Shown here: positions 1 through 52,865 of the stretch, piece after piece
Position numbering within the stretch: the stretch's first letter is position 1
How the letters are laid out: every line of letters starts with the position of its first letter
Position numbers and translations under genes: made by a program
NCBI GenBank assembly: GCA_030679145.1
Contig: JAUXTU010000060.1
Coordinates: forward strand, 1 to 52,865
From: Bacteroidota bacterium
GTDB taxonomy: Bacteria > Bacteroidota > Ignavibacteria > UBA10030 > UBA8401
Direction of reading: 5' to 3'
DNA length: 52,865 bases
Notes under the pieces: generated by a model
What the model was told of the DNA's origin: nothing
Seen by the model: the letters and a program-made list of their open reading frames with translations, nothing else
The model's database searches: none

Positions 1-344
1 CGTCCTCGCATAAAACGCAATGCCGCTTCAATTTCTTTTGGATCATTATGAGAACTGGAAACAATCAAATGATATCCCTGAGATTGTACCGCACTATCAG
101 CACCGCGAATAATTTCAGAGAAAAATTCCCCATGCAAGTCCGGCAGTAGTAAACCAATCGCTTCTGTCCTTTTCATAATAAGACCGCGAGCAGCCGGATT
201 CGGCACATATTGAAGTTTCTCCACAACAGCCATTACTATCTTTCGAGTTTCAGCTTTTACTTTATCACTGCCGTTGATTACCCGTGAAACAGTTGCAATA
301 GAAACTCCGGCTTTTTTTGCTACGTCGATGATATTGAACTGCAT
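1..344 (-). CDS. LacI-family transcriptional regulator, N-terminal part (cut by window start)
   Basis: Translating the minus strand from the ATG at 344 gives MQFNIIDVAKKAGVSIATVS, the standard LacI-type helix-turn-helix, followed by a hinge region reading YVPNPAARGL. The start of the periplasmic-binding-protein-like effector domain follows (EAIGLLLPDLHGEFFSEII), and the frame stays open to the window edge, so about 114 residues are visible. Proteins of this family are usually cytoplasmic repressors that respond to sugars or related metabolites; the ligand cannot be read from this fragment. Two copies of a near-perfect inverted repeat lie just upstream, which suggests autoregulation and control of whatever is transcribed rightward. 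The divergent neighbour encodes a PAP2 phosphatase, but no sugar gene is visible on that side. Confidence 0.93.
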   Translation of the reverse strand, partial: MQFNIIDVAKKAGVSIATVSRVINGSDKVKAETRKIVMAVVEKLQYVPNPAARGLIMKRTEAIGLLLPDLHGEFFSEIIRGADSAVQSQGYHLIVSSSHNDPKEIEAALRFMRG

Positions 345-380
345 AATAATTCCAGACTAAAAGTAATTTTGGCAGCTTAC

Positions 381-398
381 AATGTAAACCTTTACATT
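381..398 (-). promoter_or_regulatory. LacI-type operator, copy 1
   Basis: AATGTAAACCTTTACATT has perfectly inverted 8-bp arms around a CC/GG centre, the form expected of a LacI/GalR-family operator. It lies 37-54 bp upstream of the regulator's ATG. Read on the minus strand it is identical to copy 2 at 442-459, and the identity extends one base to 19 nt. The centre-to-centre distance is 61 bp, so a looped or cooperative repressor complex is possible. The sequence match is direct; the protein-DNA pairing is inferred from adjacency. Confidence 0.75.
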
Positions 399-441
399 AT
401 TGGGTAGAACATTTCAACCAAACGTAATTTTATTTGGGAAA

Positions 442-459
442 AATGTAAAGGTTTACATT
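442..459 (+). promoter_or_regulatory. LacI-type operator, copy 2
   Basis: AATGTAAAGGTTTACATT is the same 18-bp operator as at 381-398 but in the opposite orientation. It sits about 140 bp upstream of the chosen PAP2 start and about 100 bp from the lacI-type start, in the divergent intergenic region. It could serve either promoter. Confidence 0.75.
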
Positions 460-599
460 GGTGGTTAGAATATTAACTTTTTTAAATTTTAGAGTCAAGA
501 CTTTTTTTATCTTACGTATATTTTAGTATTTTTATATCAATCGACTCATAAGTGATTAATGTTTTACCTTGCACCCATTTTCAATATTTAAGCTATATT

Positions 600-1415
600 A
601 TGAAAAAATCCCCAATAATTGCCCTCTTTGCTTTCTGCATATCAGGTTCAATGTACGCGCAAGAAAATGATCAGCTTAAAAGTCCCTATAAGAATAGTTG
701 GTCTGTCGATGGACCAATATTTGGTATTTCAATTATTGTAGCGTTCACCGCATCAGTCGTTGATGAAGGTACTACGAATTTAACGATCACTGAAATAAAT
801 TCTTTATCAAAAAATACTATTAATCCAATCGATCGTCTTTCGGCAGGATTATATTCCAAGGATCAATCAAGAGTGAGTGATATTCTCGTTGGCACATCAA
901 TCGTGTCTCCGCTGTTGTTAATGTTTGATAACAACATTCGTCATGATGCCGGCACCATTACCACAATGTATTTAGAGACAATACTATTTGCAACGTTCAC
1001 ACCTTCATATGGAAAAGGTGGAGTTCAAAGAATTAGGCCGTTCGTCTATGGAACTAAAGCACCCCTTTCTGAAAAACAAAATAACGAGGCACGACGCTCT
1101 TTTTTTTCCGGACATGCAACGTGGGCGTTTGCAACTAGCGTGTTCTTTGCTAATGTCTATTCAGATTACTATCCGAATTCTAAATACAAAGCTTATGTTT
1201 GGTATGGCTCTATTGGCCTTGCTTCGACAGTATCTATATTAAGGGTAAGTTCGGGCGCCCACTTTGTTAGTGATATCATAGTAGGTGCTGCTGTGGGAAG
1301 TTCGATAGGTTATGTGATTCCATATCTGCATCGAAATCATTCTGATTATTTTTCTTTGTTGCCACAAATCTCTCCTCAATTCAGAGGATTTAAATTGTCG
1401 TTACGTCTGAAATAA
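600..1415 (+). CDS. PAP2-family phosphatase, exported
   Basis: From the ATG at 600 the 271-residue protein begins with a signal peptide (MKKSPIIALFAFCISGSMYA). This start is preferred to an in-frame GTG at 552, which would put 16 polar residues before it. All three PAP2 signature motifs are present: KGGVQRIRP (K-x6-RP, about residues 139-147), SGH (170-172) and RVSSGAHFVSD (R-x5-H-x3-D, 215-225). The family includes phosphatidic-acid and undecaprenyl-pyrophosphate phosphatases and acid phosphatases; the substrate cannot be told here. It probably acts at the periplasmic face of the membrane. It is divergent from the LacI-type regulator with two operators between them, so it may be repressor-controlled. 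A hairpin terminator follows at once. Confidence 0.88.
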   Translation: MKKSPIIALFAFCISGSMYAQENDQLKSPYKNSWSVDGPIFGISIIVAFTASVVDEGTTNLTITEINSLSKNTINPIDRLSAGLYSKDQSRVSDILVGTSIVSPLLLMFDNNIRHDAGTITTMYLETILFATFTPSYGKGGVQRIRPFVYGTKAPLSEKQNNEARRSFFSGHATWAFATSVFFANVYSDYYPNSKYKAYVWYGSIGLASTVSILRVSSGAHFVSDIIVGAAVGSSIGYVIPYLHRNHSDYFSLLPQISPQFRGFKLSLRLK

Positions 1416-1445
1416 AAAGAGGCGAATATACATTCGCCTCTTTTT
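1414..1445. terminator. Bidirectional rho-independent terminator
   Basis: A perfect 14-bp stem (AAAAAGAGGCGAAT / ATTCGCCTCTTTTT) with a four-base ATAC loop has A and T runs on its two flanks, so it can end transcription in both directions. It lies between the convergent PAP2 gene and the lipoprotein gene. Confidence 0.93.
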
Positions 1446-1449
1446 ATTT

Positions 1450-2001
1450 TTAGTGTCTACCGCCGCCAGGTCCACCATGACCACCTGGCCCACCGTGACC
1501 CCCATGTCCGTCGTGACCTCGATGACCTCCTCTGTGGCCTTGTTTATTCCAGAACTTAACGACCCATGTATCAAAAAGTGCCAATTGGTCGATAGTAAGA
1601 ATTGATTGAACAGATGCAACAAATTGATCGCGTGCCGCTTTTACAAGTTCATGCGCTTGAATTTTAGTGATCAGTGTATCTTCAACTTGTTGACGAATCT
1701 CTTTCAGTGATGCAAATAATGTAGCTCCATAAACTTTTACGCTATCAAATTGTTCGTCCGTTAAACCTAAATGAAATTTTAACGAACCAAGCATGCGACC
1801 ATTACGTAACGAATCGTGACGAACCGAATCTGCATCCGTTGTAACAACAATTCCGTCCACTGTTTCGACTGCCATTTTCAGCATCGATGTTTCGCTGTAC
1901 GCAACCGCAGAAGACGATGCATCAGTTGTACCTGTTGGATTACTTTTGTCGCATCCCACAAGCAACAATGCAAAGAACACAACCGCAAATATTTTGTTCA
2001 T
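1450..2001 (-). CDS. Spy/CpxP-like lipoprotein with His/Gly-rich tail
   Basis: The 183-residue product starts with a lipoprotein signal peptide with the lipobox LLVGC, so it should be lipid-anchored in the envelope. The centre is helical, with two LTxxQ-like elements (LTDEQ, LTIDQ) as in the Spy/CpxP family of periplasmic stress chaperones and metal-linked proteins. The last 29 residues are almost only Gly, His, Pro and Arg, with seven histidines, which would suit metal binding. A sigma-54-like promoter lies about 90-110 bp upstream in the correct orientation. Family membership is based on the LTxxQ pattern and general architecture, not on close identity; the metal role is inferred from composition. 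Confidence 0.7.
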   Translation of the reverse strand: MNKIFAVVFFALLLVGCDKSNPTGTTDASSSAVAYSETSMLKMAVETVDGIVVTTDADSVRHDSLRNGRMLGSLKFHLGLTDEQFDSVKVYGATLFASLKEIRQQVEDTLITKIQAHELVKAARDQFVASVQSILTIDQLALFDTWVVKFWNKQGHRGGHRGHDGHGGHGGPGGHGGPGGGRH

Positions 2002-2092
2002 AGAAAAAATCCCTGAATAAAATGTGAATAAGTGAGTGAGTTAATTATTGATGAATGATCAGAGGTTGCATCATTCATTTCTACACTTCATA

Positions 2093-2109
2093 TTACAATG
2101 GTCGTGCCA
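2093..2109 (-). promoter_or_regulatory. Sigma-54-like (-24/-12) promoter upstream of the Spy-like lipoprotein gene
   Basis: On the minus strand the sequence is TGGCACGACCATTGTAA, against the RpoN consensus TGGCACG-N4-TTGCW: the -24 box is exact and TTG of the -12 box is present. The predicted start lies near 2083, giving a leader of about 80 nt before the ATG at 2001. Confidence 0.6.
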
Positions 2110-2246
2110 GATATTTTCATCATAATTTTTCAATTTTTAGACTTTGTAATATTTTACTACGCAAACTTTGCATGGTCAACGCATAGTATGCGCAAAAAAA
2201 ATCTCGGCTAGCGGGACATTACACAATAAAGCATGGAACTCATCGT

Positions 2247-2735
2247 TTACTTCACATTGACATCAATCTTCTTCTGCTTTGTCTCTTCTGCTTTCGGAAG
2301 TCTTACAGTAAGAATGCCATCTTTGTATTGAGCATCAATTTCATTTGATTTGATCGTACCGGGAATTGAAAATGTCCGTTCAAATGAACCATAGCAACGT
2401 TCCATTCGTGAATAATTGCCTTCTTTCTTATCATACTCATTCTTTTTTTCACCTCGAATTGTGAGCAGATTATTTTCAAGTGTGATTTTCACGTCATCCT
2501 TATTCATCCCCGGAAGCCCAGCTTTCAAGATGTAACTATCGTTGTTTTCAACGATATCCACCGCAGGATTCCATTCACGTGAGAAGAATGAATCATTTGC
2601 AAAAACATCACCGCGGAAAAAATCATCAAAGATTCTATTCATATCGTACTGTAATGATTGCAATCCACGGAACGATGGAAATTCTCGATTCCACAACGAC
2701 AATTCTTGCGTTGGGTCTCGTTTAATCAGTAACAT
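2247..2735 (-). CDS. Hsp20/alpha-crystallin small heat-shock protein (third of three)
   Basis: This 162-residue protein has the usual small heat-shock layout: an N-terminal arm (to about residue 50), the alpha-crystallin domain starting WNPAVDIVENNDSYILKAGL, and the late signature GILTVRLPKAE. A V-x-V-type C-terminal anchor (DVNVK) replaces the commoner I-x-I. Such proteins hold unfolding proteins in the cytoplasm until ATP-dependent chaperones act. It is the last of three Hsp20 genes on the minus strand, 60 bp after the previous one. The leader before the ATG (AAAGGAGAAAAACT) is nearly the same as that of the first gene, which supports local duplication. Confidence 0.95.
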   Translation of the reverse strand: MLLIKRDPTQELSLWNREFPSFRGLQSLQYDMNRIFDDFFRGDVFANDSFFSREWNPAVDIVENNDSYILKAGLPGMNKDDVKITLENNLLTIRGEKKNEYDKKEGNYSRMERCYGSFERTFSIPGTIKSNEIDAQYKDGILTVRLPKAEETKQKKIDVNVK

Positions 2736-2795
2736 AGTTTTTCTCCTTTCTTATCCGATCATATTTGATCGTTGAATAATGAAATAGGTTGAACG

Positions 2796-3137
2796 TTATT
2801 TAATTGTGATTTGTCTTGATAAATACTGCTGTTTCTTATTCAGTGTAACCCTCAACACACCGAGTTCATAGTGAGCAGCAACAGTATCAATATCAATGTC
2901 ATTTGCCAATGAAAACTCTCGATAAAATTGTTTTGAGGCTTCAGAATTTTCTGATTGGATGTCAATTGTCACCGAAGCAGAAATAACCAAAGTGTTATTT
3001 TCAATGTTTGCTTTTATACTCTCCTTGACTGCGCCTGGGATATCTAAAGAAACGATATATGATTTTGGTGTTTCAAAAATATTCGCTACAGGTAAAATTG
3101 AATGAATTGTTTTCTTTTCAAGTATTTCTGTTTGCAT
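2796..3137 (-). CDS. Short, diverged Hsp20-like protein (second of three)
   Basis: The reading frame is open upstream to 3302, but that part overlaps the preceding hsp20 gene. The ATG at 3137 is preceded by AAGGAATAGGAATT and starts 26 nt after that gene's stop, so I chose it; the product is 113 residues. It keeps an alpha-crystallin fold pattern (SYIVSLDIPGAVKESIKANI, then GVLRVTLNKK) and ends in an I-x-I anchor (RQITIK). The N-terminal arm is nearly absent and the middle of the domain is much diverged from its two neighbours. It may form mixed oligomers with them; this is inference. Confidence 0.82.
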   Translation of the reverse strand: MQTEILEKKTIHSILPVANIFETPKSYIVSLDIPGAVKESIKANIENNTLVISASVTIDIQSENSEASKQFYREFSLANDIDIDTVAAHYELGVLRVTLNKKQQYLSRQITIK

Positions 3138-3162
3138 AATTCCTATTCCTTTCTTGTCAGTT

Positions 3163-3582
3163 TTATCTGATTGATATTTGTTTAGGTTTTGCATTTTCAT
3201 GTTTGGGAAGAACGATTTGAAGAAGACCATTCTCATGGGTAGCTGAAATCTTTTCAACATCAACCGAATATGGAAGTTTGATCGCTCGTTCAAATGCTCC
3301 ATACGAGATCTCGTTGCGGATCCACTGTTCGTTTTCTTTTAATTTTGGTTGCTTACGCTCAGCTAAAATAGTTAATACACCGTCGTTCACATTCACTTTC
3401 ACATCTTCTTTTACCACCCCCGGAATTTCAACATTCACGAGAACTTGTTCGCCGGTATCTTTCATTGAAACACCCGAAAACCGGTTTGTTCGATTGATTG
3501 TGGGATACGTTACAAGCGCAGAGTTAACGATTGAATCAATCTCCTCAAAAATACTTTCTACTGGTTTGAATCGGACTAACAT
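3163..3582 (-). CDS. Hsp20/alpha-crystallin small heat-shock protein (first of three)
   Basis: This 139-residue small heat-shock protein has a short N-terminal arm, an alpha-crystallin domain (GEQVLVNVEIPGVVKEDVKV), the signature GLLQIVLPKHE and an I-x-I C-terminal anchor (KQISIR). It is the promoter-proximal gene of a three-gene hsp20 run. AAAAAAGGAGAAAACT precedes the ATG as a strong ribosome binding site. A sigma-54-like promoter lies about 60-76 bp upstream, which points to control by RpoN and an enhancer-binding protein rather than by HrcA/CIRCE; no CIRCE inverted repeat was seen. Confidence 0.94.
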   Translation of the reverse strand: MLVRFKPVESIFEEIDSIVNSALVTYPTINRTNRFSGVSMKDTGEQVLVNVEIPGVVKEDVKVNVNDGVLTILAERKQPKLKENEQWIRNEISYGAFERAIKLPYSVDVEKISATHENGLLQIVLPKHENAKPKQISIR

Positions 3583-3642
3583 AGTTTTCTCCTTTTTTGA
3601 ATTTTATTTTTTTTGATTTGTGATTATGTTATTCAATAACAA

Positions 3643-3658
3643 TTCAAGCACCGTGCCA
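3643..3658 (-). promoter_or_regulatory. Sigma-54-like (-24/-12) promoter upstream of the hsp20 cluster
   Basis: The minus strand reads TGGCACGGTGCTTGAA: an exact TGGCACG, a 4-nt gap, then TTG, followed by A where the consensus has C. The likely start is near 3632, about 50 nt from the ATG at 3582. It shares the exact TGGCACG-N4-TTG core with the site upstream of the Spy-like lipoprotein. Confidence 0.6.
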
Positions 3659-3793
3659 AATAAAAGTTGGGGAAATTATTAAAAAATTATGGAATGAAAT
3701 ATTTTTGATGATATGCTGACAGGAAAGTAAGACAAGATTTCAATCTGAAATGAAATTTAGACAGAAGAGTATGACACTAAAAATAAATAATAG

Positions 3794-4738
3794 TTAGCCT
3801 TGTTCAGCAAGCCATCGCTCAGCATCAATCGCAGCCATACATCCGCTGCCGGCAGCAGTTATTGCCTGGCGATAATAATGATCTGCAACATCTCCTGCAG
3901 CAAATACGCCTTCAATATTTGTTTTTGTTGAACCTGCCTGCACCTTTAAATAACCGTTCTCGTGCATATCAAGAATACCTGCAAATATTTCTGTATTAGG
4001 TTTATGACCGATCGCCAAAAATAACCCGTCAGCTTTTACTATTTTTGTTTCACCTGTTTTCACATTTTTTAATTTCAATCCGGTCATTTTCTTTTTATTA
4101 TTTTCCACAATCCCAAGTACTTCTTCAACAACTGAATTCCATTCGACAGAAACTTTTGGATTATTTAACACACGATCTTGCATTACCTTCGATGCACGAA
4201 ATTCTTCTCTTCGGTGAATCAATGTTAGTTTTGACGCAAACTTTGTCAGAAAACTTGCTTCTTCCATTGCTGTATCTCCGCCACCAACGACATATACTTC
4301 CTGATTACGAAAGAAGAATCCATCACACGTTGCGCACGCTGAAACACCATATCCCGAAAATTCTTTTTCGGAAGGAATATCCAACCATTTTGCAGATGCT
4401 CCAGTAGAAACAATCACTGAATCCGCGGTAAACAATTCTTCATCAACCCAAACTTTAAATGGTCGTTGCGCAAAATCTACTTTCGATACAATTTTAAATT
4501 GCGATTCAGTGCCAAATCGCACTGCTTGCTTTCGCATTACATCCATCAATTCAGGGCCTTGGATTCCGTGTTCAAAGCCGGGATAATTTTCAACTTCTGT
4601 TGTGATTGTTAATTGCCCGCCTGGTTGAATTCCTTCAAAAATAAGCGGAGCAAGATTTGCCCTGCTTGCATAAATTGCCGCTGTAAGTCCGGCCGGACCG
4701 GAACCAATAATAATTACTTTGCGATGATTAGAAGACAT
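3794..4738 (-). CDS. trxB: Thioredoxin reductase
   Basis: This 314-residue low-molecular-weight thioredoxin reductase has an N-terminal FAD-binding loop (IIGSGPAGLTAAIYASRA), the redox pair CATC (C135, C138), a second nucleotide-binding segment (VVGGGDTAMEEA) for NADPH, and the C-terminal FAD motif GVFAAGDVADHYYRQAITAA. It passes electrons from NADPH to thioredoxin in the cytoplasm. Its length is standard. It starts 26 nt after queG ends on the same strand, so the two are probably co-transcribed. Confidence 0.97.
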   Translation of the reverse strand: MSSNHRKVIIIGSGPAGLTAAIYASRANLAPLIFEGIQPGGQLTITTEVENYPGFEHGIQGPELMDVMRKQAVRFGTESQFKIVSKVDFAQRPFKVWVDEELFTADSVIVSTGASAKWLDIPSEKEFSGYGVSACATCDGFFFRNQEVYVVGGGDTAMEEASFLTKFASKLTLIHRREEFRASKVMQDRVLNNPKVSVEWNSVVEEVLGIVENNKKKMTGLKLKNVKTGETKIVKADGLFLAIGHKPNTEIFAGILDMHENGYLKVQAGSTKTNIEGVFAAGDVADHYYRQAITAAGSGCMAAIDAERWLAEQG

Positions 4739-4764
4739 ATTTTTCTGATTTAGTGGATGGTAAT

Positions 4765-5694
4765 TTAATGTTCAACATTATCTAAAATAATCTTTGCATT
4801 GCGAATAATTCCTTGACACTTTGTTCTTTTTATTGGAGAGTCCTTAAACCGTTTAGAAAACTCATCTTGTGAAATAGTTACCAAATTTTTCAATGATGGG
4901 TTTATGTTCTCACTTCTTGGTAAAAATTCATTGTGTCCTGTCTGTTGTTGAAATTTATTCCAAGGACAAACATCCTGACAAATATCGCAGCCGTAAATCC
5001 ATTGGTCGAAATTTTTTCCTAATTCCGTTGCAATTTCGCCGCGATGTTCTATCGTCAAATACGAAATGCATCTATTGCTATCAACAATATACGGTTCTCG
5101 AATCGCATCTGTCGGACAAGCATCAATGCACGCAGTGCAAGTTCCGCAAAAGTCTTCCATTGGTGTATCGTAATCGAGTTTTTCCGTTGTAATAATTTCA
5201 CCAAGAAAAACCCAGGAACCAAACTCCTTTGTAATAAGATTCGTATGTTTTCCCTGCCAACCTAGACCTGCGCGTGAGGCCCATACTTTGTCCATCATTG
5301 GACCAGTATCTACGTAATATCTATTTTCTGATCCAGGTACTAATTGTTTGATGCACTCGGCAAGCGTTTCGATTCTTTTTGTCACATGAATATGATAATC
5401 ATCGCCCCATGCATACCGAGAAATTTTTCCTTCATCCAGCTTAGGTTTATGTTCCGTCGGCGTAAAATAATTTATTGCAACGCTAATTACAGATTGTGCG
5501 TTTGGAACAATATTTCGTGGATCCATTCTTCTTTCAACATTCTTTTCCATCCATTGCATTGAAGCATGATATCCACGACCCAACCAATCTTTTAAATGAT
5601 CACCTTCAACATTCAACATTTCTGCTTTTGCAATCCCAACTTTACTGAAACCTAGTTCAAGAGCCTTTGTCTTTATTTGTTCAGTAAGTGTCAT
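4765..5694 (-). CDS. queG: Epoxyqueuosine reductase QueG
   Basis: The 309-residue protein matches QueG, the cobalamin-dependent reductase that turns epoxyqueuosine into queuosine at the wobble base of tRNA. Two [4Fe-4S] ferredoxin motifs are visible: CGTCTACIDACPTDAI (C183, C186, C189, C193) and CDICQDVCPWN further on. The segment YYVDTGPMMDKVWASRAGLG carries the usual active-site aspartate (D135). Length is a little under the 350-380 of many homologues, with a short C-terminus. It lies just downstream of the repeat-flanked GIY-YIG gene. Confidence 0.95.
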   Translation of the reverse strand: MTLTEQIKTKALELGFSKVGIAKAEMLNVEGDHLKDWLGRGYHASMQWMEKNVERRMDPRNIVPNAQSVISVAINYFTPTEHKPKLDEGKISRYAWGDDYHIHVTKRIETLAECIKQLVPGSENRYYVDTGPMMDKVWASRAGLGWQGKHTNLITKEFGSWVFLGEIITTEKLDYDTPMEDFCGTCTACIDACPTDAIREPYIVDSNRCISYLTIEHRGEIATELGKNFDQWIYGCDICQDVCPWNKFQQQTGHNEFLPRSENINPSLKNLVTISQDEFSKRFKDSPIKRTKCQGIIRNAKIILDNVEH

Positions 5695-5712
5695 TTGGAT
5701 TTAAGAATAACT

Positions 5713-5747
5713 CTAATCATTGTCATTCCTGCGTAAGCAGGAATCCA
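5713..5747. repeat. Palindromic repeat family A, left unit with flank
   Basis: The unit at 5722-5747 is GTCATTCCTGCGTAAGCAGG plus AATCCA; inside it an 8-bp stem ATTCCTGC/GCAGGAAT closes a GTAA loop. The bases 5713-5729 (CTAATCATTGTCATTCC) recur exactly at 49460-49476. The unit is in inverted orientation to the copy at 6042-6067, with 23 of 26 positions matching. Two of the three differences are a compensatory T-A to G-C change in the stem. The GIY-YIG gene fills the space between the two units. Confidence 0.85.
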
Positions 5748-5748
5748 T

Positions 5749-6036
5749 TTATAGTTCAAAGAACAAATCTTTCCATTCTGGATTATTCAATTCGATCAAT
5801 TCAATTTTCCATTCACGTTTCCAACGTTTCGTCTGTGTTTCTCTTATAATTGCATCCCGAACATCTTTAAACTCTTCGAAATAAACCAACATAGTAACTT
5901 TATACTTTTGCGTAAAACCGGGAATTAAACCTTCTTTATGTTGTACAACACGATTCCTAAGATTATTGGTCATTCCAATATAGAGCGTGCCATTCTTTTG
6001 GCTTGCAAGAAAATAGGCAAAATATTTTTTATCCAT
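5749..6036 (-). CDS. Small GIY-YIG nuclease-domain protein
   Basis: This 95-residue protein is a single GIY-YIG domain of the YhbQ/UPF0213-like small type: FAYFLASQKNGTLYIGMTNN carries a variant of the first motif and the TLYIG core, followed by LRNRVVQHKEG and the late glutamate in IRETQTKRWKR. The frame is open upstream to 6069, but that extra MSCLRKQASIF is only translated repeat sequence, so I chose the ATG at 6036. No clear Shine-Dalgarno is visible. The gene sits exactly between two inverted copies of a 26-bp palindrome: 5 nt separate its start from one, and its stop codon is 1 nt beyond the other. Its function is unknown; a role in moving or cutting the palindromes is my inference. Confidence 0.85.
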   Translation of the reverse strand: MDKKYFAYFLASQKNGTLYIGMTNNLRNRVVQHKEGLIPGFTQKYKVTMLVYFEEFKDVRDAIIRETQTKRWKREWKIELIELNNPEWKDLFFEL

Positions 6037-6041
6037 AAATA

Positions 6042-6067
6042 TGGATGCCTGCTTTCGCAGGCATGAC
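6042..6067. repeat. Palindromic repeat family A, right unit
   Basis: TGGATGCCTGCTTTCGCAGG plus CATGAC. The stem ATGCCTGC/GCAGGCAT (6045-6064) closes a TTTC loop (GAAA on the minus strand). The copy is inverted relative to 5722-5747. The same left-type and right-type units recur as a pair at 49510-49583. Confidence 0.85.
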
Positions 6068-6080
6068 AAAACTTATGATT

Positions 6081-6383
6081 TTACTTTATAACAATAACTC
6101 TTCCATTCTTCACTTCGGTCTTAAATATTTTTACTCTTCCGCTGGCATTGATTGAAATCCCTGTCCGTACATCGTACGCCCAGCCATGCATTGGGCAGGT
6201 AACAATTCCATTTTCAAACATTCCCTCGTGCAATTTCTGAAATTTCTGATGCGGACACATATTGGATATTGCACAAACTTTTCCATCAACCTTGAAGAGC
6301 GCAATTTCTTCACCGTCTACTACTATGCGTTTTCCTCTGGTTTCTTTTACTTCTTCAAAATTACAAACAACAAGATCACTCAT
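6081..6383 (-). CDS. Rieske [2Fe-2S] ferredoxin-like protein
   Basis: This 100-residue single-domain Rieske protein has ligands in CPH (C43, H45) and CPMHGW (C63, H66), as in the ferredoxin components of dioxygenases and the NirD-like small subunits. It has no signal peptide or membrane anchor, so it is probably a soluble electron carrier. It follows the MBL-fold hydrolase gene by 15 nt on the same strand and may be co-transcribed with it. The physiological partner is not visible in the window. Confidence 0.93.
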   Translation of the reverse strand: MSDLVVCNFEEVKETRGKRIVVDGEEIALFKVDGKVCAISNMCPHQKFQKLHEGMFENGIVTCPMHGWAYDVRTGISINASGRVKIFKTEVKNGRVIVIK

Positions 6384-6398
6384 TTAGACTCTCAGCAA

Positions 6399-7241
6399 TC
6401 AGAAAACCAGTTTATCTTTGATTGAATATCCTTTTTCTGTCTTTTGCAGTGTTACAGCAACAGTTTCAGAATCATGTTCAAAGAACAATATCCATCCTTC
6501 TTTTTCTGCCTGAGGAATGATCCGTTGTTTTTCCTCCATCGTTACCAACGGACGGAGGTCATACCCCATAATATACGGAAATGGTATATGCGAAGTGGTC
6601 GGAATAAGATCGCAACAAAACAGCAACGTATTTTTTCCATCGGAGATCTTAGGTAATTGTTGCGCCGTTGTGTGACCATTGCAAACCACAACGGATATTC
6701 CAGGAAATATTTCCTTCTCACCTTCAATAAATTTTAATTTCTTCTTTTCAAACAGCAATTGAAAATCATCTTTGAAAAAACTTGCGCGGTCACGATCGGT
6801 TGGGTTCTGAGATAATTCCCAGTGAGATTTCTGCACATAATGTATCGCATTGGGAAATGTCACTTCAAGTTTTCCATTTACAATTTTTGTGCTTCCGCCA
6901 CAGTGATCGAAATGTAAATGGGTAAGAATAACGTCTGTTACTTCTTCCGGTTTTACTCCCGCTTTCGCAAGTGATGCTTCCAATGAAAAATGAGAATTAT
7001 CAAGACGGTAAATATCTTTTAACTTATCACTCCATTTGGAGCCATTTCCGGTATCGACAAGGATAATCTTACCTTCACCGCGAATGAGCAAACAACGTGC
7101 GGCAAGAGTAATCCTCATCCGCTCATCGGGAGGATTTGATTTCGACCAAAATACCCAAGGAACAACACCAAACATTGCTCCGCCGTCGAGGGCAAAGCGT
7201 CCGGTTTCGATAGAAGTTAATTCGTAGTTTCCGATTTTCAT
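6399..7241 (-). CDS. MBL-fold metallo-hydrolase
   Basis: The 280-residue protein has the metallo-beta-lactamase fold signature THLHFDHCGG (H108, H110, D112, H113), a preceding ILVDTGNG strand, a later metal-binding VVCNGHTTAQQLP and the C-terminal segment LFCCDLIPTTSHIP. The substrate is not identifiable; the family covers lactonases, thiolesterases and other hydrolases. It starts after a terminator that ends the ferredoxin gene and runs into the Rieske gene. Confidence 0.9.
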   Translation of the reverse strand: MKIGNYELTSIETGRFALDGGAMFGVVPWVFWSKSNPPDERMRITLAARCLLIRGEGKIILVDTGNGSKWSDKLKDIYRLDNSHFSLEASLAKAGVKPEEVTDVILTHLHFDHCGGSTKIVNGKLEVTFPNAIHYVQKSHWELSQNPTDRDRASFFKDDFQLLFEKKKLKFIEGEKEIFPGISVVVCNGHTTAQQLPKISDGKNTLLFCCDLIPTTSHIPFPYIMGYDLRPLVTMEEKQRIIPQAEKEGWILFFEHDSETVAVTLQKTEKGYSIKDKLVF

Positions 7242-7259
7242 ATTAATTCCAAAAATAAA

Positions 7260-7288
7260 AAGGTCGGTTCAATATATGAACCGACCTT
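7260..7288 (-). terminator. Rho-independent terminator after the ferredoxin gene
   Basis: A 12-bp stem AAGGTCGGTTCA/TGAACCGACCTT closes a 5-nt loop, and on the minus strand it is followed by TTTATTTTT. It separates the ferredoxin gene from the MBL/Rieske pair. Confidence 0.9.
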
Positions 7289-7313
7289 CACAAAAACATC
7301 AACCGACTATATA

Positions 7314-7652
7314 TTATTTTCTGAATCGTGAGTTTGTTGCACTTAATTCTGCGAATGCCCGTTCGGGATGAATTTCTTTCGCACGTACAAATAATACAGC
7401 TTCATCTTCAGGATGATTTGGATCCGGTACGCAGCAATCAACTGGGCAAACTGCAGCACATTGTTCTTGATCGAAATGCCCTACACATTCCGTGCATTTA
7501 TCTGGAACGATATAATAAAAATCATTTGAGATTGCGTCTAATTTTTGTCCTTTAAAATCATATTGCGCGCCGCCAGCATAAATTGCAGTGTTCGGACATT
7601 CCGGTTCACATGCGCCGCAATTGATACATTCTTCAGTGATAAATGTTGCCAT
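7314..7652 (-). CDS. YfhL-like 2[4Fe-4S] ferredoxin
   Basis: The ATG at 7652, preceded by AGGAGAAAAAATT, gives 112 residues. An upstream in-frame start at 7700 lacks this ribosome binding site. The first cluster is C9-x2-C12-x2-C15-x3-C19 and the second is C53-x2-C56-x8-C65-x3-C69, the long-spaced pattern of Allochromatium/YfhL-type ferredoxins. A 33-residue insert separates the two motifs. It is a low-potential cytoplasmic electron carrier. It is transcribed alone, with a terminator just after the stop. Confidence 0.9.
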
Positions 7653-7773
7653 AATTTTTTCTCCTAACGAATTAAATATATATCTATGAAATAATAACAA
7701 AAACTTATTCTAAACTCAATAAGCGAATCCAACAGACACAATTATCTTGTTTTAACAACGCTTTTCAACAGTT

Positions 7774-8409
7774 TTATAGATATTTTTTCTCAAGAATCGT
7801 GCCATTTCCATCAAATACATACAGTAGTGGAGCACCTGTTGGAATATTTAGCTCTAAAACCTGTTCTTTTGTGAGTTTATCGAGATGCATAACGATCGAT
7901 CGAAGACTATTTCCGTGTGCAGCAACGATGATATTTTTCCCATTTTTGATTTCGGGGAAGATATTTTTCTCCCAATAAGGAAGTGTACGTGCAGCTGTAT
8001 CTTTTAAGCTTTCACTTTTTCCTTCCGGATTAAGTTCGGTTTTATCGGCTGGAGGTGGAATATCATAACTGCGGCGCCAAATTTTAACCTGCTCATCGCC
8101 ATATTTTACAGCTGTCTCGGCTTTATTCAATCCTTGTAAAGCACCGTAATGCCGTTCATTCAATGCTTCATCAAATTCAGTTGGGATATTTTCCTGACCG
8201 CTTGCCTGAAGAATGTACTTCAATGTATTGTTTGCTCGTTGAAGTTTTGATGTAAATGCCTTCTCGAATTTATATGATTTAAGTTTTTCTCCTGCAGATT
8301 TTGCTTCCTGTTCACCTTTTGGTGAAAGCGGAACATCAACCCAACCGGTAAAACGATTTTCTAGATTCCATTGTGATTCGCCGTGGCGAATTAAGATTAA
8401 GTTTGGCAT
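7774..8409 (-). CDS. gpmA: 2,3-bisphosphoglycerate-dependent phosphoglycerate mutase
   Basis: The 211-residue protein opens with LILIRHGESQWNLENRFTGW, which includes the phosphorylated histidine (H9), and has ERHYGALQGLNKAETA and the second catalytic AAHGNSLRSIV. These are the marks of the cofactor-dependent mutase that interconverts 3- and 2-phosphoglycerate in glycolysis. It is slightly shorter than the 230-250 residues of enterobacterial GpmA. It follows metH by 13 nt on the same strand. Confidence 0.95.
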   Translation of the reverse strand: MPNLILIRHGESQWNLENRFTGWVDVPLSPKGEQEAKSAGEKLKSYKFEKAFTSKLQRANNTLKYILQASGQENIPTEFDEALNERHYGALQGLNKAETAVKYGDEQVKIWRRSYDIPPPADKTELNPEGKSESLKDTAARTLPYWEKNIFPEIKNGKNIIVAAHGNSLRSIVMHLDKLTKEQVLELNIPTGAPLLYVFDGNGTILEKKYL

Positions 8410-8422
8410 ATCATTATCCTTT

Positions 8423-11400
8423 TTATTTCACATTAAAATATTTTGCTTCGGGATGGTGTGCAATAATTGCATCTGTAGATTGTTCCGGTTCCAGCATGAA
8501 CTCTTCTGTTAAATGTACACCTATTTGCTCGGGAAGCAAGAGTTCGAATAGCTTTGTATGATCTTCAAGATTCGGACACGCCGGATAACCAAAACTGTAT
8601 CGTGAGCCCTGATATCCCTGACTGAATAATCGTTTTATTTCTTTTGCATCTTTTCCTGCGATACCTAACTCTTCACGAATTTTTTTGTGCCACAACTCAG
8701 CAAGCGCTTCGGCAGTTTCAACACTCAATCCGTGGAAATACAGATATTCTTTGTAATTATTTTCGGCAAAAAGTTTTGCAGAATGCTCCGAAGCCTTCTG
8801 CCCCATCGTTACCATATGGAATGGAACAACATCAATCTTCCCAGAAACTTTCGGCGCAAAATAATCTGCAAGACATAAGAAACGATCATCTTTTTGCCGC
8901 GGGAATGCGAAACGCATTCTCTCAGTTTTTAGATCTTCATTATAGATGATAAGATCATTCCCGGCGGATTGACATGGAAAATATCCATAGACAACTTTTG
9001 GCTGAAGTAATTGCTCGTCGATTGCTTGTTTCTTTATTCGTTCAAGATCAGGGCGAACTTTCTCATCAACTTCCTTACGATACTCTTCTTCACTTCGTTT
9101 TCCTTTTCGAACTTGCCATTGACCTTTGATCAATGCAGACTCGTTGATATATTTGAATATCTCTTCTAGAGAAATATTCTCTACTACACGATTCCCCCAA
9201 AATGGAGGTTTGGGAATTGGAACATGGGTGGAAATTTTTGAACGGATATTATTATCCGGATTTTCTCTCATTGCCGCAGCTATCTTTGCCTCTGAACCCG
9301 TCAGTAATTCTTCTCCATCTTCATCAAAGACTATAGGTTCTTTTACTGTTGATGCAAAACTTTCAATCCCTTTTGTTTTTAATTGATCCATGAATCGAAG
9401 GCCGTCAAACGCATCCGACGCATACACCACTGTTCCTTTGTACAACGAACGAAGATCTTGTTCAACAAATCGGCGGGTCAGTGCAGCACCGCCCAAAACA
9501 ACCGGCGGCGTAAGTCCACGCTCATTCATCACTTCTAGATTTTCTTTCATAATTGCAGTGGACTTTACCAACAATCCGCTCATTCCAATTGCATCGGGCT
9601 TAAATTCTTCCCACGCTTTTAGAATATTTTCCAACGGCTGTTTTATTCCAAGATTATAAACTTTGTAACCGTTGTTTGTAAGAATGATATCAACAAGATT
9701 CTTTCCAATATCGTGAACATCACCTTTCACTGTCGCTAGTACCATCGATCCTTTATTCGTTGCGTCGCTCTTTTCCATGAATTTTTCAAGATGAGATACG
9801 GCAGCTTTCATCGTTTCAGCAGATTGCAGAACGAACGGCAATTGCATTTCACCACGACCGAATAGATCACCGACTACTTTCATACCGCCAAGCAAAATTT
9901 CATTTATAATGTGAAGCGGTGAATGTTTTTTCATCGCATCATCAAGATCAATTGTAATATCTTGTCGATCGCCATCAATGATACGATTTGCAAGGATTTC
10001 TTCAATTGTTCCTGCTCTCTCCTTCTTTTCTGCTTTCATATCCGATTTCTTATCGGCGTAGAAAGCCATTAGCTCCGTGAGAGGATCATAAACACATTGT
10101 TCTCCTTCAAATTTTCTTTCATCGAAAATCAACTGCTTGCACAGTTCCCGTCCACGATCATCAATCTTATACAACGGTTTTATTTTTTGCGCATTTACAA
10201 TCGCCTGTGAAAGTCCTGCTTCGATTGCGTAATGTAAAAATACCGAATTGAGATCGTGGCGAATATGCGGTGAAAGACCAAATGAAATATTACTGACACC
10301 AAGGACAAATCCCACTTCAGGTAATTCTTTTTTGATCAGTTTGATGGCTTCAATTGTTTCAATTCCAGCTTTGCGAAATTCTTCATCACCTGAGCCGAGT
10401 GTAAATGTCAGCGTATCAAAAATGATATCGCTTGGTTTCATTCCATATTTCTTCACAACGATATCATATATCCGTTTTGCAATTTCAACCTTGTCTTTGG
10501 CGGTTTTTGCCATCCCGCGTTCATCAATCGTCAAGGCAACAACAGCCGCACCAAATTTTTTACATAGCGGAATAACTTTTTCAATTCGTTCTTCTCCATC
10601 TTCAAGATTGATGGAATTGACAATCGCTTTTCCCGCGCATAATTCCAAAGCAGCTTCAATCACCGGCGCTTCAGTTGAATCAATCACTAACGGCAATGGA
10701 ACTTGAGTATTGAGACGTGAGACAAATTCTTTCATGTCCTTCACTTCATCGCGACCGACATACGCAACGCAAACATCAAGAACGTGCGCTCCTTCTTTCA
10801 GCGCCTCCTTTGCCATCGTTACCATTCCATCGTAATCTTCTCCTTGAAGCAAATCACGAAATTTTTTGGAGCCGTTCGCATTTGTCCGCTCACCAACGAT
10901 CAGCGGTGCCGGTTTCATTTCCATTGTAACGCTGGAATATAAACTTGAAACGGATGGCTGCGTTTCAATATTTCTTTTCTTAGGAGCGAGTCCGCTAAAA
11001 GCATGAACAACTGCTTTTAAATGTTCGGGACGAGTGCCACAACAACCGCCGACAACACTAACACCAAAATCGTTTACAAAGTGTGAAAGCCATTTCACCA
11101 TTTCTTCGGGAGAAAGATGATAATGTGCAACGCCTCCAACATTTTCAGGAAGTCCGGCGTTTGGAATACACGAAACGGGGATGCGGGAATTTTGTGTGAG
11201 ATAACGAATGTGCTCCGACATTTCTTTCGGTCCGGTCGCACAGTTCATTCCGATAACAGAAATATCATACGGATCCAATGCAGTAAGAGCGGCTGCAACT
11301 TCGGTTCCCATCAACATCGTTCCCATGGTTTCAATGGTGATTGAAGCCATCACCGGAAGTTTGATCCGTTTATCTTTGAAATATCCGAATGCCGCACCGA

Positions 11401-11914
11401 GAGCGGCTTTTATCTGAAGAACATCCTGACACGTTTCTACAATCAACAGATCGGCTCCCCCTTCAACAAGACCGGAAATTTGCTCGTAATATGTTTTTTC
11501 CATATCACGGAACGAAATATGTCCAAGCGATGGAAGTTTTGTTGTCGGACCAATCGAACCGGCTACAAATCTTGGATGCGATGTTGTTGAAAATTCCTTC
11601 GCAATTTTTTTTGCTAACTCTGCTCCTTTTTTACTGATCTCATACGCACGATCCTGCAGATCATATTCGCCCAGCACCAATGATGAAGAGCCGAATGTAT
11701 CAGTTTCAATAACATCAACTCCGGCAGCAAGAAATTCAGAGTGCACTTTTTCAATCGCAGACGGCTTTGAGATAAGAAGATATTCATTGCAGCCGTTTAA
11801 ATGCTCGCCGCCGAAATCATCCGCAGTAAGATTTTGCGTCTGGATATTCGTTCCCATCGCACCATCAAATACGACGATCTTTTCGTTCAGCACTTGTAAG
11901 AAATTTTTATTCAT
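8423..11914 (-). CDS. metH: Cobalamin-dependent methionine synthase MetH
   Basis: At 1163 residues all four modules are present. The homocysteine-binding barrel (about 1-310) has the zinc cysteines in MNCATGP and GGCCGTRPEHL. The methyltetrahydrofolate-binding domain (about 325-610) begins LIVGERTNANGSKKF. The cobalamin module (about 630-870) has DVHDIGKNL, where the histidine binds cobalt from below. The reactivation domain (about 890-1163) has YFPCQSAGNDL and SFGYPACPNLEDHTKL and binds S-adenosylmethionine. It makes methionine from homocysteine. A four-helix-bundle gene and a structured RNA with a terminator lie upstream on the same strand, so attenuation or riboswitch control is possible. 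Confidence 0.97.
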   Translation of the reverse strand: MNKNFLQVLNEKIVVFDGAMGTNIQTQNLTADDFGGEHLNGCNEYLLISKPSAIEKVHSEFLAAGVDVIETDTFGSSSLVLGEYDLQDRAYEISKKGAELAKKIAKEFSTTSHPRFVAGSIGPTTKLPSLGHISFRDMEKTYYEQISGLVEGGADLLIVETCQDVLQIKAALGAAFGYFKDKRIKLPVMASITIETMGTMLMGTEVAAALTALDPYDISVIGMNCATGPKEMSEHIRYLTQNSRIPVSCIPNAGLPENVGGVAHYHLSPEEMVKWLSHFVNDFGVSVVGGCCGTRPEHLKAVVHAFSGLAPKKRNIETQPSVSSLYSSVTMEMKPAPLIVGERTNANGSKKFRDLLQGEDYDGMVTMAKEALKEGAHVLDVCVAYVGRDEVKDMKEFVSRLNTQVPLPLVIDSTEAPVIEAALELCAGKAIVNSINLEDGEERIEKVIPLCKKFGAAVVALTIDERGMAKTAKDKVEIAKRIYDIVVKKYGMKPSDIIFDTLTFTLGSGDEEFRKAGIETIEAIKLIKKELPEVGFVLGVSNISFGLSPHIRHDLNSVFLHYAIEAGLSQAIVNAQKIKPLYKIDDRGRELCKQLIFDERKFEGEQCVYDPLTELMAFYADKKSDMKAEKKERAGTIEEILANRIIDGDRQDITIDLDDAMKKHSPLHIINEILLGGMKVVGDLFGRGEMQLPFVLQSAETMKAAVSHLEKFMEKSDATNKGSMVLATVKGDVHDIGKNLVDIILTNNGYKVYNLGIKQPLENILKAWEEFKPDAIGMSGLLVKSTAIMKENLEVMNERGLTPPVVLGGAALTRRFVEQDLRSLYKGTVVYASDAFDGLRFMDQLKTKGIESFASTVKEPIVFDEDGEELLTGSEAKIAAAMRENPDNNIRSKISTHVPIPKPPFWGNRVVENISLEEIFKYINESALIKGQWQVRKGKRSEEEYRKEVDEKVRPDLERIKKQAIDEQLLQPKVVYGYFPCQSAGNDLIIYNEDLKTERMRFAFPRQKDDRFLCLADYFAPKVSGKIDVVPFHMVTMGQKASEHSAKLFAENNYKEYLYFHGLSVETAEALAELWHKKIREELGIAGKDAKEIKRLFSQGYQGSRYSFGYPACPNLEDHTKLFELLLPEQIGVHLTEEFMLEPEQSTDAIIAHHPEAKYFNVK

Positions 11915-11928
11915 TTGTGGAAAGTTAT

Positions 11929-11954
11929 AAGTCTTAAGTTAGAAGTAGTAAGTT
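11929..11954. repeat. Short degenerate direct repeats after the four-helix-bundle gene
   Basis: Between metH and the four-helix-bundle gene lies a run of imperfect AAGTTA(T/G)AAGT-type units (AAGTTATAAGTCTTAAGTTA, then GAAGTAGTAAGTTA). They reach to the stop codon of the four-helix-bundle gene. They look like slipped or insertion-related sequence rather than a regulatory site. Confidence 0.5.
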
Positions 11955-12309
11955 ATTGTTGCTCTACCTTTTGTTGAAAGGAGATTAACATTCGTTTTGT
12001 CTCATTCGCCATACTATTTAATTTTTCATAATCTGTTTGAGTCATATAGTTCAAGTCTTTTGAAAGGAGCAGAAAATATTCAACTTCACTGATCGAACTG
12101 ATTGCAATCGCTAAAAAATGTGAAAATTCGTTTTTGGATTTTCTACCGCATCCTTCGGCAATATTCGCCGCAACAGATGATGATGCTCTTCTAATTTGAC
12201 TTGTCAATGCAAACATCTCATCTTTAGGAAATTTTTGGGTAATTGTATACACATCTAATGTTAACTGATGTGCTTTTTCCCAAACCTTAAGTTTTTTGAA
12301 ATCTTGCAT
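11953..12309 (-). CDS. Four-helix-bundle protein (S23/IVP-like)
   Basis: This 118-residue all-helical protein has the family pattern FKKLKVWEKAHQLTLDVY, FPKDEMFALTSQIRRASSSV, AANIAEGCGRKSKNEFSHFL and a last helix with MANETKRMLISF. The family includes proteins encoded in 23S rRNA intervening sequences and is related to the Avd accessory protein of diversity-generating retroelements. No reverse transcriptase or rRNA gene is near, so neither role can be assigned. It lies between an unidentified structured RNA and metH. The degenerate repeats at its end suggest a later insertion there. Confidence 0.9.
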   Translation of the reverse strand: MQDFKKLKVWEKAHQLTLDVYTITQKFPKDEMFALTSQIRRASSSVAANIAEGCGRKSKNEFSHFLAIAISSISEVEYFLLLSKDLNYMTQTDYEKLNSMANETKRMLISFQQKVEQQ

Positions 12310-12362
12310 AATAATGCCGCTTATTACTTAAAACATATCACTGAAAACTGCTCCATAAAACG

Positions 12363-12399
12363 AAAAACCCCGACACCAGATTCTTGGTTGCGTCGGGGT
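12363..12399 (-). terminator. Rho-independent terminator upstream of the four-helix/metH genes
   Basis: On the minus strand ACCCCGAC pairs with GTCGGGGT (8 bp), with an inner ACCA/TGGT extension, and is followed by a run of T. It closes the structured RNA region at 12400-12534 and could also terminate the T9SS gene that ends at 12617. Confidence 0.9.
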
Positions 12400-12530
12400 A
12401 CAATTAAAGAGAGACCTTTCGACGCTTTAGCAATTTCCACTCATTGTGGCTGCAAGTCCGCCAAAAATTGTCTTCTATTTTGGAGAGATGCAGGTGGCGG
12501 GCAAGCTGTCGTTTTCAAATCGCCACTGGT
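12366..12530 (-). ncRNA. Structured RNA of unknown class (leader or small RNA)
   Basis: The 307-bp gap 12310-12616 holds this element and no gene. On the minus strand, stem-forming segments are visible: GTGGCG/CGCCAC (12521-12526 with 12494-12499), CCAC/GTGG around a 5-nt loop (12437-12449) enclosed by CAATTT/AAATTG, and a possible CCGCC/GGCGG pairing, before the strong terminator. A weak promoter, TTGATA then TATACC, lies at 12555-12528. I compared it with what I remember of SAM, SAH, cobalamin, TPP, THF and 6S RNAs and found no convincing match. Position upstream of metH suggests a methionine- or cobalamin-linked leader, but it could be a free small RNA. Ends are approximate. Confidence 0.45.
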
Positions 12531-12616
12531 ATAATTTAAGAAAGGTTGCTATCAATTACAACAATTAGGAGTTCCTTCTATATTCTGCGTTCCTGCAATG
12601 AAAATTAGCAGATAAA

Positions 12617-13954
12617 CTATTTCACCAAAAGCATTTGTTTCTTATCTGCAAATTTTCCTGCAATTAACTGATAAACATACATTCCAGACGGTAGGTTTTT
12701 GAATGAATATGCTTTTGTAAAAGTGCCCGCCGGAAGAAATTCATTAATCGGGGATGCTACCTCTTTTCCCAAAACATCAAAAACCTTTAGTGAAACAAAC
12801 TCAGCGGTTGGAATTGAAAACTTGATCGTCGTACTTGGATTAAATGGATTGGGATAATTTTGAAATAGTGAAAATTTTCCAGGTATGATATTTACCGTTA
12901 CCTCCTGCGAATATTTAAATTGACCATCTCGATCGATCTGTTTTAATCGGTAGCGAAAATTTCCTTCTAACTCAGCATTATCAATAAACGAATAATGATT
13001 TGGGGAATTACTGGTCCCTGCACCATGAATAAATCCGATTTTTTTCCATTGTTGATTATTATCAGTTGATATTCGTTCAACATCAAACCCAGCGTTATTT
13101 ATTTCCGTAGCCGTTTGCCACTTTAGAGTTATAATTTTATTCTTCAACGATAATGAGAAAGAAGCAATTTCTACCGGTAAAGGAAAAATTGATGTGAAGC
13201 CTTTAAATATTTTTCCTGAAGATGTAACAGCATAGATATTTTTATGAGAATCTATGTCCAATGAATAAACAGATGTATCTGTTAATCCTGTATTTTGTTG
13301 TACCCAACTGTTTCCATTATTCGAAGAATAAAAAATTCCTCTTCCTCGTGAAGCAGTCATAATATTTTGGATTGAATCAACAACAATCGATGCTGCCTGA
13401 AAAAAATAGTAATAATCAGTATCGTTGTAAATGATTTCGGCAATGGAATTATTTCGTTGCCCATAAATATCTGTTGAGTACCAAGTATAACCACTATCGT
13501 TAGAATATATTAAGCCTAAAGTGGAACAATAAAATATTTTCCCCGAATCACCAACAACTGTACCACGATTTAACTGTTGACTGTGAATAAAATCCTGAAG
13601 ATTTAAAAAAAAGTATAAAGGGGGTTGATTGTACAATATTCCTCCTCCTCTAAAAATATCCCATTTAGTAATTTGAACACCACTACCCAAGGTGTCGCCA
13701 TAAAATGCCCCTCCTGAGAGAGAATTTAAATTTATACTACTGATCGCTGCCCACGTCTTACCTTCATCGGTAGAATGATATGGTGGATATGATGACTTGA
13801 TATTTACAAAATTATTTATACTATCAATATAAAATTGACCAAAGTCATTTAAAGGGTATTGAACAATATCGCCGATGTAAGACCACATATATGTTTGTGA
13901 GTATGAAACCTGAAAGAATAAAGAGAATAGGAAAATGTATTTTAAGTGATTCAT
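12617..13954 (-). CDS. Secreted protein with type A T9SS sorting domain
   Basis: The 445-residue protein has a signal peptide (MNHLKYIFLFSLFFQVSYSQ). A repeat-rich middle follows with BNR-like, propeller-type phrases such as GIFYSSNNGNSWVQQNTG and STDEGKTWAAISS, then a fibronectin-like stretch (about 275-350). It ends with a type A sorting domain opening KFSLFQNYPNPFNPSTTIKF and ending QLIAGKFADKKQMLLVK. Such proteins cross the outer membrane by the type IX system and are then attached to or released from the surface. The biological role is unknown. It follows the FabK-like gene by 20 nt on the same strand. Confidence 0.9.
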   Translation of the reverse strand: MNHLKYIFLFSLFFQVSYSQTYMWSYIGDIVQYPLNDFGQFYIDSINNFVNIKSSYPPYHSTDEGKTWAAISSINLNSLSGGAFYGDTLGSGVQITKWDIFRGGGILYNQPPLYFFLNLQDFIHSQQLNRGTVVGDSGKIFYCSTLGLIYSNDSGYTWYSTDIYGQRNNSIAEIIYNDTDYYYFFQAASIVVDSIQNIMTASRGRGIFYSSNNGNSWVQQNTGLTDTSVYSLDIDSHKNIYAVTSSGKIFKGFTSIFPLPVEIASFSLSLKNKIITLKWQTATEINNAGFDVERISTDNNQQWKKIGFIHGAGTSNSPNHYSFIDNAELEGNFRYRLKQIDRDGQFKYSQEVTVNIIPGKFSLFQNYPNPFNPSTTIKFSIPTAEFVSLKVFDVLGKEVASPINEFLPAGTFTKAYSFKNLPSGMYVYQLIAGKFADKKQMLLVK

Positions 13955-13974
13955 TTATTTATTTTAAATTATCA

Positions 13975-14916
13975 TTATGGAACTAATCTGCGTTTAGTTT
14001 CTTCAAATTCCTTCATCATCCGGTCAACGATCTCTTTTGCACGTACAATATCATGAACAAGTCCGGAGCTTTGACCCATTTCCATTTCTCCTTCTTCCCA
14101 ATTTCCTTCAAAAATTCCTTTACGTTCCCGTCCTTTTGCGTGAAGCTCCATCATACGGTCTTTCGTCATTCCTTTTTGCGTTTCTTCTTTTTGTACTTCA
14201 GCCATAAAGGGATTTTTTAGAGCTCGGACAGGAAGAATATTATGATATGTCAATATTGTATCGCCATCATTCGCCTCAACAATTTTCTGTTTATAAAGCT
14301 CATGAGCAGATGATTCGATCGTCGCAGCAAATCGTGTCCCAATTTGAACTCCCTCAGCACCTAATGCAAATGCAGCAGTCATTCCACGTCCGTCGGCAAT
14401 TCCTCCTGCGGCAATCACGGGGATTTTCACTGCATCAACGATCTGAGGAATAAGAGCCATTGTCGTAATTTCATCCAGTCCATTATGTCCGCCAGCTTCG
14501 AATCCTTCGGCAACAATTGCATCACAGCCGCATACCTCAGCTTTAAGCGCCTGCTTTACATTGGCAACAACATGAACTACAACACAGCCGGAATTTTTAA
14601 ATTTTTCAATATGACGGCCAGGATGACCGGCAGAAGTGAAAATGATCTTTACTTTTTCTTCAAGTATAACCGAAATTAACTCTTCGATGTCACCGCGGAG
14701 CAAGGGAATGTTGACACCGAATGATTTATTTGTCGCCGTAGTAGTTTTTTGAATATGCTCACGAAGTAAATCCGGTTTCATGGAACCGGCACCGATCAAT
14801 CCGAGCGCACCGGCGTTCGCAACTGCTGAAGCTAATTTCCATCCGGAAACCCAAACCATTCCCGCTTGAATAATAGGAAAATTGATTTTAAGAAGTTGTG
14901 TTACTCGATTTGTCAT
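13975..14916 (-). CDS. FabK/nitronate monooxygenase-like flavoenzyme
   Basis: The 313-residue TIM-barrel FMN protein opens with INFPIIQAGMVWVSGWKLAS and continues with VVVHVVANVKQALKAEVCG, AIVAEGFEAGGHNG, VIAAGGIADGRGMTAAFALG and AEGVQIGTRFAAT. These are the motifs shared by enoyl-ACP reductase II (FabK) and 2-nitropropane dioxygenase-type enzymes. The GxxxGQSSGLVHDI tail favours the FabK-like branch, but no fatty-acid genes are adjacent, so the reaction is left open. It lies 6 nt after the DipZ-like gene in a minus-strand run. Confidence 0.88.
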   Translation of the reverse strand: MTNRVTQLLKINFPIIQAGMVWVSGWKLASAVANAGALGLIGAGSMKPDLLREHIQKTTTATNKSFGVNIPLLRGDIEELISVILEEKVKIIFTSAGHPGRHIEKFKNSGCVVVHVVANVKQALKAEVCGCDAIVAEGFEAGGHNGLDEITTMALIPQIVDAVKIPVIAAGGIADGRGMTAAFALGAEGVQIGTRFAATIESSAHELYKQKIVEANDGDTILTYHNILPVRALKNPFMAEVQKEETQKGMTKDRMMELHAKGRERKGIFEGNWEEGEMEMGQSSGLVHDIVRAKEIVDRMMKEFEETKRRLVP

Positions 14917-14922
14917 TACAGA

Positions 14923-15999
14923 TCAGTTCTTGCTGATTGGTCTTTCAACATTCTTGCGCAGTTGTTCTTTATGAAATGAGAACATGTAGAATGTTATCCC
15001 GGAATTCATCGGAATGAATTTTATGATATGATTTTCAGATTGCTGGTCATGCACCACCGAGACGATCTGTTCTTCTTCTGTTGTAAGAATAGAGTTACCT
15101 TTTGCATCACGCCGCATATCATCACCCATTAATTCAACGGGTAATTGTTCATTTCCAATTTTAACTCGAACAGATTTTTTTTTATCGCTGCCGATCAAAA
15201 CATCAACATCCGAACCATTACTCGTACAGATCAAATATCCATCCTGAGATTCACCTTCATACACCATTGAATTTCTGGAAGCACGCCATATTCCGTGCGC
15301 ATAGAATTTCCCTTCAATATAATAATGGGGATCTTCGTACATCGATGGAATTTCCGGGCTATACCCTTCTGTGTTTCCGAGTGAGCCGTGTAGATATCCC
15401 GTATAAATCTCCGATGTTAATTTGTCATTCAATTGTTCGTTATATAACGAATCAAGCATCGGAAGCTCACCGAAGAATCCGGATTGACGAAGAAGATATT
15501 GTATCGATCGTTCCAGCCGTGTTGTAGAAAATGTTTGTTGAGCAATATCATAAACATTACCGGATGCATCTACCAATACAATTGATGGAGATCCCGAAAT
15601 TCGATAGGCATTTGCGATAAACTTTTCATTATCCGAGACTACCGGAAATTGGATGTCGTATTTTTTTAACATCACACTCACAGCGTTTGGATCCTTCGCA
15701 AAAGAAAATTCGGGGGTGTGAATTCCAATAAATTTTGCACCAAGCGGACTGTATCGATGGAACCACTCATTGACAAGCGGTAGCAAACGTAACGAAGAAG
15801 GAGAAGTGTAATCCCAAAAGAACAGCAGAATTAGATCTCCTTGCGATTCACGGATCGTAATTGGTTCAGAATTAAACCAATGATCACCGAAAATTTCAGG
15901 TGCCTTTGTTGGTTGATATGTTTGGCGGAGTGCTTTCACAAAATTAATATAGATAATGAGCTGGGAAAGAGCAATTGAGTTATTTCCCTTTTCCTTCAA
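14923..15999 (-). CDS. DipZ-like thioredoxin-fold protein lacking the CxxC pair
   Basis: The 358-residue protein resembles the periplasmic half of DipZ. It has a TlpA/AhpC-type thioredoxin fold (about 35-165) with the phrases IGIHTPEFSFAKDPNAV and FPVVSDNEKFIANAYRI, then a beta-rich C-terminal domain (about 195-345). Where DipZ proteins have WTYTCINC the sequence reads WDYTSPSS (S66, S69), so both redox cysteines are replaced by serine and no second nearby pair exists. It should not catalyse disulfide exchange. No clear signal peptide is seen. The ATG at 15999 overlaps the end of rsmI by 20 nt, which implies translational coupling; no better start was found downstream. Confidence 0.8.
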   Translation of the reverse strand: MKEKGNNSIALSQLIIYINFVKALRQTYQPTKAPEIFGDHWFNSEPITIRESQGDLILLFFWDYTSPSSLRLLPLVNEWFHRYSPLGAKFIGIHTPEFSFAKDPNAVSVMLKKYDIQFPVVSDNEKFIANAYRISGSPSIVLVDASGNVYDIAQQTFSTTRLERSIQYLLRQSGFFGELPMLDSLYNEQLNDKLTSEIYTGYLHGSLGNTEGYSPEIPSMYEDPHYYIEGKFYAHGIWRASRNSMVYEGESQDGYLICTSNGSDVDVLIGSDKKKSVRVKIGNEQLPVELMGDDMRRDAKGNSILTTEEEQIVSVVHDQQSENHIIKFIPMNSGITFYMFSFHKEQLRKNVERPISKN

Positions 16000-16660
16000 T
16001 CACAACAACAAACTCCCCTTTACGGTCTTCCTTTTCAAATTTGGAAGCGAGTTTTGGAGCTGTTCCATGAAAAATTTCTTCGTCCGCCATTGTCAGATCG
16101 AATGCTACGCAGATTCGTCTGGTATCTCCAAACACTTCTGCAATGTCCTTCATTAACGGAACAAGGCGATATGGCGTATCCATAAGAATAATTGCACGAA
16201 GCTCACGGCGCAATTGCTGCAATTCCGCAATACGGCGTGGACGTTTTGGAGATAGCCATCCGTAAAAAACGAATTGGTCAATTGAAAATCCGGATACTGT
16301 CAATGCAGGCATCAATGATGATGCGCCTGGAATTGGTACAATTTTAATTCCTTCATCAACAGCTTTGCGAACAAGTAATTGTCCCGGATCAGAAAAGACA
16401 GGTGTCCCACAATCTGAAACAATGGCGACACTTTTTCCATTCTTCAAATGATCGAGAATGATGAATGTTGATGCGGCTTCATTATGTTCATTCAAACTTT
16501 CGACCGGTTTTTCGATTCCAAAGTGACGGAGTAAACGGCTTCCCTCTTTTCGTTCTTCATAGACGACAATATCAACATTCTTTAATGTCTCAATTGCACG
16601 AAATGTCATATCATCTAAATTACCAATTGGTGTTGCTACCAGATATAATTTCCCTGTCAT
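15980..16660 (-). CDS. rsmI: 16S rRNA (cytidine-2'-O)-methyltransferase RsmI-like
   Basis: The 226-residue tetrapyrrole-methylase-fold protein starts GKLYLVATPIGNLDDMTFRA and has VAIVSDCGTPVFSDPGQLLV and VPIPGASSLMPALTVSGF, the RsmI signatures for S-adenosylmethionine binding. RsmI methylates the 2'-OH of C1402 in 16S rRNA. It is shorter than the usual 270-290 residues, lacking most of the C-terminal helical domain, and the usual AEDTR is replaced by YEERKE. It may therefore be a variant of the family. Confidence 0.88.
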   Translation of the reverse strand: MTGKLYLVATPIGNLDDMTFRAIETLKNVDIVVYEERKEGSRLLRHFGIEKPVESLNEHNEAASTFIILDHLKNGKSVAIVSDCGTPVFSDPGQLLVRKAVDEGIKIVPIPGASSLMPALTVSGFSIDQFVFYGWLSPKRPRRIAELQQLRRELRAIILMDTPYRLVPLMKDIAEVFGDTRRICVAFDLTMADEEIFHGTAPKLASKFEKEDRKGEFVVVIEGKGK

Positions 16661-16684
16661 TTTTTTTCCACTGTTATTAAAATT

Positions 16685-17971
16685 TTACGAGCTTTGTAAA
16701 TTTTCTTGCTTCACTTCTTTTCGCAGATTCATTTCCCATTCTTTTACCGATACAATAATAATGGCGGCGGCCGGTATTGCAATCAACATTCCAATAAAGC
16801 CGAAAAAATATCCGAAAATAAAAATGGAAAGAATAAGAACAACAGGATGTAATCCGATCTTTTCTCCAACGATTCTCGGTGTGATGATATATGTTTCGAT
16901 AATGTGAAGCAATGCAAGAAACGAAACTGTCGTTATCACCGGTAATGCAAGCACACCCATGCTGAGCGATGCAACAAAAGCAGAGACACTTAGGATCGTT
17001 AGAAAACCAAAATATGGAACAAAAAATAAAAGACCTGAAAGAATTCCAAGGACAAGCGGATATTGAATTCCGATTAACCATAAGCCGGTGGAAACTGTAA
17101 TCGCATCAAATATTGCAATGATCGTTGTCCCCCGAATATAACGCCCTAAAATTTCATCAACGCGATGATAAAATAAAATCGATTGTTCTCTTCTCTTCCG
17201 GGGAACCATCATCTTCAAACGATAACGAACAATTGGAAAATCTTTCAACAGGAAAAAAGTCAAGAATGGAATGATGACAATATTCACAATTCCGGAAACA
17301 AGCACTTGCAAACCACTCACAATACCGAATGTTCCTTTTAATATTCCTTTAAGAATATCTTCCACACGCGGAGCGATTGTTGTCGTCAGCATCGATCGGA
17401 GCTGTGTTTCTGAAATCCCATATTTTTGAAATGCTTTAATAAAACGTCCGTCAAGCACCCACTCAACGAACTGAGTAGAAATAGTTCCGATCGCAAGTAA
17501 AATTCCTTCAAATTGACCGACGATATGCGGAAGACCTAATACGATCAACAGAATAACAACGGCAACACTTACGCAAATAATAAACATTGCAGAACTCCAT
17601 CGTGGAACTTTCCATGATGTTTCCAGTTTTGTCACTATAGGATGAAGTAAGTACGCCAAAAATAACGAAAGAATAAATGGTGATAGAATTGATTCAATGG
17701 TATAAAAAAACCACAGAAAGAATAGAAGCCCTGAAAGAATCATTACGTTCTTTGCAACTGAATTTTCGCGTAATGGATACAACAAAAAAATAATCGTTCC
17801 AAAGATCAGAAACGGAGAGATCAACGCTTCAAGAGAATAGAGAAGGAACAATAATAAAATAAAACCGGTGGAAATGACAACAACGTCCAACGTTGTCGGT
17901 GCCACAGATTGATTTCCATTGCCGTTGAGAAGTTCAGGTTTGGTTTCTATTTTTCGTTTTGGTCGTGCCAT
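16685..17971 (-). CDS. AI-2E/PerM-family membrane permease
   Basis: This 428-residue integral membrane protein has about seven or eight hydrophobic segments: a pair near 30-95, one near 145-175, then several from about 220 to 410. It carries the family-typical GxxxGTFGIVSGL stretch, PFLTFFLLKDFP and the late LHPVVLILSIFIFGYFFGFIGMLIAIP. Members have been linked to export of the AI-2 signal, sodium/proton exchange or permease activity, so the cargo is unknown. The N-terminal 25 residues are polar and basic. It follows dut by 14 nt and precedes rsmI by 24 nt. Confidence 0.93.
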   Translation of the reverse strand: MARPKRKIETKPELLNGNGNQSVAPTTLDVVVISTGFILLLFLLYSLEALISPFLIFGTIIFLLYPLRENSVAKNVMILSGLLFFLWFFYTIESILSPFILSLFLAYLLHPIVTKLETSWKVPRWSSAMFIICVSVAVVILLIVLGLPHIVGQFEGILLAIGTISTQFVEWVLDGRFIKAFQKYGISETQLRSMLTTTIAPRVEDILKGILKGTFGIVSGLQVLVSGIVNIVIIPFLTFFLLKDFPIVRYRLKMMVPRKRREQSILFYHRVDEILGRYIRGTTIIAIFDAITVSTGLWLIGIQYPLVLGILSGLLFFVPYFGFLTILSVSAFVASLSMGVLALPVITTVSFLALLHIIETYIITPRIVGEKIGLHPVVLILSIFIFGYFFGFIGMLIAIPAAAIIIVSVKEWEMNLRKEVKQENLQSS

Positions 17972-17985
17972 AGTTTTATGTGAAT

Positions 17986-18447
17986 TTATTTTTGTGAAAT
18001 TCCGGTATGTCCAAATCCGCCGGCTCCTCTTTCTGTTTCAGAAAGTTGATTTGTTTCAACCCATTCAACGCGTTCGTATTTTGCAATCACCATCTGTGCA
18101 ATACGATCACCGCGCTTTACAATAAAATCATTTTTGCCATAATTTGTAAAAACAATTTTCACTTCACCGCGATAATCAGAATCTATTGTCCCGGGAGAAT
18201 TCATCAACCCGATATTATGTTTCAATGCCAATCCACTCCTCGGTCTGATCTGCGCTTCGTAGCCAATCGGAATTTCCATTGAGAATCCGGTCGGAACAAG
18301 AAGCGTGACCCCCCCCTTAACCACAAGATCTTGTTCAACAGCGGCATAGATGTCCATGCCAGCGGAACCATTCGTAGCATATGTTGGCAAGGGAACATCA
18401 ATTGTTGATTCAGAAATTCTATTAATTCGTATTTTAAGTGGGGTCAT
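17986..18447 (-). CDS. dut: dUTP diphosphatase
   Basis: The 153-residue trimeric dUTPase shows all five motifs: [22 protein letters not shown] (with RSG), [10 protein letters not shown] with the catalytic aspartate, [10 protein letters not shown] and the C-terminal GAGGFGHTG that closes over the active site. It hydrolyses dUTP to dUMP and pyrophosphate. It is the first gene of a tight minus-strand run through AI-2E permease, rsmI, DipZ-like, FabK-like and T9SS genes. The gap 18448-18557 separates it from the divergent TPR gene. Confidence 0.97.
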
Positions 18448-18629
18448 TGATATACTTCAAGTTTTGGTTTAAGTGATGATTTAATGTTCCACAAACTGCT
18501 TAAATTTCGTCTATTTTAACGGATTTTCAAAGAAAATAAATTGTTAACACACAATTATTGACTTCCCCCCCCTTTTTTTGTTTATTTGAACTAAGAACAA
18601 CTGCAATTCAACTAGTAATCATTTCATCA

Positions 18630-20051
18630 ATGTCCACATTCGAACACGATAATTTTGAAGATGATTTTGAGGGCGACTCTTCTCCTCGACGCGATCGCAA
18701 TGAGGAAATAGAACGCTTTAAGGAGCTTCTGCGTCGCGGCGGAAATGGGTTGAAAAGTATCGAGGCCCTTGAAGAAATCATCAGTTTTTATTTTGAAAAA
18801 GAGAAATATGATGAATCTCTTACTTTTGCGTCACAACTGGTAGAATTTGCGCCATATTCTTCAGATGCGTGGATGAAAAAGGGAATGATTCTGAATAATC
18901 TTTTTCGGTACGATGAAGCGTTGGAATGTTATAACTATGCAATTTCTCTGAATCCGAATGATAGCGATCTTTTTATCAATCGAGGAATTACACTCGATAA
19001 TTCTAACAAAAACGATGAAGCACTCGCTGATTTTGAGAAAGCATTGATTCTCAATCCTGCTGATACTGAAGCGTTGCTGAATAAAGCAGTCATTTTAGAG
19101 AAACTTGAACGATTTACCGAAGCGTTTGAGATTTTGACTTTTTTAGTGAAAGAATATCCGGATAACGCCGATGTTTGGTTTGAACTGGCGTTTTGTAATG
19201 ACCTTATGGATAACATTCAGGAATCACTTGAATGTTATAATAAACACATTGATCTTGAGCCATACAACTTTAATGCGTGGTATAACAAGGGAATCGTATT
19301 AAATCGTCTTGGACTTTTAGATCAAGCTGTCGATAGTTATGATATGGCATTGGCAATAAAAGAAAATTTTCCTGCCGCATATTATAATAAAGGAAATGTC
19401 TTTGCATTACAGGGTAAATTGATTGAGGCAATTGAATGTTATAAACAGACTCTTCAATTTGAACCAAAAGATGTACCGGCACTGCATAACTTAGGAAATG
19501 CATACGAAGATCAGGAAAATTATACTGAAGCAATAAAATGCTTCACACAGGCAATAAAGTTAGATAATACACACTACGAATCGTTCTTTGGTCGTGGAAG
19601 CTGCTATGATGCGATGGAACAATATCGCAAAGCGTTGACCGATTATAATCGGGCAATTGAACTATTCCGAGAATATCCCGAATTATGGTATGCAAAAGCC
19701 GATGCAGAGTTCAATTTAGGGAAATTTAAGGAGTGTTTATTAAGCTATAAAATGGTAGTACAACTCGATCCAAATAATTATGAAGCTTGGTTTGATTACG
19801 GCGATACATTATGTTTTATGAGTTTTTCTACCGAGGCTTTGAAAGCACTTCATCGTTCATTGGAGTTAAATCCAACGTTTGCAGATGCGCACTACAGCCT
19901 TGCAAAAACTCTCTTAACAATGGAAATGAGACAGGAAGCAATTGATTCTCTCAAAAAATCAATCCAACTTAATCCTGAACTGGAACAAAAAATTGAGGGC
20001 GATTTTAAGAATCTTCTATCATCAAAAGAATTCAAATCTTTATTGCGATAA
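18630..20051 (+). CDS. Tetratricopeptide-repeat protein
   Basis: From the ATG at 18630 (MSTFEHDNFEDDFEGD) the product has 473 residues: an acidic, charged head followed by about eleven TPR units of 34 residues from residue 40 to the end, with repeated phrases such as AWYNKGIVLNRLGLLDQAVD and AYYNKGNVFALQGKLIEAIE. It has no signal peptide, membrane segment or enzyme domain. TPR arrays scaffold protein complexes; the partners are unknown. An upstream in-frame ATG at 18558 gives a hydrophobic stretch without support, and neither start has a clear Shine-Dalgarno. A terminator follows. Confidence 0.9.
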   Translation: MSTFEHDNFEDDFEGDSSPRRDRNEEIERFKELLRRGGNGLKSIEALEEIISFYFEKEKYDESLTFASQLVEFAPYSSDAWMKKGMILNNLFRYDEALECYNYAISLNPNDSDLFINRGITLDNSNKNDEALADFEKALILNPADTEALLNKAVILEKLERFTEAFEILTFLVKEYPDNADVWFELAFCNDLMDNIQESLECYNKHIDLEPYNFNAWYNKGIVLNRLGLLDQAVDSYDMALAIKENFPAAYYNKGNVFALQGKLIEAIECYKQTLQFEPKDVPALHNLGNAYEDQENYTEAIKCFTQAIKLDNTHYESFFGRGSCYDAMEQYRKALTDYNRAIELFREYPELWYAKADAEFNLGKFKECLLSYKMVVQLDPNNYEAWFDYGDTLCFMSFSTEALKALHRSLELNPTFADAHYSLAKTLLTMEMRQEAIDSLKKSIQLNPELEQKIEGDFKNLLSSKEFKSLLR

Positions 20052-20078
20052 ATTCAGTGTTATTTGATTTTTATCACC

Positions 20079-20108
20079 AAAAAACCTAATCCATTGATTA
20101 GGTTTTTT
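20079..20108 (+). terminator. Rho-independent terminator after the TPR gene
   Basis: A perfect 13-bp stem AAAAAACCTAATC/GATTAGGTTTTTT closes a 4-nt CATT loop. It isolates the TPR gene from aroE. Confidence 0.92.
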
Positions 20109-20142
20109 TATCGTAGTAAATAAACTGTATATTCCATCTATA

Positions 20143-21033
20143 ATGAAACGAACAACATTCTCAGAGCATCAACGCCATATCGGCATTATTGGACACAGTA
20201 TAAGTCATACAATGTCACCCGCAATGCATACATCCGCTTTTAAAAAATTGAATTTGGATTACAATTATGGCGTAATGGATGTTTCTCCAGATATGCTCCC
20301 AAATCTGATCTCGGCATTACGCACATTGAACTTTCGCGGGGCAAATGTTACAATTCCATATAAAGAAAAAGTAATTCATTTGGTTGATGAAGTTTCAGAA
20401 GAAGCAAAAATAATAAATGCAGTGAATACAATCGTGAATAACAATGGCCGACTTATTGGATATAACACTGATGCTCACGGAATATATATATCTCTCGCTT
20501 ATTATGCGGAAGAAATCAAAAACAATCATGTTGTTATTTTTGGGGCCGGTGGAGCTGCTCGTGCTGCCGTCTATGCTGTTGCAAAATTTTTTGCACCGAA
20601 ACGAATTATGATCGTTAACCGAACACTGGAGAATGCATCAGCAATTGCGAAAGAGTTTGGGCCGAAATTCAAATTGACAAAATTTTTTGCAACAAACGAT
20701 CATGAAGTTACTATTCGTGAAATTAATGTTGCTGCACTGCTCATCAACACAACATCGGTAGGAATGAAACCGCTTATCAACATCAACCCGCTGCCGCAGG
20801 ATGCAGTCATTCAAAAGGATCAAATCGTGCTGGATATTGTCTATAATCCTATCGAAACTACATTACTAAAATTTGCACATCACGCAGGCGCAAGAACAGT
20901 CAGCGGAATTGAAATGCTGCTGGGACAGGGGGCGAAAGCGTTTGAATTATTTACTCATCATGATTTTCCAATGCATACAGCACGTGAAGTGGTATTGAAG
21001 GAACTGATGCATGTGAAAGGATCCAATACATGA
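20143..21033 (+). CDS. aroE: Shikimate dehydrogenase
   Basis: The 296-residue protein has the shikimate-binding GHSISHTMSPAMHTSAF and ANVTIPYKEKVI (with the catalytic lysine), YNTDAHGI (catalytic aspartate) and the NADP-binding loop FGAGGAARAAVYAV, plus the C-terminal GIEMLLGQGAKAFELFT. It reduces 3-dehydroshikimate in aromatic amino-acid synthesis. The stop overlaps the start of the next receiver-protein gene by 4 nt (ATGA), so a biosynthetic enzyme is translationally coupled to signalling genes. aroK and aroB lie 22 kb away in this window. Confidence 0.96.
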   Translation: MKRTTFSEHQRHIGIIGHSISHTMSPAMHTSAFKKLNLDYNYGVMDVSPDMLPNLISALRTLNFRGANVTIPYKEKVIHLVDEVSEEAKIINAVNTIVNNNGRLIGYNTDAHGIYISLAYYAEEIKNNHVVIFGAGGAARAAVYAVAKFFAPKRIMIVNRTLENASAIAKEFGPKFKLTKFFATNDHEVTIREINVAALLINTTSVGMKPLININPLPQDAVIQKDQIVLDIVYNPIETTLLKFAHHAGARTVSGIEMLLGQGAKAFELFTHHDFPMHTAREVVLKELMHVKGSNT

Positions 21034-22118
21034 GCGAACATCAAAAAAATATCAGCGATTTTCTCCGTTTAGCTGACAAAGAGATTAAGAACGCAAACCT
21101 CGAAATTGCGATGGCATATATCAATAAGATATTTGCATTGGAAGCAAAGAACGTGTACGCAAAGGCTTATCGAGAGCGGATCATTTCTCTGTTGGAAGCG
21201 AAAGGTATTCTACGTATAGATGCTGAACAGATAGTTTTAGAAGCAAAACTCACTGAACCGGTTCCAGCGCCAACAAAAGAAATTCCTAAACCGATAACGG
21301 AAGGACCAAACGATACTACAGCAGACATCGAAACAGTTCCAACAAAATGGAAATGGGTAAAACAAGAGCAACAACAAACCACAAAGCCTGCGACGCCAAG
21401 TAAACACCATTTGATCAAACGATCGGCAGTTGCATCCGAGGCGTATAAAACTTTACTCATGGAAATATGGAGCGATGGAGCAATCACTCATGATGAGCAA
21501 TCAAGAGTGGAATCTATGCGTGAAACTTTTGCCATCACTCAGGACGAGCATGCCACGATCGAAAAAGATGTCCGGTTAACATCATATCTAAATTCTATCA
21601 AAAGTGAATGGCGTCAAGGAGTAACTAATTTTGAATCGTTGCGAAAAAAATTCCTTATAACAGAACAAGAACAAGTAGTGTTGGAACCAAAAGTGTTTCA
21701 ATTGCTGCAATCCCTTCAATCGAACGGTTCTATTCTTATTCTGGATGATGAAATTCCATTCTTAACATTGATCAAAGGATTGCTGAGCGAAGGGGGTTAT
21801 TATTGTTTTACGGCAACAACCGCTGAAGAAGGATTGCAATTGCTTGATACAATGACACCCGATATTGTAATCTGCGATATCAACTTTACTAAACCGAATA
21901 TGAGCGGTTTCGCCTTCTACGAGAAGTTCCGTTCCATCGATAAATTCATTGCAACGCCGTTCATTTTCCTCAGCGCATTGGATCAGGATGTTCTTATTCG
22001 AACAGGAAAAAAACTTGGTGCAGATGATTATCTTTTGAAACCCATCGATACAGAAATGTTACTGGCAACCGTTGAAGGAAAACTCCGTCGTTCACGAGAA
22101 CTGAGGCGTGAAAATTAG
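21030..22118 (+). CDS. Receiver-domain protein with TPR-like and TerB-like regions, paralogue 1
   Basis: The 362-residue protein has three parts. A TPR-like helical pair (about 1-60) has the phrase KEIKNANLEIAMAYINKI. A linker leads to a helical region (about 140-225) reading YKTLLMEIWSDGAITHDEQ, which resembles the metal-binding-type TerB fold. A response-regulator receiver domain (about 233-355) has the acidic pair LDDE, the phosphoacceptor region CDINF and the lysine in LLKPI. The loop after the phosphoacceptor is two residues longer than usual. There is no output domain after the receiver. It overlaps aroE by 4 nt and is followed by a close paralogue and a histidine kinase. Confidence 0.85.
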   Translation: MSEHQKNISDFLRLADKEIKNANLEIAMAYINKIFALEAKNVYAKAYRERIISLLEAKGILRIDAEQIVLEAKLTEPVPAPTKEIPKPITEGPNDTTADIETVPTKWKWVKQEQQQTTKPATPSKHHLIKRSAVASEAYKTLLMEIWSDGAITHDEQSRVESMRETFAITQDEHATIEKDVRLTSYLNSIKSEWRQGVTNFESLRKKFLITEQEQVVLEPKVFQLLQSLQSNGSILILDDEIPFLTLIKGLLSEGGYYCFTATTAEEGLQLLDTMTPDIVICDINFTKPNMSGFAFYEKFRSIDKFIATPFIFLSALDQDVLIRTGKKLGADDYLLKPIDTEMLLATVEGKLRRSRELRREN

Positions 22119-22147
22119 GGCAACACGTTTTACAAAGGATCTCTCTT

Positions 22148-23155
22148 ATGAAAGAACCAGCAAATAATATTAGTGAAATGCTTCGCGATGTTGACAAGGT
22201 CGTAAAATCCGGGAACCTGGAAGAAGCAATAATCCTTATTGAAAAAATCCTTGAGATCAATCCTAAGAATATTTACGCTCGTGCCTACAATGAAAGAGTC
22301 TCATTACTGTTGAAAGAACAGAAAGAAAAGAAAGAAAAAGAAGTTTCTTCGGCAGCTCAGTCCTCACAAATTCAACCACCTGAACAAAAAGTATCCGTTC
22401 CACCGATCGAACAAGAATCTAAAAAGCCTTCAGCTGAACATAGCATAAAGCTTTCCGATGCAATTCTTCAAGCGTACAAGACCTTATTGGATGAAGTGTG
22501 GAGAGATGGACATATAACACCGGTTGAACAGGAACGAATCGATGCGATGCGGTCATTCTTTGCAGTATCAAAAGATGAACACGACTATCTCGAACAAAAC
22601 GCACGAATGACTTGCTATCTTGGTGCAATAAAAAATGACTGGAACAAAGGCATTCGTGAATTTACCGGTGTGAAAAAACAGTTCCAACTGACAGACGATG
22701 AGGAGTCAATTTTACAACCAAAAGTTGAACGGCTCTTAAAATCCCTCAATTCAAAAGGAGTGATTCTTGCGCTTGATGACGATAAAAATTTTCTGATGAT
22801 CGTAGGACTATTATTAGAAAAAAATGGATATCATACACTGAATACTACCTCCGGTGAAGAAGCGTTGACGCTGCTTGAAAATTTTTCTCCTGATCTTATA
22901 CTCTGCGATATTGCATTTGGCAGTCAGAATATGAATGGTTTTATGTTCTATGAAAAGTTCCGTGCAATGGAACGTTTTGCATCAACACCTTTCATTTTTA
23001 TTTCCGGACTCAATCAAAAAGAGATGCTCCGAACTGGAAAGAAACTAGGGGTTGATGATTATCTTATAAAACCGTTCGATAACGAACTCTTGCTTGCAAC
23101 AATTGAAGGACGTTTACGACGTGTAAAGGAAATGCAACGCACGATCGATATTTAA
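22148..23155 (+). CDS. Receiver-domain protein with TPR-like and TerB-like regions, paralogue 2
   Basis: The 335-residue protein has the same layout as its upstream neighbour: helical N-terminus (VVKSGNLEEAIILIEKILEI), TerB-like middle (YKTLLDEVWRDGHITPVEQ) and a C-terminal receiver domain (LALDDDKNF, CDIAF, YLIKPF). Again the phosphoacceptor loop is lengthened (DIAFGSQNMNGF). The linker is shorter and more charged. It is clearly a tandem duplicate, 29 nt downstream with its own AAAGGATCTC ribosome binding site. The histidine kinase gene starts 21 nt after its stop, so the three probably form one signalling unit. Confidence 0.87.
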   Translation: MKEPANNISEMLRDVDKVVKSGNLEEAIILIEKILEINPKNIYARAYNERVSLLLKEQKEKKEKEVSSAAQSSQIQPPEQKVSVPPIEQESKKPSAEHSIKLSDAILQAYKTLLDEVWRDGHITPVEQERIDAMRSFFAVSKDEHDYLEQNARMTCYLGAIKNDWNKGIREFTGVKKQFQLTDDEESILQPKVERLLKSLNSKGVILALDDDKNFLMIVGLLLEKNGYHTLNTTSGEEALTLLENFSPDLILCDIAFGSQNMNGFMFYEKFRAMERFASTPFIFISGLNQKEMLRTGKKLGVDDYLIKPFDNELLLATIEGRLRRVKEMQRTIDI

Positions 23156-23176
23156 TAACGTCCACCGGCATCCATT

Positions 23177-25363
23177 ATGAGAAAATTCTTCAAGCGAGTC
23201 CGTTCGATCAGTTTTAATCTCGGACTTGTGGAGCAAGCCCAGATCGTCGCTTCAACCGCTGTTATTGTCATGATGGTCACCATCATTGCGGCAAACATCG
23301 TACTAAAAAAAGAGTTTGGATTCCTCGATTTCATCAGCATTCTTACTGCAGGGACTATCGGATTTGCCAGTGTATATTTTTCATTAAAATACGGCCAGCA
23401 ATTGGAAGAGCAGCGCCGCGAACTTGAAGCACTTAATACCGTAGCCCAAGTTGTCAGCAAATCAATTAACCTCAATTATATCTTCAGTAATGCACTCCAA
23501 AATGTTGCAGAAATACTAAAGACAGAGTTCGGCTGTCTTTACGTACTTCAAGGCGATACATTAGAGTTAAAAAAAACATACGGTGCAGATTTCGGTTTCT
23601 TTTCAGATAAAATGTTATCGAATAAGTCATTTTTAGAATGGACACAAGAAATCCGAACTAATATAGAAACAAACACAACAGAAGGAATTGTATTTCACAA
23701 CAATGTCCAATTACTGAATATCGTATCGTGGGTATCGGTCCCTTTAAAAGTTGCCGATAAAACAGAAGGAATATTACTGCTTGCAAGTGAGACAAAAGAA
23801 TTTTTTCCTCAACGAAAAGTCAGCCTGATAGCCGCTTTTAGTAATCAGATCAGTGTAGCATTAAACAATGCGCATTTGTTTGATAAACTCACTGAATCAG
23901 AAAAACGATATGCCGATCTCTTTGAACACTCTCCGGATATGTATCATCTCGTTAACAGAGAAGGGGTAATTGTCAATTGCAATTTAACTGAATCACAGAC
24001 GCTGGAATACACAAAGTCCGAAATTATTGGAAAACATTTGACATTCCTCTACCCCGTTGAGATGCACGCACACATTAACGAGCTTCTGAAAAACTCTTTC
24101 GGAGAGAACAAAGAAATTCGAGGCAGTGAAGAACAAATGTTGACCCAAACCGGCTCATTGATTGAAGTTTCGGTCAATACATCGTTGGTGTATGATGAAA
24201 ATAATATCCCCTTATTGATGCGGTGCGTTGTCCGCGATATCACAGAGAAGAAACTGCTTGAACAAAAAATAATGCAAGCACAAAAGATAGACAGCATCGG
24301 AAATCTTGCCGGTGGAATTGCGCATGACTTTAACAACATTCTCACATCGATTATGGGCGCTTCATCGATCATGCGGCGGCGGATGAAACAGAACAATCAG
24401 ATGTACCCATTTGTTGATATTATTGAAACTGCCTCGACACGCGGAAAATCATTAACGAACCAGTTACTTACTTTCGCACGGCGGACACCGATTCAATTCC
24501 ATCCAATAAATCTCAATGTTATTATTGATGAAACACTTCGCATCTTTGAGCCAAGTGCAAATTCCGTCATCACTATTCTGCGCAATTTCTCAGATATCCC
24601 GACAATCATTAACGGAGACGAAGGACAGATACAACAAGCGATATTAAATCTCCTGATCAATGCACGGGACGCAATGCCGGCCGGAGGTAAATTAATCATT
24701 CAAACAACCGTTGATATTAAAAGGGAGAAAACGGTGACAGTGAATGTCAGTGATACAGGAACAGGAATGTCAAAGGAAGTACAGCAACAAATCTTTGTAC
24801 CGTTCTTTTCAACAAAAGGTCAAAGTAAGGGAACAGGTTTAGGACTTTCAGTAGTATATGGTGTGATGAAATCTCATAATGGAACTGTCTCATTCTCCAG
24901 CGAAACAGCAAAGGGAACCACATTTACCCTCACCTTCCCGCTTTACGACAAGATTCCGTTAGAAATGTATATTACGCAGCCCAAAAAAGTTGTCGGAGGT
25001 AGTGAATCCGTTTTGGTTGTTGACGATGAAGAATTTGTGCGCCTAACACTGAGCACAATGCTGAGTGATCTTGGATATTCGGTAACATCTGCTGCAGGTG
25101 GAAAAGAAGCGATCACCATCCTCTCAACAAAGAAAAAATTTAATCTCGTACTTTTAGACATGAACATGCCTCAGATCGGCGGGAAAAAAGTATTTCAAAA
25201 AATAAAATCATTAAAACTTGCAAGCAAAGTTATTATTTCAAGCGGATACAGCGACGCTATTCTTGAAGAAAAAAAATTTGCAAAGAACATTGATGGATTT
25301 CTGCAAAAGCCATATAAAATAGAAGAACTGGCAAGAAAAGTACGCGAAGTGCCTGATGTGTAA
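23177..25363 (+). CDS. Hybrid sensor histidine kinase (GAF-PAS-HisKA-HATPase-REC)
   Basis: The 728-residue protein begins with two membrane segments (about 22-44 and 50-68), then a GAF domain (about 85-235), a PAS domain (about 243-355), a dimerisation domain with the phosphorylated histidine in GGIAHDFNNILTSIMG (near residue 385), an ATPase domain with N-box NLLINARDAMP and G-boxes DTGTGMS and GTGLGLSVVYGV, and a C-terminal receiver domain (LVVDDEEFVR, LLDMNMPQIGG, LQKPY). It senses a signal at or near the inner membrane and passes phosphate to its own receiver. The two adjacent receiver proteins are plausible further targets. Confidence 0.95.
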   Translation: MRKFFKRVRSISFNLGLVEQAQIVASTAVIVMMVTIIAANIVLKKEFGFLDFISILTAGTIGFASVYFSLKYGQQLEEQRRELEALNTVAQVVSKSINLNYIFSNALQNVAEILKTEFGCLYVLQGDTLELKKTYGADFGFFSDKMLSNKSFLEWTQEIRTNIETNTTEGIVFHNNVQLLNIVSWVSVPLKVADKTEGILLLASETKEFFPQRKVSLIAAFSNQISVALNNAHLFDKLTESEKRYADLFEHSPDMYHLVNREGVIVNCNLTESQTLEYTKSEIIGKHLTFLYPVEMHAHINELLKNSFGENKEIRGSEEQMLTQTGSLIEVSVNTSLVYDENNIPLLMRCVVRDITEKKLLEQKIMQAQKIDSIGNLAGGIAHDFNNILTSIMGASSIMRRRMKQNNQMYPFVDIIETASTRGKSLTNQLLTFARRTPIQFHPINLNVIIDETLRIFEPSANSVITILRNFSDIPTIINGDEGQIQQAILNLLINARDAMPAGGKLIIQTTVDIKREKTVTVNVSDTGTGMSKEVQQQIFVPFFSTKGQSKGTGLGLSVVYGVMKSHNGTVSFSSETAKGTTFTLTFPLYDKIPLEMYITQPKKVVGGSESVLVVDDEEFVRLTLSTMLSDLGYSVTSAAGGKEAITILSTKKKFNLVLLDMNMPQIGGKKVFQKIKSLKLASKVIISSGYSDAILEEKKFAKNIDGFLQKPYKIEELARKVREVPDV

Positions 25364-25449
25364 TCGATAGTGGAATATTGCATCTTGTAGCCTACCTCAT
25401 TTTTTTTTACCTTATATAAAACAACTCAACCGTTAATTATTGAATATCA

Positions 25450-28241
<2,792 letters not shown>

Positions 28242-28332
28242 TTTAAAAGCTCTTTAATCTTGAAATTTTCTTCTCTTGAAATTCATCAAAACGTTTTGCA
28301 CCTTACTACCAGTAACTCATGGAAATCGTATT

Positions 28333-28872
28333 ATGTTTGAAGAAAAACGTCGAAAATTAGGCATCAGGTTGACCCGATTCTTGTCTCGCACCAAAGAGGC
28401 AAAACCGATGTCTTTTTCTAATTCATTTACAAATGCAAAGACTGCGTTAGTGATCATTCCTGAAAATTCTGAACAACGCTCAGTTGTTGCTCAAACGCTC
28501 ATTTTACTCCAGAACAAATTTCAAGGAAATAAGCTGACATTTGTTGTGAACGAAGGGCACAGAAATTTTTCGAATACGTTGAATCGATCGAACGTTACGA
28601 CGATTAAGAATGAACACCTTAATTTTTTCTTTTTACCAAAGAAGACTGAAATCTCTAATCTATTAAATCAGAAATTTGATATTGTTCTTGACCTGAATTT
28701 TTCCCTTGTCCCTTCAGCGGCGTATCTGTGCAAACACGTCAATTCTCCGCTGAAAGTTGGATTTTCACAAAAACATGCTGATGCGTATTATAATTTTCAA
28801 TTTAATGCGGCTCCAAACAGAAATGCAAAGAACAAATACGAACAACTATTCAGAACATTATCAATGTTTTAG
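28333..28872 (+). CDS. DUF6913-like protein
   Basis: From the ATG at 28333 the product has 179 residues; the frame opens earlier at 28276, with no better start evidence. The central phrase KFDIVLDLNFSLVPSAAYLC and the following LKVGF and YYNFQFNA resemble the DUF6913 proteins of Bacteroidota, which in turn look like the front part of glycosyltransferase family 9. The catalytic half of a GT9 enzyme is absent, so I assign no function. It lies between ligA and a STAS gene, with 17 nt to the latter. Confidence 0.6.
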   Translation: MFEEKRRKLGIRLTRFLSRTKEAKPMSFSNSFTNAKTALVIIPENSEQRSVVAQTLILLQNKFQGNKLTFVVNEGHRNFSNTLNRSNVTTIKNEHLNFFFLPKKTEISNLLNQKFDIVLDLNFSLVPSAAYLCKHVNSPLKVGFSQKHADAYYNFQFNAAPNRNAKNKYEQLFRTLSMF

Positions 28873-28889
28873 TCCTAACAGGAGCAGTT

Positions 28890-29222
28890 ATGAAATTTGA
28901 TGTTACGAAGAATGGCAGCGGTGTAGTTCTTACGTTGAAAGAACGAAAGCTGGATGTTTCCGTTTCACCCGAACTGAAAGGTGAATTTATTCTTCTGTGC
29001 AGACCTACTTTAAAATCCCTCATTGTAGACCTCTCGGCAGTCGAATTTTGTGATAGCAGTGGATTGAGCGCGCTTCTTATTGCCGACCGCCAAATGCGCG
29101 GGCATAGCGGCGTGATAAAGCTTGTTGGTGTTCACAAAAAAGTTCTTGCACTGCTCAAAATATCACAGCTCGATAAAGTATTCCCAATTTTTGATACTGT
29201 TGCAAAAGCACAAAAAAATTGA
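28890..29222 (+). CDS. STAS-domain anti-sigma-factor antagonist
   Basis: The 110-residue protein is a single STAS domain with the phosphorylatable serine motif VEFCDSSGLSALLIADRQM. Such proteins bind and release partner kinases or anti-sigma factors according to serine phosphorylation. No RsbW-type kinase or PP2C phosphatase gene is in the window, so its partner must lie elsewhere. A good ribosome binding site (ACAGGAGCAGTT) precedes the ATG. Confidence 0.93.
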   Translation: MKFDVTKNGSGVVLTLKERKLDVSVSPELKGEFILLCRPTLKSLIVDLSAVEFCDSSGLSALLIADRQMRGHSGVIKLVGVHKKVLALLKISQLDKVFPIFDTVAKAQKN

Positions 29223-29330
29223 ATCAAAACTGATACAGTTCTACACCGTTCAAATCAAATACTCTTCAGCCATTGAACGCTGTTATTGTTACAACTAATC
29301 GCAAAATTATTTCAGTAAGTGCATGCCTCT

Positions 29331-30818
29331 ATGGGCTTTTCCCTGCTTGACTATATCATCGTTATCACTTATCTCACCGCAGTAACACTTATTGGCGCCT
29401 ACATTGGAAGGAAACAAAAATCTTCGCGGGATTATTTTCTGGGCGGAAAAGAACTTTCATGGTGGTCTGTCGGATTTTCAATTGTCGCAAGCGAAACAAG
29501 TACTCTAACGTTTATAAGCATACCTGGACTTGCTTATAAAAGTAACATGCAGTTCTTACAACTCGCTGTCGGGTATTTTGTCGGCAGATTATTGGTCAGT
29601 TTGATATTTATTCCGGCATATTATAAAGGCGATCTGGAAACAGCATATGATTTTCTCGGAAAACGTTTTGGAATGTCACTGCGAAAATTCACATCATCAG
29701 TTTTTATTGTAACGAGAGTGCTTGCATCCGGAGTGCGGTTGTTTGCAACAGCAATTCCTGTACATCTTATCACCGGCTACGACTACACAACAAGTATTTT
29801 CATTATCGGCATATTCACGCTTATCTACACATATGTCGGTGGATTAAAAGCAGTAGTTGCAATGGATGTTGTTCAGATGTTCATTTATCTGCTCGGTGCA
29901 TTCGCAGCCATGATGTTGATCTTGAATCACCTTCCAAACGGATGGAACGATGTCGTATCGTTTGCAACAATGAATGGTGCAAACAAATTCTCATATATTA
30001 ATTTAGGAAACGCGAACTCATTCGGAGAATTTTTCTCTTCACCGTATACACTGTTTGGCGGATTGATCGGCGGAACTTTTCTTTCAATGGCTTCGCACGG
30101 AACAGACCAATTGCTCGTTCAACGATTATTGGGATGCAGGACAAAATGGGAAAGCCAAAAGGCATTGATGCTAGATGCTTCTATTATTGTAATTCAATTC
30201 GCATTCTTTCTTCTTTTAGGATTATGTTTGTTCGCTTTTTACAATGGCGCATCGTTGGAACAACTTGGATTAAAATCTTCAGATGAGATATTTCCAAAAT
30301 TCATTGTGGAAAATCTGCCAACCGGTTTAGCAGGACTTGTAGTTGCCGGTGTTCTTGCCTCGGCAATGGGAACATTGTCCTCCTCGATAAGTTCATTAGC
30401 TTCCTCAACGTTTTTAGATCTGTTCAAATTTACGGCTCGCGGAAAGAATCTTGATGAAAAAAGCGAAGTAAAATGGTCAAAACGATTCACGTTACTGTGG
30501 GGATTTATTCTTATCGGCGGCGCGATGCTCTTCACCGACACAAAAAATCCTGTTGTGGAAATTGGGTTGAAGATTGCATCATTCACATATGGCGGATTAT
30601 TAGGCACATTCTTTCTCGGATTGTTATTCAAACGAACAAATCAATTTGATGCTTATTGCGGGTTTATTGCAGGCATTGTTTCAATGATCGTCGTTTTAAC
30701 CGTTACAAAAATCGATTTTACATGGCATACATTGATCGGTTGTATTGCAACAATTGCTGTTGGAAATCTATCAAGCGTTCTTCGAGGATATATTTCAGTA
30801 AAGAGTCCAAGACATTGA
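29331..30818 (+). CDS. Sodium:solute symporter (SSS family)
   Basis: The 495-residue membrane protein has about 13 hydrophobic helices and family signatures: GAYIGRKQKSSRDYFLGGKE, SWWSVGFSIVASETSTLTFI and, in the middle, GGLKAVVAMDVVQMFIYLLG and MASHGTDQLLVQRLLGCRT. Members couple sodium entry to uptake of sugars, organic acids, proline or similar. The sequence alone does not give the substrate. I chose the ATG at 29331 over a GTG at 29319, since the hydrophobic first helix begins right after it. Confidence 0.93.
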   Translation: MGFSLLDYIIVITYLTAVTLIGAYIGRKQKSSRDYFLGGKELSWWSVGFSIVASETSTLTFISIPGLAYKSNMQFLQLAVGYFVGRLLVSLIFIPAYYKGDLETAYDFLGKRFGMSLRKFTSSVFIVTRVLASGVRLFATAIPVHLITGYDYTTSIFIIGIFTLIYTYVGGLKAVVAMDVVQMFIYLLGAFAAMMLILNHLPNGWNDVVSFATMNGANKFSYINLGNANSFGEFFSSPYTLFGGLIGGTFLSMASHGTDQLLVQRLLGCRTKWESQKALMLDASIIVIQFAFFLLLGLCLFAFYNGASLEQLGLKSSDEIFPKFIVENLPTGLAGLVVAGVLASAMGTLSSSISSLASSTFLDLFKFTARGKNLDEKSEVKWSKRFTLLWGFILIGGAMLFTDTKNPVVEIGLKIASFTYGGLLGTFFLGLLFKRTNQFDAYCGFIAGIVSMIVVLTVTKIDFTWHTLIGCIATIAVGNLSSVLRGYISVKSPRH

Positions 30819-31192
30819 TATTTCAAGGGATGATACAATGAATCATCTTTTGGCTGCACTTCACTATAAGATTCCCCTTGAAATTGTTAACACTCGCGTC
30901 TTTTCTGCAATAAAAACATTTCCACAAAGTATTCAATCGTCTTATCATTTCATATCTTAAAAAAACTCATTTCAATACTCTCTACAATTTGTTTTTTGAG
31001 AATTTTTTACCAACATTCATTTCCATAGGTATCTGAAAAATTGTCCCGCTGTACGGGATGCCGTAAAGCGGCAGTTGTCTATTGTTATTCTGAGCGAAGC
31101 GAAGAATCTCGTTTTTATTTTTTGAGCGAAAAACCAAGATTCTTCAGATATCTCTTGCATATTGGTAGAAATCTTAAAAAGGGTAAGGATGT
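30819..31192. other. Intergenic region with a MITE-like element
   Basis: The 374-bp gap between the symporter gene and murA holds the repeat element at 31027-31155. The first part (30819-31026) contains a 40-codon open frame from 30838 to 30960 with weak support and no recognisable similarity; I see no terminator or RNA there. AAAAAGGGTAAGG just before 31193 serves as the murA ribosome binding site. Confidence 0.6.
31027..31155. repeat. MITE-like repeat family B, copy 1
   Basis: The ends AGGTATCTGAA (31027-31037) and TTCAGATATCT (31144-31154) are inverted with one mismatch. Inside are two short hairpins (CCCG/CGGG, TGCCG/CGGCA) and the unit GTTATTCTGAGCGAAGCGAA (31084-31103) followed by GAATCTC. 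The same termini and a related GAGCGxAGCGA unit recur at 44445-44584. No coding capacity. Confidence 0.65.
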
Positions 31193-32455
31193 ATGGATAA
31201 GTTTGTTGTTAAAGGCGGAAAGAAACTGAACGGAACAATTTCCATTAGCGGTGCAAAGAATGCCACTCTCGCATTGATGCCTGCAACGCTGCTCGCCAGC
31301 GGAAAATATGAACTGCACAACACGCCCGATCTTCGAGATGTGGTAACGATGTCGAAACTTTTGCAGACGATGGGTGTTACCTTCGAACGAAAAGGAAAAT
31401 CTCTCGAGGTCAACACGTTTCGTGTGAATAAATTTGAAGCACCGTATGAGCATGTAAAAAAAATGCGGGCATCAATTTATGTTCTTGGTCCGCTTCTTGC
31501 TCGATATGGACAAGCAAAAGTTTCTCTTCCCGGCGGGTGCGCGTGGGGTCCACGTCCTGTTGACCTGCATATTGAAGGAATGAAAAAGCTCGGAGCAAAA
31601 GTAGAACTTTTACGAGGATACATTTACGCGAAAGCAAAGCGGCTAAAAGGAGCACGTATTTCATTTAACGTGTCAAGTGTCGGAGCAACAGGAAATATTT
31701 TAATGGCTGCTGTTCTTGCAAAAGGAACAACTCGGCTTGAAAATGCAGCAATGGAGCCAGAGATCACAAATCTTGTGGAGATGTTGATTGCAATGGGAGC
31801 GAAAATCGACGGAATCGGGACAACAACATTGGAGATCGAAGGTGTTGAAGAACTTCATCCTGCAAATATCAATACTATCCCGGATAGAATCGAAGCGGGA
31901 ACGATGTTGATTGCAGGAGCAATGTGCGGTGGGAAAATTAGGATCGAAAATATAATTCCTGAACACTTTTCCGCAGTTACCGCCCGACTTGAAGACGCCG
32001 GAGTAAAATTGACAATTGGTGATACGTTCATTGAAGTAACGGCTCCAAAATCCATTAAACCGGTTGATGTTACAACAGCAGTATATCCGGGATTTCCTAC
32101 CGATATGCAGGCACAATGGATTTCATTAATGACTATTGCAAAAGGAACTTCAACTGTTACTGATACAATTTATCATGACCGATTTGCTCATGTTCCTGAA
32201 ATTGCCCGTTTGGGTGCAAACATTGAAATGAAAGACAATGCGGCTATTATTCGCGGTGTAAAAACTTTATCTGGAACAAAAGTTATGTCGACCGATCTAC
32301 GTGCTTCTGCTGCATTGATCCTTGCTGCATTAAAATCTGAAGGAGAAACAGAGGTCTTGCGCGTTTATCATCTTGACCGCGGTTATGAAGCGATTGAAAA
32401 GAAACTCTCTTCACTTGGAGCATCGATCACTCGTGTTGCGGGCGAAGAGTTTTAA
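31193..32455 (+). CDS. murA: UDP-N-acetylglucosamine 1-carboxyvinyltransferase
   Basis: The 420-residue enzyme transfers enolpyruvate from PEP to UDP-GlcNAc, the first committed step of peptidoglycan synthesis. Visible residues are K22 and N23 in SGAKNA, the active-site cysteine C116 in SLPGGCAWGPRPVDLH (the fosfomycin target), the aspartate in FPTDMQAQW and the arginine in LRASAALIL. Length is standard. It is followed by a strong bidirectional terminator. Confidence 0.97.
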   Translation: MDKFVVKGGKKLNGTISISGAKNATLALMPATLLASGKYELHNTPDLRDVVTMSKLLQTMGVTFERKGKSLEVNTFRVNKFEAPYEHVKKMRASIYVLGPLLARYGQAKVSLPGGCAWGPRPVDLHIEGMKKLGAKVELLRGYIYAKAKRLKGARISFNVSSVGATGNILMAAVLAKGTTRLENAAMEPEITNLVEMLIAMGAKIDGIGTTTLEIEGVEELHPANINTIPDRIEAGTMLIAGAMCGGKIRIENIIPEHFSAVTARLEDAGVKLTIGDTFIEVTAPKSIKPVDVTTAVYPGFPTDMQAQWISLMTIAKGTSTVTDTIYHDRFAHVPEIARLGANIEMKDNAAIIRGVKTLSGTKVMSTDLRASAALILAALKSEGETEVLRVYHLDRGYEAIEKKLSSLGASITRVAGEEF

Positions 32456-32489
32456 GACTGAAGTATATAAAAAAACTTCTCCAAAAAAT

Positions 32490-32521
32490 AAAAAGGCGAT
32501 GAATTTCTTCATCGCCTTTTT
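32490..32521. terminator. Bidirectional rho-independent terminator
   Basis: A 14-bp stem AAAAAGGCGATGAA/TTCATCGCCTTTTT with a TTTC loop separates the convergent murA and the receiver-kinase gene and can serve both strands. Confidence 0.93.
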
Positions 32522-32542
32522 AATATGACTTTGTGGCAAACT

Positions 32543-33649
32543 CTACAGCGGCTTCGGCACCTTCAAGTAAAATGTAGAACCTTTTCCTTCAACACTTTCA
32601 AACGACAACTCTCCGCCATTAAGTTTGGCAAGATGATAAGCGATGAACAATCCAAGTCCTGATCCTTGCTGTTCGTGCTTTTCCCTATCAATTTGTCCAA
32701 ACTTTTGGAAGATGACGATCTTTTTATCTTCGGCAATACCTGTTCCATTATCGGTTACAGAAAACTTAAACGAATCACTCTCCTTTAAAGCGACTGTAAC
32801 AACACCATCAGGATGAGAAAATTTAATGGCATTGTCGATAAGGCGACGAAGAATGTTCTCAAGATGCGGTGCATACATAAATACGGCGAACGTCGCATCT
32901 GGAATTAGATTTTTAATGGTGATATGTTGATGCGAACATTGGTATTCATAATCTGAAATTATTCGATCTATGATAAGATGAGGATTAAGACGCGAGATAT
33001 GAACTTCCATTTCTCGATTGATCTCGCCCGATTCAATTTTGGTTACAGTTAAAAAATCATCGACCATCACATTCAACCGTTTGCTGCTGTTTTGAAGCAT
33101 ATGCAAGAAATCGGTCAATTCTTTCGGCGAATAATCATTTTGAGAATCCGACAACATCTCTGTTGCACCAAGAATTGAAGTCAACGGCGTGCGCATTTCA
33201 TGAGTAATCAATCGGAAAATATCATGCTTCATCTTGTCCGTTTGAAAATTCACAGCCTTATTCAACTGATCTTTTCGCTTTAATTTTCCGCGTATTGTTG
33301 AGAGTAGTAAGTGAAAATCCACCGGTTTTGTCAGATAGTCATCGCTTCCAATTTCTTTGCCTACGAGAATACTTTCGGGATCACTATGAGCAGTCAAAAA
33401 AAGGAAAGGCACATGCTGCAGATGCGGTAACGTCCGAACGTGTGCAAAAAAATCAAACCCGTTTTTCCCCGGCATTGTTATGTCAGAGATAATAAGATCC
33501 GGAGTGGTTACATTAAGATGTTCGATTCCTTTATCCACATTCTTCGCAAGCAATACGGTAAAGCCCTCAGATTCAAGAACAGAACCGACGATTTCAGTCA
33601 GACTCTCTTCGTCGTCAACCATTAAAATGATTTGTTTTGGTTCAGTCAT
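32543..33649 (-). CDS. Receiver-histidine kinase hybrid (REC-HisKA-HATPase)
   Basis: The 368-residue soluble protein has an N-terminal receiver domain (LMVDDEESL, ISDITMPGKNG, LTKPV; about 1-125), a HisKA domain with RLITHEMRTPLTSILGATEM (about 140-205) and an ATPase domain with DNAIKF, DNGTGIAED and GSGLGLFIAYHLAKL (about 250-365). It has no membrane segment or separate input domain, so it should relay phosphate received on the receiver domain. The ATG overlaps the suhB-like stop by 4 nt, which couples the two genes. Confidence 0.94.
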   Translation of the reverse strand: MTEPKQIILMVDDEESLTEIVGSVLESEGFTVLLAKNVDKGIEHLNVTTPDLIISDITMPGKNGFDFFAHVRTLPHLQHVPFLFLTAHSDPESILVGKEIGSDDYLTKPVDFHLLLSTIRGKLKRKDQLNKAVNFQTDKMKHDIFRLITHEMRTPLTSILGATEMLSDSQNDYSPKELTDFLHMLQNSSKRLNVMVDDFLTVTKIESGEINREMEVHISRLNPHLIIDRIISDYEYQCSHQHITIKNLIPDATFAVFMYAPHLENILRRLIDNAIKFSHPDGVVTVALKESDSFKFSVTDNGTGIAEDKKIVIFQKFGQIDREKHEQQGSGLGLFIAYHLAKLNGGELSFESVEGKGSTFYLKVPKPL

Positions 33650-34431
33650 GATCTTCCCGTTATCGATTGTATTACATCCAACATTTTCGTATGGATTGCT
33701 CCATTTGTTGCGAGCGTGTTGGGATTGTAAATAATATCATCTGCACTATTTGCAAAATTTGTAACAATACCGCCAGCTTCTTTTACGAGAAGAATTCCTG
33801 CAGCTTTATCCCATGGCTGCAAAGAAACTTCCCAATATCCATCAAATCGACCACATGCTACATATGCAAGGTCTAGGGCGGCAGAACCAAGGCGTCTGAT
33901 GCCCTGCGCCTTTGGTAAAAAATTTACAAAATGTTCGATCACATTCTGAGGGTTCTCATTTACATTATACGGAAAACCGGTAACAAGCAGTGAATTGATA
34001 AGCGAATCTGTCTTTGAGACAGAAATTCTTTTACCGTTAAGAAATGCACCTTTACCTTTTTCCGAAGTAAATAATTCCTCCCGGTTTGGATCATAAATTA
34101 CACCAGCTACTATTTCATTTTTATATTCGATCCCTATTGTAACACAGAAGATCGGTAGACCATGAGTAAAATTAGTAGTCCCATCAAGCGGATCGATGAT
34201 CCAACGATATTCTGATTTCTGTTCTTGTGCACCGCCCTCTTCTCCTAAAATTGCCTGGTCGGGAAAATGCTGATGGATTTTTTTTATGATCAATTTTTCA
34301 GATTGCTTATCAATTTCCGTAACAAGATTTGTTTCCTGACCGATCTTACGTTCTATATTTTTTATTTTTCCGACATTTTCAAAAAGGAACGCGCCTGCTT
34401 CTCGAGCTGCTTCAATTGCAATATTTATCAT
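33646..34431 (-). CDS. suhB: Inositol monophosphatase family protein
   Basis: The 261-residue enzyme has the metal-binding signatures of the family: ILGEEGG (glutamate), WIIDPLDGTTNFTHGLP (the DPLDGT motif) and WEVSLQPWDKAAGILLVKEA. It removes phosphate from inositol phosphates or related compounds; in E. coli SuhB also acts in rRNA transcription. The symbol is by family and not proven. It precedes and overlaps the receiver-kinase gene. Confidence 0.9.
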   Translation of the reverse strand: MINIAIEAAREAGAFLFENVGKIKNIERKIGQETNLVTEIDKQSEKLIIKKIHQHFPDQAILGEEGGAQEQKSEYRWIIDPLDGTTNFTHGLPIFCVTIGIEYKNEIVAGVIYDPNREELFTSEKGKGAFLNGKRISVSKTDSLINSLLVTGFPYNVNENPQNVIEHFVNFLPKAQGIRRLGSAALDLAYVACGRFDGYWEVSLQPWDKAAGILLVKEAGGIVTNFANSADDIIYNPNTLATNGAIHTKMLDVIQSITGRS

Positions 34432-34586
34432 ACATTCAACGGGGATAAAAAAATCAAAAAAGATATACTGCTCTATTCAAAATAAAGAAATATTCCTTCC
34501 TGTTCAATCTATTTTGCGGGTATTAATATTGATTGCCAAGAGAGTTCGTTCTATATTTGGACAGTATCACAAGATATCAATAGCCT

Positions 34587-35951
34587 ATGACTGAATTACA
34601 ATTTCGAGAAATCATCAATAGAAGTTTAGGATCTCACGTAAACTTCCGTAATCGCTGGGATAAATATACGTTCGACTCATCTCAATTTGTCGAACAGTCG
34701 AAGGTAGAGTCTATCCTTTCTTCATTGGAAGAACGACTTAACAACAATTATCCTTTCTTTCATCCTTCGTATGCAGGTCAAATGATAAAACCTCCGCACC
34801 CAATTGCTATTGCGGCATATTTGATGGCAATGCAGATAAACCCAAATAATCATGCTTTGGATGGCGGTCCGGCGACAGCCAAAATGGAAATTGAAGTGGT
34901 AAAAGAGATCGCGGAAATGTTCGGCTATTCTGAACATCTCGGTCATCTTACTTCCAGCGGTACGATTGCAAATCTTGAAGCATTGTGGGTTGCCCGTTCA
35001 ATCCATCCTACAAAATTGATAGCATTTTCTTCAGACGCACATTACACACACAAACGTATGTGTGAAGTTATTCAAGCATCGTCGCGGGTTATCAATTATG
35101 ATAATCTTGAATTATTAGAAAATGAATTACAAAAAGGAACAATCGGAACACTTGTTGTCACAATAGGAACAACTGGAACCGGTAGCGTTGAACCATTGCA
35201 TCATATTTTACCTCTTGCAAAAAAATATGGCGTGAGAGTTCATGCAGACTGCGCATACGGTGGGTTTTTTATGCTGCTGGCAAAAGATGAAAATCCAATC
35301 GTATCTCCTGAACCATTTCTTTCATTAAAAGATTGTGACAGCATCGTTATCGATCCGCACAAACATGGGTTGCAGCCATACGGATGCGGGTGCGTTCTCT
35401 TTAAGGATATTGGCGTTGGCAAATTCTATAAGCATGATTCGCCATATACATATTTCACTTCCAATGAATTGCATCTGGGTGAAATTTCATTGGAATGCTC
35501 TCGCGCCGGTGCATCGGCGGCGGCGCTCTGGGCAACACTACAGGCGTTCCCACTGCAATCCAACAATGGTCTTGGAACTATTTTAACAAAAACGCGGCAA
35601 GCTGCATTGAAATGGAGTGAGATGGTTTCTTCCAGTTCATCATTACTTGAATTAGAGAAACCTGATCTTGATATTGTCATTTATTTACCAAAAACAAATC
35701 CTTTTTCAGCTTCAGTTGTTTCACAAATTACAGAGAAGATATTCTCTGCCACAATGAATCAGCATAAATTACCGGTCTATCTCGCAACGTATGCTGTTGA
35801 TTCCGCATCAATCGCAAAATGTCATCCCACATTCATTCAGGATTCGCCAACCACTAAAGTGTTACGCAGTGTACTGATGAAACCGGAACACGAGCAGTTT
35901 GTTCCGGAGTTATTCAAAAATATTTCTGCAATTGCAAAAACAATGATATAA
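34587..35951 (+). CDS. PLP-dependent decarboxylase (group II type)
   Basis: The 454-residue protein has the group II decarboxylase fold: FFHPSYAGQMIKPPHPIAIA near the N-terminus, LGHLTSSGTIANLEAL (phosphate cup), HADCAYGGFF (aspartate pairing with the PLP ring) and VIDPHKHGLQPYGCGC with the PLP-binding lysine. Relatives decarboxylate glutamate, tyrosine or other amino acids, and some act as lyases or aminotransferases. The substrate is unclear. It ends 57 nt before the chosen start of the TonB receptor gene on the same strand. Confidence 0.88.
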   Translation: MTELQFREIINRSLGSHVNFRNRWDKYTFDSSQFVEQSKVESILSSLEERLNNNYPFFHPSYAGQMIKPPHPIAIAAYLMAMQINPNNHALDGGPATAKMEIEVVKEIAEMFGYSEHLGHLTSSGTIANLEALWVARSIHPTKLIAFSSDAHYTHKRMCEVIQASSRVINYDNLELLENELQKGTIGTLVVTIGTTGTGSVEPLHHILPLAKKYGVRVHADCAYGGFFMLLAKDENPIVSPEPFLSLKDCDSIVIDPHKHGLQPYGCGCVLFKDIGVGKFYKHDSPYTYFTSNELHLGEISLECSRAGASAAALWATLQAFPLQSNNGLGTILTKTRQAALKWSEMVSSSSSLLELEKPDLDIVIYLPKTNPFSASVVSQITEKIFSATMNQHKLPVYLATYAVDSASIAKCHPTFIQDSPTTKVLRSVLMKPEHEQFVPELFKNISAIAKTMI

Positions 35952-36008
35952 GTGGAACATTTCTCAAACTCTCAGTGTTACCTTTATCAAACAATCATTG
36001 AACGATCT

Positions 36009-38300
36009 ATGAAATTATTTCTTTTTAGCATTCTAGTTTTTTTATCGTCAAACATATTTGCACAAGAATCAACGCAGAAACAAACCGGCTTATTAACCGG
36101 AACCATATTAAACACTTCGACAAAAGAACCTGTCGTCGGTGCTTCAATAGTAATACTGGGAACTGTTATTGGTACTGCAACTGATATTGACGGTAAATTT
36201 GTTATAAAGAGTGTGCCCATCGGAACATACAATATTCGCGCAAGTGCGCTCGGATTTCTCTCAATGATAAAAACTGACATCGTTGTTTCAGTTGGCAAAC
36301 CCGCAGATGTTCGTTTTGAAATAATGGAATCTTCGGTGGAACTTGGAGAAGTCACTATCACAACTGAATATTTCCAAAAATCTCCCGATGTACCGATCAG
36401 TGTACAAACATTAGGAGCAGAGGAAATTCGCCGGCTTCCGGGCGGTTTGGAAGATGTTGTGCGTGCAATATCTATCCTTCCCGGTGTCGCACAAGTTCAA
36501 AATGGCAGAAATGATCTTATTGTTCGAGGTGGCGCTCCATCGGAAAATCTTTTTGTTATCGACAATATTGAAGTTTCGAACATCAACCACTTTGGGACAC
36601 AAGGCGCTAGCGGCGGACCGCTCAGTTATGTCAATTTGGATTTTGTGAGTGAAACCTCGTTCAAGACCGGTGGATTCGGTGCAAAGTATGGCGATAAACT
36701 TTCTTCAGTTCTCTCAATTGATCTGAAAGAAGGACGAACTGATAGGCTTGGAGGAAAAGCAACCATCTCTGCATCTCAATTTGGATTGAATCTTGAAGGA
36801 CCAACGAATGAAAATGGTTCTTTTCTTTTTTCAGCGAGGAGAAGCTATCTCGATTTTATTTTTAAAGCAGCTGGGTTCGGTTTTGTTCCTGAATATTGGG
36901 ATTTTCTTGGAAAAGTAAATTATAAACTATCACCAAAAGATCAGCTGAATGTATTGGGTGTTGTCGCACTAGATAATGTAAAATTGTTCAATGATACTGA
37001 AGAAAAACGATTTTCCAATTCAAGAATTCTGTCGAGCGATCAAACACAGTTTCTCGGGGGAGTTTCTTGGAGACATTTATTCAATCATGGTTTTTCAAAT
37101 ATTACTTTGAGCCAAACATATAATGGATATAATTTCGTTCAGAATGATACTACACTTAATCCAATCTTCAAAAGTTCAACTGATGAGTATGAAACATCGC
37201 TTCGGGCAGATGTTTTGTTCCAGTTAAGTAAGGAATCCGAAATTACTTTTGGCGCTCTCGGCAAATTTGTCGATTTCAATTCAAATATCATTTTGCCAAT
37301 TCCATTTTGGACAAATTTCGGTCAGCAGCTAACAGCAAATTCAATGCTCGATACAACGGCAATAAAATCTGCGGGATACGTTCAATTATCGCAATTGGTT
37401 TCGCAGAATATTCGATTAACCATTGGCGGACGAGTTGATTATTTTAATTTAATTAAGAACTCAATTTCTTTTTCCCCGAGATTTTCCATTTCCTATGCAG
37501 CTAATCCTGTGTTAACATTTACAACCAGTATTGGTCAATATCATCAAGCACCCTCGTATATTTGGCTGGTGACAAATCCCGCAAATAGAAATTTAAATTA
37601 TGTTACGGTTGAGCAATATGTAGCAGGAGTAGAATATTTACTTCGCTCCGATGTTAAGATCAGTCTTGAAGGATACATCAAAAATTATTCTGATTATCCC
37701 ACTAGCATCACCCGTCCGTATCTTGTTCTTGCAAATACCGGTGCCGGATTTGGTGGCTCACAAGATGGTTATGCATCATTCGGACTTGATCCGTTAGTCA
37801 GCAGTGGAAATGGAAAAGCACACGGATTGGAATTATTTTTACAAAAAAAATTGTCAGATGTCCCATGTTATGGGCTAGTAAGTATTAGTTGGAATGAAAC
37901 AAAATTCGCCGCGTTAGACGGGGTTTCTCGTGCAAGTGCTTACGATCAGCGATGGATCATTAATCTTGGCGGCGGATATATTTTGAATGAATTGTGGGAG
38001 TTCGGCGGGAAATTCCGTTTTGCAACCGGCAGACCGTACACACCATATAATCCGGATGGAACACAAATTGTAAGTGCGTATAATTCTAATCGTATTGGTG
38101 CGAATCACAGTTTAGATATTCGCGTTGACCGCCGTTGGAATTTTGAGCGCTGGAATTTGATCACGTACATCGACATTCAAAATATTTATAACAGAAAAGC
38201 GCTCGATATTCCCGTGTTTGATGAGAGAACAAAAGAAGTTAAGCAGCCTGAAGGAACTATTGCGTTGCTGCCATCGATAGGTGTAAGTGCGGAGTTCTAG
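36009..38300 (+). CDS. TonB-dependent receptor with carboxypeptidase-like regulatory domain
   Basis: From the ATG at 36009 the 763-residue protein opens with a signal peptide (MKLFLFSILVFLSSNIFAQ). A CarboxypepD_reg-like domain follows (about 25-105: GTILNTSTKEPVVGASIVIL), then a TonB plug domain (about 115-225, with NDLIVRGGAPSENLFVIDNI) and a beta-barrel to the C-terminus, which ends in phenylalanine. This is the Bacteroidota style of outer-membrane receptor for large or scarce substrates, energised by TonB. No SusD partner follows, so it is not a classic SusCD pair. The ligand is unknown. Confidence 0.92.
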   Translation: MKLFLFSILVFLSSNIFAQESTQKQTGLLTGTILNTSTKEPVVGASIVILGTVIGTATDIDGKFVIKSVPIGTYNIRASALGFLSMIKTDIVVSVGKPADVRFEIMESSVELGEVTITTEYFQKSPDVPISVQTLGAEEIRRLPGGLEDVVRAISILPGVAQVQNGRNDLIVRGGAPSENLFVIDNIEVSNINHFGTQGASGGPLSYVNLDFVSETSFKTGGFGAKYGDKLSSVLSIDLKEGRTDRLGGKATISASQFGLNLEGPTNENGSFLFSARRSYLDFIFKAAGFGFVPEYWDFLGKVNYKLSPKDQLNVLGVVALDNVKLFNDTEEKRFSNSRILSSDQTQFLGGVSWRHLFNHGFSNITLSQTYNGYNFVQNDTTLNPIFKSSTDEYETSLRADVLFQLSKESEITFGALGKFVDFNSNIILPIPFWTNFGQQLTANSMLDTTAIKSAGYVQLSQLVSQNIRLTIGGRVDYFNLIKNSISFSPRFSISYAANPVLTFTTSIGQYHQAPSYIWLVTNPANRNLNYVTVEQYVAGVEYLLRSDVKISLEGYIKNYSDYPTSITRPYLVLANTGAGFGGSQDGYASFGLDPLVSSGNGKAHGLELFLQKKLSDVPCYGLVSISWNETKFAALDGVSRASAYDQRWIINLGGGYILNELWEFGGKFRFATGRPYTPYNPDGTQIVSAYNSNRIGANHSLDIRVDRRWNFERWNLITYIDIQNIYNRKALDIPVFDERTKEVKQPEGTIALLPSIGVSAEF

Positions 38301-38341
38301 ATTATTTAAAAATATTATTTCAGCAAATTTTCGATTAATTG

Positions 38342-38869
38342 CTATGGGCAATAATCAAAACCAATCGATATTGGACCGATAGAAGCGAATCCCCCTCGCA
38401 CAGCCCATTTATCATTTACCCACCAGCGCAGTCCTAGTTTACTTGATGGGATAAAACGTGCCTTATTTGATAGATTTCCGAAAAAAGAGAACGTCGTTCC
38501 TAACGTTCCTTTTGCAGTTGTATAGCTGGAGCCAAGCGCAGCAAAGACTTCAAAATTTTTGTCTGAAGAATAAAGATGATAACAGATCAGCAAACCCGGA
38601 CCAGAGTACGTTACATCAGCATCTTTTAAGAGATTCCACTGATCGGTGCCGTAATAATGAGTGCTTGAGTATTCGGCGATGAATCCAAAGATATCACTAA
38701 ACATAAACTCGCCGCCGACCGAACCACCGAACGCTTTTAGATTACCTGAAGGTATTTTTGTACCAATTGAGGGACCAAAGTAAAACACTCGATCATTGAT
38801 TTCTTGAGCAAAAGTGTTATTAATCCCAATTGTTATTACTAAAGTAAGAAGTAGAATGTTTTTACGCAT
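38342..38869 (-). CDS. Outer-membrane beta-barrel-like protein, paralogue 1
   Basis: From the ATG at 38869 the product has 175 residues with a signal peptide (MRKNILLLTLVITIGINNTFAQ). The frame is open to 38965, but that part overlaps the upstream gene and has no leader-like sequence. The body alternates polar and hydrophobic residues, with phrases such as FYFGPSIGTKIPSGN, GGEFMFSDIFGFIAEYSS and GLRWWVNDKWAVRGGFAS. It ends IGFDYCP. This looks like an 8-stranded small outer-membrane barrel. It is paralogous to the next gene on the same strand. Confidence 0.78.
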   Translation of the reverse strand: MRKNILLLTLVITIGINNTFAQEINDRVFYFGPSIGTKIPSGNLKAFGGSVGGEFMFSDIFGFIAEYSSTHYYGTDQWNLLKDADVTYSGPGLLICYHLYSSDKNFEVFAALGSSYTTAKGTLGTTFSFFGNLSNKARFIPSSKLGLRWWVNDKWAVRGGFASIGPISIGFDYCP

Positions 38870-38891
38870 TATTTCCTTTATTCTAAAGAGT

Positions 38892-39413
38892 TTATAAAGA
38901 ATAATCGACCCCAAAAGAAAATAGACGATAAAATCCAAAATTTGCACGGATTGCAAGATCATCAATTACCCAATATCGAATACCCATTTTTGCTTGTGGG
39001 AGGAACAATCCGTTTTTACCTCGTGGGGTAAAAACAAATGATGTTGTTCCAATTTTCCCTTTTATCGTTGTATATCCTAATCCGGCTCCAATAAAAAAAT
39101 TAAACGTTTCTTGTGATGCAGTATGCCAGCAGATATAAATAGCCGGAGCAGAAATAGTGAAATCTAATTTAATCGTTGGAGTTTCGTCATCAGGTCCATT
39201 ATAATTTAGCGAGGCATATTCTCCTATTACTCCAAAGGAATTGTTCATCAGATACTCCCCTTGAATAGCAAATCCTAAATTTGACAGTTCTCGATATGGA
39301 ATTCCAAATTCAATTGCCGAACCAAAAAAGAAAGACTTCTGATCTGATTCTTGTGCATAAGCAGTAAATCCGACAATTATTAGGGCAAAAAAAATTCTTA
39401 AATATTTTTCCAT
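38892..39413 (-). CDS. Outer-membrane beta-barrel-like protein, paralogue 2
   Basis: The 173-residue protein starts with a signal peptide (MEKYLRIFFALIIVGFTAYAQ), then barrel-type strands (FFFGSAIEFGIPYRELSN, GEYLMNNSFGVIGEYASLNY, MGIRYWVIDDLAIRANFGFY). It ends FSFGVDYSL with an aromatic near the C-terminus. Layout and phrases match its neighbour at 38342, so the two arose by duplication. The function is unknown; no enzyme motif is visible. Confidence 0.8.
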   Translation of the reverse strand: MEKYLRIFFALIIVGFTAYAQESDQKSFFFGSAIEFGIPYRELSNLGFAIQGEYLMNNSFGVIGEYASLNYNGPDDETPTIKLDFTISAPAIYICWHTASQETFNFFIGAGLGYTTIKGKIGTTSFVFTPRGKNGLFLPQAKMGIRYWVIDDLAIRANFGFYRLFSFGVDYSL

Positions 39414-39422
39414 AATAGTTCC

Positions 39423-40568
39423 TTATGGTTTATACGTTTCATAACATTGCAATGTGGGATAACCACACACAAATACTTTGCCGTTGCCAACAGCCATTGT
39501 TGATACAACCTGATTTTTAGGACCTACTTGTGAGTATAAAATTTTGCCATCATTCGGGTCTAAAATATATAACCGCCCTCCTTGAGGATGATAGATATAG
39601 CCACCGTAGTAATATACTTTCCATGAATCAGCATTTTCTCTTACAAATGTTCTCCATAATAATTCACCATTGTTTTTATTAAAAGCACTTACCCAATATG
39701 GTCCTGTGTTGGCAATTATTTTATCCTCGGCAATAACGCAATCATTATAATCCCATGCTTCATTAGGCGTATAATTACTCCATTTGCGTTCTCCTGTTCC
39801 AGCGTCGAAAGCTTCGAAACTTGCAGATGAATACGGAAAGTGAGATCCACCATAGATTATACCGTTTTCACAAACTATGGCATCAAAACCACCATCACTC
39901 TTATGAGTAATGCTCCAAAGCGAGTCACTTGTATTTGAGTTAAGGGAGTACAACTTACTAACAACCCCTGCGATAACGTGGTTTGAATCATCAAATCCAT
40001 AACTGGCACCCACAATAATAGAATTATTACATGCAACAGCAGAACCAATAGAACCACGCTCATTTAATAGTTTTTTTGACCAAGTTATTGTACCATCATT
40101 AGGATTAATGCAATATAAAGTCAATTGCCCAGAAACAAACAATTTATTTTGATTATACAATACAGAGTTTGTCCAAAATTGACCTCTTTCTTTCGGCATT
40201 GAAAGAAGCCACGCTAATGATCCATCAAAAATATTAATTGCTCTTATATCTTCAACATGCGTCGCATAAATTCGAATTCCATCTGTTCCAAATTTATCAA
40301 CTTGAATGTTTGTTTCATTCGATACAAAATATTTCCAACGAATTCTTCCTGTTGATTGTTCAACTGCAATAATTTCTTTCCCAGCAGACATTATTACAAG
40401 TGAATCTCCAAGAATCAATGGGGTTGCATTAATTGACGAGCCAATAAATTCATACTGAATCTCCCATAACAATTTCATTTTGTTGTTAGAATTCACTATA
40501 TCTTCTGGAGTTGCAGGAATATTACAACTCCAAAATAAAAGACATATTAGATAGAATCCATTTTTCAT
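39423..40568 (-). CDS. PQQ-like beta-propeller lipoprotein
   Basis: The ATG at 40568 gives a 381-residue protein with a lipoprotein-type leader (MKNGFYLICLLFWSC), so it is probably anchored in the envelope. The body is made of PQQ-binding-like propeller blades, e.g. VEQSTGRIRWKYFVSNE, NIFDGSLAWLLSMP, NPNDGTITWSKKLL and FDAGTGERKWSNYTP. It lacks the residues that would bind PQQ itself, so a scaffold or substrate-binding role is likelier than dehydrogenase activity; BamB is a related propeller. It precedes the two small barrel genes by 9 nt. Confidence 0.85.
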   Translation of the reverse strand: MKNGFYLICLLFWSCNIPATPEDIVNSNNKMKLLWEIQYEFIGSSINATPLILGDSLVIMSAGKEIIAVEQSTGRIRWKYFVSNETNIQVDKFGTDGIRIYATHVEDIRAINIFDGSLAWLLSMPKERGQFWTNSVLYNQNKLFVSGQLTLYCINPNDGTITWSKKLLNERGSIGSAVACNNSIIVGASYGFDDSNHVIAGVVSKLYSLNSNTSDSLWSITHKSDGGFDAIVCENGIIYGGSHFPYSSASFEAFDAGTGERKWSNYTPNEAWDYNDCVIAEDKIIANTGPYWVSAFNKNNGELLWRTFVRENADSWKVYYYGGYIYHPQGGRLYILDPNDGKILYSQVGPKNQVVSTMAVGNGKVFVCGYPTLQCYETYKP

Positions 40569-40711
40569 AATATTTGACAGTAATCTTGTTCTAACAAAGC
40601 TGAGATACACTGTTCTATTTACAAAAAAACTTGTCACAATGAAAGAATAAAAAAATCTTGTTGCAACTTTTTAAAGTTTCGAAAAAATTAACACGATTTA
40701 CAAGTTTGATA

Positions 40712-42745
40712 TCACTTCATCAATACCAATTTTTTTGTCTCGGTAAATGTTCCAGATCGTAGAGTGTAGAAATATATTCCGTTTGATAATCGATTACCAT
40801 CAAATTTTGCCGAATAATATCCAGCCTGCTTTACTTCATTCACCAATGTTGTCACTTCACGTCCAATTGCATCATACACTTTTAATGTAACATAACCGGC
40901 AACTGGTAATTGATAATTGATTATTGTTGAAGGATTGAATGGATTAGGGTAATTTTGAAAAAGTTTAAAGTCTATCGGTATCGCATTAACGTTATTTCCT
41001 GAAGAAGTTACGGTGTTGTTTTCATAAAAAAGAACTCCCCCTTTCCCGTTCCCCAACAAAAGATCCTTATCTCCATCCGAATCCAAATCGCTCATAAATG
41101 GTGAAGATTGTGTGCGTAGATTCATACTTTGAAAACTCTTCGACACGAGTTCAAATTTTGCTGACGCAATCGATGTTCGTTTATAATGATTAATGGTTCC
41201 TTCACTATTTCCAATGAGAAGATCAAGAATACTATCACCATCAATATCACCGACAAAGGGTATCGCATCATTTCCTACATCAATAGAATTAAAGAAAGGT
41301 GTTGATTGGTAGATTGGCGTTGTATTCGTTCCGGTATTTTTCAAAAATAGCAGTTGCCCCAAATAATTACCAACAAGCATATCAACGAGTCCGTCATTAT
41401 CAATATCAGCAACGAACGGAGCTGAACTTTGACCAACATTGACAGTATTTAAAGGATGCAAGGTCTCTTGAAATGAAATGACTCCGTTTGTAGAAGTATT
41501 TATAAAGATTTTTATATTTCCGTCATAATTCCCAGTAATAATATCCGGTTTATTATCACTGTTGATATCAGCGCTTGATACTGTAAGATAATAATTGTTG
41601 CTGATCAAAAAAGAAAAGCTTGGTTGAGCTGAATACGCAGGATGTGATGAAGAACCTATATTTTGATATAGATTTATATTCTCTTTGGCAGAAGAGGTGC
41701 AAAGATCAATATCACCATCACCGTCAAAATCTGCCGCCGTAACACTGCTTCGTGAGCCTGCATCAATCATCGGAATAAAATTTTTTGTCTGCAAAACATA
41801 GAATGGTTGGGTGTTAGACTGAACATTTTTATAGAATATAAAATTGTCAATCGCAATATTTGGAGCAACAGAACCAATCATAAGGTCAACCACACCGTCA
41901 CCCTCAATATCAACATGTTGTGGAATATTAAATCCAAACGTATTGATCTGATCCTCTTTCGGATATGTTGAATCGTGCAGCACAATATTTGGCGCAAATT
42001 TTGTTCCAATATTTTTTAAATAATATAAACTTGGATTGAATAAGTCTCCCCAGAAAAGATCAAGAGTTCCATTGCTATCCGCATCAAAGAATTCTATCCC
42101 GCTTGCACCATGCATTACTTTGGAGATTCGACTTGGAACATTACCCTGAATACTGATTCCCTCAAAAGTATTTGTGATGTACACAAATTTTGACGAAGAG
42201 GAATTTCCAATGTTCTTGTAAAATGAAATTGATCCATTACTACTGCCCGAAAAGAAATCAAGATCACCGTCTCCGTCAATATCAGCAAATGTTGGAATGC
42301 TTGGTCTTTCGCTATAGAGTTCTGTTCCGGATGTGTCTGTTAATGCCGCAGTGGTAAGATTAAATTGCGGAGATGATGCTGTTCCCATATTGCTATAGAT
42401 CGAAACTTCATTACTCGTCAGATTGGTTAAACAATCCAGATCACCGTCATTGTCAATATCAGCAAAATGGAACCACGATCCGATCGACAGTCCAAAATTT
42501 GTTGCAGGCTCTAATAGCAATTGTGAGTTGACGTTACGATAGAATGAAAATTGCTCGTCACGATCAAGAATGAATAGATCATAATCCTTGTCACTATCAA
42601 TATCAATGAATTGGAAACGGGGATTATCGATACCGCCGGCAAAAAGATTATTACCGAATTTATGAGGGGAAAAAACAAAATTCTGCGCCTGCAGAATTTG
42701 AAAGAAGAAAATAACTACACCCAGTCGTATAACGTTATACGCCAT
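40712..42745 (-). CDS. FG-GAP/VCBS repeat protein with type A T9SS sorting domain
   Basis: The 677-residue exported protein has a leader-like start, then many FG-GAP/VCBS-type repeats with calcium-binding motifs such as DIDGDGDLDFFSG, DFDGDGDIDLCTS, DIDNDGLVDMLVG and DLDSDGDKDLLLG. These fold as an integrin-like propeller. The end is a T9SS sorting domain with FKLFQNYPNPFNPSTIINYQ. It is secreted or held on the surface; its ligand is unknown. Its first codons overlap the end of aroB by 11 nt and lie on a 16-bp perfect palindrome. Confidence 0.9.
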   Translation of the reverse strand: MAYNVIRLGVVIFFFQILQAQNFVFSPHKFGNNLFAGGIDNPRFQFIDIDSDKDYDLFILDRDEQFSFYRNVNSQLLLEPATNFGLSIGSWFHFADIDNDGDLDCLTNLTSNEVSIYSNMGTASSPQFNLTTAALTDTSGTELYSERPSIPTFADIDGDGDLDFFSGSSNGSISFYKNIGNSSSSKFVYITNTFEGISIQGNVPSRISKVMHGASGIEFFDADSNGTLDLFWGDLFNPSLYYLKNIGTKFAPNIVLHDSTYPKEDQINTFGFNIPQHVDIEGDGVVDLMIGSVAPNIAIDNFIFYKNVQSNTQPFYVLQTKNFIPMIDAGSRSSVTAADFDGDGDIDLCTSSAKENINLYQNIGSSSHPAYSAQPSFSFLISNNYYLTVSSADINSDNKPDIITGNYDGNIKIFINTSTNGVISFQETLHPLNTVNVGQSSAPFVADIDNDGLVDMLVGNYLGQLLFLKNTGTNTTPIYQSTPFFNSIDVGNDAIPFVGDIDGDSILDLLIGNSEGTINHYKRTSIASAKFELVSKSFQSMNLRTQSSPFMSDLDSDGDKDLLLGNGKGGVLFYENNTVTSSGNNVNAIPIDFKLFQNYPNPFNPSTIINYQLPVAGYVTLKVYDAIGREVTTLVNEVKQAGYYSAKFDGNRLSNGIYFYTLRSGTFTETKKLVLMK
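42726..42741. other. 16-bp perfect palindrome at the aroB/FG-GAP gene overlap
   Basis: CGTATAACGTTATACG is perfectly self-complementary and covers the aroB stop codon and codons 2-7 of the next gene. It may be a protein-binding site or chance; the bases are constrained by two overlapping frames. Confidence 0.5.
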
Positions 42746-43874
42746 AAAGTTTCACATAATCCAGTGCACGGTCGATCAAACGCTCATCAATGTTTAGCGG
42801 TAACGAAATTTTCCCGATTGCATGCGGAAGTGTCATTCGAATGGAATTGTCTTTTACTTTTTTGTCTTTTCTCATCGTTTCAAAAAGATCTGCGTTGCGT
42901 AACCGAATTGAACTCAACGATGGAATGGGTATTTGCTGGATCAAACATTCTATTCGCTCTTTATCAGCAAAAGAGACCATACGCGATTCTAAAGCAATGT
43001 TAGTTTCAGCGATCATCCCATATAAAATAGCTTCGCCATGTTTCAATGATGCGAACTTACCGGCGCGCTCAAGTGCATGACCAATCGTATGTCCAAAATT
43101 CAAGATTGCACGAAGATTTTGCTCTTTTTCATCACGAGAAACAACATACGCTTTTAATTCGCAGCTTCGCTGGATAATATGAGATAATACTTTTTTGTCA
43201 CGAGAGAGAGCTTTATTCAAATTCTGTTCAATAAAAGAAAAGAATTTTTTATCCAGAATGATGCCATATTTCACCACTTCACCTATTCCACAGATCAGCT
43301 CTCTTTTCGGCAGCGTTTTCAGAACCGATGTATCGGCGAGAACAAATAGCGGCTGATAAAATGCGCCGATCATATTCTTTGCAAGCGGGTGATTGATGCC
43401 GACTTTCCCTCCAACCGAACTATCAACCTGTGCGAGCAATGATGTTGGTATTTGGATAAAACCAATTCCCCGCTGATATGTTGCAGCAATAAATCCTGCA
43501 AGATCACCAACAACACCGCCTCCTAGTGCGATGATTGTTGAGTTACGCTCAATATTCCATTCTAATAATTTAGTATAGATTTTTTCTGCAGTTGCTGAAC
43601 TTTTTTGCCGTTCGCCCGATGGGAGGACAATTGTATGAACAGAGAATTTCTTTTTCTCAAGGCTGGATTTCACCAACGAAAGATAATGCCTTGCAACATT
43701 TTCATCAGTGATGATAACAATTTTCCGCGCAACATTATGGGTTAAACAAAGACTTCCAATTTGTTTCAGCAGATTCGCTCCAATGTAAATTGGATACGAA
43801 CGATTCCCTAAAGGAACTTTTACTATGTGAGAATTATTAATCAATGTACGGAGAAAGTTTTTTTGCAAGCTCAT
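42735..43874 (-). CDS. aroB: 3-dehydroquinate synthase
   Basis: The 379-residue enzyme has the NAD-binding and metal-binding motifs of AroB: ALGGGVVGDLAGFIAATYQRG, PTSLLAQVDSSVGGKVGINH, GAFYQPLFVLAD and ILNFGHTIGHALE with metal-binding histidines. It converts DAHP to 3-dehydroquinate. The ATG at 43874 overlaps aroK by 38 nt. A TTG at 43844 would give a more typical N-terminus with an 8-nt overlap and cannot be excluded. It ends within the start of the FG-GAP gene. Confidence 0.95.
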   Translation of the reverse strand: MSLQKNFLRTLINNSHIVKVPLGNRSYPIYIGANLLKQIGSLCLTHNVARKIVIITDENVARHYLSLVKSSLEKKKFSVHTIVLPSGERQKSSATAEKIYTKLLEWNIERNSTIIALGGGVVGDLAGFIAATYQRGIGFIQIPTSLLAQVDSSVGGKVGINHPLAKNMIGAFYQPLFVLADTSVLKTLPKRELICGIGEVVKYGIILDKKFFSFIEQNLNKALSRDKKVLSHIIQRSCELKAYVVSRDEKEQNLRAILNFGHTIGHALERAGKFASLKHGEAILYGMIAETNIALESRMVSFADKERIECLIQQIPIPSLSSIRLRNADLFETMRKDKKVKDNSIRMTLPHAIGKISLPLNIDERLIDRALDYVKLYGV

Positions 43875-44391
43875 CTATGGTATATCCGATCTTTTTATCG
43901 TCGGTGGTAATAACAATATCGGCTTGCTGATAGAATTGTTCGCGTGTAGAAAGTAAATTATCGATCTTTTTCTTTAGATCGGTACCATCCAGCAATTGCC
44001 CTTGATCATCGCGAAGCATCGGACGGTCGCTCTTTGTTCGAAGCCGTTGGAAGATGTGTTCAGCATCTGATTTCAAATACACCAATACCCCATGATGTTT
44101 TACCAAGTCAAGCGTTTCATTGTTAGTTACCGTCCCACCGCCGAGTGAAACAATCGTCAGTTGGTTTGCTAGAATCTCTTTTAACATTTCACGCTCTAAC
44201 CACCGAAATTTCTGTTCACCTTCGGCAGCAAAAATGTCACTGATCTTTCGATGTTCTCGTTCTTCAATCAACAGATCAAGATCAATAAATTGATATCCCA
44301 TCGTATTGGCAAGAATGGGTCCAACGGTACTTTTTCCGCTTCCCATAAAACCGGTTAAAAAAATTATCGATTTTTTTTCTTTATGCTTCAT
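43837..44391 (-). CDS. aroK: Shikimate kinase
   Basis: The 184-residue kinase has the P-loop GFMGSGKST (residues 14-22), the shikimate-binding DLDLLIEEREHRKISDIFA and FRWLEREML, and the GGGTV motif. It phosphorylates shikimate at the 3-position. It overlaps the annotated aroB start by 38 nt and is preceded by a terminator and a MITE-like repeat. Confidence 0.95.
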   Translation of the reverse strand: MKHKEKKSIIFLTGFMGSGKSTVGPILANTMGYQFIDLDLLIEEREHRKISDIFAAEGEQKFRWLEREMLKEILANQLTIVSLGGGTVTNNETLDLVKHHGVLVYLKSDAEHIFQRLRTKSDRPMLRDDQGQLLDGTDLKKKIDNLLSTREQFYQQADIVITTDDKKIGYTIDELAKKLSPYID

Positions 44392-44402
44392 ACTGTTTCA
44401 AC

Positions 44403-44437
44403 AAAAAACAAATTCCCGCCTTTGCAATGCGGGAATT
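44403..44437 (-). terminator. Rho-independent terminator between the 44603 gene and aroK
   Basis: On the minus strand AATTCCCGC pairs with GCGGGAATT over a 9-nt loop, followed by TGTTTTTTG. It should end transcription coming from the gene at 44603-45292. Confidence 0.75.
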
Positions 44438-44444
44438 GATTAAT

Positions 44445-44584
44445 AGAGACCTCTGAAAAACTAATCGTCTTTTGTCATTTCGAGCGTAGCGAGAAATCTC
44501 ACTCTAGAATTTTCCATAAAAGCGAGATTCCTCGTCACTTCGTTCCTCGGAATGACAGTGATGTTGGATTTTTCAGATATCTCT
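44445..44584. repeat. MITE-like repeat family B, copy 2
   Basis: A 140-bp element bounded by inverted ends AGAGACCTCTGAAAAA (44445-44460) and TTTTTCAGATATCTCT (44569-44584), 14 of 16 matching. Inside is an inverted pair: TGTCATTTCGAGCGTAGCGA (start at 44473, unit to 44500) and a unit at 44524-44557 that reads TGTCATTCCGAGGAACGAAG on the other strand. It is non-coding. The ends match those of the element at 31027-31155. Confidence 0.75.
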
Positions 44585-44602
44585 AATACGTAATATAAGC
44601 GA

Positions 44603-45292
44603 TCACAAGAATAGTACTACACCGCCGACATAATTCACGCCAAACAAATTCACTTTCACGGTTTCTTCCAGCGGAAGCCTGATCTGATGACCCAAATAGT
44701 TTACAAACGTTTGATCGAATTTTGTCCCAACATCAAAATGCGGGTCTCTGAATTTGATCTCAAACCGGAGTCCGATGCGTGAGTGGATCTGATAATCGAT
44801 ACCAGTCATTACATGGATACCCATGTATGATTTTGATGAGATCGTTTCCGCATTGACATTGGCAACTGAAAACAATCGTTTACCGTCGTACGCACCAAAT
44901 CCGCCGCCAAAATAGAACTGTATCTGTTCGCTGCTGATCGGCACAACATAATAACCGCTCAGTTCAAATGCTAATAATTCAAAACCCTCTGTATACGGAA
45001 CCCGAAGGTGATCGAATTGAGGATAAATGACCGGTGTTGTTTGAAGTGCGGAGATCTTTTCTGTTGAAAATCCCAAAAAGAAACGATCCCATAAAATATT
45101 CCATCGCACATCCGCACCATATCCAAAGTTTGACGTGATCGATCGTGATTCACTGTACACATTGGGATTATCAATGTTATGCAAAAATCTCGTACTGGTG
45201 GTGTATGTCCCTTTTAAGGATAGTAAAAATTTATGCTCATTCCCAAAAAGAGCCAATGCAAGAACAATGTTCAATAGAACAATTTTCTTCAT
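44603..45292 (-). CDS. Outer-membrane beta-barrel-like protein
   Basis: The 229-residue protein has a short signal peptide (MKKIVLLNIVLALALFGNE). A barrel-like body follows with alternating residues (FGYGADVRWNILWDRFFLGF, IQFYFGGGFGAYDGKRLF, IGLRFEIKFRD) and the end GGVVLFL with an aromatic next to last. I do not recognise the family. It is the last gene of the SurA-like unit, 17 nt after that gene, so it could be a client or partner of that chaperone; this is an inference from position. Confidence 0.75.
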   Translation of the reverse strand: MKKIVLLNIVLALALFGNEHKFLLSLKGTYTTSTRFLHNIDNPNVYSESRSITSNFGYGADVRWNILWDRFFLGFSTEKISALQTTPVIYPQFDHLRVPYTEGFELLAFELSGYYVVPISSEQIQFYFGGGFGAYDGKRLFSVANVNAETISSKSYMGIHVMTGIDYQIHSRIGLRFEIKFRDPHFDVGTKFDQTFVNYLGHQIRLPLEETVKVNLFGVNYVGGVVLFL

Positions 45293-45309
45293 TCTGCACC
45301 ATCAATAAA

Positions 45310-47400
45310 TTAACGGAAGAAAGAATCCCTATTGTCTTCTATCTCAGCTGTTTCTTTCATTTTTTCCAGCCATTGTGTTAGAACACGCTGTTTCTTTTCA
45401 TTGATCAACTGCGTTGCTATCATATTCTTCGAAGCTGAATATGCAGTTGTATCCAATGAGGTTCGGTTAAGGATCTTTACAAGATAATAACCGCGTTTCC
45501 CTTCAATCGGAGAAAGAATTTTCTGTATTGCCTCATTCTTCGCCGCACCACTGACTGCATTCTCGCGCCCCACACCGGGAATTGCACCGCCGAATGAAAA
45601 ATCACCGGTAGTTTGTACGGAAATATTTATATCGGATGTCAACACATTCAGATCGCCGTTCTCTCCGAGTGAAGAATATTTTTGTTGAACGGTCTGTTGT
45701 AATTGTTCCATTTTCTTTTGACGCAGCGTTCGGGGACGTAATGATTCTTTCACTTCGTCAAACGGACGAATACCTTCTTTTTTCACTTCAGCTATCTTTA
45801 CGACTGCGTAGCCATTGTTCACTTGATACGCATCGCTGATGTCACCAACTCCGTTCTTAAATGCAAATTTATTAAGCGATTCAAATTGACCGAGACCGGG
45901 AATAAATGTTCCTTTATTGAACTCTGAAGTTTCTTGGACTTTAAGACCGCTGCCTTCAGCATCCGTTTCAAAGTTTCCCTTTTTAGCGATATAGGCAAAA
46001 TCTTGAGCGCGTTGGAACGCTTCTTCTTTTGTTGACGAACTTGCTTTAATAGGAAGCGATATCGCAGCAACTTTTAGTTCTCTGTTGTCCCGTCCTTCAA
46101 TTTTAATTACGTGAATTCCGAATTGTGTCTTTACCGGTCCAATAATCTGACCGGGACGGCCTGCAAGCGCCGCAGATTCGAATTCCTTTACCATTCTTCC
46201 TTTTCCAAACCAGCCAAGATCACCGCCGGAAGTTGCAGCCGCGGGTTCTGTTGAATATTGTCTTGCCAGTGCTGAAAAATCTTCACCGCGTTTAGCACGA
46301 GCAATCAACTCATTGGCAAGTTTCTTTGCTGATACTTCTTGATCAGGAGTTGATGCACTCAAAAGAATATGCCGAGCCTTTACAAAGGTCTCTGTAGATT
46401 TTTTCTCTTCCAAGATCTTGAAAAGATGTTCTCCTTCGTAATCTGCAATAGGACCGACTACATCACCGATCTTTGCTGAGAAGATTGCCGATTCTTTTTC
46501 CGGTGTCAACTCGCCATGTTTAAAGAATGCCGGTTGCAAAGAGGTCTCGGAATAATCTTTTTGAACCTCTAAGAAATCAAAGCCGGATTTGATACGCTGC
46601 AGAATACTGCTGACCTCCACTTTAATTTCCGCGGAATCTTTCGCAGAAGCTTGATCGTTGAAAAATACATATTTCAATTTACGTGTTGCCGGTTGTTTGA
46701 ATTCTTCAGTGTTCTGGTTGTAGACTTTCTTAATATCATCATCGGAAACAGTCACAGCATTATCTGCAACAAATTTATCCGGATCAAAAAATGCATATTG
46801 AATATTCGCTTTCAGATTTTGGTCGATATATCGGTCGCGAACTTCTCCATCGGTTGCCCGAACAGATGCAAACACAACACTTTGCATTTTTTCTGCAAGC
46901 CGCTGCTGACGTAATGCAGTCTCAACTTGAAGCCACACTTCCCTGTTCTTTGGATCGTTCAAAGCATTATCATACGCGTCTCTGCGGAACGTTCCCGTTG
47001 AATCGCGGAATTGCTGCACTAAAAATTCAGGGGGATTTTCTCCGCGAACCCAATCGATAATTTCTTGATCGGTAACGGTAATTCCTGCTCGTTTCGTTTC
47101 GCGTTCAAGCAGTGATTGTGTTACAAGATTGTTCCACACTTGTTCACGAATCTGACGCATTAAATTTTCATCAGGCTCTTTTTTGCTCTGTTTTTTATAC
47201 TGCTCTGTTTGATCGCGGATTAATTCCGAAAATTGTTGATACGAGATTTTTTTACCTTCAATCGTTCCAACGGTATCGCTTTGTCTGGACATCCCGAGAT
47301 AATCCATTCCCCATTCAAACACGATCGTTATGATAAAAACAATAACCAAACCAATAAGAATGACCGGCATATTGTTTCGCATTCTTGTCATTATACCCAT
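45310..47400 (-). CDS. SurA/PpiD-like peptidyl-prolyl isomerase chaperone
   Basis: The 696-residue protein has a single N-terminal membrane anchor (about 11-32), a SurA-type N-terminal domain (EGKKISYQQFSELIRDQTEQ) and one clear parvulin domain (about 335-435: ARHILLSASTP, STEPAAATSGGDLGWFGKGR, GPVKTQFGIHVIKIE). A further rotamase-like region follows toward the C-terminus. PpiD-type proteins sit in the inner membrane facing the periplasm and help newly exported proteins fold. It precedes a barrel-like protein gene by 17 nt on the same strand. Confidence 0.93.
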   Translation of the reverse strand: MGIMTRMRNNMPVILIGLVIVFIITIVFEWGMDYLGMSRQSDTVGTIEGKKISYQQFSELIRDQTEQYKKQSKKEPDENLMRQIREQVWNNLVTQSLLERETKRAGITVTDQEIIDWVRGENPPEFLVQQFRDSTGTFRRDAYDNALNDPKNREVWLQVETALRQQRLAEKMQSVVFASVRATDGEVRDRYIDQNLKANIQYAFFDPDKFVADNAVTVSDDDIKKVYNQNTEEFKQPATRKLKYVFFNDQASAKDSAEIKVEVSSILQRIKSGFDFLEVQKDYSETSLQPAFFKHGELTPEKESAIFSAKIGDVVGPIADYEGEHLFKILEEKKSTETFVKARHILLSASTPDQEVSAKKLANELIARAKRGEDFSALARQYSTEPAAATSGGDLGWFGKGRMVKEFESAALAGRPGQIIGPVKTQFGIHVIKIEGRDNRELKVAAISLPIKASSSTKEEAFQRAQDFAYIAKKGNFETDAEGSGLKVQETSEFNKGTFIPGLGQFESLNKFAFKNGVGDISDAYQVNNGYAVVKIAEVKKEGIRPFDEVKESLRPRTLRQKKMEQLQQTVQQKYSSLGENGDLNVLTSDINISVQTTGDFSFGGAIPGVGRENAVSGAAKNEAIQKILSPIEGKRGYYLVKILNRTSLDTTAYSASKNMIATQLINEKKQRVLTQWLEKMKETAEIEDNRDSFFR

Positions 47401-47547
47401 ACTGCGTTATAACTCCTTACTGCAAAATATTATGAAATGATGAAAATTTACGTCTTTGTAAAACAAAAGATAATCGAAATAGCCCTTAAAAACAATGAAA
47501 ACTTGCGGGAAAATTGTAGAATTAAGTAGAATTAAGCAGATTTTTGT

Positions 47548-49440
47548 TTACTGTTGAGTTGAAACTTGTTCAGGCGGCGCATCATCCGTAACAAAATATT
47601 CCTGAATCTTCTGTGCAGTCTTTTCGCCGACTACTTCAGAAAGTTGTTCAGAAGTTGCAAATTTCACCCCTTGGACTGAGCCAAACACTTCAAGCAGTTC
47701 TTTTGCTCGCTTTTTCCCCACACCTTCAATAAGATCCAATTCCGTTTGTAATGTTCGTTTATCACGCAGCGATCGGTGAAATGTTATCGCAAATCGATGA
47801 GCTTCATCGCGAATCTGTTGCAGCAATCGTAGTGCAGAAGAAGATTTTGGGATTGGCAGCGGATCACTTTGGTGAGGAACAAATACTTCTTCTAATCGCT
47901 TGGCAAGACTTATGATTGGGTGATTTTCGAGTTTTAATTCTTGTAATGATTCCAACGCACTTGAAAGTTGTCCCTTACCGCCGTCCACCATAATCAACTC
48001 AGGCAGTTCCAGCACTTCCTCTAACACACGTTTATAGCGGCGAAAAATAACTTCCTTCATACTTGCAAAATCATTCACGTCAGAAGGAGCAACCGTTCTG
48101 ATCTTAAATTTTCGGTATTCGCTTTTCTTTGGTTTGCCATCAACAAATACAACCATCGATGCAACTGTTTCAGTCCCTTGAAAATGCGAAATATCAAAAC
48201 ATTCAATTCTGCGGGGAGGTTTTTCCATTCTCAGATCTCTTTGTAAGGAACGAACTGCTGCCGGAATAAAATCTTTCTGTTTCAATTTTTGCAGCTTCAA
48301 TTCGTCAAGAAGATATTTGGCATTCTTTTTACACATTTCAAGAAGTTTTGCTATTTCGCCGTGTGAAGGAATGTGAAATGAAACTCCGCCGCTTCGTTTC
48401 AATGAAAGCCACTGCTCAACAATTGTTCTCGATTCTATATCGTATGAAAGCACCACCTCTTTCGGGATATCCAACGCTTCTAAATAATAGCGTTCAACCA
48501 GCGTTTCAATGATCTCGCTGTCAGTCTTCCCTTCAACACCATTCATATAATAATGTTGGCGGCTGATCACTTTCCCTTCGCGGATTTTAAAGATCACTCC
48601 GCACGCATCATCATCTTCCGCAGCAACAGCAACAATATCACGGTCACGAAGATCTACGTCAACAACCTTTTGTTTCGAAGAATAGATTTCCAATTGTTTT
48701 AACCGGTCGCGATATTTTGCCGCCTCTTCAAATTTCATATCTGAAGCTGAAGTTTTCATTTGTTCCTGCAACCGTTCCACAACGGCACTGTTTTTTCCGT
48801 TCAGCACTTTTGCGACCTGATCGATCATTTCATTGTATCGTTCTTCGGAAACCAATCCTTCACAAGGACCTTCACATTTTTTTATATGATAGTCCAGACA
48901 CACACGCGTTTTTTTTTTCGCGATAAATTCATCATTGATCAAATAATTACAGCTGCGGATCATAAATATATCACGGACAGTCTTTAATGCGGCACGCATC
49001 GTATTCACATCTGTATATGGACCGAATACTTTCACAGTTTTTCGATTGAACCTTCTTGCAACAAACACCCGGGGATACGGTTCTTTTGTGATGACAATGT
49101 ACGGATACGATTTATCGTCTTTAAGATTTACGTTGTAGCGTGGTTTATGAAGTTTAATGAGGTTTGCTTCAAGAATGAGTGCTTCAACTTCCGAGTCGGT
49201 GGTAATAATTTCGAGATCCGATATTTTTGCAACCATTGACGCAATGCGCGGTTCGTGATTGCGCGACGTATGAAAATACTGCCTTACTCGGTTTCGCAGA
49301 TTGACTGCTTTACCGACGTACTGGATCACTCCCTCTTTATTCTTGAATTGATACACCCCCGGGCTTGTGGGCAAACCCGCCAGTTTATCCTGCAGATCAA
49401 GTTTATCAATGAATGATATTTGGATGGGATTATTTTCCAT
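47548..49440 (-). CDS. uvrC: Excinuclease ABC subunit C
   Basis: The 630-residue nuclease has the N-terminal GIY-YIG domain (GVYQFKNKEGVIQYVGKAVN), a Cys-containing segment (CLDYHIKKCEGPCEGLVSEE), a UVR motif (SASDMKFEEAAKYRDRLKQL), the RNase H-like 5'-incision domain (FDISHFQGTETVASMVVF) and C-terminal helix-hairpin-helix motifs (IEGVGKKRAKELLEVFGSVQ). It makes the two cuts in nucleotide excision repair with UvrA and UvrB. The gap 47401-47547 downstream holds nothing I recognise. Confidence 0.97.
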   Translation of the reverse strand: MENNPIQISFIDKLDLQDKLAGLPTSPGVYQFKNKEGVIQYVGKAVNLRNRVRQYFHTSRNHEPRIASMVAKISDLEIITTDSEVEALILEANLIKLHKPRYNVNLKDDKSYPYIVITKEPYPRVFVARRFNRKTVKVFGPYTDVNTMRAALKTVRDIFMIRSCNYLINDEFIAKKKTRVCLDYHIKKCEGPCEGLVSEERYNEMIDQVAKVLNGKNSAVVERLQEQMKTSASDMKFEEAAKYRDRLKQLEIYSSKQKVVDVDLRDRDIVAVAAEDDDACGVIFKIREGKVISRQHYYMNGVEGKTDSEIIETLVERYYLEALDIPKEVVLSYDIESRTIVEQWLSLKRSGGVSFHIPSHGEIAKLLEMCKKNAKYLLDELKLQKLKQKDFIPAAVRSLQRDLRMEKPPRRIECFDISHFQGTETVASMVVFVDGKPKKSEYRKFKIRTVAPSDVNDFASMKEVIFRRYKRVLEEVLELPELIMVDGGKGQLSSALESLQELKLENHPIISLAKRLEEVFVPHQSDPLPIPKSSSALRLLQQIRDEAHRFAITFHRSLRDKRTLQTELDLIEGVGKKRAKELLEVFGSVQGVKFATSEQLSEVVGEKTAQKIQEYFVTDDAPPEQVSTQQ

Positions 49441-49459
49441 ATAAACTTAGAACAAAAGC

Positions 49460-49476
49460 CTAATCATTGTCATTCC
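49460..49476. repeat. Truncated family A flank copy
   Basis: CTAATCATTGTCATTCC, identical over 17 bases to 5713-5729, but without the palindrome that follows there. It sits 34 bp before a full family A pair. Confidence 0.7.
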
Positions 49477-49509
49477 AGATAGTGTTTTAAAGAATAACAC
49501 CAGAGCTTT

Positions 49510-49583
49510 GTCATTCCGGCGTACGCCGGAATCCACGTTTTTGATTTATTTTCAAGATGGATGCCAGCTTTCGCTGGCATGAC
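49510..49583. repeat. Palindromic repeat family A, inverted pair without gene
   Basis: The left unit is 49510-49535 (GTCATTCCGGCGTACGCCGG plus AATCCA; stem ATTCCGGC/GCCGGAAT, loop GTAC). The right unit is 49558-49583 (TGGATGCCAGCTTTCGCTGG plus CATGAC; stem ATGCCAGC/GCTGGCAT). A 22-bp spacer lies between. The left/right base differences (ATTCC versus ATGCC, loop GTAN versus GAAA) are the same as in the pair that flanks the GIY-YIG gene. Confidence 0.85.
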
Positions 49584-49626
49584 ATTGCTTCTTAGGTTTT
49601 GCATTACATTACTTACTAAATCCGTA

Positions 49627-50031
49627 TTATTTCATCTTCTCACACAACTCAATCAATACACCATTTGTTGATTTTGGATGAAGGAATACAACCCAATAAC
49701 CATCTCCGCCTGCAGTGGGAACATCGTTCACAAATTGAAACTCATGATTCTTCAATCGAACAATCTCAGCTTTGATGTCATCAACTTCCAAACAAATGTG
49801 ATGAATTCCTTCGCCTCGCTTCTCAATAAATTTTGAGATTGCCGAATCATTCGATGTTGATTCTATCAATTCAATAGAACTTTCACCAACCGGATAGAAT
49901 GCAATCGTCGCTTTTTGTTCTGGAACAACTTCAGTATGCGGTTTGGATTGTTCAAATAATTTCGAGAAGACATCGGACGATAATCCAAGGTTTTTTACTG
50001 CAATGCCGATATGATTTATTTTTTTGATCAT
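49627..50031 (-). CDS. mce: Methylmalonyl-CoA epimerase
   Basis: The 134-residue vicinal-oxygen-chelate protein has INHIGIAVKNL (metal histidine), GEGIHHICLEVDDIKAE (second histidine) and NGVLIELCEK (metal glutamate). It interconverts the methylmalonyl-CoA epimers between propionyl-CoA and succinyl-CoA metabolism. No mutase gene is in the window. The upstream gap to the toxin gene is 51 bp. Confidence 0.93.
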   Translation of the reverse strand: MIKKINHIGIAVKNLGLSSDVFSKLFEQSKPHTEVVPEQKATIAFYPVGESSIELIESTSNDSAISKFIEKRGEGIHHICLEVDDIKAEIVRLKNHEFQFVNDVPTAGGDGYWVVFLHPKSTNGVLIELCEKMK

Positions 50032-50082
50032 TTTTAATTCAAGTTGCCTCTTAATCCACTATGCAGTAATAGGTCCAAAAAA

Positions 50083-50379
50083 TTATTTACGTCCTCGCCA
50101 ATAAAACGGACGCCGTTTTTGATTTGCAATCGCTAAAATTCTAATTGAATGATCAACAATTGAATATAAAATGCTGTATGGAAAACGACGAAGAATTTTT
50201 CGACGAATAACTTTTAGAATACGAGGTGAAGCCTCAGGATTTTGCTGGATAAGATTTGTTGAACGTTCAACTTCAATCAGAAAAGCAATACCAAGTCCTT
50301 TGACTTGAGATTCATAATATTCCACAGCCTCATTCAACTCTAATTCTGCCAATTCATGAAAGGAAGTAACTTCAATCAT
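50083..50379 (-). CDS. RelE/ParE-family toxin
   Basis: The 98-residue protein has the ParE-type pattern: AELELNEAVEYYESQVKGLG, then LRRFPYSILYSIVDHSIRIL and a basic tail (NQKRRPFYWRGRK). Its ATG overlaps the stop of the antitoxin gene by 4 nt, the usual type II arrangement with the antitoxin first. RelE toxins cut mRNA on the ribosome and ParE toxins poison gyrase; the sequence does not settle which applies here. Confidence 0.9.
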   Translation of the reverse strand: MIEVTSFHELAELELNEAVEYYESQVKGLGIAFLIEVERSTNLIQQNPEASPRILKVIRRKILRRFPYSILYSIVDHSIRILAIANQKRRPFYWRGRK

Positions 50380-50600
50380 TTTAATCGAGTGCGGGCATTT
50401 TTAAAAACAACATCGGCAGGTTGTAATTTTGCGTTACCTTTTGTGAGATCATTATGCCTGCGAAATGCCTCTTCTGCCCATAATTTTTCATTCTCCGAAT
50501 CAGAAAGATCATCAAGACTTGACAGCAATTTACTCGCTAATTTTGCACGAGAACCAGTGTCTAATTTCATCAATTCTTTTTCAATATTATGGACTGTCAT
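50376..50600 (-). CDS. Addiction-module antitoxin component
   Basis: The 74-residue helical, acidic protein fits the small 'addiction module component' family: KLASKLLSSLDDLSDSENEK, LWAEEAFRRHNDLTKGNAKL. It directly precedes and overlaps the RelE/ParE-type toxin gene and should bind and neutralise it. The ATG at 50600 is preceded by AGAGGAGAATAAT, a good ribosome binding site. Confidence 0.9.
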   Translation of the reverse strand: MTVHNIEKELMKLDTGSRAKLASKLLSSLDDLSDSENEKLWAEEAFRRHNDLTKGNAKLQPADVVFKNARTRLK

Positions 50601-50683
50601 ATTATTCTCCTCTGCTTCTATGTTACAAAAACAATAAATATAATGCCAGTATTTGCCTAACGCATCAGATGCATTGTTTCACT

Positions 50684-51229
50684 TCATTTAACACGACCCA
50701 ATTTTGTTGGATTGGGAAATGCCTTATCATCCTGCGCAAGTTGAAGAACTAATTGCTGTAATTCATCAGTAGAAGCTGTGAAAATAATATCTCCCTTTTG
50801 AGTTGTGTAAGGGATATTTATCTTTTTAGATTCGATAAACTTTTTTACATAGTCGCTTTCTAATGATGCAAATGTCAACGTATCTCCGTTTAGCCACATT
50901 TTGGAAATAATATGCGTTGGTACTAATTGAAAGTCATTTTGCTCTTCACTTGGATAAGAATCTAAGAACCACGCTTTACCTATCTGACCAAGTTGCGCAA
51001 TGTAGTGAGAAGTATCCCCTTTCTCCTCACAAACAATAACTGCATAATTCTTCCCTTCTGCTTTCTGGAAGAAATAAGTTTCCTTTTTATCCTGATCAGC
51101 CCACGCGCCAACTAAACCCGGATTGAACACAAGATTCTTTTCTGTAAAAAATGGATAAAATGAACGAGCGGGGCAACCCACAAAGAACAAAGCCAAGCCA
51201 ATAACAAATATGTTTTTGAGCGTTTTCAT
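50684..51229 (-). CDS. Lipoprotein of unknown function
   Basis: The 181-residue protein has a lipoprotein signal peptide with lipobox FFVGC, followed by a beta-rich body beginning FYPFFTEKNLVFNPGLVGAW. No family is recognised. It lies 83 bp upstream of the antitoxin start on the same strand and is probably a separate unit. An AAGGAGGATAAC ribosome binding site precedes the ATG. Confidence 0.75.
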   Translation of the reverse strand: MKTLKNIFVIGLALFFVGCPARSFYPFFTEKNLVFNPGLVGAWADQDKKETYFFQKAEGKNYAVIVCEEKGDTSHYIAQLGQIGKAWFLDSYPSEEQNDFQLVPTHIISKMWLNGDTLTFASLESDYVKKFIESKKINIPYTTQKGDIIFTASTDELQQLVLQLAQDDKAFPNPTKLGRVK

Positions 51230-51414
51230 GTTATCCTCCTTTATTTTCTGTGAATTGATTAGTTAATACATCAAATGCACAACGGGCCGAAACTAAGTTG
51301 CGTAATAATGTTCCAGTGGGTGATTAAAGTTTTAAAATAAAAACGCTGTTTCTAACATCCGTTGTTTTTAGATTTTACCACTCTTAAAACTTTGGAACGC
51401 AAGCGGTTGCCACG

Positions 51415-51945
51415 TCAATTTGAGCGACTGTTTAGGCGACATATTGCGATCTTATCTAAATCCTTACTGAAAGTTTTGATATTCTTTCTAATTTTTTGAA
51501 TTGACGCTATAAGTATTTCAATTTCGTGTTTGTCCAATAATTGGCGAATTGTTTTTTTACTGTGTGTAACAAAATCATTTTCATATACTTGAATATCTAT
51601 TGATTTAAAATCAGAGTGTGCAAACTCTGTATCTCTAACAGAGATGATCTTTTTATGTAACTTTCTTTCATTAGAATTAAATCCGGTAAGTAACAGGCTT
51701 TGTAAATCCTTCGTTTTTTCAAAACCACGACTATTCTTGAAACTTCTTGCGTAAGATATTACAACTGAAATGTTCAAGGCATTTTGTGTTGGTGATGCAT
51801 GCCGAACATCGAGTTTGAATGGTTTATATTTTTTAAGCTCTTGGACAAGTTCATTTGTTTCCCTAAAATCATCTTCAAGTATAAGCATGAATGATTTCAT
51901 ATTATTTTTAAATGTATGAAAAATTGAATCCAATGAATTATTCAT
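51415..51945 (-). CDS. Hypothetical helical protein with an HEPN-like R-x5-H motif
   Basis: The 176-residue protein is predicted mainly helical and basic, with no signal peptide. Residues 104-110 read RDTEFAH, which fits the Rx4-6H motif of HEPN ribonucleases, and the next helix is rich in lysine and isoleucine. I do not recognise the family and no closer match is claimed. It lies 32 bp after the trypsin-like gene on the same strand. The intergenic 51230-51414 has no clear element. Confidence 0.6.
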   Translation of the reverse strand: MNNSLDSIFHTFKNNMKSFMLILEDDFRETNELVQELKKYKPFKLDVRHASPTQNALNISVVISYARSFKNSRGFEKTKDLQSLLLTGFNSNERKLHKKIISVRDTEFAHSDFKSIDIQVYENDFVTHSKKTIRQLLDKHEIEILIASIQKIRKNIKTFSKDLDKIAICRLNSRSN

Positions 51946-51977
51946 AGTTTTAAAGATGGCGTATTTAAGATAGAAAT

Positions 51978-52865
51978 TTATTTTACTTTTATGGTTACAA
52001 TAAAGGGAGATATTTCTTCAATTTGTTTTTCTAATTTTAATCCCAACAATCGATTTTGTCTTTTTTTAATTGATGGTTCTTCTGGCAACATTGAAATTAA
52101 ATTCAACAGATAATCACTTTTTACTGCAAAATTTACATTTTGTGGAATAATATCAGCATTCTCATAAAAATATTTTGCATTTAGAGACGCAACAACAATT
52201 CCTACAATTTCCCCGTTCTTATTAAACAATGCTCCTCCGCTGTTTCCAGGTTGTATTGGAGTGCTAATTTGAAACAATCTTGGATCATCTTTTAAACCAT
52301 ACAAAGAATTCAACGTACCAGTAGATAATTTTGCGGATTTACCTAGGATATCACCCAATGGAAATCCTAGTGTAAAAACATCTTGGCCAAGTTTTGATTG
52401 ATTAGACTGAATGATTGTAAACGGTGGTGATTTTTCAAATATTTTTGAATACTCAAAATCTTTAAGACGTAGTATTGCTACATCGTTGTTAGCATCTTTT
52501 AGTACTATTTCAGCAAAATAAGATTTTTCAATTTGTGGCAAATATACTTCGATAGAATTATTACCATTTACAACGTGCCAGTTGGTCACCAATAAACCCG
52601 TTTCAGCAATAATAAATCCACTTCCTGTTGATTTTACTTTTTCATCTTTTGATAATGTTGATTCCTCATCATTTTTAATCGGATATATTTTAACATACTT
52701 AATTTTTTCAGTCTCTTGATTTTTACCTGACGGAAGTTCAATTTCGATTAATCCTTTGTCTTTTAGAAAAGATGTAGTACCTACTTTTGTATGATCAGAC
52801 ATATACCAATCGGTTGAATATGCACCTTTGTATGCTGTTTTTGTCAATTCAGCTTTTACCATTTG
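51978..52865 (-). CDS. Trypsin-like serine protease, 5' end beyond window
   Basis: The visible 294 residues end at 51978. An ATG at 52862 exists, but the frame is open to the window edge, so the true start may lie outside. The catalytic triad is complete (numbered from that ATG): H96 in TNWHVVNG, D127 in NNDVAILRL and S208 in QPGNSGGAL, as in the HtrA/trypsin-2 type. There is no PDZ domain after it; the C-terminus is a short basic tail. The region before the protease (about 1-75) is not recognised. Partners cannot be read from this fragment. Confidence 0.85.
   Translation of the reverse strand, partial: QMVKAELTKTAYKGAYSTDWYMSDHTKVGTTSFLKDKGLIEIELPSGKNQETEKIKYVKIYPIKNDEESTLSKDEKVKSTGSGFIIAETGLLVTNWHVVNGNNSIEVYLPQIEKSYFAEIVLKDANNDVAILRLKDFEYSKIFEKSPPFTIIQSNQSKLGQDVFTLGFPLGDILGKSAKLSTGTLNSLYGLKDDPRLFQISTPIQPGNSGGALFNKNGEIVGIVVASLNAKYFYENADIIPQNVNFAVKSDYLLNLISMLPEEPSIKKRQNRLLGLKLEKQIEEISPFIVTIKVK

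Follow-up and report, generated by a model that had tools for sequence, protein, structure and literature searches.

Between a QueG gene and a Rieske-domain protein gene, the window (the whole 52,865-nucleotide stretch of DNA analysed) carries a small GIY-YIG nuclease gene that is enclosed by two hairpin elements in inverted orientation. Another pair of these elements, with no gene between them, is found near uvrC. The features are as follows.

4765 to 5694, minus strand: QueG gene (PF08331), one anchor of the orthologous-site comparison
5722 to 5747, plus strand: CGTC-type REP element with TGTC tag and CCA tail, left side of the box; stem ATTCCTGC/GCAGGAAT at 5725-5732/5737-5744, loop at 5733-5736, plus strand
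5749 to 6036, minus strand: 95-aa GIY-YIG nuclease gene (Ssn-like), motif KRWKREWK, 'CC' class
6042 to 6067, minus strand: second REP element, inverted, right side of the box; stem ATGCCTGC/GCAGGCAT with a compensated pair
6081 to 6383, minus strand: Rieske-domain protein gene (PF00355), the other anchor of the orthologous-site comparison
47548 to 49440: uvrC, in which a PF01541-type (GIY-YIG) domain is also present
49510 to 49535, plus strand: REP element of a gene-less dimer
49558 to 49583, minus strand: partner REP element of the gene-less dimer, after a 22-bp spacer and upstream of uvrC

The gene order at the site is metallo-beta-lactamase-fold gene, Rieske gene, unit and QueG gene. On its stop side the GIY-YIG coding sequence is separated from the left element by 1 nt, and on its start side 5 nt separate it from the right element. 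The two elements are equal at 23 of 26 positions, with two of the three differences making up one compensated stem pair (T-A to G-C). A preliminary description of the locus had given the same coordinates, match and spacing, and its gene-less inverted pair at 49510-49583 is likewise present, 69 bp upstream of uvrC. Its count of a single GIY-YIG gene in the window was mistaken, given the GIY-YIG domain of uvrC. Just upstream of the gene-less dimer, a partial GTCATTCCAGATAG at 49469-49482 could be what is left of a third element that has decayed or been truncated. The longest open reading frame of the boxed gene begins inside the REP (from 6069) and would add a REP-coded N-terminus; the same kind of REP-derived extension (6037-6069 in the window) is seen at other loci, and public annotations extended in this way may have wrong starts. 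Rfam gave no match in the window, PHROGs, NCBIfam and the phage genomes searched gave none, and the single weak PADLOC match (E 0.008) was judged to be chance.

Each 26-nt element is composed of an unpaired GTC at the 5' end, an 8-bp stem, a 4-nt loop and an unpaired CCA at the 3' end; the element is thus not palindromic throughout, as the earlier term '26-bp palindrome' had it. DNA folding of the two box elements yielded -7.8 and -9.2 kcal/mol, and for either one 0 of 200 shuffles were equally stable. The window's genome (G000, 3.83 Mb in 123 contigs) contains 31 copies with up to 3 mismatches, as compared with 0 for the reversed control. Stem pair 9-18, which the search pattern left free, is complementary in 31/31 copies and occurs as all four pair types, and stem pair 6-21 is T-A in 21 copies, G-C in 9 and unpaired in 1. 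It is therefore the hairpin, and not its letters, that is conserved.

These elements fit the definition of CGTC-type REPs, having the tag, an AT-starting stem of 8-9 bp, a loop of 4-5 nt and the CCA tail. The tag reads TGTC in the window and CGTC or TGTC at other loci. The available text of Di Nocera, De Gregorio and Rocco (2013; PMC3733652) describes CGTC REPs as a tag, an AT-starting stem, a loop and a CCA tail, equates dRS3 with CGTC-1, reports that the dimers are often of two stem types, and concludes that the superfamily has no dedicated transposase; 'GIY' is absent from its main text. The likeness extends from tag, stem, loop and tail to mixed-stem dimers, whereas the systematic flanking of a GIY-YIG gene seen here contrasts with the lack of a dedicated transposase stated in that paper.

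The inverted dimers that characterize CGTC-type REPs are also present in G000, and the preliminary description had called for paired and single copies to be surveyed there. Nine inverted pairs within 300 bp were found among the 31 copies, with GTC outward in all nine, while 13 copies are single. Seven of the pairs are gene-less dimers with spacers of 5-24 bp, all in one orientation, that of the box, and five of these seven combine one TTCC and one TGCC stem, the same T/G mix as in the box. The remaining two pairs enclose a gene (spacers of 294 and 291 bp), and in both cases it belongs to one GIY-YIG subfamily. PF01541 is matched at 8 places in G000, and four of the eight genes form this subfamily, being 58-65% identical to the first. 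Three of these, among them the window gene, have a box made of GTCATTCC / GTCATGCC elements whose GTC ends point outward; the unit on contig C94 has long, 9-nt loops and lies outside the 31 copies. The fourth subfamily gene (L003) is found amid another repeat, GTCATTCTGAGCG...GAAGAATC, of which there are 28 copies. This second dispersed class, GTCATTCTGAGCGNAGCGAAGAATC, occurs in the window at 31084-31108 and at 28 places in G000, and it flanks L003. A GIY-YIG gene outside the subfamily (L008, G000:C66:20219-20404) has a gene-less REP dimer (G000:C66:19955-20011) 207 bp away, and the window's uvrC is likewise near one.

The window protein matches PF01541 as its sole domain (E 2.3e-15 for the longer open reading frame). 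Residues Y8, Y19, R29, H33, E66 and N85, which we take to be the catalytic residues of the GIY-YIG protein, are invariant in 38 sequences, the window protein among them. The AlphaFold2 model, built from the window protein together with 69 of the 72 cross-phylum proteins, has a pLDDT of 96.2, and among solved folds UPF0213 proteins and Slx1 come closest to it. The UPF0213 proteins BH0048 (1zg2) and EF2693 (1ywl) are the only two solved sequences matched and rank 1 and 7 among the nearest folds, but they differ from the window protein in showing just 23-24% identity to it in the structural alignment. In the model, the class motif described below spans the turn between two helices (59-71 and 74-84), a position that could plausibly be where DNA is read.

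When 100 genomes were searched with a profile of the four G000 subfamily genes, 64 of them, counting G000 itself, had matches at E <= 1e-10. From 114 records, 99 were used, namely 74 strong homologues and 25 weak relatives (GIY-YIG genes under 90 bits, taken from a longer list). Broken, short and edge-cut genes were left out. The duplicates L067 (of L001) and L200 (of L079) were also dropped from the analysis, as were the genes L002, L006 and L008, which do not match the profile of the four. Elements within 150 bp of a gene were scored by a fixed grammar (GTC, A[TC]NNN, 3-60 nt, the reverse complement, C). This grammar replaced a whole-flank inverted-repeat score, which reached at least 20 in 19/75 own pairings and 148/5550 foreign pairings and separated the two only partly, because a given repeat class looks much the same from locus to locus.

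Among the 74 strong homologues, an element is present upstream in 65, downstream in 56 and on both sides in 51, with a clean outward box in 35; the upstream hairpin is absent in 9 and the downstream one in 18. In the same loci, 83 neighbour open reading frames of at least 100 aa, and thus not size-matched to the GIY-YIG genes, have an element upstream in 21 cases, downstream in 20 and on both sides in 5. Of the 25 weak relatives, which are of similar size, a single one has it on both sides, although the grammar ignores a different repeat carried by several of these genes. Fisher's test gave p 1.7e-17 for 51/74 versus 5/83 and p 7e-9 for 51/74 versus 1/25, so that the check proposed in the preliminary description, whether small GIY-YIG genes are flanked more often than chance, had a positive outcome.

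One could suppose that REPs merely gather in intergenic space beside small genes, and they do lie beside many unrelated genes, including upstream of the 21 neighbour open reading frames just mentioned. The preliminary description had named a random spread of palindromes beside unrelated genes as evidence against its proposal. In part this is what is seen, with 4 of the 31 copies boxing the gene and most others adjoining unrelated genes, but the frequency of flanking at the GIY-YIG genes greatly exceeds that in the controls. The neighbour-frame and weak-relative controls refute a chance or generic neighbourhood, as does the own-class matching inside genomes (37/40, below), and we give this reading almost no credence.

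The same arrangement was found well beyond the first set. In further genomes of the window's phylum, 91 genes among the matches listed have an element upstream in 69, downstream in 68, on both sides in 57 and on any side in 80, with 33 outward boxes. The cross-phylum set comprises the best 80 of at least 565 candidates from named genomes, of which 8 were unusable. Its record titles include Omnitrophota, Nitrospirae, Chloroflexi, Proteobacteria, Patescibacteria groups, Spirochaetes and Bradyrhizobium, among others. The 72 usable loci have 59 elements upstream, 60 downstream, 52 on both sides and 67 on any side, with 48 outward boxes; the candidates were picked by two peptide patterns, one of them of KKW type, so that almost only the CC class was tested. 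Both the 91-gene and the 72-locus counts include a few identical proteins, whereas the tree and within-genome class counts given below do not. Homologues lacking the repeats, which had been the other sign looked for against the proposal, are few, with no element on either side in 4/74, 11/91 and 5/72. The reverse case is G021, a genome 91% complete that has 29 repeat copies and no gene match at E 1e-10. Of the 17 genomes in which four-nt-loop repeats number 8 or more, 10 carry a CC-class gene, versus 13 of 83 others (Fisher p 5e-4); this hand tally misses long-loop repeats, leaves edge-cut genes unclassed and is no more than supportive. The GIY-YIG gene and the repeats are thus a specific, recurrent pair that is real and widespread.

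The pairing extends to the type of hairpin. Stems fall into the classes ..CC, ..CT and ..GC, and these are tracked by a protein motif near residues 70-77, with K-W-x-R-x-W-K accompanying CC, G-W-x-R-x-K-K accompanying CT and A-G-S-R-x-K-K accompanying GC. For genes with an element in the discovery set, protein and hairpin match in 30/32 (CC), 15/16 (CT) and 14/14 (GC), and the cross-phylum set gave 57/59 for CC. Loci with an element in the new genomes of the phylum match in 20/26 (CC), 12/16 (CT) and 9/13 (GC), where the four GC misses are of the near class AC. The motif rule leaves 11/74, 27/91 and 7/72 proteins unclassed. For the within-genome count given below it was widened, after the replication results had been seen, to read every G in the second place of the motif as GC; this affects L314 and L319 in that count, both of which matched. 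On a tree of 234 proteins, 201 of them labelled, the hairpin class changes 16 times as compared with 64-75 times in 100 shuffles. Two or more classes are predicted in 15 genomes, which together have 40 classed genes with an element. Hairpins of the gene's own class flank 37 of these genes, the other class flanks 1, and 2 have neither; host taxon is therefore no explanation for the class pairing. Protein class and hairpin class are specifically paired, both across phyla and within genomes. A residue 'code' for the hairpin class was considered and rejected, there being too few independent switches (1-2 on supported branches) beyond clade level; because the motif switches so rarely, its dependence on the stem is inseparable from common descent.

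Comparison of orthologous sites showed that gene and hairpins are present or absent together. G010, from another genus of the same family, carries the same unit at the same Rieske-QueG place, and the unit and adjoining proteins are 74-76% identical to those of G000. Across this common site the aligned region is about 74% identical and the enclosed DNA agrees at 218/294 positions, while the hairpins are identical at 52/52, a pattern indicating that the hairpins are constrained more strongly than the gene, or are held alike by conversion. In all six genomes of the window's genus that have the site (G002-G007), and in G009 of the family, Rieske lies next to QueG with no GIY-YIG gene between them, and no element was found within 450 bp upstream of QueG in these seven genomes; QueG was not found in G001. 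The window-site unit would thus be old, or lost repeatedly, because it is common to another genus yet absent from six genomes of its own.

A second comparison was made in genus g100, where each of the 41 genomes searched has a match to at least part of the G260 region. Twenty of the regions were compared, and the gene is absent from the site in 19 and present in one (G294). At 16 of the 19 gene-less sites the alignable flanks are 17-250 bp apart, and the other 3 hold larger inserts; of the 16 compact sites, 13 are without an element and 3 have one. The flanks of G314 are 95-97% identical to those of G260 and the unit is absent, so loss must occur as well as gain. The empty orthologous sites proposed as a check in the preliminary description therefore exist, both in the window's family and in g100, and the gene and its repeats likely move as one unit.

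The boxes resemble dimers that hold a gene in their spacer (294 and 291 bp versus 5-24 bp), as would be expected if a free-standing homing endonuclease gene had inserted into pre-existing REP dimers. The empty orthologous sites, however, hold no dimers, with no element at the Rieske-QueG site in seven genomes and none at 13 of the 16 compact g100 sites (one at each of the other 3), which argues against a homing gene entering existing dimers and leaves this explanation improbable.

Block-wise presence and absence, with empty sites free of repeats, instead fits an autonomous mobile element in which the GIY-YIG nuclease transposes the REP-gene-REP block and the gene-less dimers are MITE-like derivatives. 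Azospirillum lipoferum has the gene with REP dimers between sufB and sufC, and in an Aeromonas caviae record the 3 elements in 4.9 Mb are all at the gene. Dispersed paralogues without common flanks occur within single genomes (L085/L103 in G047 and L314/L319 in G184), and their DNA similarity ends near the REP ends. In 196 of 315 pairs of this kind, whatever their origin, a match spans the gene. Of their 200 similarity ends that reach 15-250 bp past the gene, 128 are no more than 8 bp away from an element boundary, versus 35.7 expected; the pairs are not independent, however, and similarity would end at REP ends regardless because REPs are alike. Flanks are common to 20/21 protein pairs more than 90% identical (some of them tandem or duplicate records), to 9/26 pairs at 80-90% and to 14/311 pairs at 70-80% identity. 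Near-identical proteins thus mostly keep their flanks and movement is therefore slow, which, together with a window-site unit common to two genera, weighs against a mobile element. We know of no strand-transfer activity for GIY-YIG enzymes. The preliminary proposal of a RAYT-like unit accordingly stands as regards the specific recurrent gene-repeat pair, the empty orthologous sites and the dimers oriented as the box, but no target duplication or fresh insertion was seen, the intergenic junctions having diverged too far to align by eye. An autonomous mobile element is a serious possibility that we hold tentatively.

GIY-YIG genes are also found side by side. Tandem or near-tandem arrays of 2-3 GIY-YIG genes occur at L311, L341 and L330 and at G150:C31:267291-274106; the proteins in the three named loci are 94-99% identical, which suggests that the arrays arose by local amplification.

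A copy that two genera have in common at the window site, its hairpins unchanged, is equally what a host-serving nuclease might leave, namely one that trims or restricts repeat-bearing single-stranded DNA and tunes uptake or repair, the box merely linking enzyme and site. A Neisseria enzyme of this type is said to have an effect on natural transformation. Patchy presence among species of one genus and varied genomic places are, in contrast, unlike a fixed host function, and we regard a host-serving role, too, as credible but tentative.

The GIY-YIG proteins named Ssn, the subject of a Nature Communications study of 2025 (Chenal, Veyrier and co-authors), reportedly cut the Neisseria repeat (NTS) in a single-strand-specific manner, and the study is said to describe thousands of homologues with their own sequences. 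The homologue of the window protein in Neisseria gonorrhoeae is 53.9% identical over 94% of the query (E 6e-26) and lies amid 246 dRS3-like copies in a 2.17-Mb record; this locus is probably Ssn. Its setting among dRS3-like repeats points to the window unit being, most likely, an Ssn-type single-strand nuclease with cognate repeats. Some traits of the Ssn family are found here as well, in a small protein with a single GIY-YIG domain and conserved active-site residues, and a cognate repeat in many copies. The window unit differs in having far fewer copies (31) and in forming a boxed one-gene unit with empty orthologous sites. This kind of nuclease and repeat is, from what is reported of the Ssn family, already known, and the window system would join that kind.

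A likeness to REPIN-RAYT systems, as far as the available sources describe them, lies in hairpin repeats that flank a nuclease gene and in dispersed gene-less inverted dimers. The window elements have a GTC and no GTAG tag, and the boxed gene is matched by PF01541 only, with no HUH tyrosine transposase; the unit is therefore not a member of the REPIN-RAYT family. By analogy, it would work like a RAYT-REPIN pair with another nuclease.

Taking the evidence together, we consider it probable, with good confidence, that the unit is a small Ssn-type GIY-YIG nuclease with a recognition element of its own on either side, in the form of CGTC-type REP hairpins. The protein would most likely recognise the unpaired GTC and the hairpin on single-stranded DNA and cut beside the hairpin, with binding and cutting of single strands assumed from what is reported of the Neisseria relative. 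The single-stranded state might arise on the lagging strand, in DNA taken up or during repair. With less certainty, cutting at the box may allow the REP-gene-REP block to be copied or excised at low rates, and gene-less REP dimers copied along with it may be its non-autonomous derivatives, in the way that REPINs relate to RAYTs.

Bacterial intergenic regions commonly hold short hairpin repeats, and the CGTC class was published without an enzyme (PMC3733652). Systematic pairing with a tiny nuclease provides a candidate enzyme for each repeat class, makes the question of who moves or cuts CGTC repeats directly testable, and provides a naturally occurring range of small nucleases whose targets can be read. 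A bolder and more speculative extension, to which we give somewhat less than tentative support, is that CGTC-type REPs form a mobile family across all bacteria, with GIY-YIG nucleases as the driving enzymes; REP-gene-REP units would be autonomous, dimers would be their derivatives, and the hairpin class would be tracked by a short motif of helix-turn-helix type (K-x-[WG]-x-R-x-[WK]-K). If true, the REPIN-RAYT arrangement would have been invented a second time, independently, from CGTC REPs and the unrelated GIY-YIG nucleases. No paper joining GIY-YIG with dRS3 or REP terms was found in the literature searched, a search outside which the 2025 Ssn study falls. GIY-YIG is mentioned in PMC548270 (a model of the restriction enzyme SfiI), and the CGTC REP term occurs in PMC12306157 in the reference list only.

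Several further observations concern GIY-YIG genes elsewhere. Genes of other subfamilies in the weak set (L152, L154, L158, L160, L161 and L162) have no GTC..C box and often lie beside CCTGAGCG...GTCGAAGG, for example GTCATCCTGAGC...GTCGAAGGATGAC at L158; each GIY-YIG clade may have a separate repeat class. The genes L002, L006, L173 and L175 directly adjoin tRNA genes (Pro/Ser, Arg, Asn and Val), and pieces of tRNA sequence are seen by eye on the far side of each, as if the genes had been inserted into tRNA genes. The cross-phylum match L281 is in a metagenome-assembled genome titled Halobacteria archaeon and may be archaeal or contamination. On a Planktothrix agardhii plasmid (L369), a CT-class unit with repeat arrays has an MmeI-type restriction gene on one side and drmA, the helicase gene of DISARM, on the other.
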